From assembly GCA_937951485.1 (NCBI GenBank), contig CALEDJ010000007.1:62001-126000 (forward strand): 64,000 bases of DNA, written 5' to 3'. Made by a program: the position numbers and the translations under genes. Below the pieces are notes generated by a model. That model had not been told where the DNA came from. It did not search any database and saw nothing but the letters and a program-made list of their open reading frames with translations. This DNA comes from an uncultured bacterium (GTDB lineage Bacteria > Hydrogenedentota > Hydrogenedentia > Hydrogenedentales > CAILVY01). This document shows positions 1 through 64,000 of this stretch, in pieces (the first letter of the stretch is position 1; each line of letters starts with the position of its first letter).

Positions 1-620
1 CGCCGTCCGCGGCGGCGGAACTGGTCGTGCGCGAGCGCGCGGCTTTGGCGGAACAGGTTGGGCTGCTGCATCGCCGCCTGGAGACGGGCTTCCGCCGTCA
101 TCTGGAGCAGGCGCGGCACCGGCTGTCGGCGGCCCGCCGCAGTTTTGTCTTCCAGCGCCCGGAAGAACTTGTGCGGCAACTGCGCCAGACCTGCGACGAA
201 ATGCGCCTGCGGCTGGAGGCGGCACTGGCGAATCAGGCGCGGGCGGCGCACATCCGGCTTGATCGCGCGGCGCGCGGGCTGGCCCTGCTCTCTCCCCGGC
301 GGCAGGCAGCGCATGGGAAGGAACGCCACGCGGCGCTGGCGCAACGACTGCTGCGGGCAGGCGCGATGATTGCGGAGCAAAAGCGGACGGGCTTGCGTCC
401 AGCGTTGGCGCGCCTGGCCGCACTCAACCCCCTGGCGATCCTCAGCAGGGGTTACGCCATTGCATGGAAACTGCCGGAGCGGACCCTGGTGCGCAGCGCC
501 ACGGCGATCGCTCCGGATGATACGATATACATGCGCTTCGGAATCGGGGCGGCCGAGGCATTGGTGCGACGAATAGAGGAAAGCAACGATGGCGCGGACG
601 AAAAAGGAAACGAGTTTTGA
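1..620 (+). CDS. xseA: Exodeoxyribonuclease VII large subunit, C-terminal part
   Basis: This is the C-terminal ~205 residues of the large subunit of exonuclease VII, which degrades single-stranded DNA in the cytoplasm. The reading frame is open from base 3 and already encodes 'PSAAAELVV', the end of the conserved 'TPSAAAE' segment of the catalytic domain, so the start lies upstream of the window. The Arg/Ala/Glu-rich middle is the family's long helical region. The end 'NPLAILSRGYAI' followed by a short beta-rich tail is the typical C-terminus. It overlaps xseB by 32 bases. The GTG at 27 is an internal valine codon, not a start. Confidence 0.93.
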   Translation, partial: PSAAAELVVRERAALAEQVGLLHRRLETGFRRHLEQARHRLSAARRSFVFQRPEELVRQLRQTCDEMRLRLEAALANQARAAHIRLDRAARGLALLSPRRQAAHGKERHAALAQRLLRAGAMIAEQKRTGLRPALARLAALNPLAILSRGYAIAWKLPERTLVRSATAIAPDDTIYMRFGIGAAEALVRRIEESNDGADEKGNEF

Positions 621-936
621 AAAAGATTTGGAGCAGTTGGAGGCGATTGTGGCCGCGCTGGAAGCAGGCGGTCTGTCGCTTGACGAATCGCTCAAAAAAT
701 TCGAGGAAGGGATTCGGCTCGCGCGGGCCTGTGAGAAGGCGCTCCGCGAGGCGGAAAAACGCATCGAAATCCTGACAAGAAACGCCGGGGGCGAACTGGA
801 GGCCAAGCCCTTTGACGAGGAAGAGGCCGCCGAGATGGAAACGGCGGAAACTCCGAGCGGCGCAGCGGACAGGGACACTTCAGAGCCGGAACCGCCGGAG
901 CCGGAAGAGGAAGAAGAGGGAGAACTGTTGTTTTGA
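589..936 (+). CDS. xseB: Exodeoxyribonuclease VII small subunit
   Basis: This is the small subunit that joins XseA to form exonuclease VII. Residues ~8-70 carry the family signature: 'FEKDLEQLEAIVAALE', 'LSLDESLKKFEEGIRLA' and a closing helix. At 115 residues it is longer than the usual ~75-80 because of an acidic tail (residues ~78-115, rich in Glu with Pro/Ser/Thr) that is probably disordered. The ATG is preceded by GAGGAAAG. The gene starts inside the end of xseA and its TGA stop overlaps the TTG start of ispA, so the three genes are probably translationally coupled. Confidence 0.95.
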   Translation: MARTKKETSFEKDLEQLEAIVAALEAGGLSLDESLKKFEEGIRLARACEKALREAEKRIEILTRNAGGELEAKPFDEEEAAEMETAETPSGAADRDTSEPEPPEPEEEEEGELLF

Positions 937-1799
937 AAAAGGTGGCACTATATCTGCAGGACAAAGCGCGGCGCACCGAACAGGCGATGGAACAATGCAT
1001 CGCGGAGTGGGGGACTGAACCGGCAAGACTGATCGAAGCGATTCGTTACAGTCTCTTTGCCCCCGCCAAACGCTTGCGGCCGGCGCTGGCCTTGGGGGCG
1101 GCGGAAATCGTCTGTGGCGATGATACGCCTGCACTTCCCGCGGCCTGCGCCCTGGAAATGATCCACACCTACTCGCTCATCCACGACGATCTCCCCGCGA
1201 TGGACAACGACGATCTTCGGCGGGGACGTCCGACTTCGCATAAAGTCTTCGGCGAAGCGACAGCCATGCTCGCGGGCGACACCCTGTTGACCATGGCATT
1301 CGACGCGGCGGCCCAATCCGGGGACATCCGCATCATCCGGGAACTGGCACAGGCCGCGGGGGTCGGCGGCATGGCCGGCGGACAGTTCTACGACATCGAA
1401 GCGGAAAAACGCATGGTCACATTGGAGGAATTGCGGCGGATTCACGCATTCAAGACCGGCGCACTGATCCGCGCTTCGGTGCGTTGCGGCGCAATGCTTG
1501 CAGGCGCGGACGCCGTCGCGCTGGAAGCACTGACCCGTTACGGCGAGCAGGTCGGACTCGCATTCCAGATTGCCGATGACATCCTGAATGTGACCGGGAC
1601 GCAGGAGGCCACAGGCAAACCGGTCGGCAGCGACGCATCGCGGGAGAAGTCAACTTACCCTGGCCTGCTCGGACTGGAGCGCGCGCGGGAACTTGCGGAA
1701 GAGGCGGTCGCCGCCGCCACAACGGCGCTGGAACGCTTCGGCGAAGAAGCGGATATGTTTCGTCTGCTCGCACGGTTCATTGTGGAGCGGGACCGATAA
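933..1799 (+). CDS. ispA: Farnesyl diphosphate synthase (short-chain polyprenyl synthase)
   Basis: Condenses IPP with DMAPP/GPP to make farnesyl diphosphate. The first Asp-rich motif is at residues ~85-94 ('YSLIHDDLPAMDNDD'), with the two-residue insertion of bacterial FPP synthases and a Tyr five residues upstream that fits a C15 product. The second Asp-rich motif is 'FQIADDILNV' (~212). The 288-residue length is normal. Translation starts at TTG 933, which overlaps the xseB stop and follows purine-rich AGGGAG. The xseA-xseB-ispA order is common, with dxs usually next; here a repeat array follows and dxs is absent from the window. Confidence 0.95.
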   Translation: MKKVALYLQDKARRTEQAMEQCIAEWGTEPARLIEAIRYSLFAPAKRLRPALALGAAEIVCGDDTPALPAACALEMIHTYSLIHDDLPAMDNDDLRRGRPTSHKVFGEATAMLAGDTLLTMAFDAAAQSGDIRIIRELAQAAGVGGMAGGQFYDIEAEKRMVTLEELRRIHAFKTGALIRASVRCGAMLAGADAVALEALTRYGEQVGLAFQIADDILNVTGTQEATGKPVGSDASREKSTYPGLLGLERARELAEEAVAAATTALERFGEEADMFRLLARFIVERDR

Positions 1800-1860
1800 A
1801 AAAAAACGCCGGATCACGATGCAGTGGCGGGAGTGGTACGAGATCGGCGGTGCGGCCGGG

Positions 1861-1950
1861 TCGGACAGGTCGGACAAATCGGACGGATTGGACGGATTGG
1901 AGGGATCGGACAGATTGGACGGATTGGGCGGATTGGGCGGATTGGACCTC
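1861..1950. repeat. 9-base direct repeat array (10 units)
   Basis: Ten consecutive 9-base units of the type TCGGACAGG / TTGGACGGA / TTGGGCGGA run without interruption. Period 9 keeps any reading frame open, which produces spurious Gly/Asp/Leu tripeptide ORFs. The array lies downstream of ispA and just before a double hairpin. A related purine-rich array lies at 22227-22379, and solo units occur near 6893, 50370 and 61411. Confidence 0.9.
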
Positions 1951-2000
1951 GTGACACCGCTCCCGCGGTGTCACGCAATACCGCGCCGCTCCTGCGGCGC
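1951..2000. repeat. Double hairpin repeat, copy 1
   Basis: There are two adjacent perfect dyads: GTGACACCGC/GCGGTGTCAC at 1951-1974 with loop TCCC, and GCGCCGC/GCGGCGC at 1983-2000 with loop TCCT. The reverse complement has the same order and AGGA-type loops as the copies at 30593-30642 and 34923-34971. It sits between ispA and the GH20-like gene and may also end ispA transcription. Confidence 0.85.
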
Positions 2001-2032
2001 AACCACATGATACCTGCCATGGAGACAACATC

Positions 2033-4846
2033 ATGGGTTCAGTGGCTTTATTGATGGCATGCGCGCTGTTGGCGCAGGCGCCCGCCTCGCAGCAGAGCGA
2101 TGTGCGCGCAGGGCGCTATTTCTTTGTGGAACCCGACACGCCTGTCGTGATTGCGGACGACGCCGGGGAATCCATCCGCGACATGGCGGCGGCCATCGCA
2201 GAAGCCGTGGGCCAGCCCATGCCTGTCATGCACGACACCGAAGCGCCGCGACGGGGCAATGTTATTCTCGTCGGAGAGGCAGGACGCCACCGCGCGCTGG
2301 ATGCGGCCCTGTCCGCTCGACAGACCCGGCGCCTGCTATCCTTGAATGACGGCGCATACCTCCTGCAAATCGCGCGGCGGCGCGTGCTGGTGGCGGGCAA
2401 AGACGCGGAAGGTGTGTTTCGCGGCATGACGCTGCTGACGCAGATCGCGCGGTCGCATCGCCTCTCCTGGCCGCAATTGGACATCTTCGACTGGCCGGAT
2501 TTCGCCCTGCGCGGCATCGTGGCGCGCGGCCCGCTGACCACGGGCGAACTGCAAACCCTCGCGGAGTGGCGCTGCAACCTCGTCATCTTCGACAGTGATG
2601 ATTTTCACGACATGAGCGACGCGCGCGCTGCCGGGTGGCGACGGGTTTTCGAGGACGCGCGCCGCATGCACATCGAACCTGTGCCCATGTTCCGCGTGTT
2701 CAGCGGCGCGCAGCGCCTGCTCGCGGCGGAACCATTCGCGGCGGAAGGCCGCGCCGTCACCGACCTCATCACGTTTCGCGGCGAGGAATGGGCCGCGCTG
2801 TCCCAGCCCAACGTGCTCGCAACGGAAACCCACCCGATTCGCGTGGAGATTGCGCGAGGCTTTCCCGCCACCCCTGGAAGGGACTACGAAATCGCGCCCG
2901 GCCGCACCGACGCGCCTTATGACGCGATGAACCCTCCGTGGCGCATCCGCCGTATTGCCGGCGGCGACATCCTGGACGGGGCCACCGCACGGGTAACCTA
3001 CAGTTATGCCCCGCCGGACTCTTCCGCGCTCTGCCCGTACGCCTTGGAAGCGGAACAGGTGCTCCGCACGCGCCTGGCTGCACTGGTGGAACAACTCAAA
3101 CCGAATTACGTCCACATCGGCGGCGACACCATTGCGCGCATCAACCAGGACTTGCGGTGTACGGACAGAATGCGCGATATAACCGAGGTCTTCGCTGACG
3201 CTGTTGCGGTCTGCAATCTTGTCTTGAAGGAAATTCACCCCAATTTGCGGGTCATGCTCTGGGCGGACGCCATCACCCCCTGGCAGGACGCGCCGTTATA
3301 TGGTCTTGAAAGGACCCTGCCTGCGCTGCCGGGTGACGCGGTTATCGGCGTGCAATTCCGCCCCGCCCCGGGCGGCAATCCGCATCGCGGCTTCGAGGAA
3401 ACCATCGCGTGGGCCAAAACGACGGGACGGCCCTGCATAGCCGTCGCGGAAGGATCGCCCGCGCTGGCCTATGCCGTGGCGCGTCATGCGGGACAGACTG
3501 CTTCCCCCTTCCACGGGATTGCCGTCGCAACAGCCGTAAACACCGATGTTTTTCAGGCAGGCATGCACAAAGCCTGGTCGTTATCCTCGCCCATCCTGAC
3601 GTGGCCGGAATGTTTGAATGAATACTTCCATGCGACCGCATGGGCGCCATCGGAACCGGAGCAAATCAGCATTATCGCCGACCATATTAACCAACGCGCC
3701 CTGGAAGGATACGACCCCGCGACGCAACGCCGCGATTTCGCGGGCGCTCTGGACGCATTCCGGCGCGTCCTTTCCAAGCGCGACGAAGACCTTTTGTCCG
3801 CCGAACAACTGCACTCCCTCGGCGTCGCGAGCCTGACGCTTAACCCGCTGGATATCCCGTCCGCGAAAGATGATTCGCCCGCCGCGCGTTTCCGCGCACT
3901 GGTCCCTCCCTACCGGCCTGTCGCCGTACCGCCCGACCACCGGGTTTTTCCGGTTCCCGCCGATCCGATTTGGGACGGCACGGCCGGACGCCGCGAATTG
4001 CTGTTTGATTTGCTGGGGCATGTCGGGCCGGTGTGCCGTCTGGACGCTGCCGTCGCCGCGTCGAAACTGATCCTCGATTGCAGCGATGACGACCGCGTGT
4101 ACACGCCACTCGGCGTCTGGACGCCGAACGCGCCTGCAAGGCACTGTGATCCTGTCCTGCTGCCGCAGAAGCCGCGCGCGGCGCGTTACTACCGCGTTAT
4201 CGCCGATGGCACGCCGCCGGCGGCGAAAGCCGCCACCGATGCGCGTGTCTTTGCATTGAAAGGCCCTGCGGTCGCGATGTGTCCCTACACGCCTGAAGCG
4301 CCCGTACCTGGCCCGCCCCTGGCGGCGCCCGTCTGGCAGCGCGCGCCGCAGGCAACGGGGTTTCTCAGCGAGGACCGCCGCGCCTTCGCCGTTGTCCCCA
4401 CGGAAGTCTATCTCTGTCGCAGCCGAACGCATCTCTATGTCGGCGTCGCCGCCGCAGACTCCGATGCCGCGATGATGGCGGCGGGCTTTGTCGGGCGCGA
4501 CGCGCCGTTGTGGATGGAGGAAAGTTTCGAGATGCTGGTCGTGCCGGGGGCGGACGCGTTGCCGGTGCGCCTGCTGGTGAATCCGCTGGGCGCGCAATTT
4601 GACAGCCTCGGCGGCGATGCGGGCTGGCAGGGCGTCTGGGAAGTTCATGCAACGCGCTACGACACAGGATGGGCGGCGCTCTTGTCCATTCCCTTTGAGA
4701 CTTTGGGCAAACGCCCGGAACGCGGCGAAACCTGGCGCGTCAATTTCCAGCGACACCACCGCAGTGTGCACACCGAATCAAGCGTTTGGGCCTTTGACTA
4801 CGACGACCCCCATCGGGTTCAATTCGGCGCGCTGCGTTTCGAGTGA
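2033..4846 (+). CDS. GH20-like glycosidase with C-terminal CBM9-like domain, secreted
   Basis: This is a 937-residue protein with a signal peptide (residues ~1-20). Residues ~30-140 resemble the GH20 N-terminal domain, ending in the typical 'EGVFRGMTLLTQIA' and 'WPQLDIFDWPDFALRGI' segments. A TIM-barrel region follows to ~540 and includes 'YVHIGGDTIARI'. Residues ~750-937 look like a family 9 carbohydrate-binding (DOMON-like) domain ('RSRTHLYVGVAA', 'WMEESFEMLV'). In GH20 hexosaminidases the conserved pair is Asp-Glu (HIGGDE); here it is Asp365-Thr366, so the general acid is missing. Activity is therefore uncertain; it may be a binding protein or have another mechanism. ATG 2033 follows GGAG at 2021. 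The 3' end overlaps the convergent gene by 28 bases. Confidence 0.7.
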   Translation: MGSVALLMACALLAQAPASQQSDVRAGRYFFVEPDTPVVIADDAGESIRDMAAAIAEAVGQPMPVMHDTEAPRRGNVILVGEAGRHRALDAALSARQTRRLLSLNDGAYLLQIARRRVLVAGKDAEGVFRGMTLLTQIARSHRLSWPQLDIFDWPDFALRGIVARGPLTTGELQTLAEWRCNLVIFDSDDFHDMSDARAAGWRRVFEDARRMHIEPVPMFRVFSGAQRLLAAEPFAAEGRAVTDLITFRGEEWAALSQPNVLATETHPIRVEIARGFPATPGRDYEIAPGRTDAPYDAMNPPWRIRRIAGGDILDGATARVTYSYAPPDSSALCPYALEAEQVLRTRLAALVEQLKPNYVHIGGDTIARINQDLRCTDRMRDITEVFADAVAVCNLVLKEIHPNLRVMLWADAITPWQDAPLYGLERTLPALPGDAVIGVQFRPAPGGNPHRGFEETIAWAKTTGRPCIAVAEGSPALAYAVARHAGQTASPFHGIAVATAVNTDVFQAGMHKAWSLSSPILTWPECLNEYFHATAWAPSEPEQISIIADHINQRALEGYDPATQRRDFAGALDAFRRVLSKRDEDLLSAEQLHSLGVASLTLNPLDIPSAKDDSPAARFRALVPPYRPVAVPPDHRVFPVPADPIWDGTAGRRELLFDLLGHVGPVCRLDAAVAASKLILDCSDDDRVYTPLGVWTPNAPARHCDPVLLPQKPRAARYYRVIADGTPPAAKAATDARVFALKGPAVAMCPYTPEAPVPGPPLAAPVWQRAPQATGFLSEDRRAFAVVPTEVYLCRSRTHLYVGVAAADSDAAMMAAGFVGRDAPLWMEESFEMLVVPGADALPVRLLVNPLGAQFDSLGGDAGWQGVWEVHATRYDTGWAALLSIPFETLGKRPERGETWRVNFQRHHRSVHTESSVWAFDYDDPHRVQFGALRFE

Positions 4847-5622
4847 TTCCCCGGCAGTTCGTTGGGCAGCACGAGCATGAACCACACCAGGAACGCAAAG
4901 AACGTGTAAATCACCACGTTTTCCCACAACGGGAACGAATACCTCGTGTTCAGCGCCTCGGACCATGAACTCCCAATGCGCACGCCGCTTGCGGCGGCAG
5001 CCGCCTTCATGTCGGCGTAGATGAATTCCCAGGAAATCAGATAATACGCCGCAATACCCGTCACTGTCCCCCAGAACAGATACGGCCCGGTGAATTTCCG
5101 GTGTTGAAAAATACTGTCACCCCTGCAAAAAAGGAGGTCCTTGAGCAGCAGTGCGCCGTGCCAGAGAATGCCCAGGATGAACCCGGCGGCGACGGCGACC
5201 GCGGCCTTCTCGTGTATCTCCGTCCACTCCCAGTTGCCGATCACCGTGCCGCGCGCGTCGGGGAAGATGGCGATCAGCACGATGCCCACGCACCCCACCA
5301 GAAACAGTCCCGCGCCCACCCGCGCGCCCCACTTTGAGATTGTTGCGAAGCGGCGATGGGCATACAGCACCAGCGGCACATTCGCCGTCCCCCAGAATGT
5401 CATCGCGATGGAGAATATCCACCACCACCTCGGACTGTGCTTGCTTTCAAAACTGCCCAGGAAACTGAAGGTGTGGGTCATGATGGAATAGCGGTTCTCG
5501 CGGGGATAGAGCATCCAGGCGATGAATATCAGCCCCCAGAACACCAGCGCTTCAATGAGCACGTAGCGCCGCAGTATGCGCGGCGTGAAATCGCCTTTGA
5601 GCACAGAATACAGGGAAGACAT
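4819..5622 (-). CDS. Six-helix membrane protein of unknown function (DUF998-like?)
   Basis: A 267-residue integral membrane protein with about six hydrophobic helices, near residues 21-40, 67-88, 100-120, 140-160, 180-202 and 235-255. Short loops carry 'YSIMTHTFSFLGS' and 'IFPDARGTVIGNWEWTEIHEKAA'. The His/Phe pattern after the first helix recalls DUF998-type proteins, but I cannot be sure of the family. No Shine-Dalgarno sequence precedes the ATG; TATATT lies about 11 bases upstream, so the mRNA may be leaderless. Its 3' end overlaps the convergent GH20-like gene by 28 bases. Confidence 0.7.
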   Translation of the reverse strand: MSSLYSVLKGDFTPRILRRYVLIEALVFWGLIFIAWMLYPRENRYSIMTHTFSFLGSFESKHSPRWWWIFSIAMTFWGTANVPLVLYAHRRFATISKWGARVGAGLFLVGCVGIVLIAIFPDARGTVIGNWEWTEIHEKAAVAVAAGFILGILWHGALLLKDLLFCRGDSIFQHRKFTGPYLFWGTVTGIAAYYLISWEFIYADMKAAAAASGVRIGSSWSEALNTRYSFPLWENVVIYTFFAFLVWFMLVLPNELPGNHSKRSAPN

Positions 5623-5851
5623 GATTGAATATACACCTTTTAGTTACATTTTAACCGAGTGGCGAACAGCGGGAAATGTTGTGTTTTTTCCACATCCCCC
5701 GGCGCTTCGCGCCACGACAATCCATGCCATTCCGCTAAAGTGTTACACCTTTTATTGTTTGCGGCATGCAGGTAATGCCCCGTGGAAACTCATGGGAACC
5801 GGGACCGCAACGGGGCTGCACGCGGCGCGGCGACTTTCAGCATAGCCGCCA

Positions 5852-6832
5852 TCAAGGGTTGAGCAGGCGCACGATTTCCGGGTCATTCAGGTTTTCCTGC
5901 GTCACCACCGTCACGCCGGTGTCAATGCGCTTTTCCACGGGCTTCCCTTCCAAGGCATCCAGCGCCGCTCTTACGCCTACATAGCCCATCTTGAAGGGAT
6001 TCTGGACGATCAGCGCCTGGATTACGCCCTCCTTCAGTGCGGCGATTTCATCTTCGGAAGCGTCGAAGGCAACGAGTTTTACGACGCCCGCCTTGCCGGC
6101 GGTGCGCACGGCCTGGGCCGCGCCGATGGCGGCGGCCTCGTTCGCCGCGAAGATGCCGCGCAGGTCGGGGTTGGCATTCATCATGTCCTGGGTGACGTCC
6201 ATGGCCTTCGCCACATCGCTCATGCAGTACTGGGTCGCCACCAACGTGATATTGGGATACCCTGCGATGCCTTCCTTGAAGCCGCGCTCGCGCATTTCCG
6301 AGGTGGCCGCGCCGGGCACGAAGGGGATCAGACCCACCGGGCCTTCCTCGCCGATGAGTCGGGCAAGCACATCGGCGGCCATCCGCGCCCCGGCGATGTT
6401 GTCGGTCGCCACGAAGGACAGCGGCAAATCAGACTGGACGCCGGAATCAATCGTGATCACCGGCATGTTCATGTTCACCGCGCGCTGAATCGTCGGCACA
6501 AGCGCGTTCTCATCACACGCCGCGAGCACCAGCGCGCTGACACGCCGGTTGATCATATCGCGCACGATGTTGATCTGCTTCTCGATTTCGGTTTCCTTGG
6601 CCGGCCCCTGCCATATGATTTGCGCGCCGAATTCTTTGCCCGCCGCTTCCGCGCCGGCCCTGACCGTGAGCCAGAATTGATGCGCCATGCCCTTGGGAAT
6701 GACCGCGATTTCGATTTGCCCGCTCCTGGTCGAGGTGGCCTGGTCCGGGGCCGCGCTCTGTTTGCCGCACCCCGTCAGTAACAGAACAACCATGGCCAAA
6801 GACGCTGCCTTTGCGATACTGATCGGTTTCAT
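5852..6832 (-). CDS. Periplasmic sugar-binding lipoprotein, RbsB type
   Basis: A 326-residue substrate-binding protein of the ribose/xylose/autoinducer-2 (Peripla_BP_4) type. The N-terminus is a lipoprotein signal with lipobox 'LLLTGC' (Cys22). The mature part begins 'EIAVIPKGMAHQFWLTVRAG' and contains 'GPAKETEIEKQINIVRDMI', 'VITIDSGV' and 'GIFAANEAAAIGAAQAVRTAG', all typical of the two-lobed fold. The start at 6832 is chosen for AGGAG nine bases upstream and because the signal peptide begins there; the longer open frame has no support. No permease or ATPase gene is adjacent, so its transporter must be elsewhere, or it may serve a sensor. Ligand unknown. Confidence 0.88.
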   Translation of the reverse strand: MKPISIAKAASLAMVVLLLTGCGKQSAAPDQATSTRSGQIEIAVIPKGMAHQFWLTVRAGAEAAGKEFGAQIIWQGPAKETEIEKQINIVRDMINRRVSALVLAACDENALVPTIQRAVNMNMPVITIDSGVQSDLPLSFVATDNIAGARMAADVLARLIGEEGPVGLIPFVPGAATSEMRERGFKEGIAGYPNITLVATQYCMSDVAKAMDVTQDMMNANPDLRGIFAANEAAAIGAAQAVRTAGKAGVVKLVAFDASEDEIAALKEGVIQALIVQNPFKMGYVGVRAALDALEGKPVEKRIDTGVTVVTQENLNDPEIVRLLNP

Positions 6833-6892
6833 GGAATGACTCCTCGTTGCTGGTTTGCTCTTTCCCAGACCATCCGCATCATCCGGGGCGTT

Positions 6893-6919
6893 ATGTCGGA
6901 CGTGTCGGACATGTTGAAT
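6893..6919. repeat. Solo copy of the 9-base repeat
   Basis: Three 9-base units (ATGTCGGAC, GTGTCGGAC, ATGTTGAAT) lie between the sugar-binding lipoprotein gene and the GspB-like gene. They match the unit family of the 1861-1950 array. Confidence 0.6.
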
Positions 6920-6969
6920 GCTTTGTTCAGTCAGCGGACACGCGGAGCAGGACAATGCCCGTCTTGTCC

Positions 6970-7899
6970 TCAATGTTGCACATAGAAACGTTCGCCGGTA
7001 TCCACAATTTCGATCCCGATGCCGTGTGCTTTCACTTCGATGAGCCGGGCGCGGGTGCCCGGGATGATTTCGCCGATATAGACCTTGTTCAGGTTGATGA
7101 TGGCCAGCCCGTGGGGACGGTTCTCGCTCGTTTCGCGCAATACGTTCAGTTTCAGGTTCTCCAGCCCGAATCGCGCCCGGTCCGAGGAACGAAGGATCGG
7201 CAGTTCTCTCAGGTTCACCGGGGGCGGCGCTGTGGTCCGCGCCACGGTGCTCGTAGTGGACGGAGCGGATGCTGCGGGCGCCGGCGGTTTGGGCGCAGCA
7301 GGCGGCGCAGAAGGCGCAGGCGTTGGGGGTTGTGGGGCCGCAGGCGGCTGGGTAGATGCAGTTTGCGCCGCAGGCGGAGACGCAGCGGCAGGCTCAGACG
7401 CGGGCGTCATCGCCGCAACCATTTCCGGCGCTGGCGGTGGTGGGGCTTGCGCTGGCGGTGCTGGGGCTTGCGCAGGGGGCGCTGGCGCAGGTTCGGTCGG
7501 CGCCGATACGGGTTGCATCGGTGCGGGCGCGGGCGGTTCAGCGATGATCGGTTCCGGGGCGGGTGCCGCCGGCTCCACCACCGCTTCAGGCATTATCGGC
7601 GCGGCGGGGCTGGTGGTCGGTGCAGGGGCGATTGTTATCACGGGCGGATTCGATGTTACGGCGGTGCGCGTCAGCGCGACTGATACCGTCACCGAAACAG
7701 CGACGAGAAGGACGGCAAAGGCCAGCCCCCCCAAAGCAATCTGCATGGGCGAGAGCCGCAGCACGGCATCCCGGGCGGGTGCGGTCAGGACTTCCTCGGC
7801 GCGTTCCGCCTCGAAGGGTTCGTCCGACGCATCCACTTCCGTCTGCTTTGCCGCCTTTTCGGCTTCCAGTTTCTTCAATGCATCGAGGATGGAACTCAT
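6970..7899 (-). CDS. gspB: GspB-like type II secretion assembly protein
   Basis: A 309-residue bitopic inner-membrane protein. It opens with 'MSSILDALKKLE', the cytoplasmic signature of GspB/ExeB-type proteins. A transmembrane helix lies at ~50-75, followed by a long Ala/Pro-rich spacer (~85-225) suited to crossing the peptidoglycan. The C-terminal T2SSB-like domain (~230-309) contains 'LRELPILRSS' and 'NLNKVYIGEIIPGTRARL'. The start at 7899 is chosen because the conserved N-terminus begins there. It lies 55 bases downstream of the GspA/ExeA-like ATPase gene. In Aeromonas ExeA/ExeB place the secretin across the cell wall; the same role is inferred here. No other T2SS gene is in the window. 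Confidence 0.82.
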   Translation of the reverse strand: MSSILDALKKLEAEKAAKQTEVDASDEPFEAERAEEVLTAPARDAVLRLSPMQIALGGLAFAVLLVAVSVTVSVALTRTAVTSNPPVITIAPAPTTSPAAPIMPEAVVEPAAPAPEPIIAEPPAPAPMQPVSAPTEPAPAPPAQAPAPPAQAPPPPAPEMVAAMTPASEPAAASPPAAQTASTQPPAAPQPPTPAPSAPPAAPKPPAPAASAPSTTSTVARTTAPPPVNLRELPILRSSDRARFGLENLKLNVLRETSENRPHGLAIINLNKVYIGEIIPGTRARLIEVKAHGIGIEIVDTGERFYVQH

Positions 7900-7954
7900 C
7901 CGCGCTTCTCCACCTGGGGCGTCTGATTGTACCGCTGTTCTGCGTCCTGTTCCA

Positions 7955-10126
7955 TCATGAGTCCTGGTCCGTCTCTGTGGGTACAAGCGGCGTGCTGCCC
8001 ACCGCAGGCGGTGTTATCTCTTTCAAGGCGTCGGTATCCACCGGAGGCAGGGTCGTAGGCGCTTCCGGCATTGCCAGGTCCTGGATACGCATCGCGGGGG
8101 CAGGCTGGGGTCCCCCCACAAATTCCGGCTCGGGACCCGGCTCCGGCAACGCTGGCATGGGTACCGCGTCCAGCGTCTGCATTGCCGAAACGTCTGGTTC
8201 CTTTTCCACCGTCTCGGATACCGATGGGGCGACATCAGTTCTTTTTGCGGGTTTATGCGCTCTTGGGGGCGATGATGGCGCGGTTGGTTTTGGCGCAGGC
8301 GAAATCGGGGCCACGGCAACGGCCTGGGCTGGTTTTCGGTGGGAACCGGATTCCCGACCCGATAGCGACGGGGTTTCATGTTCATCGAGCAGGCTGCTCA
8401 GCACCATCCGGACCTGTTTTCCCGAAATGCCATCCACCAGCAGGCCGGTCTCCGCCTGCAAGCGCGCAACCACGGAAGCCGTCCTGGAATCGTATCTATC
8501 ATTGACTTCCGATGCCGGAATGCGCCCGATCTGATGCAATTGCTCCTTCAACCGCAGCACAGAATGGCTGGTGAATCCGGGAACCAGCGGGGGCGCCCCG
8601 GGCGTGGGGTCGCGCCACAGAACCACGGCTTCGCCGGTGTAGTATTCGCGGAAAACGTCGCGATCCACTTCCAGCACTTCGCCCATGGTTCCGGAAATAC
8701 GAACAAGATTACCCTCGACTCCCAGCAGAGCCACCCAGAAAGACAGGTCGCCCTTGCGCATCTGCACGAACGCGGGCAGGTCAATCGCGGTAAGTTGTTC
8801 CAGGGCCGGACTGAGACGCTCCACCGCCAGCCCGCTTTGCGCGGCGAACGCCGCCAGCGCCGCCGGGTCGTCACTCTCCGGATAGTCGCTGACCGGGGCC
8901 ATGTTCCACGCCCGCAGCAACGCGGCGGCAGCGGCCTGCCGCGCCACGTCAGGCGCGAGCGCCGCCAGCGCCGCCGCGCCCGCCGTGGTTTCCACCACGG
9001 ACTTTTCCGGCGCGCTCAACCGGTCCACCAGCCGGCGCGCCAACGCGGAGTCCACAAGCAAATCGGCAGCCTCGCGCGCAGGATTGCGGATGTCGGAGCC
9101 GATGGCGTCGGCCGTGCCCGCCTGCCGCGCGGCGGATTCCGTCGTAAAGGGATTATCCGACACGAGAAAGCGGTTGAACACGCCCAATTCACGCGCGGCC
9201 TGCTCCAGCGGGAACGCGAAGAATCGCGCCAGGGCCAGCACCAGCACCGCCGCCACCACCAGCGCGGGGCTGGGCACCCAACGGCCCACCGCCTGCCTCC
9301 ATGACGACTTGCCGGGCAGTTTCTCCCCGCGAATCTCCCGCGCCGCCTGCTTTACGATCGGGCCTGTGATGACCTGCGCCTCCTTGGTGTAGCCGATGAG
9401 GAGCGCCCGGTCGCACAAGGCATTAATGACGCGCGGCGTGCCGCCGGAATACTTGTAAATCGCGTGAATCGCCTGCTTGCTGAAGTGCACCTTCTTGCGC
9501 CCGCCCGCCACATGCAGCCGGTAGGCGATATACTGGAGTGTCTCCTGCTCGTTGAGCGGCTTGAGGTGATAGCGCGCCGTGATGCGCTGGTTCAATTGCC
9601 GGAGTTCTTTCAATGCCAGTTTCTCGGCCAGTTCCGGTTGACCGATCAGGATGATTTGAAGCAGTTTGTCTTTTTCCGTTTCCAGATTGGACAGCAGCCG
9701 GATTTGCTCCAGCACCTGCGGCGTCAGGTTCTGCGCCTCATCTATGACCAACACGCAACTGCGCCCCGCCGCCGCCGCTTCCAGCAGATAGGCATTCAGG
9801 ATTTCCGTGAGTTCCAGCACCGTCTCCGCGTCCGCCGGTACGCCGAACTCCCGGTTGATTTTCTTGAGCAACTCCATCGGATTGAGCGAAGGGTTGAACA
9901 CGAAGGCCACATTGGTCTCCGCATCGAGTTGATTGAGCAGATTCCGGCAGATTGTCGTCTTGCCCGTGCCGATTTCCCCCGAAACCATCACGAACCCGCT
10001 CCGGTTCTTGATCCCGAACAACAGATGCGCGAAAGCCTCCTTGTGCTTGTCGCTCAAGTAGAGGTACTTCGGGTCCGGGGTCAGATTGAACGGCTTTTCT
10101 CGTAATCCGTAGAACGCCTCGTACAT
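7955..10126 (-). CDS. gspA: ExeA/GspA-like AAA+ ATPase with peptidoglycan-binding domain
   Basis: A 723-residue protein starting 'MYEAFYGLREKPFNLTPDP', the hallmark of ExeA/GspA ATPases. Walker A is 'GEIGTGKT' (residues 50-57), Walker B is 'CVLVIDEAQNL' (~125-135), and the AAA+ lid ends near 270. One transmembrane helix ('ALVVAAVLVLALARFFAF') lies at ~287-305. The periplasmic part has a C39-like segment ('QMRKGDLSFWVALLG') and a PG_binding_1 domain ('LKEQLHQIG...LQAETGLLVDG'). The last ~140 residues are Pro/Ala/Glu-rich and probably flexible. The start at 10126 is chosen for GAGGG upstream and the conserved N-terminus. Forms an operon with gspB. Inferred role: ATP-dependent assembly of an envelope complex at the cell wall. 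Confidence 0.88.
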   Translation of the reverse strand: MYEAFYGLREKPFNLTPDPKYLYLSDKHKEAFAHLLFGIKNRSGFVMVSGEIGTGKTTICRNLLNQLDAETNVAFVFNPSLNPMELLKKINREFGVPADAETVLELTEILNAYLLEAAAAGRSCVLVIDEAQNLTPQVLEQIRLLSNLETEKDKLLQIILIGQPELAEKLALKELRQLNQRITARYHLKPLNEQETLQYIAYRLHVAGGRKKVHFSKQAIHAIYKYSGGTPRVINALCDRALLIGYTKEAQVITGPIVKQAAREIRGEKLPGKSSWRQAVGRWVPSPALVVAAVLVLALARFFAFPLEQAARELGVFNRFLVSDNPFTTESAARQAGTADAIGSDIRNPAREAADLLVDSALARRLVDRLSAPEKSVVETTAGAAALAALAPDVARQAAAAALLRAWNMAPVSDYPESDDPAALAAFAAQSGLAVERLSPALEQLTAIDLPAFVQMRKGDLSFWVALLGVEGNLVRISGTMGEVLEVDRDVFREYYTGEAVVLWRDPTPGAPPLVPGFTSHSVLRLKEQLHQIGRIPASEVNDRYDSRTASVVARLQAETGLLVDGISGKQVRMVLSSLLDEHETPSLSGRESGSHRKPAQAVAVAPISPAPKPTAPSSPPRAHKPAKRTDVAPSVSETVEKEPDVSAMQTLDAVPMPALPEPGPEPEFVGGPQPAPAMRIQDLAMPEAPTTLPPVDTDALKEITPPAVGSTPLVPTETDQDS

Positions 10127-10348
10127 AGTTCCCTCTTCCGCGTTATCCACGGCCGGATAATTGTTGACTAAGTAGCCTAGCATTCCTCTGCTCCGGTGTC
10201 AATCGGATGAAAGCGGATGAAAAGCGGGCGCATTTGCGAAACGGGCCGTCCAGACAACCTCTCCACCAGGAACCCCGGAGGGTCCCGGCGGAAATTGCGT
10301 TTGTCTATAGGAGACACCTGACCCATTCCGCCCATGCTCCTGACGAAT

Positions 10349-10378
10349 TTGGAACTTTTCACATCCGCCGGGTATAGT
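10349..10378 (+). promoter_or_regulatory. Probable sigma70-type promoter
   Basis: TTGGAA (10349-10354) and TATAGT (10373-10378) are separated by 18 bases. The predicted transcript starts near 10385, which excludes the ATG at 10381 and supports translation from 10414. Confidence 0.45.
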
Positions 10379-10413
10379 TTATGCGTACCCAGGCGCCCAA
10401 TCGGAGCACATTC

Positions 10414-11532
10414 ATGCGAATCATAGTGCGGGTGATGGTTTTTCTTGCGATGGTGCTGCTGGCCATCGCGAGTATGTGGACCACCTATGTCAGTCTGAAC
10501 GATTCCATTCTTCCCAGGCCGAAGGTGGATATTCCCCTGACCTACGGCGTGGTATGGGAATGCTCCATCATTGCGCTGGCGCTGTCCGTCGCCATCGGCA
10601 TGATGCTGTTCGCGTTGAAAATCGCCATCATTGACGGCCAGAAACGCCTCAACATCGTCGGCGTTATCGGCATGACCGTCGTTGCGTTCATCTCCATCGC
10701 GTTCAATATTGACGTGCTCTACCGTACGGCGGACAGAGACTTTTTCCTGCGCTATTCATCGGAACGCACGCGGTCCGCTTATGAAACATACCTGGCCCAG
10801 GTACATGCATCACTTGCGGAGAAGCGTACAACGTTGCGGCGTGAACTGGCCCGGCAGGAGGCGGAACTGGATGCCGAGGTGCGCGGTCTGCGCCGGGCGC
10901 CGGCGGGATACGGTCCGTATGCCCGGGAAGAGGACTACAAACTCACCCTGCTGCAGAAAACCACCGAAGTCGAATTACAGGCGGTGGACGACGCCCTGGC
11001 CGTCAAGGAACAGGCGGATGAAATTCTGCGCAACGCCGCCATCACCGAGTTGGACGACATCGAGCGACTCCAAGCGGAACTGCGTGTCGTCTGCAAAGAC
11101 CTGGCGGGTATTTCCGGGGTGCCCCTGCCCGAAGTGGTGCGATTGGAGAATCCGCTTTTTGCGGTATTCTCGAAACTGTTGGACTGGGATCAGGTGGGGT
11201 TCAAGGAAATCTTTCTGGTGCTGGTGGCGTTCCTGATGGACTTGGGCGACATCATCGGCTATACGCTTGTGCCTGCGCGCAAAATAAAGCGGCCTGCCCT
11301 CGACTCGCTGGAATTGACCCCGCCGCCTGGAAAAGGGGTGCGTCCCATCCCCGATCCGGAATCGCCTTCAGGCCCTGTGCTTCTGGACATGCCCCGGCCT
11401 TGGGAGGAAGAAGTGAATGTACGGGAGGATGAAGAGGTATCCGCGCCGCGCATCGAGGCGTTTACAGACGCCGCGTCGCAAGTCGCCGCTGAGGGTCCCC
11501 CGCCGCCGCGTTTCCGATTTCGCCGCCGCTGA
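10414..11532 (+). CDS. Membrane protein with central coiled coil, unknown function
   Basis: Not recognised. A 372-residue protein with three N-terminal transmembrane segments (~5-25, 45-70, 80-105), a Glu/Arg-rich coiled-coil stretch (~120-225) and another hydrophobic helix near 270 ('IFLVLVAFLMDLGDIIGYTL'). The tail is Pro/Glu-rich. The start at 10414 is preferred because GGAG lies eight bases upstream and the probable promoter would start transcription downstream of the alternative ATG at 10381. The neighbours offer no functional clue: it is divergent from gspA and convergent with ftsA. The layout suggests a membrane scaffold or sensor, but no function is assigned. Confidence 0.75.
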   Translation: MRIIVRVMVFLAMVLLAIASMWTTYVSLNDSILPRPKVDIPLTYGVVWECSIIALALSVAIGMMLFALKIAIIDGQKRLNIVGVIGMTVVAFISIAFNIDVLYRTADRDFFLRYSSERTRSAYETYLAQVHASLAEKRTTLRRELARQEAELDAEVRGLRRAPAGYGPYAREEDYKLTLLQKTTEVELQAVDDALAVKEQADEILRNAAITELDDIERLQAELRVVCKDLAGISGVPLPEVVRLENPLFAVFSKLLDWDQVGFKEIFLVLVAFLMDLGDIIGYTLVPARKIKRPALDSLELTPPPGKGVRPIPDPESPSGPVLLDMPRPWEEEVNVREDEEVSAPRIEAFTDAASQVAAEGPPPPRFRFRRR

Positions 11533-11571
11533 TGACGCGTTCTTTCCGCGTCCATCCGTATCAGGCAGAAT

Positions 11572-12900
11572 TCAGAAAAAATACTTCCTCAAAAAATCAG
11601 CCATCCTTCGAAATGCGGAACGCAGGGGACCGCGCTGCACCTGGATTCTGCCGCTGCGCGCGGCCGCGCGGAATTCAAAACCGTGGCGCGCCACGCCGAC
11701 GACCGGGACAAATTCCGGCGTGTTGATTTGGGGCGGAAGCACGTCAATCCCTGTGGGCAGCCCGACACGCGCGGGCACCTGGAATACCGCTTCGGCCAGA
11801 GCGGTCTGGTTCTTGATTTGCGCCGCGCCGCCGGTGATCACGATGCCACGAACCAGATGGCGGGCATGGCCGTTGGCATGCACCTGCTGGCGCACCTTGG
11901 TCATCAATTCCTTGGACCGTTCAAAAATGATTTCGTCCAATTCGTCGCGGTTCACGATCTCCGGGGCGCCGCGCACAACAGTCTTCAGTTTGATGCTCGC
12001 ACCGCGCCGGTCATCCTCACCGATGGGGGCGGCATCGGGGGCGTCTTTTTGCGTTTCCGCGCGGACGAGGCTGTCCGCAAGCCCATACATGAGCACCAGT
12101 TCCACCGCTTCCTCAAAGGAGATGCGCAATACGCCGGCCACGTCGCGCGTGATATGCGAACTCCCCCAGTCGAAGCAGGTGGTGTTCATGATGCGGCGGT
12201 CGCGGTAGATGGCGAGGCTGGTCGTGCTGCTGCCCATGTCAAGCAAGGCCACGCCGAGATCAATGTCTTCCGGGGTCAGGCATCCCAGCCCGGCCGCCAA
12301 GGGCAGAAAGACAATATCTTCCAGTTCGCGGCCCTGCGATTCGATGCAGGTCACAATGTTATCTTCGATAAGCGAGGGAATCTGGGCGAAGTGGACGCGA
12401 ACTTTCAGCACGCCGCCATGCATGCCGAGCGGCTCGCTGACGCGGAGGGTGTCAACGTACCATTCCTGGGAGGTGATAGAGGAGATGACGTGCTTTCCAG
12501 GCGCGAGCACGTCGCGCGAAGCCAGGTCCCGCGCCTCTTCGAGGTGGCGGATTTCGACGATCTCCTTGTCCAGTTTGGCGGTGCCTTCCCGTATGAAGGA
12601 CTGCACGTTCTTGCCGTTGATGCCGCAGAACAGCGAATTGACTCTCACGCCCGCCTCTTTCTCCGCCGCCGCCAACGCCTGTTTCAGGGCGGTTTGCGCC
12701 GCGCCCAAGTCCTGAATAACGCCCTGTGACATGCAACCGCGCGCGGGCGCCACGCCGTGGCCGATCACCTGGATGGCCCCGTCGCCCGCGCGGCGGGCAA
12801 TCAGCACCCGAAAATTGCGCGAGCCAAAATCCACCGCACCGACTATTTCGCCTCTTCTAGCCAATGTCGTTACCTGCCTTCCCTGATGCGGGGCGGTCAT
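11572..12900 (-). CDS. ftsA: Cell division protein FtsA
   Basis: A 442-residue actin-like protein that anchors FtsZ to the membrane. Visible are the phosphate-1 segment 'VGAVDFGSRNFRVLIAR', the inserted 1C subdomain ('SLFCGINGKNVQSFIREG...LGMHGGVLKVRVHFAQ'), phosphate-2 'LGVALLDMGSSTTSLAIY' and the adenosine-binding 'IVITGGAAQIKN'. The C-terminus 'AFRRMADFLRKYFF' forms the expected amphipathic membrane-targeting helix. ATG 12900 has a poor ribosome site (GGGGA directly before it), and a TTG about 12 codons in is a possible alternative start. It lies 33 bases downstream of a coiled-coil protein gene and probably shares its promoter. ftsQ and ftsZ are not nearby, so this is an ftsA outside a dcw cluster. 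Confidence 0.9.
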   Translation of the reverse strand: MTAPHQGRQVTTLARRGEIVGAVDFGSRNFRVLIARRAGDGAIQVIGHGVAPARGCMSQGVIQDLGAAQTALKQALAAAEKEAGVRVNSLFCGINGKNVQSFIREGTAKLDKEIVEIRHLEEARDLASRDVLAPGKHVISSITSQEWYVDTLRVSEPLGMHGGVLKVRVHFAQIPSLIEDNIVTCIESQGRELEDIVFLPLAAGLGCLTPEDIDLGVALLDMGSSTTSLAIYRDRRIMNTTCFDWGSSHITRDVAGVLRISFEEAVELVLMYGLADSLVRAETQKDAPDAAPIGEDDRRGASIKLKTVVRGAPEIVNRDELDEIIFERSKELMTKVRQQVHANGHARHLVRGIVITGGAAQIKNQTALAEAVFQVPARVGLPTGIDVLPPQINTPEFVPVVGVARHGFEFRAAARSGRIQVQRGPLRSAFRRMADFLRKYFF

Positions 12901-12933
12901 TCCCCGTCGAAAAATCCCAAGCGCGTAACGCGA

Positions 12934-14793
12934 TTAAAACAACAATTCCGTTTCTTCCCCGGACCGCCGCTTCTCCCCGAGAATTCGGTTCAGCATGCGG
13001 TCTATCTCCTCGGCGGATTTGAAGCGATCCTCCAACTGCTCGCGCAACAGCGCCGCTTCGGCTTCCCGGTCCTTTCGCTCGCTTTCCATGGCTTCCAGGT
13101 TGCGCCGGGCCAGCGCCGCCGACTCACGGGCGGCAGACTCCATGTCGGCCAATCCATCCAGGTCGGTCTGCAGGCGACTTTCGGTGGCCAGCGCCTCTTC
13201 CAGTTCCCCGCCCACATCCGCCGCCTCCGCCAGCATCGCGTCGCGTTGCGCCTCCAGTTCGCGAATCTGCGCTTCCACCGCTTCAATGCGTTTCTGCGCC
13301 GCCGCCGCTTTCTCGCGCAATTCCGCGATGCGCCGCCGATGTTCCTGCATTTCCTGATCGCATTGGACGGTGCGCGCTTCAATGTCCTCCGCGCGCTGTT
13401 CGGCGCGGCGCGCTTCTTCGCGCGCCGCCTCGATGGCCGCTGCAAATTCCTGCAGCCGTTCCTCCGCCGCCGCCATCTTTTGCCGTTCCTGGTCCACCTC
13501 CATCTGTGCAATGCGCGCCGCTAAACGAAGCGCCATCCCTTTCGCTTCCGACACGGCTCCGCGCGCCATCGCTTGTTGGACAGAACGGAAAAGAGCATCC
13601 TCCTCGAAAGTAACTTCGCCCGGCCCGGGTTCTTTTTCCGGCAAAACGGCGCCTTCCGGCGGCACAGTCTCTTCGGCAATCGTCCCCGAATGCGCCCATG
13701 CTTTCGCGCCCTCTTCTTCGGGCGCAAAATCACGCGCGGCTCTTTCCGTCAACAGTTCCCCGGCTTCCGGCGTGGGGGGTGCTGCCGTGCGATCGTGCGC
13801 CGCCCCCTGTTCCGCGTAGATGGCCGCGGATTCCGCAGGAATATCCAACGTTGCAACCGGAGCATCCGCAGAGGGCGCGAGGGCTGAATCCGCCGATGCG
13901 TCGCGCGTCTCTTCCGGAAATGAGAATGGACTTTCATCTGCAAACGCCTCGGTCGGCGCAACCATGTCCGTTGTCACCGTCTCTTCTTCGCGCAGGGATT
14001 CCATTCCCGGCATTTCAAAAGGATTCTCCGCTGACAACACATCACCGGCTGTCGGTTTGAAATCTTCCAGGCTGACCGAGGCATCCGCGGCCGCATACTC
14101 TTCCTGATCGGTCGTTTCGGACGGCGGCGCCACGGGCGCCGTCTCCCTCTCCAGTTCTTCTTCCTCTTCGTCTTCCACCAGTCGGATGCCCGCGCGCAGC
14201 AGATTGTCCACGCCGCGCTGATAATGCGCACGCCATTTCTGCATCACGCCCGAACGGATATTGTCCACAATCAAATCGCCGACCATGAGACAGAGGATTT
14301 CGTAACTGTCCTGCAAAAAAGAGACGCAAGCGTGCGCCTGACCCGCCTGCTCATAACTGTGCAGGATTCGCGCCGTATCGGTAAGCGCTTCTTGCACCCC
14401 CTCCCACTCTTGGGCAATGGCAATTTCAATGCCTGCAATGATCTGGTTCATGCACTCATCAGCCCAGACCGCATCCGGCACACCGTGCTCCGCGCGGGCC
14501 ACCTGCCGTTGAAAACGCCCGAGCGCCGTCAACAGATGCTGCGTGGGATCGCCCTTGATCGCGATTTCATGATCATGCGGCGGATCAAATGGCCCTGCTT
14601 CCCCGGAGGTTGCAGGCGCGTCCTGAAGGGTCGCTTCATCTGGATGGTCCCCAACAGTCTCCCCCTCCCCCCAGCCCAGCAAAGCGCTGCGTTCATCCTG
14701 CGCCAGCGACCCACTTTTTGGTTCAGTAGAACGTTCACCCAGCAGGCGACGCCCAGCGGCTGTCCAACTTTTGTTTCGTTTTCCGAATCGCAC
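12934..14793 (-). CDS. Acidic coiled-coil protein in operon with ftsA
   Basis: Not recognised. A 619-residue soluble protein. The basic N-terminal ~15 residues are followed by a helical domain (~80-200, with 'VWADECMNQIIAGIEIAIAQ'), a long acidic Pro/Ala/Glu-rich region (~205-395) and a strong C-terminal coiled coil (~400-610) rich in Ala, Glu and Arg. The GTG at 14793 is chosen: a perfect AGGAGG lies eight bases upstream, whereas the GTG at 14802 overlaps that site. A near-consensus promoter is at 14815-14843. Co-transcription with ftsA suggests a cytoskeletal or division-related role, but that is inference from context only. Confidence 0.78.
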   Translation of the reverse strand: MRFGKRNKSWTAAGRRLLGERSTEPKSGSLAQDERSALLGWGEGETVGDHPDEATLQDAPATSGEAGPFDPPHDHEIAIKGDPTQHLLTALGRFQRQVARAEHGVPDAVWADECMNQIIAGIEIAIAQEWEGVQEALTDTARILHSYEQAGQAHACVSFLQDSYEILCLMVGDLIVDNIRSGVMQKWRAHYQRGVDNLLRAGIRLVEDEEEEELERETAPVAPPSETTDQEEYAAADASVSLEDFKPTAGDVLSAENPFEMPGMESLREEETVTTDMVAPTEAFADESPFSFPEETRDASADSALAPSADAPVATLDIPAESAAIYAEQGAAHDRTAAPPTPEAGELLTERAARDFAPEEEGAKAWAHSGTIAEETVPPEGAVLPEKEPGPGEVTFEEDALFRSVQQAMARGAVSEAKGMALRLAARIAQMEVDQERQKMAAAEERLQEFAAAIEAAREEARRAEQRAEDIEARTVQCDQEMQEHRRRIAELREKAAAAQKRIEAVEAQIRELEAQRDAMLAEAADVGGELEEALATESRLQTDLDGLADMESAARESAALARRNLEAMESERKDREAEAALLREQLEDRFKSAEEIDRMLNRILGEKRRSGEETELLF

Positions 14794-14814
14794 CTTTATC
14801 ACCTCCTGGCCGAG

Positions 14815-14843
14815 ATTCTATCACAGACCGCGTCAATTGGCAA
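14815..14843 (-). promoter_or_regulatory. Near-consensus sigma70-type promoter for the coiled-coil/ftsA operon
   Basis: On the minus strand TTGCCA (14843-14838) and TAGAAT (14820-14815) are spaced by exactly 17 bases, each one mismatch from consensus. The predicted start near 14808 leaves a leader of about 15 bases holding the AGGAGG site, which fits translation from 14793. Confidence 0.65.
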
Positions 14844-15041
14844 TACATATTGTGTCTTTTTTACCATTTTTATCCATCACATACAAAATGTTGTTTTCGT
14901 GCCGGAAACGGGACATTTCTCCGCCGGTGTCCGGTAAACTGTACATCGGCCCCGGATACCCTGAGATTGTCCGGTGAAACGCTGGAAGTCGGGAAGCCAC
15001 CCGCCCGGCAGACATAGTTCCGGTGGATGGAAAATCATGAT

Positions 15042-16169
15042 TCAGGGGCGGAACACATCGCGAACCGCTTCCAGGTAGGCGGTGCCGTGTTCCGTATCGG
15101 GCTCGAGATAACTGCCTTCCGTCCATTCATTCCAACAATTGATGGTGACCGTTTTCCGGGTGTTGGGATGAATATCAAGGAAGTTCCGGGCTTTTTCCAA
15201 AGCGTTGCGAAATGCGTCAGGCGTATTGCCGCCCAACGTGCTTGTAAACGGATATCCCGTATTGCCAAAGGCATTGTCCTGATTGCAGCGCGGGCTTGAA
15301 TCCCACCCCATCGTTACGTTGGGAAAATAGGGCACGCCGAACCGGTTCACGTTACGCCGCCAGACGGCTTCAATCTTTTTGATCATGTCGGCATAGGGTG
15401 TTTCGGGAAACTGAGGCAGGGGCGCATCATGCACCCATACATACGAGGTTACACTGTCGAAACCGATCCGCTGAATCAGCGCTTCGGGATTGTCCACGGC
15501 GGTTTCGCCGGGCAGCAGTTGGACACCCCAGGACACGGCATTGAGGTGAAGGCCGGGGAATCCCGCGGCGCGGGTTTTCTCGCGAAAACGCGCCACGGCG
15601 CGCGCCACGGCGTCCACGCCGCCAAAACTTTTCACCAGGGTGTGCAATTCATAGACGCTGAAATACGGGCAGCCGTCAATGGTCCAGTACGAAGGGTGCG
15701 TAAAGTAGGTTTCGATTATATAATCAGTCATGCGCTCGAAGGTTTCCGGGGTGATAGTTCCGGGATGGAGCAATTCCGGCGGATGCGCCAGCGTGGCGGG
15801 GTGAATGTCATACCAGTCGTGATTGGCCCACATCAGCGCAAATTTCAATCGCCCCGCATTGGGCGCTTTCATGAAGCCGCGTTCGAGGCAACGTTCCAGA
15901 AAAAGGCCGTCGTCATAGTAGTACCAGTCGAAAATAAACACATCTATGCCATGGTCGGCGGCGGCGTCTGTTTTCCTGGCCATTACTGCCGGATCGGATT
16001 CATCGGTGCAGCCCCACAGCGGCTTCCTGGGCTGGCGATGTCCCACAAAGCGCGGTTTCGCCTGTTTCACAAGTTCCCATTCTGTCCACCCTTTTCCGTG
16101 TCGCGCTTCGTTTCGCGGGTCCACATGATAGTTCGGGAAGTAGTAGCAGGCGACGGTGTATTGAGACAT
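15042..16169 (-). CDS. GH99-like (WbsX-type) glycan-acting protein
   Basis: A 375-residue protein of the WbsX / glycosyltransferase-WbsX-like family, related to GH99 enzymes. Signatures are 'CYYFPNYH' at the N-terminus, 'HGKGWTEWELVKQAKPRF', 'FIFDWYYYDD', 'FALMWANHDW' and near the end 'TINCWNEWTEGSYLEPD'. The start at 16169 places the conserved 'YFPNYH' strand at the N-terminus, as is usual for the family. A longer frame from a GTG near 16241, after a GGAGG site, would add a hydrophobic leader ('VLYCLLPGCLSAVDAQ'), so a secreted form cannot be excluded. Inferred role: glycan processing or synthesis; substrate unknown. It is divergent from the transporter gene. Confidence 0.78.
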   Translation of the reverse strand: MSQYTVACYYFPNYHVDPRNEARHGKGWTEWELVKQAKPRFVGHRQPRKPLWGCTDESDPAVMARKTDAAADHGIDVFIFDWYYYDDGLFLERCLERGFMKAPNAGRLKFALMWANHDWYDIHPATLAHPPELLHPGTITPETFERMTDYIIETYFTHPSYWTIDGCPYFSVYELHTLVKSFGGVDAVARAVARFREKTRAAGFPGLHLNAVSWGVQLLPGETAVDNPEALIQRIGFDSVTSYVWVHDAPLPQFPETPYADMIKKIEAVWRRNVNRFGVPYFPNVTMGWDSSPRCNQDNAFGNTGYPFTSTLGGNTPDAFRNALEKARNFLDIHPNTRKTVTINCWNEWTEGSYLEPDTEHGTAYLEAVRDVFRP

Positions 16170-16331
16170 TGACTCCACCCCCGTGGGTTTGGGCTGCGCA
16201 TCCACAGCGCTTAAGCATCCAGGCAACAGACAATACAACACAGTTCCAATCCTCCACAAATACTTTGCGAATACTTGTCACATATACTATGCTTGTTGCC
16301 CTGGGGTCAAAGACGGAAGGAGAGCGACGCG

Positions 16332-17636
16332 ATGGGTGGAACACTGACGCGCGACCAGGCGATGTGGCGCTGGCGCATCCTCATTTCCACCTACATCGGC
16401 TATGCCGGGTATTATCTGACCCGCAAGGTCTTCACCATCGCCAAAACGTCCATCGCGGAGGACCTGGGCTGGGAACTGGCGGACACGGCGTATATATGGG
16501 GGGCTTTCCTCATCGCCTACATGATCGGCCAGTTCGTGAACAGTTTTGTGGGTCGCAAGTGGGGGCCGCGCGTGATTCTGTTGTGGGGGCTGGGCATCTC
16601 GATGGCCTGCAACGTCGTCTTCGGCGTCAGCAATTCATTTTATTCCTTTGTCGTCTTCATGTTCGTCAACGGCTTGGTGCAGGCAACGGGCTGGCCGGGC
16701 TGCGTGGGCGGCGTGTCGCAGTGGCTGCGGGCGCATGAGCGCGGCATGTTCATGGGGGTGTGGTCCACCAGTTACCTCGTGGGCAACATCATGGTGAAAG
16801 GCGTGGGCGGTTGGCTGTTGGGCGCCTATGGATGGCGCTGGTCCTTCGCAGGCTGCACAATGCTGACCATCGCGGTGTGGTGGCTGCTCTACTGGTGGCA
16901 GCGGGACAAGCCGGAGGACGCCGGACTCCCCCCCATCGTGGAAAAACCCAGCGAGGACGGCCGCGCCATCCGCGCCGCGCAGGAAGACACCGTCACCACG
17001 CGCCAGTATCTTGAGATTGCCCTGAATCCGCTGGTATGGGTGATGGGGGGCAGTTATTTCTGCATCAAGTTCCTGCGTTACGCGCTCGATTCATGGCTGC
17101 CCGCCTTCTTGAACATTCAGGGCATGGACGTGGCGCGCGCCAGTTACTATTCCTCCATTTTCGATTATGCGGGCCTGGCCGGGGCCGTCGCAGCGGGTTG
17201 GTTGCTCGACAAATGCTTCCGGGGCAACTGGGCCGTGCTCTGCCTGCTGATGGGCATCGGCGGCGTGACGGGTTATCTGGCTGTGATCAACCTGGGCGCC
17301 AACCCCGTCACGCTCGTGCTGTGCTACGGCATCATCGGATTCATGATCTACGGTCCCGACACCCTGCTCTGCGGCGCGGCCTCCATCGCCGTCGCCGGCG
17401 AGAAGAACGGCGTCGCCGTCGCGGGGCTCGTGAACGGCATCGGCAGCCTCGGCCCCGTCGTGCAGGAACTGGTCATCGGCGAAATGGTCCGGGGCGATGT
17501 GCAGGCGGGCATCGAAATGACCAACCGCCTCACACTTGCCATCAGCGTACTCTTCACCGTGCTGATGCTGGTCGTCGTATGGCGGCTGCACGCCGCACAC
17601 CGCAGCAACGCACGTTTGGATGCAAACGGCCCATGA
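16332..17636 (+). CDS. Organophosphate:phosphate antiporter-type MFS transporter
   Basis: A 434-residue transporter with about 12 membrane helices, of the OPA family (GlpT/UhpT/PgtP relatives). Typical features are 'YIGYAGYYLTRKVFTIAK' in helix 1, 'GRKWGPRVILL' after helix 2 and 'ATGWPGCVGGVSQWL' in helix 4. The ATG at 16332 is chosen for AAGGAG at 16317. phnW starts 30 bases downstream on the same strand, so the substrate may be a phosphonate such as 2-aminoethylphosphonate or another small organophosphorus compound. That substrate is inferred from the neighbour, not from the sequence. Confidence 0.85.
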   Translation: MGGTLTRDQAMWRWRILISTYIGYAGYYLTRKVFTIAKTSIAEDLGWELADTAYIWGAFLIAYMIGQFVNSFVGRKWGPRVILLWGLGISMACNVVFGVSNSFYSFVVFMFVNGLVQATGWPGCVGGVSQWLRAHERGMFMGVWSTSYLVGNIMVKGVGGWLLGAYGWRWSFAGCTMLTIAVWWLLYWWQRDKPEDAGLPPIVEKPSEDGRAIRAAQEDTVTTRQYLEIALNPLVWVMGGSYFCIKFLRYALDSWLPAFLNIQGMDVARASYYSSIFDYAGLAGAVAAGWLLDKCFRGNWAVLCLLMGIGGVTGYLAVINLGANPVTLVLCYGIIGFMIYGPDTLLCGAASIAVAGEKNGVAVAGLVNGIGSLGPVVQELVIGEMVRGDVQAGIEMTNRLTLAISVLFTVLMLVVVWRLHAAHRSNARLDANGP

Positions 17637-17666
17637 AAGCGAAACAACCCAACCCGTGAGGACGCC

Positions 17667-18800
17667 ATGAACGAAAAACAGCCAATCTCTGGATGGAAGG
17701 ACAAGGCCCTGTTCACTCCAGGACCGCTCACCACCAGCCGCACCGTCAAGCAGGCCATGTTGCGTGATGTGGGGTCCCGTGATTTTGAATTTATCGGGAT
17801 TGTGCGCGAAATCCGCGAACGGCTCGTTGCGCTGGCTGGCGCGCGCCCCGGGGATTACGAGGCCGTCCTCATGCAGGGCAGCGGCACCTTCGCCGTAGAA
17901 GCGGTCTTCTCCTCTGCTGTCCCGCCCGACGGGCGTGTATTGATCATCATTAACGGCGCTTACGGACAGCGCATGGAAAAAATCTGCAAGACACTCAAGA
18001 TAGAGACCACCGTGCTCGAATATCCGGAAAACACGCTGCCGGACCTCAAGGAGATCGAAGCGACGCTGAAGAGCGAGGTCGGCCTGATCACTCATGTGGC
18101 GGTGGTGCATTGCGAAACCACCACGGGCATCATCAACCCGATACAAAAAATCGGGTCGCTGGCGAAGGCGGTTAGCGCGCGGTATATTGTGGATGCGATG
18201 AGCAGTTTTGGCGCGGTGCCGATGACTGCGCCTTCTGCGTATATTGACTACTTAATATCGTCATCCAACAAGTGCATCGAGGGGGTTCCGGGGTTCGCCT
18301 TTGTAATCGCACGCCGGGAAACCCTGCTCGAAACCGAGGGCTGGGCGCGCAGTCTTTGTCTTGACCTGCTGGACCAATGGAAGGGGCTGGAAAAAAATGG
18401 GCAGTTCCGATTTACACCGCCCACGCACGCCTTGCTTGCATTTCAACAGGCCCTGGTCGAACTCGAAGCAGAAGGCGGCCCCGAAGGCCGCGCTTCCCGT
18501 TATTACAAGAATTACAAGGTCCTGGTGGACGGCATGCGCGCGATGGGCTTCAAGGAATATCTGCCCGCCGAATTGCAGGGCTATATCATCACGTCGTTTC
18601 TCTATCCCGACGATCCGAAATGGGACTTCGAGAAGTTCTACCGGCGGCTCAACGACCGGGACCTCGTCATCTACCCCGGCAAAGTGTCCAATGCGGACTG
18701 CTTCCGCATCGGCAACATCGGCCGCATCGGCGAATCCGACGTGAAGACCCTGCTCGCCGCCATACGGGAAGTAATGAACGAAATGGGTTTCCACCCATAG
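17667..18800 (+). CDS. phnW: 2-aminoethylphosphonate:pyruvate transaminase (PhnW-like)
   Basis: A 377-residue PLP-dependent class V aminotransferase. It begins '[25 protein letters not shown]', characteristic of PhnW, with '[14 protein letters not shown]' and '[13 protein letters not shown]'. The Schiff-base lysine is Lys202 in '[15 protein letters not shown]'. PhnW converts 2-aminoethylphosphonate and pyruvate to phosphonoacetaldehyde and alanine in the cytoplasm. A GAGGACGCC ribosome site precedes ATG 17667. It is probably co-transcribed with the OPA transporter. The usual next enzymes, PhnX or PhnY/PhnA, are not in the window, so the gene could also act in phosphonate biosynthesis. Confidence 0.9.
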
Positions 18801-18807
18801 TATCCCT

Positions 18808-18826
18808 GACCCGTGCGACGCGGGTC
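18808..18826. terminator. Possible hairpin between convergent genes
   Basis: GACCCGTG / CGCGGGTC form an 8-bp stem (one G-T pair) with loop CGA between the ends of phnW and the abhydrolase gene. There is no strong T-run, so the call is weak. Confidence 0.3.
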
Positions 18827-20948
18827 ATTGTCTGGCGTATTTTCGTGTGAACGCAACGAATGCGTCAGGATCGGCGCTGAGTTGAAAACTTTCTTTCTCG
18901 TCGCTTGCGACGGCATAACGCGTTTCCATGGCTTCCGGGTTCAGCGGGCGGCGCTGCGCGTCACGGGGCGTGGCTATCAAGACAGGCATCGGCAACCCCG
19001 CAACCAGTTCCGGAAGATCATAGTGTTGTAGTAAACGCGGCACGAAGATTTCCGGCGGCCATGCATACGATTCTGCCGCCACCACCTCTTCTAATGACGC
19101 CGGGCCATCCACGCTGAATGCCCCGGCCAGCGTTCCGTCAATCGCGGCGACATGCAGGGCGACGATTCCCCCCAGTCCGCGCCCGCCGACGATGATGCGC
19201 ACGGGGTCAATATTTTCGCGCGCGCGCAGCCAGGCCAGCGCAGACAAACCATCGCGGATACGCATCGCCATGACGGCATCGCCCATCCCCGCCGAGACAT
19301 AGGCGATCCAGCGATCGCGTGACCCCCACCCCGCGATGTCGTAGGGCAGGTCGGCGGGCCGGGAATCACCCCAGCCGCGCAGGTCCACGCTGAATACAGC
19401 GGGGCCATCGGTCTTTTCATCAATGAATCCCGTGACGCGGGCCAGCGCGCCATGACTACGCAGATCAGTCCAGCGTCCGCGATCATCGAAGTAGAGCAGC
19501 GCGGCGCCGCGCCAGTCTTGACGCGCCGGACACATGAAGACGCCGGGTAGTTCGATCCCCGGTTCCGGACACAGCATTACTTCCCGCACCGCATGAAACC
19601 AGGCAAGCACCGCCTGGCCGCTGCGCGCTTCGGGCAGCGTCACCGTATCAGGCACGCCCGCAATCAGCCGGGCCGCCTCTATAACGGGCAGCCCGGACCG
19701 CCGGCCCCTCAGGGCGAGTGCCTCATCGCGGGTGACGGTGAACATGTTCCGGTCGGTGCGCGGATGACATGCGAGCATCTCATCCGGCAGCATTTCCAGG
19801 TCCTCTTCGCGCACTTCCGGCAAGATGCGGTCAGTACCACGAAGCCATCGGTCCATCCATCGGACAAAAGCCAAGGCCATGGCGGGAGTGTAGGCGTGGC
19901 CGCCGGGGTCGAGGAAAAAATCGAATCGCTCCGCGTGCCCTGCCGCATCAAACGATGCGCGCAGTTCCTCCGCGAGTTGGCGGCTCATGGCTTCAGTGAA
20001 AACCTCATCCTTTGCGCCCGCCATCAACAGCACCGCCGCCGGCGGCGCAGCGGCGATCAAATCGGCGTCATCGTAGTGCTGGAACCGCGCAAAGGGGAGC
20101 ACTTCCGGGCATTCCGCATAGACATCCAGCACGGGGTGCAATGCCTTCGATACAGCGCAGCACGACGGTCCCGACGCCCTGATCCTGTCATCCAGCACTG
20201 TCGCAAACATCGTGGTCACCCCGCCGCCGCTCACGCCCGTCATGCCCACGCCCCGAGACATGTCCACATCCGGCCGCGTCGCGAGATAGTCAATGCAGCG
20301 CAGCGCGTCCAAAACGAAATAGCGATTCGACGAATGCCCGACAAGGTAACATCGCGCCCCATCGGTGAAATGGTCGTTGCCCGGGCCTTTTTCCCCCGCC
20401 ATGCCCGGCGGATCGAACGTAACCGCCACATAGCCCATGCGCGCGAAGACCTGCGCCGGTTTCTGGTAACTCTCCCGTGTTTTCGCGCTGTGCCCCACCG
20501 GCACCACCACCGCCGGCCATGGCGGCGGAAATGTCTCAGACAACGGCAGATAAACCGACGCATTCACGTCCATTCCCGGCAGAGACTCAAAAAGCACGTT
20601 TTCCACCACATAACCCGGCCGTTCATGACGCGACACCTCGCGGATATTCAGCGGTCCGCCCGAGGCGCCTAAGGGTATCGGACCAAGCGATTCCAGCACC
20701 GCCGCACGTACGTCCTCACGCCATGCCTGCCATTTACCCGAGGCAATCGCCGTGCGGCGGCGTGCGGCCGTTTCGTCCAGCAACGCGCAACTGCGCGCCA
20801 CCATGCGGCGCGTCAGCATCTGCCGCAAATCCAACGATGGCGCCACCGGCCCTGCGGAAAACGCCCGTGCTTCCTCAGACCACGAACCTGCCGGATAGCC
20901 CTCCGGCCCACCCGAAAGACATATCAACGCCAGCATTATCATCGTCAT
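18825..20948 (-). CDS. Secreted alpha/beta hydrolase, acetyl-xylan-esterase-like
   Basis: A 707-residue protein with a short hydrophobic leader ('MTMIMLALICLSGG'). The first half (~100-390) is an alpha/beta hydrolase of the AXE1/Abhydrolase_7 type: oxyanion region 'PAVVVPVGHSAKTRE', nucleophile Ser240 in 'GVSGGG', an acid in 'AGAKDEVF' and His in 'DPGGHAYTP'. The second half (~420-700) looks like another hydrolase-like lobe ('SVDLRGWGDSR', 'IIVGGRGLGGIVALHVAA') with Gly where a nucleophile Ser would sit, so it may be an inactive duplicate. ATG 20948 has GGGAGG nine bases upstream. Substrate unknown; deacylation of plant or microbial polysaccharide is plausible. Confidence 0.78.
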   Translation of the reverse strand: MTMIMLALICLSGGPEGYPAGSWSEEARAFSAGPVAPSLDLRQMLTRRMVARSCALLDETAARRRTAIASGKWQAWREDVRAAVLESLGPIPLGASGGPLNIREVSRHERPGYVVENVLFESLPGMDVNASVYLPLSETFPPPWPAVVVPVGHSAKTRESYQKPAQVFARMGYVAVTFDPPGMAGEKGPGNDHFTDGARCYLVGHSSNRYFVLDALRCIDYLATRPDVDMSRGVGMTGVSGGGVTTMFATVLDDRIRASGPSCCAVSKALHPVLDVYAECPEVLPFARFQHYDDADLIAAAPPAAVLLMAGAKDEVFTEAMSRQLAEELRASFDAAGHAERFDFFLDPGGHAYTPAMALAFVRWMDRWLRGTDRILPEVREEDLEMLPDEMLACHPRTDRNMFTVTRDEALALRGRRSGLPVIEAARLIAGVPDTVTLPEARSGQAVLAWFHAVREVMLCPEPGIELPGVFMCPARQDWRGAALLYFDDRGRWTDLRSHGALARVTGFIDEKTDGPAVFSVDLRGWGDSRPADLPYDIAGWGSRDRWIAYVSAGMGDAVMAMRIRDGLSALAWLRARENIDPVRIIVGGRGLGGIVALHVAAIDGTLAGAFSVDGPASLEEVVAAESYAWPPEIFVPRLLQHYDLPELVAGLPMPVLIATPRDAQRRPLNPEAMETRYAVASDEKESFQLSADPDAFVAFTRKYARQ

Positions 20949-21025
20949 GATTGCAAGCCTCCCTTTCGACTTTTCGCGTTAAGCGCAGGGCAACATGGTC
21001 GTATCGTGGGAAAAAATCCCGGCAA

Positions 21026-22210
21026 TTACCCTTTCGCCACAAGCACCCCCTCCAGCACGGCTGCGCGGACATGTGCGCGCCATTCCCCCCGGAGCGATTC
21101 TGTCTCCAGCACCACCAGATTCGCGCGGCCGCCGGGTCTGGGCATGCCATGCGGCAGGCGGACGCCGAGCACGCGGGCGGGAATGGCGGTGGCGCAGGCA
21201 AAGGCCTGTTCCAAGGTGAGGTCCACCGTTTTCCATGCGTTGACGACACCCTGCGGCAGGAGGGTCCCGCTGCCTGCGAGCAGATCGGTGCCGACGAGGC
21301 GGATTTCGCCGTTGGGCAGGAGTTCCACGCGCGATCCGAAGAGGTCGTAGCCGCCCGGCGGCATGCCCGCGAGCGGCGTGCAGTCCGAGGTCAGGATGGT
21401 TCGCTCAAGGCCTTTGGCGCGGATCATCGCGCGGAGCGCCGGCGCGGGCAGATGATGGAGGTCGGCGATGAATGACGCCGCGAGCCGATCGTCGGCCAAT
21501 TGCGGCCAGATCGGATTCCGATGACGGTGAATCATCGCGGATGCGCCGTTGCCGAGATGCGTGCACAGCCGCGCGCCTGCATCCACCGCTTGCGCAATCT
21601 GTTCTGTCGTGGCGTCATGATGTCCAATAGACACAATCACGCCGCGCGCGCGCAGTGCGCGGATGAAGCGCGTTGCACCGGGAATCTCCGGCGCGACTGT
21701 TGTATAAAGGATTTTCCCTTCCGCCGCCTTCATCAGACGGTCAAAGTCCTTTATTTTCGGCAGGCGCACATGCGCCGCGGGATGCGCACCGCGCGGGCCG
21801 TCCAGCGGCGATATCCATGGCCCTTCGAGATGAATTCCAGGAATCCGGTGCGCCAGCGCACGCTCGCGCAGTGCCAGCGCGACGGCGCGGCAGGCGTCTT
21901 CCATCTCCTCCAGCGAAGCGGTGATGACGGTGGGAACCCAGTGTGACACGCCGTGCGCGGCCAGGCGCTCGTGGATACGCGCCACGTTCTCCGGACGCAT
22001 GGCCGGCCCCTGCAACGGCACCCCGGCCGCGCCGTTCACCTGAATGTCGAAGAGGGTTGGACCGATGATCGCCGCCGGGGACCCGAAATCCGCCGGGGCG
22101 CGCCCCGCAGGGGCGATCCGCACGATACGCTTGCCTTCAATCAGCACATCCACGGGCCGCGCCGCGCCCGGCAACTGGCCGCGCAGCAGAAGGCGTTGTT
22201 TAGTGGGCAT
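21026..22210 (-). CDS. nagA: N-acetylglucosamine-6-phosphate deacetylase-like amidohydrolase
   Basis: A 394-residue amidohydrolase that would remove acetate from GlcNAc-6-phosphate. Landmarks are 'GPTLFDIQVNGAAGV', the metal-site Glu in 'GIHLEGPWISP', His in 'VSIGHHDATTEQI', His in 'ARLCTHLGNGASAM' (usually THLFNAM), His in 'FIADLHHLP' and the catalytic Asp in 'ILTSDCTPLAG'. The altered THLGNGAS and GHHDA segments suggest a divergent subfamily, so the exact substrate is uncertain. No clear Shine-Dalgarno sequence precedes ATG 22210. No nagB is nearby. A 9-base repeat array begins 17 bases upstream. Confidence 0.82.
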   Translation of the reverse strand: MPTKQRLLLRGQLPGAARPVDVLIEGKRIVRIAPAGRAPADFGSPAAIIGPTLFDIQVNGAAGVPLQGPAMRPENVARIHERLAAHGVSHWVPTVITASLEEMEDACRAVALALRERALAHRIPGIHLEGPWISPLDGPRGAHPAAHVRLPKIKDFDRLMKAAEGKILYTTVAPEIPGATRFIRALRARGVIVSIGHHDATTEQIAQAVDAGARLCTHLGNGASAMIHRHRNPIWPQLADDRLAASFIADLHHLPAPALRAMIRAKGLERTILTSDCTPLAGMPPGGYDLFGSRVELLPNGEIRLVGTDLLAGSGTLLPQGVVNAWKTVDLTLEQAFACATAIPARVLGVRLPHGMPRPGGRANLVVLETESLRGEWRAHVRAAVLEGVLVAKG

Positions 22211-22226
22211 GGCGGGGACCCTCAGA

Positions 22227-22379
22227 AAAGGACGGAAGGGACAGCAAGGACAGAAAGGACAGAAGGGACAGAGGGGACAGAGGGGACAGCGACGACAGCA
22301 AGGACGGAAAGGAGGACAAGGACAACAGGGACTGCAGGGAATGCGGGGACAGCAAGGACGACAGGGACAACGAGGACAG
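22227..22379. repeat. 9-base direct repeat array, purine-rich (17 units)
   Basis: Seventeen consecutive 9-base units of the type AAGGGACAG / CAAGGACAG / AGGGGACAG / CAGGGACAA run in perfect phase between nagA and the M20 peptidase gene. All purine-rich units are on the plus strand. The unit core GGAC is shared with the array at 1861-1950. Period 9 keeps frames open and gives false Gln/Gly-rich ORFs. Confidence 0.9.
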
Positions 22380-22492
22380 CAAAACCGTCCAGGAAATCAA
22401 GGGAATTCCTGATGATGAAAGAAACGATATCCCTTGCAAACTGTCCATGTTTCCGGGGTTCCCCGGCTTGCTCAGTGTCGTGTTCGTTCCCG

Positions 22493-22537
22493 TCCTTCTG
22501 TCCTTCGTGTCGTTTTGGTCCTTTTTGTCCTTTTCCC
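22493..22537. repeat. Inverted 9-base units (5), facing the 22227 array
   Basis: Five 9-base pyrimidine-rich units (TCCTTCTGT, CCTTCGTGT, CGTTTTGGT, CCTTTTTGT, CCTTTTCCC) are the complement-strand form of the units at 22227-22379. They lie about 115 bases from that array, so a transcript could fold the two arms together. The rest of the 22211-22582 spacer holds no gene. Confidence 0.65.
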
Positions 22538-22582
22538 TTCCAGCCTGTCTCACTGCGTGATTCTTCGCAGCGGATCGCATGA

Positions 22583-23944
22583 TTACAGGGAACCGAGGAA
22601 CCGGATATATGTTTCGACGCCTTTGAAGAGCGTCGGCAGATGCTGCCGCTCGTTGGGACCGTGGATGCCGTCGTCGGGCAGGGCGAAACCCAGCATGATG
22701 GAGTCCACGCCGAGCATCTGCTGCATCAGGCCGACCACCGGCACGCTGCCACCTTCGCGCTTGAAAAAGGGCTCCGCGCCAAAGACCGTCCGCAGGGCGT
22801 CCACGGCAGCGCGCATATAGGGTGAATGCCGGTCCATGATCGCGCCCGGTCCGGACGAGTGCCGCCGCAGCGTCCAGGTGATTTCCTTCGGCGCATGCGT
22901 GCGCAGATAAGCTTCCAGTTGTCCGTGGATATCTTCCGGTTTCTGGTCGGCCACCAGCCGCATGGAGATTTTCGCCGAGGCGCGCGCCGGCAGCACAGTC
23001 TTGGCGCCCTGGCCCGTGAAACCGCCCCAAATACCGTTGACGTCCAGCGTGGGACGCGCGCCCACGCGCTCGATGGTGCTGTAGCCCGTTTCACCGAAGA
23101 GGCCCGGCGCGCCGGTCATCGCCAGCCACTGCGCATCGGAATACGGCGCGCGCGCCAGTTGCGCGCGCTCCTCCGCATCCAGTTCGCGTACGGCATCATA
23201 GAAGCCGGGCAGGGTTACCCGCCCCTGCGCATCGTGCATGCCGGCGATGAGTTCGCACAGCACATGAATGGGATTGCGTATCGAACCGCCGAACATGCCG
23301 CTGTGCAGGTCCTTTTGAGGACCCCGCACTTCGAGTTCAAAATAGGCCAGGCCGCGCAAGGCATAAACGATGGAGGGGTGGTCCGGCGCATGAATGCCCG
23401 CGTCGCAATTCAACACTACATCGCAGGCAAGTCGGTCGCGATGTGTTCCGATGAACGCCGCGAGATGCGGCGAACCAATTTCCTCTTCGCCTTCCAGCAG
23501 AAAGCGGAGATTCACCGGAAACGGTCCCTGGCCGGCCAGCGCTTCCAGCGAGAAAAGCAACGCGGCAATCTGCCCCTTCATGTCCGATGCGCCGCGCGCG
23601 TAAATGCAATCGTCCCTGATTTCCGCCGCAAAAGGATCCGAATGCCATTCATCGAGGGGGTCCACCGGTTGGACATCATAATGACCATAGACCAATACGG
23701 TCGGCTTGCCCGGCGCGTTCAACCATTCGGCATGGACCACCGGCGCCCCGGCGGTCGGCAGGATCTCCACTTCCGTCATGCCGCATCGGCGCAGGCCCGC
23801 CGCGAGCCATTCCGCCGCGCGCTGGATGTCGCTGGTGTGTTCCGGCAATGTCGAAATGCTGGGAATCGCGAGAAACTCGCGATATTCCGACAGAAACCGC
23901 TCCCTGTTTTGCCTCACGAACGAAATCGCCGTCATTTCATTCAT
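22583..23944 (-). CDS. M20 family metallopeptidase (dipeptidase)
   Basis: A 453-residue peptidase of the M20/ArgE/DapE family, close to the carnosinase-like dipeptidases. Metal and catalytic motifs are 'LVYGHYDVQPVDPLDEWHSDPF', 'YARGASDMKGQIAALL' and 'LLEGEEEIGSPHL' (catalytic Glu). The lid domain contains 'GPQKDLHSGMFGG', with the conserved His. It is cytoplasmic with two zinc ions expected; it probably cleaves dipeptides or other small amides. The ATG at 23944 is followed by a second ATG three codons later and the ribosome site is weak. A 270-base spacer upstream holds no gene. It stands alone on its strand between a repeat array and a lipoprotein gene. Confidence 0.9.
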   Translation of the reverse strand: MNEMTAISFVRQNRERFLSEYREFLAIPSISTLPEHTSDIQRAAEWLAAGLRRCGMTEVEILPTAGAPVVHAEWLNAPGKPTVLVYGHYDVQPVDPLDEWHSDPFAAEIRDDCIYARGASDMKGQIAALLFSLEALAGQGPFPVNLRFLLEGEEEIGSPHLAAFIGTHRDRLACDVVLNCDAGIHAPDHPSIVYALRGLAYFELEVRGPQKDLHSGMFGGSIRNPIHVLCELIAGMHDAQGRVTLPGFYDAVRELDAEERAQLARAPYSDAQWLAMTGAPGLFGETGYSTIERVGARPTLDVNGIWGGFTGQGAKTVLPARASAKISMRLVADQKPEDIHGQLEAYLRTHAPKEITWTLRRHSSGPGAIMDRHSPYMRAAVDALRTVFGAEPFFKREGGSVPVVGLMQQMLGVDSIMLGFALPDDGIHGPNERQHLPTLFKGVETYIRFLGSL

Positions 23945-24213
23945 CCACTCAGGTGCTCCTATGGGAATGCCCTTGTCCGACCCGCAATGGAAGGTCGCGC
24001 CTGATTTCCTTCAAACGGCGGAAAAGACAGCACGGCGGGAGATCACGGACGTGACCCCCGCCGCTTGTTACGGCTGCTCTGAAATTTCAAATCCACAATT
24101 TTCTTCACGTTTCAGCGCGCCATCCTTCCGCACCCCTTTCGAGGGGGGATTGGAGACCTTTGGTCAGCGCGGCGGCGCGGTCGGAAGACCGGCCGCAACG
24201 GAAAGCGTAGTGC

Positions 24214-24633
24214 TTAGATGCCCGAAGCGTCCAGGCCCGTGATCATCCAGCCGCCCGCTTCCTTGGTGAAGATGAGTTCCAGTGTAACCGAGCCGAAGGG
24301 ACCGGAAATTTCGATGGGATAAACCGACGCCGTGTCACCTTCGATTTTCTTCTCGGCATTCTCGATGTTCACCTCCAGCCCTTCCAGGTATCCCATGTCA
24401 ATTGCCTGGCTCAGGAAATCGCGCGCGCCCGCCTTGTCGCCCCACTCGTAATGTGAGAACGACTCGGAGAACGGCGCCATGATGGCGTCAATATCTTCCG
24501 CCAGCATGCCCGCCTTGAACGCTTCGAGTTGCTTCTGCACCGCATCCTCGGGTTTTTCGCCCGTCACACAGCCGGCGAAAAGCAGCGCCGCACCCAACAT
24601 CACCATGCTTGTCATCAACATTTGCTTTTTCAC
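24214..24633 (-). CDS. Small lipoprotein with NTF2-like domain
   Basis: A 139-residue lipoprotein. The signal 'VKKQMLMTSMVMLGAALLFAGC' ends in a good lipobox. The mature part ('EDAVQKQLEAFKAGMLAEDIDAIMAPFSESF' region, then 'GAVTLELIFTKE'-like strands ending 'GGWMITGLD') has the helix-plus-curved-sheet pattern of NTF2/SnoaL/DUF4440 domains, which often bind small ligands. GTG 24633 is chosen because GAGGGTGAT lies just upstream and the signal peptide begins there; the longer frame would add a non-signal stretch. Function unknown. Confidence 0.8.
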   Translation of the reverse strand: MKKQMLMTSMVMLGAALLFAGCVTGEKPEDAVQKQLEAFKAGMLAEDIDAIMAPFSESFSHYEWGDKAGARDFLSQAIDMGYLEGLEVNIENAEKKIEGDTASVYPIEISGPFGSVTLELIFTKEAGGWMITGLDASGI

Positions 24634-25032
24634 GACATCACCCTCTCGTTTTTGACTCTTCTCCAACCGCAACAAACACTGTTCACGCATTACGCGCAAG
24701 TCCTTCTAGCATACCCCCTTTTCGACAGAGATTCAAGCATCTCACGCCCGTTTTGGCATTGATGCCGACTCCGGCGGTTTCTTGCGAATTACATGGGAAT
24801 ATTTGGAGAATGTTTCGGGAAAAGGGCTTCCGCAATGGATCGAATCTTGTCACGCGCGCGCGTATTCTGATAGGGTATGCGCTTATCGTGTGGGGCAAGG
24901 GTTCGGTGGCGTGCGTCGCTCCCCCGGAAGACAAGATTTTCAAACCCCTGTCCGGTCCCGTGAAACGACAGGATATGATATTCATCTGCTCGCGCCGCCA
25001 ATAACACGATACGTTCGAGGATTCCAGCCGAG
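24634..25032. other. Intergenic spacer between divergent genes
   Basis: 399 bases without a gene. It holds a probable promoter for the lipoprotein gene (24708-24736). I saw no clear promoter, hairpin or RNA gene for the MBOAT gene on the other side. Confidence 0.7.
24708..24736 (-). promoter_or_regulatory. Possible promoter of the NTF2-like lipoprotein gene
   Basis: On the minus strand TTGAAT (24736-24731) and TATGCT (24713-24708) are spaced by 17 bases, each with four of six consensus matches. The leader would be about 70 bases. Confidence 0.35.
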
Positions 25033-26502
25033 ATGCTGTTCAATTCAATTCAGTTCGCGGTCTTTTTTCCGATCGTGGCGGCGACTTATTTCGGCCTGCC
25101 CTATCGCTGCCGCGTGCCGTTCCTCGTGTTTGCCAGTTATGTTTTCTACATGGCGTGGGTGCCTTCCTACGTGTTTCTTCTGCTGTTTTCGACCTTTGTC
25201 AGTTATGCGGCGGCGCGCGGCATCGAACGTTCCAGGTCTGCCGGGCTTCGGCGCGCCCTTTTCATTACTGGTCTATGCGTAAATCTGGGCATCCTGTTTT
25301 TGTTCAAGTACTTCAACTTCTTCAACGACTCGATGCAATGGCTTTTCGATCGCTTTTCACTGCCCTACCATACGCCGGATTGGCGGCTGCTCCTGCCGGT
25401 GGGCATCTCGTTCTATACCTTTCAGACAGTGGGTTACGTGGTTGACGTTTATCGGGGGCAAGTGCCGGCGGAACGGAATCCCTGGGTTTTCGCGCTCTAT
25501 GTGTCGTTTTTCCCACAACTGGTGGCGGGGCCAATCGAGCGGGCAGACCGCCTGATTCCCCAACTGCATGCGCGGCATACTCTCGATTATCAGCAGGCGA
25601 CGGATGGCCTGAAGTTGATTGCGTGGGGATTGTTCAAAAAGGTTGTGGTGGCGGACCGACTGGGAAGCGTTGTCGCCGTTGTGTTTGCGAATCCCGAAAA
25701 CCACGCAGGCCCGGCCTATGCCGTCGCAACCATCATGTGCGCGTGGCAAATCTACTGTGATTTTTCCGGCTACTCCGACATTGCGATCGGCTCGGCCCAG
25801 GTGATGGGCGTGCGCCTGATGAAGAATTTTGAACGGCCTTTCTTCGCCCGTTCCCTCCCGGAACTCTGGCGGCGCTGGCACATCTCGCTCACTACCTGGT
25901 TCCGCGATTATGTGTTCTTTCCCATGGGCGGCAGCCGCGGGGGGCCAGTGCGCACCATGCGGAACATTATCTTCGTATTCGCCCTCTGCGGGCTGTGGCA
26001 TGGCGCGAATTGGACCTTTGTCATCTGGGGCGGTCTTACCGGTGTGGTGCTGTGTGCTTCGATGGTGACGCAGCCGTTGCGGCGCGCCGCCGCAGAGCGG
26101 ATAGGTTTGGACCGGATTCCCCGAATTCACGCCGTGTTTCAGACCATCACCACCTTCTGTATTTTCAGTTTTGTGGGAATCTTCTTCCGTGCGCACAATG
26201 TGCAGGACGCTTTCACCATTTATCGCCGCTTCTTCACCGGCTGGCTGGATCCCTTTCAGGGTGGACGTTTCCGCGATTTTGTGTACTCGCTGGGACTGAC
26301 CAAAGTCGAGACATTCTGGCTTTGCGTCGGTGTGCTGGCGATATTGATCGGCGTGGAGGCCGTGCAGCAATACGGTCCCATCGCGCCCCGCATCCAGCGT
26401 TACCCGGCATGGGCGCGCTGGTGCATGTACTATGCGTTTATTCTGGCCATTCTCTATCTCGGCGTCTTTGATGAATCGCCGTTTGTCTATTTCCAGTTCT
26501 GA
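25033..26502 (+). CDS. MBOAT family O-acyltransferase (AlgI/PatA-like)
   Basis: A 489-residue polytopic membrane protein of the MBOAT family, which passes acetyl groups across the membrane to extracellular polymers. It begins 'MLFNSIQFAVFFPIVAATYF', as AlgI-type proteins do, and carries 'LPVGISFYTFQTVGYVVDVYRG', 'FFPQLVAGPIERA', the conserved His283 in 'LWRRWHISLTTWFRDYVF' and His323 in 'GLWHGANWTFVIWG'. Both histidines are in the usual places, so it should be active. The start has only a weak ribosome site. An SGNH-type partner follows 14 bases downstream, the arrangement seen in alginate, peptidoglycan and cellulose O-acetylation systems. The acceptor glycan is unknown. Confidence 0.93.
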   Translation: MLFNSIQFAVFFPIVAATYFGLPYRCRVPFLVFASYVFYMAWVPSYVFLLLFSTFVSYAAARGIERSRSAGLRRALFITGLCVNLGILFLFKYFNFFNDSMQWLFDRFSLPYHTPDWRLLLPVGISFYTFQTVGYVVDVYRGQVPAERNPWVFALYVSFFPQLVAGPIERADRLIPQLHARHTLDYQQATDGLKLIAWGLFKKVVVADRLGSVVAVVFANPENHAGPAYAVATIMCAWQIYCDFSGYSDIAIGSAQVMGVRLMKNFERPFFARSLPELWRRWHISLTTWFRDYVFFPMGGSRGGPVRTMRNIIFVFALCGLWHGANWTFVIWGGLTGVVLCASMVTQPLRRAAAERIGLDRIPRIHAVFQTITTFCIFSFVGIFFRAHNVQDAFTIYRRFFTGWLDPFQGGRFRDFVYSLGLTKVETFWLCVGVLAILIGVEAVQQYGPIAPRIQRYPAWARWCMYYAFILAILYLGVFDESPFVYFQF

Positions 26503-26516
26503 CAGATATGTGAGGG

Positions 26517-27599
26517 ATGCGCTTGACCAGACGGTTCCTATGCAAGATCGCCCTGCTGGCCCCTGTGCCCATCTGCATGGTGCTGGCCAATGTGCTGGTG
26601 GACCCCGCCGGCGTTTTTGCGCACAGGGAGAAGCGCGAAGCCGCGCGACACATGCTGCAGGGATACGGAGTGGTTGCCGAAGGCGACATGGACAGCCGAC
26701 AGGTGTTGCGCTACTATGTGCAGGAATTGACAGAACCCATGGATGCGCTGGCTTTCGGTTCCAGCCGAACCATGACGGTTTCGTCGGTATCTTTTCCCGG
26801 CCAGCGTTTCTTCAATGCAAGCGTACCTGCCGCCACCCTTCCCGATGTTCTCGCAAATTATCAACTCTTTCACGAAAAGGGACTGATTCCGCGCAAAGTG
26901 ATCATCGGCGCAGACCCACATTTCTTCAATGCACACGCTGACAATCGGCTGTACCTGGCGCGGGAATATCGGCGCGCATTGCAGCGACTGGAACTGGCCT
27001 CGTTCAGCCTGTCGGATTGGTTCATGGACTGGCTGGACCCGCGCTATCTCCAGGCGATTTCGCCGGCGTATTTTCAGGTGTCGGTCTATGCGCTTCCGGT
27101 GTTGCTGACCAGGGGGCGCCCCCGCGCCGTCTTTATTCGGGATGAGGAGACGCCGCACAAAATGGTGCGATCCGATGGCAGCGTGCGCTATGAACTCAGT
27201 CGCCGAATGCGCGATCCGGATGATGTGGAACGCCGCGCCAGACGATATGTGCTGCAATATCCTCCCGAATTGCTGCACTTTGACCATATCCACGGCAACA
27301 TGCGCCGAATCTTCGAGGCATTTGTCGCATCACTGCGCAATGACGGCATTGAGGTAATCTTATTCCTGCCGCCCTATCATCCCTATGTATATGATGCGCT
27401 TGTGAACGAGCGCTCCTGCGTTATCTTGCCAATAGTGGAACAATACCTGCGGGATTTTGCCGAGGCATCGGGAATCTCCGTCTACGGTTCCTACGACCCG
27501 ACGGTTTGCGGTCTCAGCGCCGAAGACTTCTACGACGCCGTTCACGCCACGCCGGAATCCATTCGCGCGCTCTTCCCCAATGCATCCGACGCGATGTGA
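26517..27599 (+). CDS. SGNH/AlgX-like O-acetylation partner protein
   Basis: A 360-residue protein with an N-terminal membrane anchor or signal (~5-25). Catalytic positions of an SGNH-type transferase are visible: Ser82 or Ser83 in 'LAFGSSRTM', and the C-terminal Asp340-x-x-His343 in 'EDFYDAVHATPE'. It lies immediately downstream of the MBOAT gene and is probably co-transcribed. In such pairs the MBOAT protein moves the acetyl group across the membrane and the SGNH protein transfers it to the polymer; the same division of labour is inferred. The start is 'GAGGGATG', with a close ribosome site. The remaining sequence is divergent and the acceptor is unknown. Confidence 0.82.
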   Translation: MRLTRRFLCKIALLAPVPICMVLANVLVDPAGVFAHREKREAARHMLQGYGVVAEGDMDSRQVLRYYVQELTEPMDALAFGSSRTMTVSSVSFPGQRFFNASVPAATLPDVLANYQLFHEKGLIPRKVIIGADPHFFNAHADNRLYLAREYRRALQRLELASFSLSDWFMDWLDPRYLQAISPAYFQVSVYALPVLLTRGRPRAVFIRDEETPHKMVRSDGSVRYELSRRMRDPDDVERRARRYVLQYPPELLHFDHIHGNMRRIFEAFVASLRNDGIEVILFLPPYHPYVYDALVNERSCVILPIVEQYLRDFAEASGISVYGSYDPTVCGLSAEDFYDAVHATPESIRALFPNASDAM

Positions 27600-27709
27600 A
27601 TCAATCGGCCGTATGGTCTGCTGTCGCACCAGATCAAACAGACAGCACATGGCAGTCTCCGCTGCCCTGCCGGAAGTTTTCACTCTGTGATCATCTGTGC
27701 TCACCCCTG

Positions 27710-29491
27710 TCAGTCATTATCTGCGGTGCGCTGTTCTGCGGGGTGACCTCCAGGAAATTGCAGGTTTTCCAGGGTTGCTTTGAATTGTTCGACCGCCTGC
27801 TCCGCGCCCTGGAAAGCGTGAAAAACATGCAGGGATTCTTCCGCAAGCGCGCGGGCTTCGTCCATGCGGCCCAAAGCGAACAGGGCTTCAATGCGCAGGG
27901 CGCGGTGGTCGGCGTCGAAGGAACTGAGTGCCGCGTTTTTTTCCAGGACTTCCTGCGCCGCTGCGGGGTTACCCAGGCTCATGTACGCCTTTGCAAGCAG
28001 GAAATGCGGCGTGGGAATCTCGGGCGCCAATTTGATGGCGCGGCGCGCATAAGCGCGCACGCGCCTATAGTCCTCCTCTGCAGCGGCGATGGTTGCACGG
28101 ACCGATGCGCCCATGGCCCGGAGCAGTTCAATCCGAAGCCGGCCACAGGCGAGGTCTTCGCGGATGCGGACATAATAGGGATCATTCATTTTGCCCATCA
28201 GCACGCTGATCCACTTCATGGATTGCGACCTCATGGCAAAATCCAGAGCGGTTTTCGCGGAATCGTGTAATCCCGCCAGATAATAAATCAGCGCCATGTT
28301 CAGGCAAAACGGAGCGGATTCGCTGTCAAGTCCGGCTGCCTTCCTGAAACTGACGATCACTTTAATCGCGTCGGCGTTGGCGCTCTCGCCGTCCGGTGAA
28401 TCCGACTGCTGGAAATCATGCAAGGCAAGTTGCGCGCGCGCCATCATGATGCCCGGATGCCTGGAGAAACGCCTGGCCGCCTTTCGGATGGCGCTGTGCG
28501 CATATCTGCGCTGGGAATCGGTCCGGGCAGACGCATATTGCAGTATTTCATGGAACGCTTTCTCAGATTCAGGCAATTCCCGGAAACTTCGAGGCCCCAT
28601 GGGTTGTACATCAATGAAATCAAGCAGCAGGTCCAACCGTTTTTCCGCAGAGAGTTCCGCCTGGAGGCGAATCAGGCCGTTGGCTGCCATGCGCGCAATC
28701 TCCTCAGGACGTTCGAGGTATTCCTCGATCAGGGGGACCAGGGTCTCTTCATCGTAGAATACGGCGTCTTCGCGATCGCGCAGCCAATCCCGCGCTTCCA
28801 GGTTGTCCACCTCCAGGAAAAGAAGCGCACCGCACGCCAACGCTTCAAAGCAGCGGAGATTCATCTCGCCGCGCAAAGCGTAATTGAATGCGATGCGCGC
28901 GCGATTGAGCAAAGCGCCGTACTGCGCCGGAGGCAGACCCGATGCGATGACCACGCGCCGGCGTGGGGACAACGCGGCGATTTTCTCCAGCAGACGGCCG
29001 CGCCGCACATGGATCGCGTGGTTGAGATTTCCTGCAAATACGACATCAATGTCCCGTTCCAGCCCCTGAATACGGTGCACGTTGGGCTGGTGGGCATATA
29101 TCGGGCATACATAATGCGGAGTTGCGTCCCGCAATCGCAGGGTTTGCGATCCCCTCCGGTCAGTAATTACAACATCATAGCGTGAGAGATTGTATTCGAG
29201 TTGCGGGAAGTAAATATTCCAGTCTGAGACAATGGCTGCCGTCTTCACGGGGCATTCTTCGATTCCAAAGGGTGGCGGGGCTACTTCCGGGCACCAGCAT
29301 ACCAGACAATCCGGCGGCCATTCCTGAGCAACCCGGCATATCAGTTCCGCCGCGGTCTCACGCTTCTTCAACCTGTAATCAGCCCGGCCTTCCAAGGCGA
29401 CCGTCCGAACATCATGGCCGCGCGCCGAGCGAAATCCGTCTAAAACAGCCAAAGATGCCCCAAATGGCAATCCATAACATAACGCCCTCAT
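27710..29491 (-). CDS. CgeB-like glycosyltransferase with TPR-like C-terminus
   Basis: A 593-residue protein. The N-terminal ~320 residues form a GT-B glycosyltransferase of the CgeB / Glyco_trans_1_2 type: 'DIDVVFAGNLNHAIHVRRGRLLEKI', 'RARIAFNYALRGEMNLRCFEALACGALLF' and 'FYDEETLVPLIEEYLERPEE'. The C-terminal ~270 residues are helical and TPR-like ('RRAIKLAPEIPTPHFLLAKAYMSLGNPAAAQEVLEKNA'). It faces the O-acetylation pair and probably belongs to the same surface-glycan locus. Substrate and linkage unknown. GGGGA precedes ATG 29491. Confidence 0.82.
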   Translation of the reverse strand: MRALCYGLPFGASLAVLDGFRSARGHDVRTVALEGRADYRLKKRETAAELICRVAQEWPPDCLVCWCPEVAPPPFGIEECPVKTAAIVSDWNIYFPQLEYNLSRYDVVITDRRGSQTLRLRDATPHYVCPIYAHQPNVHRIQGLERDIDVVFAGNLNHAIHVRRGRLLEKIAALSPRRRVVIASGLPPAQYGALLNRARIAFNYALRGEMNLRCFEALACGALLFLEVDNLEARDWLRDREDAVFYDEETLVPLIEEYLERPEEIARMAANGLIRLQAELSAEKRLDLLLDFIDVQPMGPRSFRELPESEKAFHEILQYASARTDSQRRYAHSAIRKAARRFSRHPGIMMARAQLALHDFQQSDSPDGESANADAIKVIVSFRKAAGLDSESAPFCLNMALIYYLAGLHDSAKTALDFAMRSQSMKWISVLMGKMNDPYYVRIREDLACGRLRIELLRAMGASVRATIAAAEEDYRRVRAYARRAIKLAPEIPTPHFLLAKAYMSLGNPAAAQEVLEKNAALSSFDADHRALRIEALFALGRMDEARALAEESLHVFHAFQGAEQAVEQFKATLENLQFPGGHPAEQRTADND

Positions 29492-29761
29492 TCAAGTCCC
29501 CACCTCTGGCAACGCTGTTGCAGATTATCCACGAGACAGAATACAGATGACACGCCGGCGGATTCCATGAAAGAAGCCGTTGCGAATCTTTTCAACCGCT
29601 AATCAACGGTAATCAACTCTGATTTGTTTGCTGTGCATATGAATGGCCGGATTTTTTGATTTCATTGCGCAAAGATTTGTGTCTGTTCACGCCCATTATC
29701 GGATGGAATTTTCTGAAAAAACATGCATGTGCTGCCGCTTGATGAAATTATGCGTCATCTT

Positions 29762-30430
29762 TCATTGCTTTGGTCGGGTGGCCAGCACCAGATATTCCTC
29801 GCAGCGGAATGCCTTGTATTCTTCGTCATTCAATGGTCCCAGTGCAATGCGACCGTACCGATAGTATCCTTGCGCATCCAGCGGCCAGTGCTGTTCCGGG
29901 GCGATGCGCCACGCCGCGCATTTTCGCGGATCGAATCCGGTTTCCCGGAGAAGGCGCAGGAGTTCATACGCGGTGAAGAATCGCAGGTTGCGCCGGTCCA
30001 GCGCGGCGCAGCCGCCATACGTCCATCGGCCTTCCGCGAGCATCGTCACGACGCTGAAATGCTGGAGATTGGGCGCCGTCAAGAGCAGCAGACCATCCGG
30101 AGAGAGGCGTTGGGCCAGCCACGTCAGAAAAGGTTTCGGGTTGCACAGTCGTGCAATCATCCCCACGCACACAATGCAATCAAAAGGCCCTTCGATATCC
30201 GGCAGTTTCCCGCGATTCAGGTTGACGGAGACAAGGCGGTCCAGCACAGTGTCCGCTGCGCCGGCCGGTTCGGTGTCGTGCGCCAAGCCCGTCACCGCCG
30301 CATCGCTGCGCGCCTTGATCAGGCGCGCCAGGCTTCCATCGCCGCAGGCGCAATCCAGCACCCGCCGCGCGGACACTGGAATAAACGGCAAGAGCGCCGC
30401 CGCGTCGTCAGGGAGTGTTTCCATGCTCAT
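29762..30430 (-). CDS. SAM-dependent class I methyltransferase
   Basis: A 222-residue methyltransferase of the Methyltransf_11/23 type. The SAM site is 'RRVLDCACGDGSLARLI'; a later strand is 'FDCIVCVGMIARLCNPKPFL', followed by 'SPDGLLLLTAPN' and an N-terminal helix. The late 'RNLRFFTAYELLRLLRETGF' helix recalls methyltransferases acting in glycan or lipid pathways. It lies near a glycosyltransferase and an O-acetylation pair, so sugar methylation is plausible but not shown. The ribosome site is weak; an ATG two codons downstream is an equal alternative. Confidence 0.85.
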   Translation of the reverse strand: MSMETLPDDAAALLPFIPVSARRVLDCACGDGSLARLIKARSDAAVTGLAHDTEPAGAADTVLDRLVSVNLNRGKLPDIEGPFDCIVCVGMIARLCNPKPFLTWLAQRLSPDGLLLLTAPNLQHFSVVTMLAEGRWTYGGCAALDRRNLRFFTAYELLRLLRETGFDPRKCAAWRIAPEQHWPLDAQGYYRYGRIALGPLNDEEYKAFRCEEYLVLATRPKQ

Positions 30431-30592
30431 GCCGAAGAGTTCCCATCATCGGGAGATGCGACTTCAATTCCGTGATGAATGCTATCACATGCAGCCGCAG
30501 AGAACAACAAAGCGGAGAACTTCGGTCGCATTTGAGGTGCGGCTTGGAGACACGTCACTATGCGGTACTGAAGCCCGGCATACAAAACATTG

Positions 30593-30642
30593 GCGACGCA
30601 GGAGCGTCGCAGGGGTACGTCACACCGCAGGAGCGGTGTCAC
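30593..30642. repeat. Double hairpin repeat, copy 2
   Basis: GCGACGC/GCGTCGC (30593-30610, loop AGGA) is followed by GTCACACCGC/GCGGTGTCAC (30619-30642, loop AGGA, one mismatch). It has the same order and loop as the copy at 34923-34971 and as the reverse complement of 1951-2000. Confidence 0.85.
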
Positions 30643-30661
30643 GAAGGAAAAGCCGCCACTT

Positions 30662-30753
30662 CCGTCATTCCCGCGCAGGCGGGAATCCAGTAATCACATA
30701 TCCAGTACCTTCGACCATATCTGGACCCCCGCTTTCGCGGGGGTGATGGATCC
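30662..30753. mobile_element. MITE-like element with inverted hairpin ends
   Basis: Two hairpins face each other: ATTCCCGC-GCAG-GCGGGAAT at 30667-30686, followed by CCAG, and ACCCCCGC-TTTC-GCGGGGGT at 30725-30744, preceded by CTGG. The right end read in reverse (ATCACCCCCGCGAAAGCGGGGGTCCAG-like) matches the left end pattern, giving a ~90-base inverted-repeat unit. The left half resembles the widespread 'ATTCCCGCG...GCGGGAATCCAG' repeat of many bacteria. It carries no coding capacity. Confidence 0.6.
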
Positions 30754-31075
30754 TTGTATCCAGAAGATCGTTGCACGGCACACAGAAAGAGCACACCCTT
30801 CACCAGACCTCTGTGCGAAACGCGCAGAGGTCTCGAACAAAGCGTTTAAGATGACGCCCTCTTTTGGACTGCGGTGGCTTGCCGCCGCAGTCCAAAGAAG
30901 CATGATTTTCCCTTGGAACGCGCATGCGGGTGTGCGAATAGTGTATACTCCTCCGGACTCAGGTGCGTTCTCCGGTGTGCGATGGATGGAAAGGAGCCGG
31001 AGGCGGGAGGATCAACGACAAAGGGGGAAGCGAAAACCATATTTGAAAATCAAAGAATTGGGAGCGAAGAGAAGC

Positions 31076-33196
31076 ATGAAATTCTTGTTCAGTAAAGTAC
31101 GGCGTGCGCAGAGATGGTTTTTTTGCCTGGCGGTCTTGATGCTTTCGGTGACAGGTGCGATGCCTTCGGCGGCCGCCGGGAAATTGCCCTGGACGCTGCG
31201 GAATCACATTACGTTTACGGTGGGTGAATCGTGCCTGGACTATGCCGAAGATGACGCGGAATGGCGGATACGCCTGGGTGACGACGGGGTTGCACTGGAC
31301 AAAGCGGGCTTTTCCATCAGCCTGGGTGACGGGCGTATGTTGATTGGGATGCAGTTGGGCCAAGGGACGCCAGACCGTACGCCGTTCAAGAGTGACTTGG
31401 GCGAAGGCACGTTTTATACGCAGCAGTTCGCACCGAAAGATGGGCTGCGGGTGTCGCACCGGATTGCGGCCTTTCGGGAGTACCCTTTCGCGGTGCTGAC
31501 GGTGGAGGTGGAAAATGTGGGAACGGAACCGGTGACGTTGGCGCGTTTAAGTCCGGTGGTGCTGGGACCAAAAAGCATGCCGGATTGGAGCAGCGAGGCG
31601 CTGGTCTTGACCCGCCATGCGGGGTCCGAAGGCGGGTATCCGAGTTTCGGCGGCGAGCAACCCTGCGTGTTGGCGGTGTTCCATGACCCGGTGCGCCAAC
31701 TCTCTATCGGATTGGGGCTGTTGCCGCGCGGCGACATGACGGGCAGCGCGACTTTCGAGCGGGGCGAGGAAGGATGGCATGGGGAGATTATCTGCGGCTT
31801 TGACCCGCCGATCACCCTTGCGCCGGGCCGGCGCATCGAGTCGGACCCCGTGTGGATATCGTATGGCACCCCTGATCCCGCAAAGGTGAGCGACTACTAT
31901 TCCTATGCGATGAGCCGCATGCCGCGCCCGTTGGCGCGTCATCTTCCCGCGATGGTGTGGTGTACGGCGCCCGATGAGGCGGACTTTGCGACACTGGAGA
32001 CGCAGGCGAAAGAGTGGAGAAAGGCCGGCGTCAGGCATGCGCTGATTCCAGCGGGCTGGGAACGCGCGCCCGGCGCCATGCAGGGGGCGAATCCGCGTTA
32101 CCCCGGGAACATGGCGTCGGCGGCCGCCGCACTCCGAAAAGCGGGCATGACCCCCGGCATTACGTTAGACCCGCTGCAGGGCGACGGCGAAGGCGCGTGG
32201 GTCAATCCGGCATCGGAGCAGGCAGCGGCCATTGCGGCGCAGCGGGTGCAGCGGCTGCAAGACTGGGGATTCGGTTTCATCGTAGCCCGGCCTTCCGCTG
32301 TGCCGGATGCGCAACTCACGGCGTTCGGCTTGACGCGGCAGGCCGCGAACCGTCTCGCGCTGGAGAGGCTTATCGCGGCGGCGGGTGACATGCCGGTATT
32401 GCCGGCGGCCAGGGCTGCAATTGCCGCCGAGCGGGACGCCTGGCTGGAAGCCGCCGCATTCTCAAGCCGACTTGCGGAATTCGCCATAACCCCCGCCCCG
32501 TTGCGCATGAACACGGCCGGACTCAATGCCATCAGCGAAGAACTGGCCGCCGCCATGCGGCTTTGGCCCGGCCCTGTCGAAGTGGTCGGCCTGCCCACAC
32601 CCGAAGGGTTGAAGCAATTTGCGCGTTTTACGGCGCACAAGCGGGTGCCGGCGCGCAGCGTGGATGATGCCAGCCGGGTTCCGTTGATCTGGCAGGCGAA
32701 CCTCAAAGACGACAACGGCGGCTATGTGGGCGGCGCGGTGATCGCCTTCCCCGGGGCGCGCGCCTGGAACCTCGCCGACCTGCGCTTTGATGCGGCGGAT
32801 CCGCTCAAAATCTGGCGGCCCGAGGATGGGAGCCTGGTGGACGTCAACGGCACGATTGTTCCGGCAGACAGGGGTATTTCAGTCATTGGGGTGTCGCCGC
32901 ACCAGGATCGGCCGCATCTCCTGGGAACATCCACGGGGCTGGCGTTGCATCTGGACAGGGTGAAGGACCTGTATTGGAATGAGACAAAAAGCACCTTGAG
33001 CGGCGTCATTGAGGGACCGATCGAAGACAAAGGGGTGGCCTACATCGCCGTGCCGGAACCTTGGAAGATGGTCGAGGCGCGGCTGAACGGCAAAAAACTG
33101 ACGCCCAGACAGATTGGAAATCCGACGGGCGAATGCCTGATGATTGCGATGGACGATAGCGGGATGCGCTTTGAACTGGCGTTCGCCAAACCGTAG
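31076..33196 (+). CDS. Secreted GH36-like (alpha-galactosidase-type) protein, possibly inactive
   Basis: A 706-residue protein with a signal peptide ('FFCLAVLMLSVTGAMPSAAAG', cleavage near 34). The N-terminal ~240 residues are a beta-sandwich. From ~290 a TIM barrel resembles GH36/melibiase: 'MVWCTAPDEADFATLE', 'VRHALIPAGWE' (usual DDGW), 'NMASAAAALRKAGMTPGITLDP' (usual 'GIWxxP') and 'LQDWGFGFIVARPS' where GH36 has the K-x-D nucleophile. The nucleophile and the DDGW acids are not visible, so catalysis as in GH36 is unlikely. A C-terminal beta domain closes the protein. ATG 31076 is chosen because the signal peptide starts there; it is followed 26 bases later by ubiB. Confidence 0.5.
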   Translation: MKFLFSKVRRAQRWFFCLAVLMLSVTGAMPSAAAGKLPWTLRNHITFTVGESCLDYAEDDAEWRIRLGDDGVALDKAGFSISLGDGRMLIGMQLGQGTPDRTPFKSDLGEGTFYTQQFAPKDGLRVSHRIAAFREYPFAVLTVEVENVGTEPVTLARLSPVVLGPKSMPDWSSEALVLTRHAGSEGGYPSFGGEQPCVLAVFHDPVRQLSIGLGLLPRGDMTGSATFERGEEGWHGEIICGFDPPITLAPGRRIESDPVWISYGTPDPAKVSDYYSYAMSRMPRPLARHLPAMVWCTAPDEADFATLETQAKEWRKAGVRHALIPAGWERAPGAMQGANPRYPGNMASAAAALRKAGMTPGITLDPLQGDGEGAWVNPASEQAAAIAAQRVQRLQDWGFGFIVARPSAVPDAQLTAFGLTRQAANRLALERLIAAAGDMPVLPAARAAIAAERDAWLEAAAFSSRLAEFAITPAPLRMNTAGLNAISEELAAAMRLWPGPVEVVGLPTPEGLKQFARFTAHKRVPARSVDDASRVPLIWQANLKDDNGGYVGGAVIAFPGARAWNLADLRFDAADPLKIWRPEDGSLVDVNGTIVPADRGISVIGVSPHQDRPHLLGTSTGLALHLDRVKDLYWNETKSTLSGVIEGPIEDKGVAYIAVPEPWKMVEARLNGKKLTPRQIGNPTGECLMIAMDDSGMRFELAFAKP

Positions 33197-33222
33197 GGCA
33201 TCTGTGCTGAAAAGGAGCAGCA

Positions 33223-34896
33223 GTGCATTACACCAGGCTGGGGCAACGCACCATCAACGCAGTTCGATTTGCAGAGGTGCTTCAGGTGCTGGTGCGCCAC
33301 GGTTTCGCGGATTTGCTGCGCCGCGCCGGTTTCCATGACAGCCTGCCGGCACGCATGCTGCGGGGCCTGAATCTCATGGAAGCGCCCAGCGGTGAGCCGG
33401 CCACCTTCGGGCAACGCCTTTGCGCCGCACTGACCGAACTGGGTCCGACCTTCATCAAGTTCGGTCAGGTGCTCAGCACGCGCCCCGACCTTATCGGACC
33501 GAAAATCGCTGATGACCTGCGCGAACTCCAAGACCAAGTGGAACCATTGCCCTTCGATGCAATGTCGGCGGTGTTTGTGCAGGAACTCGGCCACTCCCCC
33601 GGGGAACTGTACGCCGCGTTCAACACCGTGCCCGTGGCCTCCGCGTCGCTCAGCCAGGTTTATCGCGCCACCCTCGCATCGGGCGAAGCGGTGGCCGTCA
33701 AGGTGCTGCGGCCCGGCGTGGAAAAGACCATCGAATCCGACATCAACCTGATGCGCGACATCGCGGAATGGGCCGCGGGGCATGTGGAGGACGTGAAATG
33801 GCTTGACCCTGTCGGCATCGTGGACGAATTCGCGAGGTCGGTCCGCCGCGAACTGGATTTCCACATCGAAGCACGCATCATCGAAACCTTCCGGAAAAAT
33901 TTCGAAGACTCCGAAAGCATCTTTATTCCCCGCGTGCACCGGGAACTTTCCACGCAGCGGGTGCTGACCATGGACTGGGTGGACGGGGCGCGCATTGACC
34001 GAATCGAGGAATATCCCGCGCGCAACTGCGACCCGCACGCCATCGCGGTTCTCGGTTGTGAGACGGTGTGCCGCATGGTGTTCGAGCATCGCATGTTTCA
34101 CGCCGACCCGCATCCCGGCAACATCTTCATCCTGCGCGACAACCGCATCGCTTTTCTCGATCTCGGCATGGCCGGTCACCTGGAACGCACGGACGTCACA
34201 GCCATCGCCGACCTGTTTTTGGCCATTTTCCACGAGGATTCCGAAGAATGCGTGGAGGCGATTCTCAATCTGAGCGCGCAAGGCGGCCCGGACGACCGCA
34301 CCGCCATGGAACACGAAATTGCCGATTTCATCGCATTCGAGGCGCATGCGATCATCGGCGGCGGGCAGGTCGCCAAGGGGATTGACCGGGCCATCCAGAT
34401 TCTGCGCAAGTACAACCTCGAACTTGCGCCCCGTTTCTCGCTGTTGCTCAAAGCATTGGGCACTGTGGAAACTGTGGGAAGGAACCTGGACCCGCAACTG
34501 GATTTCGTGACGATTGTCCAGCCCTACGTCGAACATCTGGTCTATGCCCGTTATCAACCGCAACAGGTCATGCGCGACCTGCGCCACCACGCCAACGCCT
34601 ACCTGAAACTGAGCCGCCAATTGCCCCGGGACCTCGCCCACCTCCTCTACCAGTTGCGGCGCGGCCGGGTGAAATTCCAGGTCCACCACGAACACCTCGA
34701 CAATCTCGCCGCCACCATTGACAGGTCCAGCAACCGCAACGCCCTCAGCATGATCACCGCCGCGATCATCATCGGCTCCAGCCTGCTCATCACCACCGTC
34801 TCCCCCCTCAGCCGCCTCGGCCTCGCCGGGTTCATCTTCGCGGGACTCCTCGGCGCAGCCCTCATCGTCTCCATCCTCTGGTCCAGAAAATACTGA
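33223..34896 (+). CDS. ubiB: UbiB/ABC1 family atypical kinase
   Basis: A 557-residue member of the ABC1/ADCK/UbiB family, needed for isoprenoid quinone homeostasis. Family motifs are the KxGQ motif in 'LGPTFIKFGQVLSTRPDLI', the Ala-rich loop 'VASASLSQVYRATL', 'VAVKVLRPG' (ATP-site Lys), the catalytic 'FHADPHPGNIFIL' and 'AFLDLGMAG' (DFG-equivalent). Two C-terminal transmembrane segments (~505-555) anchor it in the membrane. GTG 33223 has AAAGGAG seven bases upstream. It probably shares a transcript with the upstream GH36-like gene. Quinone type unknown. Confidence 0.93.
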   Translation: MHYTRLGQRTINAVRFAEVLQVLVRHGFADLLRRAGFHDSLPARMLRGLNLMEAPSGEPATFGQRLCAALTELGPTFIKFGQVLSTRPDLIGPKIADDLRELQDQVEPLPFDAMSAVFVQELGHSPGELYAAFNTVPVASASLSQVYRATLASGEAVAVKVLRPGVEKTIESDINLMRDIAEWAAGHVEDVKWLDPVGIVDEFARSVRRELDFHIEARIIETFRKNFEDSESIFIPRVHRELSTQRVLTMDWVDGARIDRIEEYPARNCDPHAIAVLGCETVCRMVFEHRMFHADPHPGNIFILRDNRIAFLDLGMAGHLERTDVTAIADLFLAIFHEDSEECVEAILNLSAQGGPDDRTAMEHEIADFIAFEAHAIIGGGQVAKGIDRAIQILRKYNLELAPRFSLLLKALGTVETVGRNLDPQLDFVTIVQPYVEHLVYARYQPQQVMRDLRHHANAYLKLSRQLPRDLAHLLYQLRRGRVKFQVHHEHLDNLAATIDRSSNRNALSMITAAIIIGSSLLITTVSPLSRLGLAGFIFAGLLGAALIVSILWSRKY

Positions 34897-34922
34897 AGCC
34901 ACGGCATGTGTTGTTTCCCCCT

Positions 34923-34971
34923 GCGACGCGGAAGCGTCGCGCTGGTGCGTTACACCGGGGAGCGGTGTAAC
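34923..34971. repeat. Double hairpin repeat, copy 3
   Basis: GCGACGC/GCGTCGC (34923-34940, loop GGAA) is followed by GTTACACCG/CGGTGTAAC (34949-34971) and then GAGG. Only the compensating base pair changes compared with copy 2 (GTCAC to GTTAC with GTAAC), so the stem is conserved. It lies between ubiB and ispE. Confidence 0.85.
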
Positions 34972-35034
34972 GAGGGCATACAGCCTTCCCGCTACAATCC
35001 CGTGTACTTACAGGGAAAAACGCAATTACGGCGC

Positions 35035-35076
35035 TTGACTCCTCTGGAACTTCGATATAAGGGAAAAGGATATAAT
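35035..35076 (+). promoter_or_regulatory. Probable promoter of ispE
   Basis: TTGACT (35035-35040) is followed 15 bases later by TATAAG (35056-35061), and a perfect TATAAT lies at 35071-35076. One or both -10 boxes could serve ispE, whose ATG is at 35113. Confidence 0.45.
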
Positions 35077-35112
35077 GGTTGCGCTGCGGGAGAATCAATT
35101 GGGAAAAGAGCG

Positions 35113-35997
35113 ATGACTGTCTTGTTGCGATATCGATCTTATGCGAAGATCAATCTGTATCTGGACGTGATTAACCGCCGTCGGGACGGATATCACAATA
35201 TCGAGACGATTTTTCAGACGGTGACGCTGGCGGATGAGTTGACGTTTGAGGAGCGGGCGCAGCACGTATCCATGACCTGTTCTTCGCCGGAACTGGACAC
35301 GGGGGAAGGCAACCTGGTCTATCGCGCGGCGATGCTGCTGCGGCGGCGCACCGGCTGCCGCTTGGGCGCGCGGATTCACCTGGATAAGCGCATCCCGATT
35401 GCGGCGGGACTGGCGGGCGGGTCGGGCAATGCGGCCGCGGCGCTGGTCGCGTTGAACGTGCTTTGGGATTTGCGGCTCAACCCGGCGCGGCTGCGCGCGT
35501 TTGCGCTGGAGTTGGGATCCGATGTGCCGTATTGCCTCCAAGGCGGGACGGCGGCGGCGACACGGCGCGGTGAGGAACTTGTTTTGCTGCGGCCGCTCTC
35601 CGGGGAGGTGTGGTTCGTGCTGGCACATCCGGAGATTGCGGTGAGCGCAAGCCATACGTACAACCATCCGCTTTTGGGGCGCAGCGCGGAGCGCCCTTTC
35701 GCGGGGCGCACGGCGTCGTTCCGCCGGGCGGTTCGCATGATGGAATCGGGGGACCTGCCCTGCATGGTGTTCAATCGAATGGAGACGCCGGTGTTTCACG
35801 AGCACCCGCATCTGGCGGCCGTGAAGGCGCGCCTGATGGAACTGGGCTGCGTTGCGGCGGCGATGAGCGGCAGCGGGCCGACGCTCTTTGGGGTGTGCCC
35901 GGACCGGCGCACCGCCGCGCGCATCGCGGAGATGTTGCCCGACATCCGCACATCGGTGGTTGCGCCCGCGCCGCGCGGCGTCGAGCGCATCCAGTAG
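35113..35997 (+). CDS. ispE: 4-diphosphocytidyl-2-C-methyl-D-erythritol kinase
   Basis: A 294-residue GHMP kinase that phosphorylates CDP-ME in the MEP isoprenoid pathway. Visible motifs are 'SYAKINLYLDVINRRRDGYHNIETIFQTV' spread over the N-terminus, the ATP loop 'PIAAGLAGGSGNAAAAL' and the C-terminal 'AAMSGSGPTLFGV'. The catalytic Lys and Asp lie in 'AKINL' and 'GSDVPYCLQGGTA'. The ATG at 35113 is chosen because 'RSYAKINLYL' follows at the usual distance. The gene ends eight bases from a convergent gene. With ispA at 933 it shows that the organism uses the MEP route. Confidence 0.95.
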   Translation: MTVLLRYRSYAKINLYLDVINRRRDGYHNIETIFQTVTLADELTFEERAQHVSMTCSSPELDTGEGNLVYRAAMLLRRRTGCRLGARIHLDKRIPIAAGLAGGSGNAAAALVALNVLWDLRLNPARLRAFALELGSDVPYCLQGGTAAATRRGEELVLLRPLSGEVWFVLAHPEIAVSASHTYNHPLLGRSAERPFAGRTASFRRAVRMMESGDLPCMVFNRMETPVFHEHPHLAAVKARLMELGCVAAAMSGSGPTLFGVCPDRRTAARIAEMLPDIRTSVVAPAPRGVERIQ

Positions 35998-36005
35998 GTT
36001 GCCGT

Positions 36006-38258
36006 TTATGCGTGCGCGCGTATTTCGTGCAGCAGCGCGACGGCTTGCTGGGCGAGTTCCACACATTCGGCATGGATGCCTGCGCCCTGTCCGGCGCACA
36101 GGGCGAGGCGCAGGCGGGCCATTTCGCGGGTGAGCGGCAGGAGACGCAGCCCCAGTTCGTGCGCCGCGTCCGCCTTGCCCATCCCCAAGAGGCGGCACAG
36201 GGCGCCGTCACAGCCGCAGATGCCGGCGCTGGCCTGAATGATGCTGCTTCGCGATTCGACAAGTGGTGGGGCCGCATAAATGGCATTCAGCAGTTGTTCG
36301 CGCACGGACTGACTTTTGAAGAGTTCCTCCTGACTGATGCCCCGGGGCGGTTCGCGCAGACACGTCTCAGCAAATTCGACCTCCAGGGCGTAAACGCGCG
36401 CGAGGTCCAGATCAATGGCGATCTGCCGGCGGTCCCCTTCCAGTATTTTCCACGCGATGGTGTTGCGCCAGCGTTCACAGACTTCAGGATGCGCGATCAG
36501 GAATATCTGGCCCTGTCCGGGAAACATCTCCAGGTGGCGTCGCCGCTCCATCGGCATCCATTGCCGGTTGCGCACATAATCGGCGAGATCATAGATTTCC
36601 TGATGCTCCCGGAGGGGGTCAGGCACGGCGATATTCACCGACGTTACCTCGGCGATGTCGTTGCTCACGAGGTAAAGGAGCGCAAAATCCTGTCCGCGGA
36701 GCCAATGCCATTCGATTGCTTCCACATCGGGCGCGTGCCGCGCCTTGGGATGCTCCTTCCAGGCGATTCGGATATTCAATCCGGGGTCTTCCGCAGGGAC
36801 GCTTTGAAGCAGGAGCGGGGCCAATGCCTGGAAACGCTCCATCCGGTTGCCCAGTTCCGACCACAGGTCGCTGAAACACAGAAACGGACCGGTCAGGGAG
36901 CGCTGGCAATGGCCGCCCATCCAGATCGGATCGTTGTGATAGGTAAAACTGAACCAGCCGCGTGCGCCGGCGGCATAAGCGTGATTGACGAGCAGGCGCA
37001 TTTCGGGGCAGGTGTTCCATTCCGGGGTGTCGGTGGCGTAAACGAAGGCGGGCGCAAGCACCCAGAACTGACTGCCACGGGACAGGGGCCGATGGGTGCG
37101 GATCAGGGTGCCCAGTTCCGAGGCGGCGTGCGACTTGAAATGCGTCATGCCCGATACGGCGAAAAACGGGGCGAAAAGCGCGAACGCATTCGGATCGCGC
37201 ATAAGAACGGTCATGGGATGATTGGGGTCTGCGGCTTCTATCATCGTGCGGGCGCGCATCATGGCGGGGAAAGAATGCTCGGCGGGTTCGTCATGAATGT
37301 TCCATGCGAGAATGGCGGCCGAGTTCGCATTGGGGCGAATATGTCTTTCAATCAGGGCGGGACCTTCCAGGTCGAACGCATCCATGGACCAGTTGAAGGT
37401 GGGAATCAGGCGTACATCGTAGGCTTCGGCGAGGGCCAGCAGATCGGCCCATTCCGCCATGCTGATTTCCTCCACCTCCTCCAGCACGATGCAGTTGTGG
37501 AAGTGGCGCGCGATATCCTCAATGGCCAGACGCCAGTAGTCATGGAAGGAAACATCCATGATTTCGGCGAGGCGCTTTGCGGACCCGGCTTTCATGTACA
37601 CGCCTGCGGGCATGAAGCCGTCCAACAGCGGGTACCGGCGGGGCGGGGGTTCCTTGAGAAGCGCCTCGTAATGCACAGCGCAGGCTTCCGCCTCAGCGGG
37701 GGTGGGCGCACGGAAGCGGATTTCAGCGATCTCCAGCGCCTCGCGGCTGCGCGCCGTGGAATAGAGCCGCACGGTGATCCGGTCCACCTGCGCCGGAAAG
37801 CCGAAATGGGGGATGCGACGCGCGATGGTGCGCCACTCGCGGACCGGCTGCAGCCCGTCGAAATGCATGCCGCCGGGGTAATGCCACATCCACGCCGGCC
37901 GCGCCATGGGGGTATGACAGCGGTAGGTGATTTCCGCGATGGGGTACTTGGCCGTGTCAATCGGACACCTCGCGTCGCGCCAGTGCATCGTGCTCAGCGG
38001 CACCCAGAAACTGGGGTCGTTGCGGTCCAAGTTGTCAATGCGGCGCACATCCTCGAAATGACCGACCAGCAGCACGCCGTCCGCCGTGCGTTCCACCGTC
38101 GCCGGGATGTGCTGCCATTCACCGTGGGCTTCATCATCCGCCAGCGCCCACTGCGCCATGTCGTCCGCCGTGAAGCGAATGCATTCCAGAGCGTCCCGCG
38201 CCTCCGGGTCCGGCGCTTTCACAATCGTGCTCAAATACCCCGAATATTCATATCGCAT
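36006..38258 (-). CDS. TIM-barrel glycoside hydrolase-like protein
   Basis: A 750-residue protein, not assigned to a family. The N-terminal ~230 residues look like a beta-sandwich ('WFxVPLSTMHW' region, 'YPGGMHFDGLQPV'). A barrel follows: 'PAGVYMKAGSAKRLAEIMD', 'VRLIPTFNWSMDAFDL', 'AAILAWNIHDEPAEHSFPA' (position of the clan GH-A acid/base, with Asp-Glu-Pro instead of Asn-Glu-Pro), 'GARGWFSFTYHNDPIWMGG' and a helical tail. No signal peptide is evident, so it may be cytoplasmic. ATG 38258 has a perfect AGGAGG ten bases upstream. The DEP pattern resembles glycosidases acting on galactosides or uronates, but I cannot name a substrate. Confidence 0.6.
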   Translation of the reverse strand: MRYEYSGYLSTIVKAPDPEARDALECIRFTADDMAQWALADDEAHGEWQHIPATVERTADGVLLVGHFEDVRRIDNLDRNDPSFWVPLSTMHWRDARCPIDTAKYPIAEITYRCHTPMARPAWMWHYPGGMHFDGLQPVREWRTIARRIPHFGFPAQVDRITVRLYSTARSREALEIAEIRFRAPTPAEAEACAVHYEALLKEPPPRRYPLLDGFMPAGVYMKAGSAKRLAEIMDVSFHDYWRLAIEDIARHFHNCIVLEEVEEISMAEWADLLALAEAYDVRLIPTFNWSMDAFDLEGPALIERHIRPNANSAAILAWNIHDEPAEHSFPAMMRARTMIEAADPNHPMTVLMRDPNAFALFAPFFAVSGMTHFKSHAASELGTLIRTHRPLSRGSQFWVLAPAFVYATDTPEWNTCPEMRLLVNHAYAAGARGWFSFTYHNDPIWMGGHCQRSLTGPFLCFSDLWSELGNRMERFQALAPLLLQSVPAEDPGLNIRIAWKEHPKARHAPDVEAIEWHWLRGQDFALLYLVSNDIAEVTSVNIAVPDPLREHQEIYDLADYVRNRQWMPMERRRHLEMFPGQGQIFLIAHPEVCERWRNTIAWKILEGDRRQIAIDLDLARVYALEVEFAETCLREPPRGISQEELFKSQSVREQLLNAIYAAPPLVESRSSIIQASAGICGCDGALCRLLGMGKADAAHELGLRLLPLTREMARLRLALCAGQGAGIHAECVELAQQAVALLHEIRAHA

Positions 38259-38360
38259 GCGGCGTCCACCTCCTGGCCGGCAATTCAACCTCGTTCTTTC
38301 CTGACATTTTAGCCGAATGGCGTGAAGTCAGGGGGCCATGTTCAATCACTCCTATCCTTC

Positions 38361-38459
38361 CGTCATTGCGAGCGAAGCGCAGCGGAGCGCGGCAATCCAG
38401 ACAGACGACACCCCTCAGATTGCTGGGCGGCGCGGTGCGCCGTTTCGCTCGCAATGACC
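38361..38459. mobile_element. MITE-like palindromic repeat
   Basis: Terminal inverted repeats GTCATTGCGAGCGAA (38362-38376) and TTCGCTCGCAATGAC (38444-38458) enclose ~67 bases with no coding capacity. This is the widely scattered 'CGTCATTGCGAGCGAAGC...CAATCC' type of bacterial repeat. It sits just upstream of the TIM-barrel gene's promoter region. Confidence 0.7.
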
Positions 38460-38537
38460 GCGCGACGAACAACCATTACTTCGGTCGGTCGAAATGCCAC
38501 GTTTTTTCTGCTCCAATTCGGCATTATCGGCCGCATT

Positions 38538-39944
38538 TCAGGATTTTTCAACCGGGAATTTTGCGTCGCGATGGGGCCGGGGATGGCTGTCCACAAAGCG
38601 CTCCTTTGCATTGTCCCAGAAAATCACGCGGTCCTGAATGTAGGCATCCACCCCCATGCGGATGCCGATCATGGCCCGGCATGCGGTCTCCGCGTCGAGA
38701 TGCGGCTGTTCGCGCGTGCGGATGCAGGCGAGCCAGTTGGTCATGTGGTCCGGGCGCGGCTTCGCCGGGATGACGACTTCCTCTGCGCCGTGTTCCTTCT
38801 TGAACCATTCGGTGAACTGCGGCTCGGCCACGGCGCGCAAGGCTCCCTGATCACTCCGGTATATGGTGCCGAAATGACCGCGAATCATCAGCGGCAATCC
38901 CTGCTGATTCGCCATGGAAGACGTCATTACAACGGTGTAGTCGTCGGGATAGTCGAGGTTCATCATGAAGGTGTCGGGCACTTCCCGGTCGTCCTTCTGC
39001 ACAAAGATGCCGCCGCTGCCCGTGCCGCGTTCCGGCGCCTGGGCGTCCAGCGCGATGCTGAGCGGTGCGAGCACATGGTACAGCAAGTCGGTGGCGATGC
39101 CGCCGGAATAGTCCCAGAACTTTCGGAATTGAAAATAGCGGGGCTTGGAAAAGGGACGTTCCGGCGCAGGACCCAGCCACCGCTTCCAATCAATGTAGGC
39201 GTCGCCGCCGGTGGGGTCGTCCGTGGCGTCTTTGTGGATGGGCCAGTTCCATTCGCCGCCACGGTCGCCCGGCCCGCCCTTGCTGTTGCGGCTGACATCC
39301 GCCTGCGCCCAGACCACCTTGCCGATACCGCCGTTCTGGATAAACTTGCGCACCTGCCAATAGAAATCGTCCGAGGACCCCTGCGCCCCACACTGGAAAA
39401 TGCGGCCCGTCTCAGCGACTTTGTCTCGCACGGCCAGCGCTTCCTCGGCGTAAAGCGTCATCGGCTTCTGGCAATATACGTCCTTGCCGGATTCCAGGGC
39501 GTGGATGCTGTTCAGCGCATGCCAATGGTCGGGGGTTGCAATCACGACGGCGTGGATGTCTTCACGCGCAAGCAACTCCCGATAATCCGTGTATGCTTCC
39601 ACGGCGCGACCGGTCCCCTCCAGAATGCGCGCGACCGCCTGTTTCTTCCGCCGCTCATAGACGTCGCATACGGCGCGGATCGCCAGCGCTTCGCCGCGTT
39701 TTTCCCTGTCAATCAACTCGCCCACATGCGACATGCCCATCCCGCCGACACCGATCATGCCGATGCCGATGACTTCATCCTCGCGCACCAAAGCGCCCGT
39801 CCTCGGCGCATGCGGGTCCGCTTTCGCCACAGTCATACGCGGCCCGGTGGCGCAGCCGCCGCCCAACCCCATACCGGCCAACGCTGCGCCCGCCCCCATG
39901 CTTTCCAAAAAACGCCGACGGTTCATTTCCTGACGTGATGCCAT
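38538..39944 (-). CDS. Tat-exported Gfo/Idh/MocA family oxidoreductase
   Basis: A 468-residue NAD(P)-dependent oxidoreductase. The N-terminus 'MASRQEMNRRRFLESMGAGA' is a twin-arginine signal, and 'GLGGGC' could be a lipobox. The Rossmann motif is 'GIGMIGVGGMGMSHV', with 'AVVIATPDHWHALNSI', the catalytic-loop variant 'DVYCQKPMTL' (usual EKP) and a C-terminal beta-sheet domain with 'PRYFQFRKFWDYSGGIATDLLYH'. Such exported Gfo/Idh proteins are abundant in planctomycete-like bacteria and act on sugars or glycosides. ATG 39944 has GGGAGG ten bases upstream. The substrate is unknown and no partner gene is adjacent. Confidence 0.9.
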   Translation of the reverse strand: MASRQEMNRRRFLESMGAGAALAGMGLGGGCATGPRMTVAKADPHAPRTGALVREDEVIGIGMIGVGGMGMSHVGELIDREKRGEALAIRAVCDVYERRKKQAVARILEGTGRAVEAYTDYRELLAREDIHAVVIATPDHWHALNSIHALESGKDVYCQKPMTLYAEEALAVRDKVAETGRIFQCGAQGSSDDFYWQVRKFIQNGGIGKVVWAQADVSRNSKGGPGDRGGEWNWPIHKDATDDPTGGDAYIDWKRWLGPAPERPFSKPRYFQFRKFWDYSGGIATDLLYHVLAPLSIALDAQAPERGTGSGGIFVQKDDREVPDTFMMNLDYPDDYTVVMTSSMANQQGLPLMIRGHFGTIYRSDQGALRAVAEPQFTEWFKKEHGAEEVVIPAKPRPDHMTNWLACIRTREQPHLDAETACRAMIGIRMGVDAYIQDRVIFWDNAKERFVDSHPRPHRDAKFPVEKS

Positions 39945-40349
39945 GCTCTGTTTCCTCCCGTGTGTGCCGAAAACCAGCCGCGCGTCTCCAGCCCCGCCCC
40001 AATGAAGTGTCATGCCGTTACTGCCGGGGGCTTATGATACGCCGCTCCTGACGCAAACGCCAAGCGCGGCATTTTTCGGGAATTGGGCGTTTTTCTGGAA
40101 ATTGCATTATGGGGCGCGATCCATGCATAATCTGCGCAGAATGCGGGACGGCGCTATCATTTGCCGACCGCACGCCAGAAACGCGAAAACGCCCCTGCGG
40201 TCCGTCTGAAACAAAAAGGGGGTCGTTTTTCTGCCGGCATCCAATCTTTTCAGAGTGGTGGCATGCCGCCGCGTTGAGACCTTAACCCCGTCCAGGAATC
40301 AGGCATGTTCGACACGCCTGAGCCTGCGACATGCATGGAGTGATGCAGC
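39945..40349. other. Intergenic spacer before nifJ
   Basis: 405 bases without a gene between divergent genes. A possible promoter for nifJ lies at 40102-40131, which would give a ~210-base leader. I saw no recognisable riboswitch or terminator in that leader. Confidence 0.6.
40102..40131 (+). promoter_or_regulatory. Possible promoter of nifJ
   Basis: TTGCAT (40102-40107) and CATAAT (40126-40131) are spaced by 18 bases. The -10 has five of six consensus bases and the -35 only three. Confidence 0.3.
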
Positions 40350-43300
40350 ATGAGCAGACCGATGATTACTATAGACGGAAACGAAGCCGTCGCCCGAATC
40401 GCCTACCTTACGAATGATGTCGCGGCGATTTATCCCATTACGCCTTCATCGGGCATGGGAGAATGGGCGGACCAGTGGGCCTCGGAAGGGAAAAAGAATA
40501 TCTGGGGCGCGGTGCCGGTGGTGGTGGAAATGCAAAGTGAGGCCGGCGCGGCGGGCGCGGTGCACGGCGCGTTGCAGACTGGGGCGCTGACGACCACCTT
40601 CACCGCTTCGCAGGGGTTGATGCTGATGCTGCCGAACATGTACAAGATTGCTGGGGAATTAACCTCTTGCGTCATTCACGTATCAGCGCGAACATTGGCC
40701 TCCCAGGCGCTTTCAATCTTCGGCGACCACTCCGATGTCATGGCCGCACGCAGCACAGGCTTTGCCTTGCTTTCCTCCAGTTCCGTCCAGGAATCGGGGG
40801 ATTTTGCCTTGATTGCCCAGGCCGCGAGCCTGGAATCGCGAATTCCGTTCATTCACTTTTTCGACGGCTTCCGCACCTCACACGAAGTCAATAAAACGGA
40901 AGAATTGACGGAAGAAGACGTGCGGGCGATGATAGACGACGAGTTTGTCCGGGCGCATCGCGCGCGGGCGATGTCGCCGGACCATCCAGTGGTGCGCGGC
41001 ACGGCGCAGAATCCCGACGTTTATTTTCAGTGTCGCGAAGCCGTCAATCCCTTTTACAACGCATGCCCCGGCATTGTGCAGAAAGCAATGGATAAATTGG
41101 GTGCGCTGGTCGGGCGGCACTATCATCTTTTCGATTATGTAGGCGCGCCGGATGCCGATCGGGTGATGGTGATCATGGGTTCCGGCGCGGAAGCGGCGCA
41201 CGAAGTGGTTGAATTTCTGGCAAATCAGCGTGAAAAGGTCGGCGTGGTCAAAGTACGCCTGTTTCGGCCGTTTTCGTCAACCGATTTTGTAAGGGCGCTT
41301 CCAAAGACGGTGCAGAAGATCGCCGTGCTGGACCGCACCAAGGAACCGGGCAGCGCGGGCGAACCGCTCTATCTGGACGTGATGGCGTCAGTGGCGCAAG
41401 GCCTTGCGAGCGGCATTGCTCCGTTCACAACGATGCCCCGCATTGTGGGCGGCCGGTACGGCCTGTCTTCCAAGGAATTCACGCCGGGCATGATCAAGGG
41501 GGTCCTGGATGAATTGAAAAAAGACAACCCCAAGAACGGTTTCACCGTGGGCATCGTGGACGACGTCACCCACACCAGCCTGGAATATGACCCGAATTTC
41601 TCCACGGAAGACCCAGGGACGGTGCGGGCCATCTTCTATGGATTGGGCGCGGATGGTACGGTGGGCGCCAACAAAAACTCCATCAAGATCATCGGCGAAG
41701 ATACACCGAACTACGCGCAAGGTTACTTCGTGTACGATTCCAAGAAGTCCGGATCCATGACCGTCTCGCACCTGCGCTTCGGCCCGCGGCCCATCAAGTC
41801 CATTTATCTCATCACCAAAGCGAATTTCGTGGCCTGCCACCAGTTCACCTTCGTGGACCGTTACAATGTGCTGCAATGCGCGGAGCCGGGCGCAACGTTT
41901 CTCTTGAACAGCCCGTACGGTCCGGAGGAAGTCTGGGACCATCTGCCGCGCACCATCCAACGGGAGATTATTGACAAGAAACTCAAATTCTACGTGATTG
42001 ACGCCGTAAAAGTGGCCCGCGAGGCGGGAATGGGCGGCCGCATCAACACCGTGATGCAGACCTGCTTCTTCGCCATCAGCGGCATTCTCCCGCGCGAAGA
42101 AGCCATCGAAGCCATCAAGCAATCCATCAAGAAAACCTATGGCAGACGCGGCGAATCCATCGTCCAGAAGAACTGGGCCGCAGTGGACATGTCCCTGGAC
42201 CACCTGCATCAAGTGCAGGTTCCCGACAAGGTGAGCAGCGCCTTCGATTTCCGGCCGCCCGTGCCGGAGGAAGCGCCCGATTTCGTCAAGGAAGTGACAG
42301 CCAGGATCATCGCGGGCGAGGGCGACAATTTGCCGGTGAGCGCCTTCCCGGTGGACGGCACCTTCCCCACGGCGACCACGCGGTGGGAAAAACGGAATAT
42401 CGGACTCGAAGTGCCGATTTGGGACCCGGATGTCTGCATCCAGTGCGGGAAATGCGCGCTGGTCTGCCCGCACGCCGTGATTCGCGCAAAGATATACGAC
42501 CCGAAAACGCTCGAAAACGCGCCCGACACGTTCCGGTCCGCCGAGCCCAAGTGGCGTGAGTTCAAGGATCTCCGCTTCACCCTGCAAATCTCGCCGGAAG
42601 ACTGCACGGGTTGCGGCCTGTGTGTTCAGGCGTGCCCCGCCAAGAACAAGCGCGAAGTGCGCCTGAAGGCGATCAACATGGAGCCCATCCTGAAGGTGCG
42701 TGAACAGGAATGCGCGAATTGGCGCTTCTTTGAAAGTATCCCCGAATTCGACCGGCTCAAGGTGAACACCAGCACCGTCAAAGACGTGCAATTGCTCCAA
42801 CCGCTTTTCGAGTTCTCCGGATGCTGCGCGGGTTGTGGGGAAACGCCCTATGTCAAACTGGTCTCGCAACTTTTCGGCGACCGCGCTTACGTGGCGAACG
42901 CCACCGGCTGTTCTTCTATTTACGGCGGGAACCTGCCTACCACGCCCTGGGCTGTCAATGGCGAAGGGCGCGGCCCGACGTGGTCCAATTCGCTCTTTGA
43001 GGATAACGCCGAGTTCGGCTTTGGCATGCGCGTAAGCATTGACAAGCAGAACGAATACGCGAAACTCCTCCTGCGCCAACTGGAAAACACCGTGGGCACG
43101 CAACTGGTCGAGGAAATCCTCCAGGCCGACCAGTCAGACGAGGCAGGCATCAAGGCGCAACGGGAACGCGTGGCGCTGCTGAAACAGAAACTGCAGGGTT
43201 CCGAAACGCCGGAGGCGCGTGAACTGCTGAGCGTCGCCGACATGCTGGTGCGGAAGTCGGTCTGGATCATGGGCGGCGACGGATGGGCCTATGACATCGG

Positions 43301-43952
43301 CTACGGTGGTCTCGACCATGTCATCGCCTCGGACCGTGACATCAACATTCTGGTGCTGGACACAGAGGTATACTCCAATACCGGCGGGCAATGCTCGAAG
43401 GCGACGCCGCGCGCAGCGGTCGCGAAGTTCGCCGCGGCCGGCAAACCGGTCGGCAAGAAAGACCTTGCGCTCATGGCAATGACCTATGGCACGGCATATG
43501 TGGCCAAGGTGGCCATGGGTGCCAACGACGTCCATACGGTCCGCGCCTTCCGGGAAGCGGAGGCCTACAAAGGCCCTTCGCTGCTCATTGCATACAGCCA
43601 CTGCATCGCCCACGGCTACAACCTGACCATGGGGCTGGAGCAACAAAAGGCCGCGGTTCAATCCGGGCACTGGCCGCTGTTTCGCTATAACCCCGACTTA
43701 TGCAAGGAAGGCAAGAATCCGTTCCAATTGGATTCCAAGGCGCCCACGCTGCCTTTGGAAAAATACATCTACAACGAGACGCGCTACAAGATGCTGGCGC
43801 TGAGCAGTCCCGAGACCGCAAAGAAACTGCTGCAGCAGGCCGAAGCCGACGTGTTGCAGCGCTGGCGGCTGTATGAATACCTTGCCGCGATGCCCAAATG
43901 GTCGCAGGAAGAGGCCGCCGAGAAGATAGAAACCGCCACGACGAATCAATGA
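40350..43952 (+). CDS. nifJ: Pyruvate:ferredoxin (flavodoxin) oxidoreductase
   Basis: A 1200-residue single-chain PFOR, which oxidises pyruvate to acetyl-CoA and CO2 and passes electrons to ferredoxin or flavodoxin. Domains in order: the N-terminal half-site ('NDVAAIYPITPSSGMGEWAD'), the PFOR II/gamma domain, a ferredoxin-like domain with two 4Fe-4S motifs ('CIQCGKCALVCPHAVI' and 'CTGCGLCVQACP') near residues 695-770, and a C-terminal TPP domain with a further cluster ('SGCCAGCGETPY') and 'GDGWAYDIGYGGLDHVI...NTGGQCSKATPRAA'. All cluster Cys look intact. Length is normal for the family. ATG 40350 follows GGAG. The enzyme is oxygen-sensitive, which suggests an anaerobic or microaerobic life. 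It is followed by a DHOD-like gene. Confidence 0.97.
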   Translation: MSRPMITIDGNEAVARIAYLTNDVAAIYPITPSSGMGEWADQWASEGKKNIWGAVPVVVEMQSEAGAAGAVHGALQTGALTTTFTASQGLMLMLPNMYKIAGELTSCVIHVSARTLASQALSIFGDHSDVMAARSTGFALLSSSSVQESGDFALIAQAASLESRIPFIHFFDGFRTSHEVNKTEELTEEDVRAMIDDEFVRAHRARAMSPDHPVVRGTAQNPDVYFQCREAVNPFYNACPGIVQKAMDKLGALVGRHYHLFDYVGAPDADRVMVIMGSGAEAAHEVVEFLANQREKVGVVKVRLFRPFSSTDFVRALPKTVQKIAVLDRTKEPGSAGEPLYLDVMASVAQGLASGIAPFTTMPRIVGGRYGLSSKEFTPGMIKGVLDELKKDNPKNGFTVGIVDDVTHTSLEYDPNFSTEDPGTVRAIFYGLGADGTVGANKNSIKIIGEDTPNYAQGYFVYDSKKSGSMTVSHLRFGPRPIKSIYLITKANFVACHQFTFVDRYNVLQCAEPGATFLLNSPYGPEEVWDHLPRTIQREIIDKKLKFYVIDAVKVAREAGMGGRINTVMQTCFFAISGILPREEAIEAIKQSIKKTYGRRGESIVQKNWAAVDMSLDHLHQVQVPDKVSSAFDFRPPVPEEAPDFVKEVTARIIAGEGDNLPVSAFPVDGTFPTATTRWEKRNIGLEVPIWDPDVCIQCGKCALVCPHAVIRAKIYDPKTLENAPDTFRSAEPKWREFKDLRFTLQISPEDCTGCGLCVQACPAKNKREVRLKAINMEPILKVREQECANWRFFESIPEFDRLKVNTSTVKDVQLLQPLFEFSGCCAGCGETPYVKLVSQLFGDRAYVANATGCSSIYGGNLPTTPWAVNGEGRGPTWSNSLFEDNAEFGFGMRVSIDKQNEYAKLLLRQLENTVGTQLVEEILQADQSDEAGIKAQRERVALLKQKLQGSETPEARELLSVADMLVRKSVWIMGGDGWAYDIGYGGLDHVIASDRDINILVLDTEVYSNTGGQCSKATPRAAVAKFAAAGKPVGKKDLALMAMTYGTAYVAKVAMGANDVHTVRAFREAEAYKGPSLLIAYSHCIAHGYNLTMGLEQQKAAVQSGHWPLFRYNPDLCKEGKNPFQLDSKAPTLPLEKYIYNETRYKMLALSSPETAKKLLQQAEADVLQRWRLYEYLAAMPKWSQEEAAEKIETATTNQ

Positions 43953-44009
43953 CCGGGGAAATGAATGCGGCGCACAGATTGACGGCGCGCCGGCAGCAGG
44001 AGACAAATC

Positions 44010-45011
44010 ATGGTTGATACGAACACGAAATACCTGGGATTGACGCTCAGAAACCCGCTGGTGGTGTCGCCATCGCCCCTGAGCCAGTCGCTGGACAATA
44101 TCCGACATATGGAAGACGCCGGCGCGGGGGCCGTGGTGCTGCATTCGCTCTTTGAGGAACAACTCACCTATGACAGCCACGCGTTGAACGCCAATCTGTG
44201 TCAGGGCGAGGAAACCTTCGCCGAGGCATTGACCTATTTCCCCCACATGAGCGAGTTCAAGATGGGGCCGGAGGGATACTTGGAACACCTGCGTCAGGCC
44301 AAGGAAGCGGTGGATATCCCCATTATCGGCAGTCTGAACGGCGTTTCAAGCGGTGGGTGGCTGGAATACGCCCGGCGTATCGAGGAGGCAGGCGCGGACG
44401 CGCTGGAACTCAATGTCTATTACATCCCGACGTCCGTGGACATGACGGGGGAATATGTGCGCGACCTCCACGTCAATATTGTGCGTGATGTCAAGGCAAA
44501 CGTGAAAATACCCGTGGCCGTCAAAATCAGTCCGTTTTTCAGCGCCCTCGCGTATGTCGCGCGGCTCCTGTCCCAAGCCGGCGCCGACGGGCTGGTGATT
44601 TTCAACCGCTTCTATCAGCCCGACTTCGATCTGGAAAATCTCGAGGTGAAACCCAACCTGAGGCTCAGTTCCTCCGGCACGCTGCGCCTGCGCCTGCGAT
44701 GGGCCGCCATTCTCTATGGCCGCATCACGTCAGACATCGCCATCACCGGCGGCGTGCATACCCCGGAAGATGTGATTAAGTGCATGATGGCGGGCGCCAA
44801 GGTCGCCATGACCACCAGCGCACTCCTGAAACACGGCATTGATCATCTCAGTGTATTGCGCGACGGCGTGGTGCGGTGGATGGAGGAACACGAGTACGAT
44901 TCCATCGAAATGATGCAGGGCAGCATGAGCCAGAAATCCGTCGCCGAACCCGCCGCCTTCGAGCGCGCCAACTACATCAATATTCTCACGAGTTACACCG
45001 CGGAAATGTAA
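44010..45011 (+). CDS. Dihydroorotate dehydrogenase-like flavoprotein
   Basis: A 333-residue TIM-barrel FMN protein of the class 1 dihydroorotate dehydrogenase type. Motifs are '[18 protein letters not shown]', '[11 protein letters not shown]', '[12 protein letters not shown]', '[16 protein letters not shown]' and '[19 protein letters not shown]' (FMN phosphate site). The catalytic-loop cysteine or serine of true PyrD is not evident in '[13 protein letters not shown]', and the length fits the PyrD-like family often found next to nifJ. It lies 57 bases downstream of nifJ with CAGGAG before ATG 44010. Its real substrate is unknown; pyrimidine synthesis is not implied by the context. Confidence 0.85.
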
Positions 45012-45070
45012 TATTCGGCGACACCCTGACGAAAGAGACCTCTGAAACGAAAGAGCAATGCCGCGTCTTT

Positions 45071-45090
45071 GCTGCCGTGTTGTCGGCAGC
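45071..45090. terminator. Hairpin between convergent genes
   Basis: GCTGCCG (45071-45077) and CGGCAGC (45084-45090) form a 7-bp stem between the ends of the DHOD-like and MBL genes. There is no clear T-run, so function as a terminator is uncertain. Confidence 0.3.
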
Positions 45091-45100
45091 CGCGCCCACG

Positions 45101-45664
45101 TCATGGATTAAAGAAAGGGTTATGCCGCCGCTCGATGGCGATGGTGCTTGACGGCCCGTGGCCGGGATGAACCTCGTAGTGGTCGGGCAGCGCGAACAGA
45201 TGTTCGCGGATGGCCGCAACCTGCCGGTCCGCATTGACGCGCGAACTTGTGCCGCCCACGGAACCGGCGAAAAGGGCGTCGCCGGTGAATACCATTCCCG
45301 GAATGATCAGGCAGATGCCCTCCAGGGTGTGGCCGGGCGTGGCGACCACCCGGCCTGCGATATTGCCGATGGCCAAAGCGTCGCCATGCGCAAGCCGCCG
45401 GCAGTGTTGCCCATCCGCCGTGCCGGAACCGCTGTACGCGGTCGCGCCGGTTGCGGCAATCGCCTGGCGCAGCCCGGCGGTGTGGTCGTAATGGTCATGC
45501 GTGATGAAAACCTTTGTAAGGCTAAGGGCATGGTCCTGCAGGCACTGTTCTATCCGTACATCCCAATCGCCCGCATCCACCAGCAAAGCCTCGCTGGTTT
45601 CTTCGCAGCCCACGAGATAGGCATTGGCCTCGTTCACTTCCAGAAGGAAATGTTCGAAAATCAT
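45101..45664 (-). CDS. Glyoxalase II-like metallo-beta-lactamase fold hydrolase
   Basis: A 187-residue MBL-fold hydrolase. Metal motifs are 'THDHYDHTAG' (HxHxDH), His in 'VVATPGHTLEGICL', Asp in 'VFTGDALFAGSVG' and a final His in 'EVHPGHGPSS'. The compact size and 'GDALFAGSVGGT' fit the YcbL/GloB-like thioesterase group. ATG 45664 lies within the stop of the upstream pentapeptide gene (ATGA overlap), with GGAGGG upstream, so the two are translationally coupled. Substrate unknown; S-lactoylglutathione or another thioester is possible. Confidence 0.9.
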   Translation of the reverse strand: MIFEHFLLEVNEANAYLVGCEETSEALLVDAGDWDVRIEQCLQDHALSLTKVFITHDHYDHTAGLRQAIAATGATAYSGSGTADGQHCRRLAHGDALAIGNIAGRVVATPGHTLEGICLIIPGMVFTGDALFAGSVGGTSSRVNADRQVAAIREHLFALPDHYEVHPGHGPSSTIAIERRHNPFFNP

Positions 45665-46263
45665 CGCTTCACACCCTCCATTTTCGCGTTTTCGAAATTG
45701 GCTTCGCCGCGTGCGTCGGTGAAGTCCGTCCCGCGCAGGTCCGCGCGGCGAAATATCGCGCGCTGGATGTTCGCCCCTCGAAACAACGCTTTTGCAAACC
45801 GGGCGTTGCCTGGCCGCGAATAATACAGGTCCGCCCCGGAGAAATCCGCTCCCTCTCCAGACGCACCCACAAGATTGGCGCGGCACAGCCGCGCATTCAG
45901 CAGTTTCGCCCCTGTCAGGACGGCACCGCCCAGCACCGCCAATTCCAGATTGGCGCCGCTGAGGTCCGCACCGGTCAGATTGGCGTCGTCCAGAAAAGCG
46001 CGCCGCAAATCCGCATGGCGCAGGTCGGCATTGCGCAGACATGCGCCGGACAGCCGTGCACCGCGCAGGTCCGCCCCGTGCAAAGCCATTCCGGAAAGGT
46101 CTATGCACGACAACCAGGCATTCGCCAGACCTTTCTCGCGCAATGCCGCAACGAAGACCGCCTTGTCCGCCAGATGCTCCCAACAATGCTGCGCGCCCGT
46201 CAAGGCAAATGCGCTGCAGCCGGGATATACGCAGGATTCCGGATTGTAATGTGTACCCCGCAT
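45661..46263 (-). CDS. Pentapeptide-repeat protein with N-terminal Cys/His motif
   Basis: A 200-residue protein. Residues ~50-190 are a right-handed quadrilateral beta-helix built of A(D/N)LxX pentapeptides ('ADLRGARLSGACLRNADLRH', 'ANLTGADLSGANLELAVLGG' and similar). The first 30 residues carry C11-x4-C16-x10-C27-x2-H30, a likely metal-binding knuckle not usual for the family. It overlaps the MBL hydrolase gene by four bases. GGAGG precedes ATG 46263. Function unknown; pentapeptide proteins often mediate protein contacts or mimic DNA. Confidence 0.88.
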   Translation of the reverse strand: MRGTHYNPESCVYPGCSAFALTGAQHCWEHLADKAVFVAALREKGLANAWLSCIDLSGMALHGADLRGARLSGACLRNADLRHADLRRAFLDDANLTGADLSGANLELAVLGGAVLTGAKLLNARLCRANLVGASGEGADFSGADLYYSRPGNARFAKALFRGANIQRAIFRRADLRGTDFTDARGEANFENAKMEGVKR

Positions 46264-46323
46264 CGTTCCTCCATCGTTTTGCTGTGACTACGTTTCAGAC
46301 GAACGAATTGAAAACAAAAGAAC

Positions 46324-46345
46324 GCCCGGCTTTTTCAAGCCGGGC
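46324..46345 (-). terminator. Intrinsic terminator of the PqaA-like gene
   Basis: GCCCGGCTT (46324-46332) and AAGCCGGGC (46337-46345) form a perfect 9-bp stem with loop TTTC. On the minus strand the stem is followed by the T-rich sequence GTTCTTTTGTTTTC. It lies 80 bases downstream of the stop at 46425. Confidence 0.85.
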
Positions 46346-46424
46346 GCTCAGTGTATCGTGTGTGGCCATCGCACGCAAAACTACGCTTGCCACACCCCGT
46401 GCGCCATAAAAGATGCGCTGCCTG

Positions 46425-48251
46425 TCACGCCGGTGCTGGCCCAGGACAATAATTGTCTTCGCTCATGCCCGGGCAATAGTGGTACCCCCCCATATTGTAA
46501 AACTGGATGGCGCGCAGCACTTCTGACAAACTTATCACCCAGTCCTGCGGATTATAGTCACTGCTGTGGGGTGGGCAATCATAGTTTCCACCGTGGCCCG
46601 GTATATATCCATCCTCAAGCGGATTCTCTGGATCATCGCAGGAGTATCCACCGACGTTGAATAACTGGATAATACGCAGCAGTTCCTGAATACCAATGCG
46701 CCAGTCCGGAGGATTATAGTCCGCCGCATGGAAATAGGGGCCCTCGCCTTCACCCTCGCCTTCACCTTCGCCTTCACCCTCGCCTTCACCCTCGCCTTCG
46801 CCCTCACCCTCGCCTTCGCCTTCACCCTCGCCTTCGCCTTCACCCTCGCCCTCGCCTTCGCCTTCGCCCTCGCCCTCGCCTTCGCCGCCGAAAGGCAGCC
46901 ACGCGGGGGTTACACACGTTTGGGTACAAAATTCCATTCCGCTCGCATAAACCAACTGCACATAGAAGGCTGTCCACCCTTCGTCAGGGGTTTCCACCTC
47001 AGCGAAGTATTCGCCGCTGCCGGGGGTGGTTTCGCTGATCGGCGTGCTGGTCCAATAGGGGCCGCTGCCGTCATACCATCTGAAATCACGGGCGGCGGGA
47101 TTCGTGGCCTTCCAAAGATAGACGGAAGAGACCGGGTCCACGACCTGCACGCGGACGGCGTTATCTCCCTCGAAGGTCCAGGAAAACTGCGGCAGGGCCT
47201 GACCACGCGCGACGACCAGATAGTAGTTGAGCAGACCAAGGATGGCGTTCATGTCCACGTCCATGCCGTGGCCGCTGTTGGGCGCGTAATACAGATGTTT
47301 CGTGCCGGGGAGATCATCAAAGTAAAACTGCGATGAATCCAGCACGAAGAATTCATCGCCCGTGGCATTGATGATGAATTTCGGCATGGTATAGCGATCA
47401 CGGTATTCGTAGGGATCAACAATCCCGCGAAGGACAACGCCTTCCGGGGTATCCATGCGGTCGAAGATGTTGTAGTCCACATAGTCATGCACCGCGCTCG
47501 AGTATGCGCCATAGCATTTCCAGTGGTGTTCCATGGAGGGCTTCATGTTGAGCACGTCAATCACGATGGGCGCGCAGGCCACCACGCGCGGGTCCACGGC
47601 GGTGGTCAGCCAGGTGGTCCAGCCGCGCTTGGAAGCGCCGCCGACCACGAACTTGTTCGCGGTGATACCGTGATAGGTCGCCGCGATGTCGGCGATGGCG
47701 TCCATGGCACGCACGGCGCTTTTGGTCATGGGCAGCAGGGCGGGCCATGTGGCGTCGCCGGTGGCCAGATATTTGTCGAAACTCCACGCGATCAGCGCAT
47801 CTTCCGATCGGTTTTGATTGTCTTCCAGACTGCGAATAGGCTGGTTCGGCACCTGCTCAAGAAAGGCCAGCATGCTTCCTGTCAGGGATGCAGCAAGCCC
47901 AAGATACGGCTCCAGATTGGTGGCGGCATCGTTGTTGTTGCCGCCGCTGATCACCAGCAGCGTTGTGTCCACCTGGAGCGTGTTGGGAATCACAATCGTG
48001 AGCCAATGCCGCCACAGGGTGTGGTTCACCTCCGATGCAGAACGCCATGTCTGTGAGGTCAGCCGCACCACATAGCGCGTATATCCGGGAACAGGCACAT
48101 ACGTGCTACTGGAAATCGAATAGGTATAAGATGGGTCCGGCGCGGCCACATAGTCGTCCAGCGGGGTCGCCAACGCTCCGGGGCCGGGGAGCAGCATTGC
48201 AAGGCAGGCGCAAAGACACATAATCACGGGGAGGGGGCAGCGCGTGAACAT
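46425..48251 (-). CDS. Secreted PhoPQ-activated pathogenicity-related (PqaA-like) protein with Glu-Gly linker and dockerin-like repeats
   Basis: A 608-residue secreted protein with a signal peptide (residues ~1-28). Residues ~35-470 match the PhoPQ_related family, an alpha/beta-hydrolase type: 'VISGGNNNDAATNLEPYL', nucleophile Ser207 in 'VVGGASKRGWTTWLT' and a His in 'APNSGHGMD'. A Glu-Gly linker follows (hexanucleotide tract at 46741-46884, ~24 units). The C-terminus has two similar ~30-residue units, 'DYNPPDWRIGIQELLRIIQ' then 'FNVGGYSC', and 'DYNPQDWVISLSEVLRAIQ' then 'FYNMGGYHYC', resembling dockerin/EF-hand repeats. AAGGAG precedes ATG 48251. The tail probably anchors or sorts the protein outside the cell, but this is inference. 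Confidence 0.82.
   Translation of the reverse strand: MFTRCPLPVIMCLCACLAMLLPGPGALATPLDDYVAAPDPSYTYSISSSTYVPVPGYTRYVVRLTSQTWRSASEVNHTLWRHWLTIVIPNTLQVDTTLLVISGGNNNDAATNLEPYLGLAASLTGSMLAFLEQVPNQPIRSLEDNQNRSEDALIAWSFDKYLATGDATWPALLPMTKSAVRAMDAIADIAATYHGITANKFVVGGASKRGWTTWLTTAVDPRVVACAPIVIDVLNMKPSMEHHWKCYGAYSSAVHDYVDYNIFDRMDTPEGVVLRGIVDPYEYRDRYTMPKFIINATGDEFFVLDSSQFYFDDLPGTKHLYYAPNSGHGMDVDMNAILGLLNYYLVVARGQALPQFSWTFEGDNAVRVQVVDPVSSVYLWKATNPAARDFRWYDGSGPYWTSTPISETTPGSGEYFAEVETPDEGWTAFYVQLVYASGMEFCTQTCVTPAWLPFGGEGEGEGEGEGEGEGEGEGEGEGEGEGEGEGEGEGEGEGEGEGEGEGEGPYFHAADYNPPDWRIGIQELLRIIQLFNVGGYSCDDPENPLEDGYIPGHGGNYDCPPHSSDYNPQDWVISLSEVLRAIQFYNMGGYHYCPGMSEDNYCPGPAPA
46741..46884. repeat. Hexanucleotide tract encoding the Glu-Gly linker
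   Basis: About 24 six-base units (CCCTCG / CCTTCG / CCTTCA / CCCTCA on the plus strand) encode alternating Glu and Gly in the PqaA-like protein. Third-position variation shows selection for the dipeptide rather than recent slippage alone. The tract is in frame and may vary in length between strains. Confidence 0.92.
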
Positions 48252-48331
48252 ATGAAGGACTCCTTATTTTGATCAATGCAACGCAAAAAATGCGACATAG
48301 TCCGCACAATCTGCATATGCCAGGCAATTTC

Positions 48332-48361
48332 ATTATCCTTCAGGTCAGATCATTCTTACAA
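48332..48361 (-). promoter_or_regulatory. Probable promoter of the PqaA-like gene
   Basis: On the minus strand TTGTAA (48361-48356) and GATAAT (48337-48332) are spaced by 18 bases. The leader would be about 75 bases to ATG 48251. Confidence 0.4.
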
Positions 48362-48401
48362 ACGAGCCGCCCCTGCGCCGACTGACCCGAGCGGACTCAA
48401 A

Positions 48402-50192
48402 TCACTTCACAAGCACGACTTTGGCCATCGGGCATGCGCGGGCTTCGCCTGCGCCGGGGGTGAGTTCCGCCCAGTGCCGGGGGCGTTCGGGGCGGGAGGG
48501 GTCCCGATCATTCATGACAATGGTAAATCGGTAGTGATTAGCCGCGTGCAGGCGGAGTGGGGCGACTTCCGATGCGGGAAAAGCGGCTTCATAGACCGTG
48601 CGCCGTCCGTCCCGCTTGATCGCCAGACCAACCACGCTGTTCACGCTCTCGGACCGGCGGCCCGGGCCCTTGTACATGAATACCTCCGGGCCTTTCTGCG
48701 TCAGGGTCAGTCCCCATTCCCACTGGTCGAGAAAAAGTTGGACATTGTCCGCCAGCCACACAATATCGCCCGCGTAGGGTTGATGAAATTCGTCGTCTTC
48801 GGTCTCCACCGCAATGAAGACATTGTTCTCATCCCACATCAGGCGCACCTGGGACTGGAGGTCTTCCGCGTCCGTGATGTCGAAGGCGTAGGCATAGGTC
48901 AGCGGGATCGGCGCGGCATGCGCCCATTCCCCAAGGTCGCCGTCGAGCATCACCGGCGCCACGGCATAGGGGGAATGAATCACCGGAACCAGGTCAATTT
49001 CCTTCTCAATGCGCACCGGCTTCTCGGCACCCGGCGGCATGATTTCCGTGATGAAGGACGGCGCGGGAAAACGCACGGCCTCCGGTCCGTCGGCCCGGAT
49101 GTGGACGGCCATGCGCAGGCTTTCTTGCGGAGCGACGGAATACGCCATTTCCAAGGGTTCGACCTGCCAGCCGGTCGGGACGCGCCAGCGCAGGATGGAC
49201 GCAATCGGTTCCATGCAGGGATTCTCGAAGTGGATGTTGATTTGCCGGTCCAGCCCTTCGCCCAGGGGCACTTCGAGGGATTCAGACCGAAATGCGTTTT
49301 GCAGGCGACGCACCGCGTCCACTTGTTCCTGGGTGGCGACATCGGGAGGCAGCACCGATCCCGGGCGAATCACTGCCCAGTCCACCTCGTCGCCGCGCAC
49401 CCGCAGCAGCAGATAATGCTCAAAGCCGCCTTCCGCCTCCGGCGCGCGCACTTCTGAGCCGCCGCCTCCGGTGATGACATAGCGCACGCCGTCACGTTCA
49501 CCCCAATAGCGGTAATAATGCCAGTGCCCCGCGAAGACCACCTTCACGGGATACCCGCGAATCGCCTCGGCCACGTTGCCCCAGTTGGCGTCCCAATCCA
49601 TCGCAAAAAACGGTTCATGCAGGAAGAGAAAAATGTTTTTCGTCTTCGTATTTGCCAGATCCTCGCGCAGCCACGCGGTTTGTACGTCGGATATGCGCTG
49701 CGCCATGTCGAGTTCTTCCGAATTGAGGATGACAAAGCGCGAATTGCCGTAACTGAAGGCGTAGGTCAACGGGCCGACGCGCTCGGCATAGATTCGCTCC
49801 GATTCCGCGCAGGCGACATCGTGATTGCCCACAACGGGGAAGAAAGGCGCTTCACACTGCGCTATTACCCGCTCAAACTCATCCCATTGGGGGCCAAGCC
49901 CCTCCGCAGCGCCGCCGAGGATCAGGTCGCCGCAGTCAATCACGAAGGCCGGCCGCAACACATTCCATTCCTGGATCATCCGATGAAAGGCTTCCGGCAG
50001 GAAGATGGGTTCCATCGGCGCGGAATCGCCGAGAACCACGAAATCGAAATGGTCCGCACAGATCGGCGGGTTGGCGCGCAGTTGTTCAAAGGCCCGGTCC
50101 GCCAGGGTGGTTGGCGCGTCCGCGCCCCCTGTCGCCACCGCCAGCATCCCAACCGTCCATCCCAGCGCCAATCCGCGTAATACATGCCGCAT
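48402..50192 (-). CDS. Secreted metallophosphoesterase with C-terminal CBM9-like domain
   Basis: A 596-residue protein with a signal peptide (~1-25). The calcineurin-like domain (~45-290) shows 'FDFVVLGDSAP', 'FVIDCGDLILGG', 'FPVVGNHDVACAE', 'IFLFLHEPFFA' and 'KVVFAGHWHYYRYW'. The first motif is GDS rather than GDxH, a known variant. An Ig-like segment (~300-390) and a CBM9/DOMON-like domain (~400-580, 'MLDGDLGEWAHAAPIPL', 'NNVFIAVETEDDEF') complete it. GGGAGG precedes ATG 50192. The combination suggests an extracellular phosphoesterase that binds a carbohydrate or surface; substrate unknown. Confidence 0.85.
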   Translation of the reverse strand: MRHVLRGLALGWTVGMLAVATGGADAPTTLADRAFEQLRANPPICADHFDFVVLGDSAPMEPIFLPEAFHRMIQEWNVLRPAFVIDCGDLILGGAAEGLGPQWDEFERVIAQCEAPFFPVVGNHDVACAESERIYAERVGPLTYAFSYGNSRFVILNSEELDMAQRISDVQTAWLREDLANTKTKNIFLFLHEPFFAMDWDANWGNVAEAIRGYPVKVVFAGHWHYYRYWGERDGVRYVITGGGGSEVRAPEAEGGFEHYLLLRVRGDEVDWAVIRPGSVLPPDVATQEQVDAVRRLQNAFRSESLEVPLGEGLDRQINIHFENPCMEPIASILRWRVPTGWQVEPLEMAYSVAPQESLRMAVHIRADGPEAVRFPAPSFITEIMPPGAEKPVRIEKEIDLVPVIHSPYAVAPVMLDGDLGEWAHAAPIPLTYAYAFDITDAEDLQSQVRLMWDENNVFIAVETEDDEFHQPYAGDIVWLADNVQLFLDQWEWGLTLTQKGPEVFMYKGPGRRSESVNSVVGLAIKRDGRRTVYEAAFPASEVAPLRLHAANHYRFTIVMNDRDPSRPERPRHWAELTPGAGEARACPMAKVVLVK

Positions 50193-50290
50193 GGCCGAAT
50201 ACCTCCCGTGCCGTTGCCGTCGTGGCGTGATGTGAATGCCATGGTATCACGTCCATTACACGGCGTTCAGCCTGAGGTGCGGCCGGTCTT

Positions 50291-50465
50291 GGAGTACAGG
50301 CTTCAGCCTGTCAGTTCTGGAGTACAGGCGTTAGTCTGTCCCTGCTTGGCGAGCGGGGCCAAGCATTTTTTGTCGGACGGGTCGGACAGTGCATGGCCGC
50401 AATACCTTTCCCACTCCGCCCTCCGCCCGCCGCATACCCCATTCCGCATTCCGTACGGGGGCGGT
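50291..50465. repeat. Composite intergenic repeat, copy 1
   Basis: GGAGTACAGGCTTCAGCCTGTC (in two pieces: GGAGTACAGG and CTTCAGCCTGTC) at 50291-50312 and a diverged copy at 50319-50340 are followed by CCCTGCTTGGC, a TTTTTTGTCGGAC run with two 9-base units, and a CAATACC...CCGCATTCCG tail. The same order of parts occurs at 61360-61497. It lies between the metallophosphoesterase and GGDEF genes. Confidence 0.8.
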
Positions 50466-51370
50466 TATTTTTTTGCGTAGGTGACGCAATTGCGGCCCAT
50501 GCTTTTGGCGCGATACATCGCGGTGTCGGCAGCGGCCAGCAATGCGTCCACTGTGCTGTCGCCCCCGCCCGGGGCGACACCGATGCTCACCGTGATGGAA
50601 ATATCCCCGGCACGCGTTGGGATGGGCGTCACCGCGATGGCCTCGCGCAGCCTTTCGTAGAGCATTTCTTGCGGCGCGCCGCTGGAGCCGGATGCGATAA
50701 TGAGAAATTCCTCGCCCCCATAACGGCCCAGCAGGTCGCATTCCCGCAAGTTTTGCTGAATTATCTGTGTGAAACCGCGAAGTATTTCATCGCCGACCTG
50801 ATGGCCGTGGCGGTCGTTGACTTGCTTGAAATGGTCAATATCGCAGATGCCGATGCTCAAGGCGCTTCCCTGCCGCTTCGCGCGGGAGATTTCCCGCGAA
50901 AGTCCGTCGAGGATGGCGCGTCGGTTGAAGATGCCGGTCAGGGCGTCGTGCATGGCCTCGTGCGCCAGGGCGTTTTTCGCGCCGTTCAAATCGGCCTGCA
51001 ATTCCAACATGCGCCGGCCCACTCCAATCCGCGCGCGCAATTCGGCGTTGTCGTAGGGCTTGGTGACATAATCGTTGGCGCCGGCGTCCAGCGCTTCCAC
51101 GATGTCATTCGTTTCGCCTTTGGCGGTCAAGAGGATGACATAGGGCGGGTCGGATCCTTCTTGTGCGCGGATGCGTCGGCAGAGTTCCAGTCCGTCTACC
51201 ACCGGCATCACCCAGTCCAGAATGATCAATCGGGGCGGGTCGGGCTGTTGGAGAATCTCCCACGCCGCCCCGCCGTCATCCACGGCGATCACGTCATAGC
51301 CCCATTTTTTCATCACGGCGGCCAACATGGCCCGGCATGTCTGATCATCTTCGGCAATCAGGATTCTCAC
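50465..51370 (-). CDS. Response regulator with GGDEF diguanylate cyclase domain
   Basis: A 301-residue REC-GGDEF protein. REC (~1-118) has acidic 'AEDD', phospho-Asp in 'LIILDWVMPVVDG', 'LLTAKG' and Lys in 'YVTKPYDN'. The cyclase (~135-300) has 'HDALTGIFNRRAI', 'GICDIDHFKQVNDRHGHQVGD' and active-site 'GGEEF', with an intact inhibitory I-site 'RECD' five residues upstream. It should make cyclic di-GMP when phosphorylated. GTG 51370 overlaps the stop of the histidine kinase gene by four bases (GTGA), so kinase and regulator are coupled and probably partners. Confidence 0.95.
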   Translation of the reverse strand: MRILIAEDDQTCRAMLAAVMKKWGYDVIAVDDGGAAWEILQQPDPPRLIILDWVMPVVDGLELCRRIRAQEGSDPPYVILLTAKGETNDIVEALDAGANDYVTKPYDNAELRARIGVGRRMLELQADLNGAKNALAHEAMHDALTGIFNRRAILDGLSREISRAKRQGSALSIGICDIDHFKQVNDRHGHQVGDEILRGFTQIIQQNLRECDLLGRYGGEEFLIIASGSSGAPQEMLYERLREAIAVTPIPTRAGDISITVSIGVAPGGGDSTVDALLAAADTAMYRAKSMGRNCVTYAKK

Positions 51371-54300
51371 GCAAATGCATCCTCCATGGCCTGTTTCAGA
51401 AGTTCGAATTGCTTCTCCAGCGCCGTCATCCGCGACGCCATGGCGGCAATGTCGCCGCTCTTACCCGCCTGTTCCATCTCCGTGGCGATATGGCGGAGGG
51501 CTTCACCGCCCACGTTGGCGGATGAACCCTTGATGGTGTGTGCCTGGCGGCTTGCGGCGGCGAGGTCCCCGGCATCCAGAGCGGCTTTCAGGGTCGCGAT
51601 CTGACGGGGAATATCTTCAAGAAAAGATGCGGTGATTGTCCGCGCCAGCCCCACATCCCCCATAAGCCGCCCCATCAGGGCTGCTTTGTCGAATACCGGC
51701 ACCTGTGCCGTCTCCGCACCAGTGCTCTCCTGCGGTTGAAGCATGAGGTTGTTACGCTCGTCGGGAGGCTTGTCCGTCCCGATTTCTTTGGGCAGGAAAC
51801 GGTCGAGGATGTCCGTGAGAATCTTGGGGTCAATCGGTTTCGCAATGTAATCGTCCATCCCCGCATGCAGGCATTTTTCCCGGTCGCCCTGCATGACATG
51901 GGCGGTCATGGCGATGATCGGGATGGCGTGATTTCGGACGTTGGACCGGGGATCGCGGATGCGGCGGGTCGCTTCCAGCCCATCCATTACGGGCATCTGC
52001 ACGTCCATGAGCACAAGGTCATAGTCCCGTTGTTCGAGCGCGTGCAGCGCCTCTTTACCGTTAAAAACCGTTTCGGCGTGGAATCCCAATCGCCGTAGCA
52101 GACCCAGGGCCACCTGCTGATTCGTGATGTTGTCTTCCGCCAGCAGAATACGCGCCGCGCGGCGGCGCATCTCGCGGATGGAATGGCGCGTGACGATTGT
52201 CTTTTTCTCTTTTTGCGATGCGCCCGCAATGGTCATGGCCAGGCAATCGAACAAATCGGACTGGCGCACCGGCTTGGTGAGATAGCCTGCGAAACCGATG
52301 GCCTCCAGCCGCCGCGTATCGCCGCGCTGCCCCAACGAGGTCATCATCACCATCAGCGTATCTTTCAGGGACTCGTCCGCCTTGATGGCCCGGCCCAGCG
52401 TTTCCCCGTCCATCTCCGGCATCTGCATATCCATAATGACGACGGCAAACGGATCGCCCGCTTCGCGCGCCTGATGCAGCATGCGCAAAGCCGTCGGCGC
52501 ATTAATGGCCTGCTCCGCCCGGATGCCCCAGGCGGCGCATTGGGCTGTGATAATCTCGCGGTTCGTGGCGTTGTCATCCACTACAAGCACATGCGCGCCC
52601 TGAAGCCGGATAGGCGGCGCTTCCATGCGCTTCGGCGCCGGCTGCTTGATAAAGCGCGTGGTAAACCAGAATTCGGAGCCGACGCCCTCTTTGCTGCTCA
52701 CGCCAATCCTGCCGCCCATCATTTCGACGAGTTGCTTTGAAATGGCGAGCCCCAGGCCGGTCCCGCCATATTTGCGCGTTGTCGAGGCGTCCACCTGCGT
52801 AAATTTGTCAAAGAGGATGTCCATTTTGTTTTCGGGAATGCCGATGCCGGTATCTCTAATTGAGAAGCGCAGCACCGCTTCCGTGTCCGTCTCCGATTCC
52901 AAATGCGCCCGCACGGACACCTCCCCCTGGTGGGTGAACTTGACGGCATTGGCGGCGAGGTTGGTCAACACCTGTCGCAGTCGCCCCGGGTCCCCCTGCA
53001 GATGCGTCGGAACCTGCGGGTCCGCCGCGCAGATGAATTCCAGCCCTTTGTCCTGCGCCCGCGCGGCGAGCATCGCGGCGAAATCGTCGAGCAGGGCACG
53101 CAGGTCGAAATCCAATGTTTCCAGATCCAGTTTGCCTGCCTCGATTTTCGAGTAATCCAGAATATCGTCGATCAGCGTCAGCAGCGCGTCGCCGCTGGAC
53201 CGTACAATGTCCGCCAAATGTCGCTGTTCGTCGTTCAGGTCGGTATCGAGAAGCAGGTCAATAGCGCCGATGACGCCGTTCATGGGCGTGCGGATTTCAT
53301 GGGACATGTTCGCCAGGAACTGGCTTTTCGCCATGTTGGCAATCTCGGCTTTCACCGCCATCTCGTTCGCCCGTGCGGTCGCTTCCTCGAGATGACATAC
53401 GGTTTCCTGCAGCGCTGCTTCCGCCTGTTTGCGTGTTGTAATGTCGCGAAGGAGGCCGATGGCGTGCCATTGTCCTTTCAGTTGGACGGCTGACAACGAC
53501 AGTTCAACGGGGAATTCATCGCCATTCTTGCGCAAAGCGACCAATTCGGTTGTGTGCCCCACCGCATTGCCGGTCCCCGTTTTTCGAAATTCTGTGAACG
53601 CCGCGCAAAAAGCCTCCCAGAAACGTCCCGGAGCCAGCAATTTGTGCAGATTGCGACCCAGCGCCTCCGGGGCGGCATAGCCGAAAATACGCTCAGCGGC
53701 TTCATTCCACATCGAGATATTGCCTTCGGGGTCCATCATGATGATGGCGTCCTGGGCGACGGCAATCAATTTGTTCAGCCGGGTTTCGCTTTCAATCAGT
53801 GCCTCCCGCGCCTGTTTGTGCGCTGTGATGTCGTTGCCGATGGAGAGCACCTCGACAATATTCCCCTCGGCATCGAGAATCCCTTTGTTGGTCCAGTGCA
53901 CCCAGACCCGCGACCCGTCTTTGCGCATGTTCTCGTTTTCGTTCTGACTGTAGTGGTCAGGGGTTGCCAGCAGGTCAAGCACCATGGCGCGAAGATTACG
54001 GCCGGTGCTTTCCACTTCGGGCACAATGGTTCCCACGACATTTCTTCCCAGGATTTCCGCTTCGGAGTACCCGAAGAAGTGCTGGGCGAAGGTGTTGAAA
54101 AAGGTCACATTGCCCCGGGCGTCCATGCGCAGAATGACGCTGTTGGCGTTTTCGACCAGCAGGCGATACTTCTGTTCGCTTTCCCGCAGGGCCGATTCCG
54201 CGCGTTTACGCTCGGTGATGTCGCGCACCGTGGCTTCCAGAAGGGTTTTGTTGCCCAGAGTCATCGTGTTCAAAAGGACCGTGCTGAGAAATAACTCGCC

Positions 54301-56322
54301 GTTCAAGCGGCGGTGGGTCCATTCGAAATAGTGGGAACCGTTACGCAGCGCGGTTTCGATCATTTGTTTGGCCTTCGTGATCGAAAAACTGCCATCGGGC
54401 TGATATTCGGGAGACAATTCCCACAGGCCGAGCGCGACAAATTCAGCCTCACTGGCAACGTTGAACAGGGCGAGTGTCGCCGGATTGCACGAAGTGAAAC
54501 GCCACTCGGGCGGCTCCAATGTCATGAGCGCATCATGGGAACCCTCAAAGAGAATCCGATACCGCGCCTCACTCTCGCGTAACGCCGCCGTCTGTTCCCG
54601 CACCTGTTGCTCCAGCATATACCTGCGATTGTTCAACAGCACGATGAATGCGACCAACATCAGGGAAAGAACAGTTCCGGTCAGCATGCTGATAACACCC
54701 GCGCGCGCGGGGTGAACCGCATGAAATGCCGGCCCTGCGTGTGCGGCCACTATGTAGGTCCTGCCAAAGGCGAAAATGGGCGCAGTTACATGGAAGTCAG
54801 CGGAATAATCAAGAGGTTGCAGGCGAAGATACTTGTCGGGTTCATTTATTCGCGCCGGTTGCGTAGAGGCCAGAAATAAGGGCGCAGCATCGGGGCTTAG
54901 TTGAAACAGATCGAGAATAATGGCCGGCTGCTGATCCTCAAGCCATGGAATGGTCTGCGCAAAGAGGTGCTCCAGCCGCAGCACAGCAACGACGAAGCCT
55001 TTCAATGTCATCGAAGCGCTGTCGGAGAAAACGGGACGAAATAGCAGGATGCTTGTCCGATCGCCCGATTCGTGTGCCAGGGCCAGCGGTTCCGTGGCGA
55101 TCACCAGGCCCGTCTGCGCCGCCTGTTCCATCGTGGCCCGACGCAGCGGCTCCGAACCCAGGTCGAAACCAAACACCTCTTCATTGCCTTCCGGGGGTTC
55201 TATATACAAGACAGGATAGAATATCTCGCGCTCCACCGCAGGACGACGTTCTCCAAGGATACTTTTCTCCCAGATGACGAAGTTGGAAAACCCTTCCCCT
55301 CGCATTTCTTCTTCCAGCCGCAACCGTGCACTGGCAGGAATGGCGGGGACCCATGACCACGCATGAACGATCGCATTTTTGGTCAGATGGCGGGAATACG
55401 CGTGAAATTCCTTCCTCTCAACGGCGTCGCTCGAAGCAAAAAACAGGGCAAGGCCCTCCAGTTGACTGTCGCGCAGTTCGCGAAACGTCTCAAACACCGC
55501 CGCCATCCTCGCCGTGGAGAGTCGGGCAAAAGCCTCTGCGTGCCCTCGTTGCTCATTTTCGTGGAATTCATATGCGAAAAACAGCGTCAGCCAGAAACAG
55601 ACCCCTGCCGTCATCACGGCTTCGGCATGGCGCGCCAGCCATGCCTGCCGTCCATCCGGAGGGCGTCGTCGGCGCCAGGCGAACAGCGCGACACCCGCCC
55701 AGAAGATGCCCGCAATCGCAAGGGCAAACAGGATGGGGACCATCATGCTGCGTCGGATAAGGGCGCGCCAGTCGTTGGCGTCAATGTCCATGCCGAAAGC
55801 CGCCACCACATTGCCGGTCCGGGGAGCCCGGATTGGAACCATGGCGCTGATCAGAACGCCCCAGCGGTCAGAAATTGGTCCTTGAACGGATGCACGCCCC
55901 TCGCTGAAAACCAGAAGGTCGGCCTCCGTCGCTTCCTCATATATTTGCCCCGGCGGCGATTCATCGTCCGAACCGGCCGGCTCGGAATCCACGTAGAAAA
56001 ACATTTCACCGCGGGCGTTCTGTCCCATCAGATAAAGAAACCGGCACTTGGGAATGATGCTGCGCGTCAATGCCAGTTGGACTTTGAGCCGTTCATATTC
56101 CGGCGCGCCCACATCCGCTTCTGTCCCGCTCAGTGCATCCAGCCGGTCCCGGTTGATTGTCGCTGCGATCAGTTTTGCTTGTTGCAGCAGATCATTCCGC
56201 ATCCGGCGGTCAGCCCGTTGGGCCGTCCACCAGAGATACGCTGCGCTCAATCCCACCAGCGCCAGAAAAACGGCTGTCAGCCAAACCTTGCTTTTTCCTG
56301 TCCTCCTTGACCCATCCGCCAT
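51367..56322 (-). CDS. Large hybrid sensor histidine kinase (CHASE, PAS, HisKA, HATPase, two REC, HPt)
   Basis: A 1651-residue multidomain kinase. Order: TM helix (~14-33), an extracytoplasmic sensor, TM helices (~200-222 and ~240-258), a CHASE domain (~290-460), TM (~530-552), three PAS domains (~570-950, 'ESEARYRILFEGSHDALMTL' and relatives), HisKA with His1008 in 'NMSHEIRTPMNG', HATPase ('DTGIGIPENKMDILFDKF', 'YGGTGLGLAI'), REC1 (Asp1298 in 'VIMDMQMPEMDG'), REC2 (Asp1440 in 'LVLMDVQMPVMDG') and HPt with His1595 in 'QAHTIKGSSANVGG'. All phosphorylation residues are present, so an internal His-Asp-His relay to the coupled GGDEF regulator is likely. The signal sensed is unknown. Confidence 0.95.
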   Translation of the reverse strand: MADGSRRTGKSKVWLTAVFLALVGLSAAYLWWTAQRADRRMRNDLLQQAKLIAATINRDRLDALSGTEADVGAPEYERLKVQLALTRSIIPKCRFLYLMGQNARGEMFFYVDSEPAGSDDESPPGQIYEEATEADLLVFSEGRASVQGPISDRWGVLISAMVPIRAPRTGNVVAAFGMDIDANDWRALIRRSMMVPILFALAIAGIFWAGVALFAWRRRRPPDGRQAWLARHAEAVMTAGVCFWLTLFFAYEFHENEQRGHAEAFARLSTARMAAVFETFRELRDSQLEGLALFFASSDAVERKEFHAYSRHLTKNAIVHAWSWVPAIPASARLRLEEEMRGEGFSNFVIWEKSILGERRPAVEREIFYPVLYIEPPEGNEEVFGFDLGSEPLRRATMEQAAQTGLVIATEPLALAHESGDRTSILLFRPVFSDSASMTLKGFVVAVLRLEHLFAQTIPWLEDQQPAIILDLFQLSPDAAPLFLASTQPARINEPDKYLRLQPLDYSADFHVTAPIFAFGRTYIVAAHAGPAFHAVHPARAGVISMLTGTVLSLMLVAFIVLLNNRRYMLEQQVREQTAALRESEARYRILFEGSHDALMTLEPPEWRFTSCNPATLALFNVASEAEFVALGLWELSPEYQPDGSFSITKAKQMIETALRNGSHYFEWTHRRLNGELFLSTVLLNTMTLGNKTLLEATVRDITERKRAESALRESEQKYRLLVENANSVILRMDARGNVTFFNTFAQHFFGYSEAEILGRNVVGTIVPEVESTGRNLRAMVLDLLATPDHYSQNENENMRKDGSRVWVHWTNKGILDAEGNIVEVLSIGNDITAHKQAREALIESETRLNKLIAVAQDAIIMMDPEGNISMWNEAAERIFGYAAPEALGRNLHKLLAPGRFWEAFCAAFTEFRKTGTGNAVGHTTELVALRKNGDEFPVELSLSAVQLKGQWHAIGLLRDITTRKQAEAALQETVCHLEEATARANEMAVKAEIANMAKSQFLANMSHEIRTPMNGVIGAIDLLLDTDLNDEQRHLADIVRSSGDALLTLIDDILDYSKIEAGKLDLETLDFDLRALLDDFAAMLAARAQDKGLEFICAADPQVPTHLQGDPGRLRQVLTNLAANAVKFTHQGEVSVRAHLESETDTEAVLRFSIRDTGIGIPENKMDILFDKFTQVDASTTRKYGGTGLGLAISKQLVEMMGGRIGVSSKEGVGSEFWFTTRFIKQPAPKRMEAPPIRLQGAHVLVVDDNATNREIITAQCAAWGIRAEQAINAPTALRMLHQAREAGDPFAVVIMDMQMPEMDGETLGRAIKADESLKDTLMVMMTSLGQRGDTRRLEAIGFAGYLTKPVRQSDLFDCLAMTIAGASQKEKKTIVTRHSIREMRRRAARILLAEDNITNQQVALGLLRRLGFHAETVFNGKEALHALEQRDYDLVLMDVQMPVMDGLEATRRIRDPRSNVRNHAIPIIAMTAHVMQGDREKCLHAGMDDYIAKPIDPKILTDILDRFLPKEIGTDKPPDERNNLMLQPQESTGAETAQVPVFDKAALMGRLMGDVGLARTITASFLEDIPRQIATLKAALDAGDLAAASRQAHTIKGSSANVGGEALRHIATEMEQAGKSGDIAAMASRMTALEKQFELLKQAMEDAFA

Positions 56323-56624
56323 CTTGCGTTTTCCCCGGAATCAGCAACCTGACACTTTCCGCCCGACACTCGCATACTCACGAGAAATCGGGATATGGAA
56401 CATCTCCACTGAATTTATCCCAAGCATATGACACTGCGCAGTAAAGATTATCCGGAGACTGCTACGATGTCAATGAAAATCCGTTATCTCGCCGAAAATT
56501 TGTCGGCATTATGGCCCGCTTTCTTGCGCTGAATGCGCCCGCATCCTACAATACAGCCGGCATAATCTGAAGGTCACCGGCAGTCATTGGCTGCCTGTCG
56601 AGGGAATTGAGGAGAGCACGGCCA
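56323..56624. other. Intergenic spacer between divergent kinase and aroD genes
   Basis: 302 bases without a gene. A TTGACA box on the minus strand (56473-56468) with GATAAT 15 bases on (56452-56447) may be the kinase promoter. Nothing else stood out. Confidence 0.5.
56447..56473 (-). promoter_or_regulatory. Possible promoter of the kinase/GGDEF operon
   Basis: A perfect TTGACA (56473-56468) is followed by GATAAT (56452-56447) with a short 15-base spacer. The leader would be ~115 bases. Confidence 0.35.
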
Positions 56625-57371
56625 ATGCTTCGTCTGGGTTCCGTGGCGCTTGGAGAACGTCCGTGCGTGGCGCTGGCGCTGCGTGACGGCGCGCCTGCCG
56701 GCGCGGTGCGCGCGGCCCTTGATGCAGGGGTGGACATCCTGGAATTCCGGATTGACCTGTTTGAAAATCAGGCCCCCGCGGCCGTGCGTGCGGAACTGAA
56801 GCGATGGGAGGGGACGTCGCGAATTGCCACGGTCCGGATGACCGCGGAAGGCGGAGGCTGGCGGGGCGGCGAAGCGGAGCGGCTGGCGCTGTATCGCGCG
56901 GCGCTGGAGTGCGCGGAGGCGGTGGATGTGGAACTGGCCGCTGATGCCATCCTGGACGATGTGATCGCGGCGGCCCATGATCAGGGGCGGCTTGTGCTGG
57001 GTTCTCACCACGACTTCCGGGAAACGCCGCCGCCGGACCGTTTGGCGGCAATTGCGGATAAAGGACGCGGCCACGGTGTGGACATCATCAAAGTAGCCGC
57101 GCATTGCCGAAACGCGGGAGATGTTCAAACGCTTGCGCGGTTCCTGCTCAATACCGCCTTCGAGGACATGGTGGTCATCGGCATGGGCGCCGCCGGGTTG
57201 TGCACCCGCATATTTTTTCCCCTGCTGGGTTCGCGGATTACCTATACGTTTCTGGGCGAGGCCACCGCTCCGGGGCAGTTGACCTGCGAGGCCACGCTGC
57301 GGTATCTTGAGGCGTTCCAAGTGGGAGCGGCCGATTCAGATGTGGGTTGCGACTCCGCCGGCGGCATTTGA
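56625..57371 (+). CDS. aroD: Type I 3-dehydroquinate dehydratase
   Basis: A 248-residue enzyme of the shikimate pathway. Family motifs are 'VDILEFRIDLFE', 'ATVRMTAEGGGW', the catalytic His in 'VLGSHHDFRETPP' and the Schiff-base Lys in 'VDIIKVAAHCRNAGD', then 'VVIGMGAAGLCTRIFFPLLGS' and 'TFLGEATAPGQL'. Start ATG 56625 is chosen for GAGGAG ten bases upstream. The enzyme turns 3-dehydroquinate, the product of AroB (61591-62685), into dehydroshikimate. A 48-residue ORF follows nine bases later on the same strand. Confidence 0.93.
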   Translation: MLRLGSVALGERPCVALALRDGAPAGAVRAALDAGVDILEFRIDLFENQAPAAVRAELKRWEGTSRIATVRMTAEGGGWRGGEAERLALYRAALECAEAVDVELAADAILDDVIAAAHDQGRLVLGSHHDFRETPPPDRLAAIADKGRGHGVDIIKVAAHCRNAGDVQTLARFLLNTAFEDMVVIGMGAAGLCTRIFFPLLGSRITYTFLGEATAPGQLTCEATLRYLEAFQVGAADSDVGCDSAGGI

Positions 57372-57380
57372 GGAGGAGCC

Positions 57381-57527
57381 ATGCAGAAAGCGTTGATTAT
57401 CCAGTCCAATGGTTCGGGAAAAGAAGATTTGGAACGCCTTTTGCGTGACGGATGGACCGTCCAGTCCATCACCGTGAACAACGGCCCCAGTTACAACGAC
57501 TTTCTGATCATTCTGGAAAAACAATAA
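57381..57527 (+). CDS. Small 48-residue protein downstream of aroD
   Basis: ATG 57381 to TAA 57527, only 48 codons, with a strong GAGGAGGAG ribosome site. The protein has a strand-helix-strand-strand pattern: 'MQKALIIQSNGSGKEDL', a helix 'ERLLRDGW' and C-terminal 'FLIILEK'. The '[ED]xLExLLxxGWxVxS' helix recalls small DUF4177-like proteins. It is nine bases from aroD and is followed by a strong hairpin, so it is probably co-transcribed. Function unknown. Confidence 0.75.
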   Translation: MQKALIIQSNGSGKEDLERLLRDGWTVQSITVNNGPSYNDFLIILEKQ

Positions 57528-57596
57528 CGCCGGTCCGAACTGCTCCGTGCCGCAAAGGTCTTGGCGCAGGGGTCGGCAATTACAGCAAGAAACGGT

Positions 57597-57632
57597 CGGG
57601 GCTTCTCTCTCGTTATTGAGAGAGAAGCCCCG
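57597..57632. terminator. Perfect 15-bp hairpin between convergent genes
   Basis: The stem 57597-57611 / 57618-57632 is a perfect 15 bp with loop GTTATT. It lies between the aroD/small-ORF operon and the convergent lipoprotein gene. The T-run is poor on the plus strand (GTGTATCTTTC) and modest on the minus strand (ACCGTTTCTTG), so it probably ends transcription from both sides. Confidence 0.8.
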
Positions 57633-57664
57633 GTGTATCTTTCAGGGCCACGCCGGACGGCGGG

Positions 57665-58693
57665 TTATTCCACAAGGGCCTTCAACGGCGCGGTGTTCAA
57701 GTCACTTTCAAGAAAATCCGCCGGCGGCAGGTTGTTCTTGCCCAATCCTGACGACAGACCGATCACGCCGCTCATCGCGGGGTCCACATTGAGATAGCTG
57801 ACCTGAATCCGTCCATCGAAGAACATCTCCACCTGGAAGTCGTTCGGATAGCCCGGCGCGCCGCTTGTCGGCACGTTTTCGTAGGTAATGACGAGGCGGT
57901 CCGGTTCTTGCAGGTAGGAAACCATGCTGCCCGGATCCGTTGCGTCCACATTCAACGCGGAAATCTGCGGAACCTTGAAGTGCGCGCCCAGCGAGGTCGG
58001 CGTATTGCCTGGCTTTCCGAAACTTATCCAGCCCCGGCTTGAAATGTAGAGCGTATCGTAATTCGCGCCATAGAACGGCACGGTGGCGTTGCCGAACAAG
58101 CCGGCTTTCACCGGATCGCCGAAGGCGCTGAAGTTCAAGATCAGGCCGCCCGTGGGGTCCGTCGGGAAATCCGTGATGCTTTCCGTGTCCAACAGGTAAT
58201 AACTGGGGCCGCCGCTGGGCGTGAAGGTCAGCATCACTTTGTCCAGATCGGTCCCGCTGGGGAATACCTCGGTGTAGTAGTTTGGCGCGGTCGTCACGCC
58301 GATCGTGGCGCTCGCGAAGCCGGCCTGCACCAAGATGCTTCCCGTGGCGTAGGCCGGCGTTTTCGCCGTCTCGTCATAATCCCGGTTGATGGTGACGGTC
58401 ACCGTCACTTTGTCATCCTTGCCCGTGCTCTGCGCCATGGTCGGCGTCACTTCGATCCAAGGCTGGTCCGCCGATACCGTAAAGACCAGGGTGGTATCCG
58501 GCGCGCCGCAGTTCCACACCTCAAAGGTCCGCTCCGTTTCGTACACCTGTGTGCCCGGAATGGTTCCTTCCACCACCCCGAAATGCATGTTCTTCACCGA
58601 AACGGCCAGCCGGGGCTGCTTGGGGCATCCTGTCAGCCCCACAGCCGCCAACACCAGCGCCAGGGCCATTACCATCATCGAAATCTGCTTCAT
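57665..58693 (-). CDS. Lipoprotein with BACON-like and nidogen-like regions
   Basis: A 342-residue lipoprotein; the signal ends in lipobox 'AVGLTGC'. Residues ~30-135 look like a BACON/Ig-type beta domain ('FEVWNCGAPDTTLVFTVSADQPWIEVTP'-like segment with 'DKVTVTVTINRDYDE'). Residues ~150-330 are a second beta-rich domain with 'DTLYISSRGWISFG' and 'FQVEMFFDGRIQVSYLNVD', a pattern seen in nidogen-like and other surface proteins of planctomycete-like bacteria. AGGAGG precedes ATG 58693. A perfect consensus promoter lies upstream, so expression is probably strong. No enzyme motif is seen; a structural or adhesive surface role is likely. Confidence 0.78.
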   Translation of the reverse strand: MKQISMMVMALALVLAAVGLTGCPKQPRLAVSVKNMHFGVVEGTIPGTQVYETERTFEVWNCGAPDTTLVFTVSADQPWIEVTPTMAQSTGKDDKVTVTVTINRDYDETAKTPAYATGSILVQAGFASATIGVTTAPNYYTEVFPSGTDLDKVMLTFTPSGGPSYYLLDTESITDFPTDPTGGLILNFSAFGDPVKAGLFGNATVPFYGANYDTLYISSRGWISFGKPGNTPTSLGAHFKVPQISALNVDATDPGSMVSYLQEPDRLVITYENVPTSGAPGYPNDFQVEMFFDGRIQVSYLNVDPAMSGVIGLSSGLGKNNLPPADFLESDLNTAPLKALVE

Positions 58694-58828
58694 CCTCGCT
58701 CCTCCTGTTACTTCTTCTCACCTGTTCCTCCCGGCGGAAACCATACGCCCAGAAAACAGGCGAATACCTGCCTCCTGCTTACAATACCATCGGGCAGTTA
58801 AAAAATAACGCTCAGTGTATTTTCACCA

Positions 58829-58857
58829 ATTATAACACTTTCAAATCTCAATGTCAA
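58829..58857 (-). promoter_or_regulatory. Perfect consensus sigma70 promoter of the lipoprotein gene
   Basis: On the minus strand TTGACA (58857-58852) and TATAAT (58834-58829) are separated by exactly 17 bases. The predicted transcript begins near 58822, leaving a ~130-base leader before ATG 58693. The region is markedly A+T-rich compared with its surroundings. Confidence 0.85.
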
Positions 58858-59083
58858 CTAATAATTTCAGGTATATGCCACAGGACGGGTTCTTTTGGAT
58901 TGGTTGTTCATCCTATTGTGAAGCCTTACTTCACAAACTGCGATTCAGCCAACAAATTCCGTTTCCTGCACGTATTCTAAACAAACAATTGGTGGATGGC
59001 CCTTTATTCCATGACCAGGCGCAGGAAAAGCGTTTGACGTCACCCATAGACGGGACACTGCGACCGAGCGCGGCCGAGAAACG

Positions 59084-59113
59084 TTCGATTTTTCGAGAAG
59101 ACTCCGCTACACT
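59084..59113 (+). promoter_or_regulatory. Possible promoter of the iron-type alcohol dehydrogenase gene
   Basis: TTCGAT (59084-59089) and TACACT (59108-59113) are spaced by 18 bases. The transcript would start at about the ATG at 59120, which lacks a ribosome site, so a leaderless mRNA is possible. Confidence 0.3.
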
Positions 59114-59119
59114 GTGCAC

Positions 59120-60277
59120 ATGCGGTCGTATCATTACGTTGTCCCCACGGAGATGTATTTTGGCGTCGGGGTTTCGGGCGCTCTGGGAGAGCACTGCGGC
59201 GACTGGGGCGATAAGCCGCTGCTTGTCACCGGGCAGGGGTCCGCCCGCGCGAGCGGCCTGTTGGACCGCATCCTGGGACAGTTTCCTCACGCGGCAATCT
59301 TTGAGGGCGTGCCGGAGAATCCGGGCACATCGGTCTGTGAACGGGGCGCGGCGCTGTGCCGCGCGGCGCAATGTGACTGGGTCATCGGCGTGGGCGGGGG
59401 CAGTCCGATGGATGTCGCCAAGGCGGTTGCGTTGCTGGCGCGCAACCCCGGCGCATGCGCCGAATACTTTTCATCGCAGGCGCGGGCGCGTCCCGCGCTT
59501 CCCATCGCGGCCGTGCCGACAACAGCAGGCACGGGCAGCGAGGTTACACCCTACGCCGTGCTGGTGGATGCGACAGGTCGGTACAAGCGCACGATTCGTG
59601 GGCATGACCTGTTTCCCCGCGCGGCGTTTCTGGACCCGGAAGCGACGATTGGCATGCCGCCTGCCGTCACCGCCGCCACGGGACTGGATGCGCTGAGTCA
59701 GGCCATGGAGGGGCTGTTGTCGAAGCGGTCCACGCCCATCGGCGATACGCTCGCGATGGAGGCGTGCCGCCTCATCGCGCAATGGTTGCCGCGCGCCGTG
59801 CACCACGGCGATGACCTGGATGCGCGGGGCGCCATGCTGCATGCGGCCATGCTTTCCGGATGCGTCATCGCCCAGAGCGGCACCACGCTGGTGCATGGCA
59901 TGGGCTACTATTTCACCCTCGAATTCGGCGTACCCCATGGCCTTGCGAACGCCCTCCTGCTCAGTCCCGTCTTCGAAGTGAACGCGCGCCATGAACCCGA
60001 AAAGGTGGCGGCCATCGCTGGCGCCCTCGGCCACCCCGCCGCCCCGACGCCCGCCACGGCCGCCGCCGCCATACGCAAAGCGTTGCACGGTCTGATGCGC
60101 CGGGTGGGGTGCTCCCCGGCAGCGCGCGACGCGGGCGTCGCGGAATCCGCCTTGGACCGATTCGCAGCGGACATCTGCAATGATCCCTACCGCTTCAAAA
60201 ACCAGGTCGGACAATTCACTGTGGACGATGTGCGCCGTCTATTCCGCTGCGCATGGTCCGGTGAAGCGGTGGGCTGA
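59120..60277 (+). CDS. Iron-containing (class III) alcohol dehydrogenase
   Basis: A 385-residue NAD(P)-dependent enzyme of the Fe-ADH superfamily. The cofactor loop is 'WVIGVGGGSPMDVAKAVAL', followed by 'AVPTTAGTGSEVTPYAVL'. Metal ligands can be read as Asp in 'ATGLDALSQAMEG', His in 'TLVHGMGYYFTLEFG' and His in 'VPHGLANALLL'. The fourth ligand, His in most members ('DALTHAIE'), is Gln here, a variant seen in part of the family. ATG 59120 is chosen over GTG 59114; neither has a Shine-Dalgarno sequence. Substrate is unknown. A hairpin with T-rich tail follows at 60292. Confidence 0.9.
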   Translation: MRSYHYVVPTEMYFGVGVSGALGEHCGDWGDKPLLVTGQGSARASGLLDRILGQFPHAAIFEGVPENPGTSVCERGAALCRAAQCDWVIGVGGGSPMDVAKAVALLARNPGACAEYFSSQARARPALPIAAVPTTAGTGSEVTPYAVLVDATGRYKRTIRGHDLFPRAAFLDPEATIGMPPAVTAATGLDALSQAMEGLLSKRSTPIGDTLAMEACRLIAQWLPRAVHHGDDLDARGAMLHAAMLSGCVIAQSGTTLVHGMGYYFTLEFGVPHGLANALLLSPVFEVNARHEPEKVAAIAGALGHPAAPTPATAAAAIRKALHGLMRRVGCSPAARDAGVAESALDRFAADICNDPYRFKNQVGQFTVDDVRRLFRCAWSGEAVG

Positions 60278-60291
60278 AATGACCAGAATAG

Positions 60292-60315
60292 ACGCGGCAT
60301 CCTGCCGCGTTTGTT
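60292..60315 (+). terminator. Intrinsic terminator of the alcohol dehydrogenase gene
   Basis: ACGCGGCA (60292-60299) and TGCCGCGT (60303-60310) form an 8-bp stem with loop TCC, followed by TTGTTC, 15 bases after the stop codon. Confidence 0.65.
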
Positions 60316-60352
60316 CGGGGAAATGAATCCGGCAGAGTGCCGCGTCTGCTTT

Positions 60353-60386
60353 TGGAAAACCGGCGCAGGTGGAAAACCGGCGCAGG
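60353..60386. repeat. 17-base tandem duplication
   Basis: TGGAAAACCGGCGCAGG occurs twice in tandem (60353-60369 and 60370-60386) in the spacer before the superoxide dismutase gene. Confidence 0.85.
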
Positions 60387-60534
60387 AATAACTGCGCGAA
60401 TCAGGGCGTTTACTTACGCGACGGCGGGGGGTACGAAACCTCGAACGACACCGATAATTACGGTGCGTTGCGCCATATACAGCACACATGAAGCGCCGAA
60501 TGAAGAACATCGGCGAACCGAAAGGGAGAATGAT

Positions 60535-61260
60535 ATGGATACATCGCGACGCGATTTTCTGATGACTGCCGGCGGTATTGCGCTGGCAGGGGGCGTCCTT
60601 GCGGGAGCGACAACCGCCCAAGCGCAGGGTGCCCAGGCGGGCGGCGTCCTTACCGAACACAAACTGCCGGAACTGCCCTATGCTTATGATGCGCTGGAAC
60701 CGTACATTGACGCCATGACCATGGAACTGCATCACAGCAAACACCACGCAGCCTATGTAACCGGCCTGAACAAGGCGGAAGCGGAACTGGCCAAGGCGCG
60801 GGCGGCGAATGACTACGCCCTCGTGCAGCACTGGTCGCGGCAGGCCGCGTTCCACGGCGGCGGTCACTATCTGCACAGCATGTTCTGGACCATCATGGCG
60901 CCTCCGGGCAATGGCGGCGGTGGTAAGCCGACCGGCGCATTGCTTGCAAAAATCGAGGAAGACTTCGGCAGTTTCGAGGCATTCCAGGCGCATTTCAGCG
61001 CCGCTGCGGTGGCGGTGGAAGGCGGTGGCTGGGCCTTGCTTCACTATCGTCCCGAAGACAAACGTCTGGTCGTGCTCCAGGCCGAAAGTCAGCAGAAACT
61101 CTCGCCGTGGGGCAGCGTGCCCATCCTCGGCATTGATGTGTGGGAGCACGCCTACTACCTCAAACATCAGAACCGCCGCGCTGATTATGTCAAAGACTGG
61201 TGGAACGTGGTGAACTGGGAGCAGGTCGCGAAGAACTTCGCCGTCCATGCCGCCCACTGA
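60535..61260 (+). CDS. Exported Fe/Mn superoxide dismutase with Tat signal
   Basis: A 241-residue superoxide dismutase. The N-terminus 'MDTSRRDFLMTAGGIALAGG' is a twin-arginine signal, so the folded, metal-loaded enzyme should go to the periplasm. The mature part starts 'HKLPELPYAYDALEPYID'. Metal ligands are His in 'MELHHSKHHAAYV', His in 'GGGHYLHSMFW', and Asp and His in 'LGIDVWEHAYYLKH'. 'GGGWALLHY' also fits. ATG 60535 has AAAGGGAG upstream. It lies downstream of the alcohol dehydrogenase gene, with a separate transcript likely. It presumably protects an otherwise oxygen-sensitive cell. Fe versus Mn cannot be decided by eye. Confidence 0.95.
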   Translation: MDTSRRDFLMTAGGIALAGGVLAGATTAQAQGAQAGGVLTEHKLPELPYAYDALEPYIDAMTMELHHSKHHAAYVTGLNKAEAELAKARAANDYALVQHWSRQAAFHGGGHYLHSMFWTIMAPPGNGGGGKPTGALLAKIEEDFGSFEAFQAHFSAAAVAVEGGGWALLHYRPEDKRLVVLQAESQQKLSPWGSVPILGIDVWEHAYYLKHQNRRADYVKDWWNVVNWEQVAKNFAVHAAH

Positions 61261-61359
61261 ACGCCAATACTCCAACAAACGACAAACCCCGGAATCTCCG
61301 GTTGATCGCTCCGGCCCCGGCCGCGTTGGCAGACGCCGCCGGGGCCGCCTGCTTGTTCT

Positions 61360-61497
61360 GGAGTACAGGCTTCAGCCTGTCCCTGCCTGGCCGGCGGCGC
61401 CTGCGCTCTTTTGTCGGACATGTCGGACACGTTGGACCACTCGCTGCGGTAATACCTCCCACCTGCGATACTCCGCATTCTGCATTCCGCATGCCGC
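61360..61497. repeat. Composite intergenic repeat, copy 2
   Basis: GGAGTACAGGC-TTCAGCCTGT is followed by CCCTGCCTGGC, a TTTTGTCGGAC run with three 9-base units (TTGTCGGAC, ATGTCGGAC, ACGTTGGAC at 61411-61437) and a TAATACC...CCGCATTCTGCATTCCGC tail. The parts match copy 1 at 50291-50465 in the same order. It fills most of the 61261-61590 spacer; I saw no gene there. Confidence 0.8.
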
Positions 61498-61590
61498 CGC
61501 CGTAGCATTCGCCCAAATCAATACACTAAAATAACCGGGCGCGATGTTGCGCAGTTCCGGAATGCGCGGATGAAGTCGCAGGGAATCACA

Positions 61591-62685
61591 ATGGCCGTCA
61601 TTATCACAGTGGCATTGGGTGAACGCTCGTATCCCATTCATCTGGGAGCGGGGGTGCTGGACCGGTTGCCGGAGACACTGCGTGGACTGGGCGTAAAGGG
61701 CGCGGCGGGTCTGGTGACGGATGATAATGTGGGGCCGCTGTACGCCGCGCGGGTGGAAGGGCTGATTCGGGAAGCGGGGCTGCGCTGCGTGACGCATGTC
61801 ATGCCGGCGGGCGAAGAGCAAAAGCGGTTGACGGCCATCGAGGCAATCTGCGGGACCTTCCTGGACGGCGGCCTGGACCGCTCCAGCGTGGTGGTCGCGC
61901 TGGGCGGCGGCGTGGTGGGCGACGTGGCGGGTTTTGCGGCGAGTGCATTCATGCGCGGCGTGCCTTTTGTGCAAATTCCGACCACGGTGGTGGCGCAGGT
62001 GGACTCAAGCGTGGGCGGCAAGACCGGCGTGAACCATCCCCGGGGAAAGAACACGATCGGCGCGTTCCACCAGCCCCGCGCCGTAATCATTGATCTGAAC
62101 CTGCTGCGCACGCTGCCGGACCGTGAACTGCGCGCCGGCATGGCCGAGGTGATTAAGCACGGGGTCATCGCCGACGCGGACCTTTTCGCGTATGTGGAGC
62201 GGCACTCCGCCGCGATCCTCGGGGGCGATCTCGAAGCGCTGGTCTATCCCATCCGACGATCCTGCGAGATCAAGGCGGCGGTGGTCGCGGCGGATGAAAC
62301 CGAACAGGGACCGCGCGCCAACCTGAATTACGGCCACACCTTCGGCCACGCCTTCGAAGCGGTGACGGGCTATGGCCATTTCCTGCACGGCGAGGCGGTG
62401 GCGGTGGGGATGTGCGCGGCGGGCGCCCTGGCGCGGTTGTTGGACATGGTGGATGACGCATTTGTCGCGCGGCAGCGCGCATGCTGCGCGGCCTACGGGC
62501 TGCCGACGGTTTGGCCGGAATTGCCCGTGGAGGCAACGATCGCCGCCATGCGCAAAGACAAAAAGGCGCGCGCGGGCGCGTTGAAGTTTGTGCTCCCCTG
62601 CGCCATCGGACAGGTGGTGCACCGCACGGATGTAACGGAAGATCAGGTGCGCGCCGCGCTCGAAGCCGTGCGCGCGTCGGCATAA
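61591..62685 (+). CDS. aroB: 3-dehydroquinate synthase
   Basis: A 364-residue NAD- and metal-dependent enzyme that makes 3-dehydroquinate from DAHP. Motifs are 'PAGEEQKRLTAIEAI', the NAD loop 'VVALGGGVVGDVAGFAAS', 'QIPTTVVAQVDSSVGGKTGVNH', 'RAGMAEVIKHGVIAD' and the metal-binding 'NYGHTFGHAFEAVTGYGHFLHGEAVAVGM' region. AGGGA lies about eight bases before ATG 61591; ATG 61570 is an in-frame alternative with a poorer site. It feeds AroD (56625-57371). The TPR gene follows 11 bases later on the same strand. Confidence 0.95.
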   Translation: MAVIITVALGERSYPIHLGAGVLDRLPETLRGLGVKGAAGLVTDDNVGPLYAARVEGLIREAGLRCVTHVMPAGEEQKRLTAIEAICGTFLDGGLDRSSVVVALGGGVVGDVAGFAASAFMRGVPFVQIPTTVVAQVDSSVGGKTGVNHPRGKNTIGAFHQPRAVIIDLNLLRTLPDRELRAGMAEVIKHGVIADADLFAYVERHSAAILGGDLEALVYPIRRSCEIKAAVVAADETEQGPRANLNYGHTFGHAFEAVTGYGHFLHGEAVAVGMCAAGALARLLDMVDDAFVARQRACCAAYGLPTVWPELPVEATIAAMRKDKKARAGALKFVLPCAIGQVVHRTDVTEDQVRAALEAVRASA

Positions 62686-62696
62686 GGAACCGCGAT

Positions 62697-63527
62697 ATGA
62701 TAGTGTTTGGCGGTGAAAACGCGGACAGTTATTACGATGAAGGCGTGACCGCATCCATGAAGGGGGACCTGGAAGCGGCGGTGCGCCATTTTGAGCGCGC
62801 CATCGAAATGAACCGCCATCACTACGCGGCCTATCATCAACTCGGCAAATGCCACCTGCGTCTGGGCGACCCGCGGAAAGCCGCCGAACTTATCCAACAC
62901 GTCTTGCGCAACAAACCGGCGCAAATCCAGCCGCGCCTGGATTATGCCTTCGCGCTGATGGAACTTGGCGAATGGAAAAAGGCGCAGGACATCTTCGGGG
63001 AGGTTTCCCGGGAAAAGCCGAACAACCCCCGCGCCAGTCTCGGCCTGGCGTATTGCGCGTTTCAGGCGGGCCAGTGGGACGCCGCGATGCTTCTTGCGCA
63101 GACGGCGGCCAACCAGGGCGGCGGCAATTTCGCCGCGCTGTTCCTGTTGGGGCGCGCGGCGGGCCGCGCAGGCCGCGCGGAGGTCGCGGCGGAGGCGTTC
63201 AAACGGGCGGATGCCGTGCTGGAAAAGCACCTGGAAACCAGCCCCAACCAGCCCGAAGGTCACTACCTGCGCGGCGAACTCCATGCCGCGCAAGGCGCCT
63301 TCGACAAGGCCATTGAACATTATGCAAGCGCAGCGGGGTGTGCCCAGCCCGGCAGACAGTACAGCGCTTATGATTCCCGCTTTAATCGTGTGGACGTGTT
63401 GTGCCGGTGGGCCTATTGTCTCTACAAGGTCGGCCGGCGCGACGCGGCCCTGAAGATTGCACGGGACGTGCTGACCGAAGCCCCCGACAATGCCTGGGCC
63501 AGACAATTGACCCAGGAAAAACAGTAG
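62697..63527 (+). CDS. TPR-repeat protein downstream of aroB
   Basis: A 276-residue helical protein with about six tetratricopeptide repeats ('EAAVRHFERAIEMNRHHYAAYHQLGKCHLRLGDPRKAAELI' region and so on to 'DAALKIARDVLTEAPDNAWARQL'). No signal peptide or catalytic domain is visible, so it is probably a cytoplasmic interaction scaffold. ATG 62697 has TAAGGA upstream and the gene lies 11 bases from aroB, so they are likely co-transcribed. Function unknown. Confidence 0.85.
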   Translation: MIVFGGENADSYYDEGVTASMKGDLEAAVRHFERAIEMNRHHYAAYHQLGKCHLRLGDPRKAAELIQHVLRNKPAQIQPRLDYAFALMELGEWKKAQDIFGEVSREKPNNPRASLGLAYCAFQAGQWDAAMLLAQTAANQGGGNFAALFLLGRAAGRAGRAEVAAEAFKRADAVLEKHLETSPNQPEGHYLRGELHAAQGAFDKAIEHYASAAGCAQPGRQYSAYDSRFNRVDVLCRWAYCLYKVGRRDAALKIARDVLTEAPDNAWARQLTQEKQ

Positions 63528-63530
63528 CCG

Positions 63531-63871
63531 TCAAAGATCAGACACTCCCAATTGCTCAGGCGAACAAATCAATTCAGGAATACGTTTTGTGGCCATGCGC
63601 CGGACAATGTCATTACGTATTTTGCCCTATTCACGTGCAAGCGCATTGCGCAATGCAATCATCCCTTCCCATGGAACATGACCATATTCCCTGCGGAATG
63701 AATCGCTTAATCTGCGGCTCGCCTCCCCCGAAGGACTCCAATAATCGTTCCATGGCCAACTGAAGTTTCCCGTCCTTTTCGTACCCATTCAACGATACGC
63801 CGACGACAAAAGCGTCAACCCGCCGAGCGGCGTCGAGAATACCCCACGGACAGGTGATGTCTTTTTCTCAG
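63531..63871 (-). pseudogene. hepT: Broken HepT (DUF86) toxin gene
   Basis: Conceptual translation on the minus strand gives a HepT/DUF86 protein in pieces. 'ILDAARRVDAFVVGVSLNGY' is in one frame; after a G-run at 63725-63729 the frame shifts to 'EASRRLSDSFRREYGHVPWE', 'GMIALRNALARE'; then TAG (63629-63627) replaces the expected Tyr before 'GKIRNDIVRRMATKRIPELI'. The start codon overlapping the MntA stop is CTG (63871-63869), not ATG, and an A-run (plus-strand T's at 63862-63866) adds another frame change. At least three lesions are present, so the gene is inactive unless some are sequencing errors. It ends three bases from the TPR gene. Confidence 0.8.
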
Positions 63872-64000
63872 GCGATATATACCGACTCGTGATGCGCCGG
63901 GATTTCCCAGCGGCGACAGGGATTTCTGATCGCGGTTTTCTCCACGAGGTCAACCGGTCTGCCGAACATCTCCGGCAACTCGCGATGCATCTCGATCCAG
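63868..64000 (-). CDS. mntA: MntA-type nucleotidyltransferase, C-terminal fragment
   Basis: The last 43 residues of a MNT-domain nucleotidyltransferase; the rest lies beyond the window edge. It contains 'MFGRPVDLVEKTAIRNP' and ends 'RRWEIPAHHESVYIA', matching the usual end of MntA antitoxin-type proteins ('...RNPxRRxEI...VYxA'). The stop overlaps the former start of the broken HepT gene (CTGA), the classic coupled layout of MntA-HepT toxin-antitoxin modules. In intact systems MntA AMPylates HepT to block it. Confidence 0.75.
   Translation of the reverse strand, partial: WIEMHRELPEMFGRPVDLVEKTAIRNPCRRWEIPAHHESVYIA

Follow-up and report, generated by a model that had tools for sequence, protein, structure and literature searches.

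Slippage and defunct mobile elements are the usual explanations for short intergenic repeats. In minisatellites, or VNTR loci, the number of units varies between orthologous arrays. Three other kinds of repeat lie close to the one described here. TAACTGA heptamer direct repeats, found in Beggiatoaceae, Cyanobacteria, and Bacteroidetes, have been proposed to be sites of a putative nucleic-acid-binding protein (MacGregor 2015, PMC4679880). In Geobacter metallireducens, 49 loci are described with four tandem GGGACCG heptanucleotides, and repeat sites paired on opposite strands have been called putative global regulator sites (PMC2700814); the direct repeats described for G. bemidjiensis range from 6 to 42 nucleotides (PMC2996986). 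Finally, REP elements are GTAG/CGTC tagged and intergenic, lie mainly in co-directional and convergent gaps downstream of genes, and often have mutually inverted units (PMC3733652).

We report here on arrays of 9-base units built around a GGAC core in the genome of an uncultured Hydrogenedentota bacterium (G000, 4.55 Mb). The window is the whole 64,000-nucleotide stretch from which the analysis set out (positions 62001-126000 of contig C7). A literature search, supplements not covered, returned no paper on these arrays. Cores that are kept next to free spacers, an exact pitch, and gaps that are occupied anew point to recognition.

Arrays in the window

Inspection of the sequence reveals ten 9-base units in a single phase in the gap 3' of a farnesyl-diphosphate-synthase-like gene (ispA), as the original prediction had it, except that it placed the start of the array two bases early, at 1861 (Table 1). 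Exact GGAC opens seven of the ten units, and the remaining three begin GGAG, GGGC, and GGGC. Tandem Repeats Finder reports the stretch 1881-1947 with the unit GGACGGATT and a score of 99. The ispA-like gene, whose nearest named hit (62% identity) places the organism in Hydrogenedentota, matches farnesyl diphosphate synthase NF045485 at 347.5 bits (cut-off 275) and polyprenyl_synt in Pfam. An exonuclease VII small-subunit gene precedes it, and the next ORF after the array (2033-4846) has a glycosyl hydrolase 20 side domain as its sole Pfam match. A known Rfam RNA family was rejected as the identity of the array, since an Rfam scan of the window gave no matches above the gathering score.

Related sites had been predicted at 6893, 50370, and 61411, and all three are real, with two, two, and three units, respectively. 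The larger array predicted at 22227 is likewise present, but its class is a different one (AAGGAC-like), and an inverted partner accompanies it.

Table 1. Positions of GGAC arrays and the adjoining hairpins in the window
Feature	Position	Strand	Remarks
Ten-unit 9-base GGAC array	1863..1952	+	units 1-2 class GTCGGAC, later units GATTGGAC-like
Double hairpin adjoining the ispA array	1950..2000	.	1950-1975 and 1983-2000; separate REP-like repeat, outside the array unit
Two-unit GTCGGAC array	6895..6910	+	
AAGGAC-class array, left arm of convergent pair	22230..22377	+	exact core at 14 of 17 unit positions
Inverted partner array, right arm of pair	22500..22530	-	exact core at 3 of 4 unit positions
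Two-unit GTCGGAC array	50372..50387	+	
Three-unit GTCGGAC array	61413..61437	+	last unit GTTGGAC

The double hairpin predicted next to the ispA array also exists, with a perfect 11-bp stem and a 4-base loop in its first part and a perfect 7-bp stem in its second. It is of the GTGACACCGC-TCCC-GCGGTGTCAC type followed by the GCGCCGC-TCCT-GCGGCGC type, and it recurs as a composite, with further copies in C5, C7, C16, and L228. A strict search of a sampled 1.26 Mb found five copies of the double hairpin, and it was rejected as a component of the arrays because an array lies within 300 bp of just one of the five. Other repeats were also observed. A REP-like hairpin, GGAGTACAGGCTTCAGCCTGTC, lies near window positions 50300 and 61370, in L001, and elsewhere, and is frequent in the source genome. 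Runs of CGCATTCCGCATTCC-like 7-8 base repeats, which are another intergenic repeat type, follow several arrays (C9 123640-123800; C7 123440-123480, equivalent to window 61440-61480). A 12/18-base tandem array, GCCCTCGCCTTC(ACCCTC), with 12 copies and a score of 196, lies inside long ORFs at window 46740-46886.

Abundance in the source genome

The pattern GGACN5GGACN5GGAC occurs 235 times in the source genome, compared with 15 times for the same pattern read backwards, and GTCGGACNNGTCGGAC occurs 110 times, compared with 0 for its control. These counts bear out the prediction of a genome-wide family, which is neither confined to the window nor present at chance frequency. In a 677-kb sample consisting of four contigs picked from a listing of pattern matches, GGAC recurs at a distance of 9 in 129 cases versus 27.8 expected, the largest excess over all tetramers and distances of 5-30 once one pair resting on 2 occurrences is set aside. 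When Tandem Repeats Finder is run without any motif, period 9 outnumbers every other intergenic tandem period, and GGAC is found in 27 of 32 intergenic period-9 rows versus 2 of 29 coding rows (Fisher P = 5e-10, with one array counted as two rows).

Arrays with at least three cores lie outside called genes in 26 of 34 cases, and a coding repeat was rejected on this ground; the calls come from a home-made caller, and single gaps may be misjudged. Permuted and other control cores give 0-11 intergenic arrays of at least three cores, versus 26 for GGAC, the value of 11 belonging to CGGA, which overlaps GTCGGAC arrays. Control periods give 0-1 arrays each, save for period 18 (twice 9), which gives 12.

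Conservation of cores, spacers, and pitch

Period-9 arrays in which an exact core was not demanded of each unit (92 units) deviate from their consensus by 0.12, 0.01, 0.05, and 0.10 at G, G, A, and C, and by 0.27, 0.27, 0.19, 0.11, and 0.19 at the other five positions. In the genome of one relative (G036), the core of the third unit is mismatched at a rate of 3.5% and neighboring spacers differ by 71%. Core mismatch and spacer difference are 4.5% and 83% in G037, 6.6% and 59% for the GTCGGAC class of the source genome, and, in a weaker contrast, 18% and 48% for its AAGGAC class; an array was counted as continuing only with at most two core mismatches, a filter that somewhat lowers the core mismatch rates. 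GTCGGAC cores in the source genome are spaced by 9 (101 cases) or 18 (19 cases), with no other value up to 24, and in Geobacterales a spacing of 10 is also seen (11 cases versus 89).

Slippage explains the number of units and the homogeneity of some arrays. It does not explain fixed cores beside random spacers at an exact pitch, and copying followed by neutral decay should not yield kept cores with a 71% spacer difference. The original prediction that simple slippage alone is insufficient is supported by this contrast, and its suggestion of a putative protein-binding array is compatible with the sequence pattern. Protein recognition is the best explanation of the kept cores, while RNA hairpins explain the pairs only. 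We lean, at slightly less than an even chance, toward reading the arrays as intergenic multi-site recognition arrays that are read by a putative nucleic-acid-binding protein and grow by slippage. Each 9-base unit would comprise a fixed GGAC core, usually within GTCGGAC, GTGGAC, or AAGGAC, plus free spacer bases. The putative binder, most likely acting on double-stranded DNA and less likely on RNA, would grip several cores at a 9-bp pitch, as one set in solo arrays or as two convergent sets in pairs, and slippage would alter the number of units. Among the observations that speak against recognition, the AAGGAC class keeps its outer core letters less well, and some long arrays are highly homogeneous along whole units, as slippage predicts (G034; C15 of the source genome).

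Position and orientation relative to genes

Positions of GTCGGAC arrays were analyzed in stretches of the source genome chosen for holding such arrays, two of which, on C10, overlap. The 39 solo arrays lie in 27 co-directional, 9 convergent, and 3 divergent gaps, so that 36 of 39 have the placement typical of REP elements. Divergent gaps are avoided (3 of 39, versus 31% expected by length, one-sided P = 0.0006, and 21% expected by number, P = 0.02), and 20 of the 27 co-directional arrays are closer to the 3' end of the upstream gene (P = 0.01). These solo arrays do not show the placement of TAACTGA, immediately 5' of start codons with a single orientation. With 12 arrays in sense and 15 in antisense orientation, there is no strand rule, which favors DNA over RNA as the substance recognized. 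A Rho-site reading is disfavored by the absence of an orientation bias. The CsrA consensus is ACARGGA, and CsrA-type binding would fit only some array classes.

Orientation agrees with local GC skew in just 19 of 39 solo arrays, and on this ground we rejected a replication-oriented signal. A chromosome-organizing role, if tied to replication, is likewise not supported. The predicted transcription-related role may fit the 3'-flanking position, but intrinsic-terminator-like sites are no rarer or commoner in array gaps (8 of 40) than in co-directional gaps (40 of 244). The arrays were rejected as terminator substitutes because such sites are not depleted. Position suggests a role at gene ends: arrays that lie mainly just behind genes could be roadblocks or insulators between neighboring transcription units.

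Layout and folding

The arrays occur in two layouts, namely solo arrays and convergent pairs in which a GGAC array is followed by a gap and a GTCC array. The GTCGGAC class of the source genome is largely solo (39 of 47 arrays), AAGGAC-like arrays tend to pair in the order GGAC array, gap, GTCC array, and neighboring intergenic arrays are convergent in 15 cases, divergent in 1, and in the same direction in 5. Among nine GTGGAC pairs of G036, six consist of 4+4 units and five have a gap of 10-11.

Paired arrays could form a long hairpin at the 3' end of a transcript, acting in termination or mRNA stability, an explanation that we consider improbable. Folding is far better than in shuffles for most of 11 paired elements (z to -10.2), and the convergent order, in which GGAC always comes in the 5' arm whichever strand is read, fits an RNA hairpin too, as does the 3'-flanking position. 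An inverted GGAC/GTCC arrangement persists in one gap across three species that differ in its letters, and a terminator-like site lies near the array at 8 of 20 Geobacterales loci, a count made without a control set. However, some paired elements show no clear gain over shuffles, as at C16 135521 (z of -0.5 and -0.8); for two of the 11 the gain is about one standard deviation at most. The solo arrays that make up most of the GTCGGAC class are not accounted for by a hairpin, nor does the lack of terminator depletion in array gaps agree with it; the unit is a direct repeat rather than a tagged short palindrome of the REP kind, and ten solo arrays scatter around z 0 when folded against shuffles. 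Arm spacers in the G036 pairs are complementary in 26 of 72 cases versus 21.7 ± 3.7 in shuffles. This lack of excess argues for sequence recognition and not for a fully paired hairpin.

Distribution across genomes

A match is present in 65 of 68 Hydrogenedentota genomes; 53 lie above their own control, and 33 are strongly enriched (at least 20 matches and 3x control), with a sum of 7525 matches versus 1336 in controls. Of 31 genomes reached through ispA loci, the one strongly enriched case noted is that of L031, also from Hydrogenedentota (225 versus 32), and most of 30 genomes outside this phylum do not exceed control; in one genome of Verrucomicrobiia, 28 matches compare with 16. Geomonas anaerohicana (G069) has clear arrays, yet its total of 54 shows no excess over its control of 55, and among 58 genomes of the order of Geomonas several are above control (e.g., 97 versus 25 and 129 versus 59) and many are not. 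Geobacterales arrays have GTGGAC and GTCGGAC cores, both of which are also found in Hydrogenedentota. Since the same cores occur in cultivable Geomonas, a putative binder and its effect on gene ends are directly testable. In a separate observation made by eye, a modular gene whose carrier-protein-like segments are repeated seems to contain three in-frame GTGGAC runs (L195, G036:C44:1500-5500).

It is conceivable, if doubtful, that one recognition system is common to Hydrogenedentota and some Geobacterales. A protein family would read GGAC-cored sites at a 9-bp pitch in species-specific dialects of the outer letters (GTC-, GT-, AA-, CAG-, and ATA-), and arrays would be rebuilt behind genes, the same gap sometimes being re-occupied by a new dialect.

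Turnover of arrays

At 20 other ispA-like loci, the stretch that follows the gene has no array, apart from a weak two-core match at one of them (L172); three of these loci (L179, L181, and L183) are partial matches for which the scanned stretch is not the true downstream region. For nine gaps with arrays in the genus g21, syntenic relatives allowed 22 comparisons, with at least three exact in-phase cores in 5 and two cores in 2 more, by hand count at loci chosen for holding arrays; the occupancy expected for random gaps is about 1-3%, a rough estimate from a listing of arrays. Given that most orthologous gaps lack at least three cores (17 of 22) and that the ispA array is absent in relatives, none of the arrays looks essential on its own. 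Turnover of arrays between species is fast. One g21 gap holds a 4+4 GTGGAC pair in G036, CAGGGAC-type inverted sets in G034 and G035, and 37 bases without an array in G037. A second holds a pair in G036, a solo array on the plus strand in G037, and a solo array on the minus strand in G035, and a third holds a pair in G034 and only a few dozen bases in G036 and G037.

The arrays might instead be neutral or selfish minisatellites, born by slippage and tolerated in 3'-flanking gaps, with GGAC common as a slip- or repair-prone sequence. We regard this as possible but rather unlikely. Orthologous arrays in two Geobacterales genomes do differ in unit number, as at VNTR loci (10 versus 16 and 5 versus 11), and the long homogeneous arrays, the lineage specificity of arrays, and the avoidance of divergent gaps, an outcome expected from purging at promoters, are all consistent with it. 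Neighboring units are not alike along their whole length, however, with spacers differing by 59-83% in three sets while cores stay intact, and neither the exact spacing without indels of the GTCGGAC class, nor the recurrence of one core and one period over the 33 strongly enriched genomes, nor the defined 4+4 elements of G036 is as this explanation would have it.

Presence and absence at orthologous sites could also reflect a small, REP-like element mobilized by a Y1 (RAYT) transposase, which we consider very unlikely. Array density correlates with Y1 gene number in the 68 genomes (Spearman 0.50; 0.28 with genome size removed, P = 0.02), and the REP-like hairpin lies within 300 bp of 12 of 48 GTCGGAC arrays versus 6.35% of random intergenic points. 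But no Y1 gene was found in the source genome with its 235 matches, just 3 of 20 RAYT neighborhoods of relatives contain even one two-core match, and the flanks of GTCGGAC arrays show no conservation and no shared element ends. We also observed that small GTCCCTTCGGGAC hairpins, together with inverted repeats of larger size, flank the RAYT genes of L298 and L301 (G036 and G037).

Comparison with known systems

Like minisatellites, the GGAC arrays vary in unit number between orthologous loci, and unlike them they have spacers that, in several genomes, are randomized between kept cores. They share with REP elements (PMC3733652) an intergenic location downstream of genes, mainly in co-directional or convergent gaps, and units that are often inverted, but the GGAC unit is not a tagged hairpin, and a link to RAYT genes was not found. 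As with the multicopy repeats reported for Geobacter, they are families of intergenic direct repeats spread over the genome (PMC2700814, PMC2996986); going by the description, the GGGACCG unit of G. metallireducens has 7 bases where the GGAC unit has 9 (PMC2700814). The TAACTGA repeats resemble them in forming many short intergenic direct-repeat sets with one fixed core in distant phyla, and are described as whole heptamer repeats, most sets of which directly precede start codons and share one orientation (PMC4679880). The GGAC arrays, in contrast, alternate a 4-7 base core with free spacers at a 9-base pitch, flank the 3' ends of genes without an orientation rule, and often form convergent pairs.
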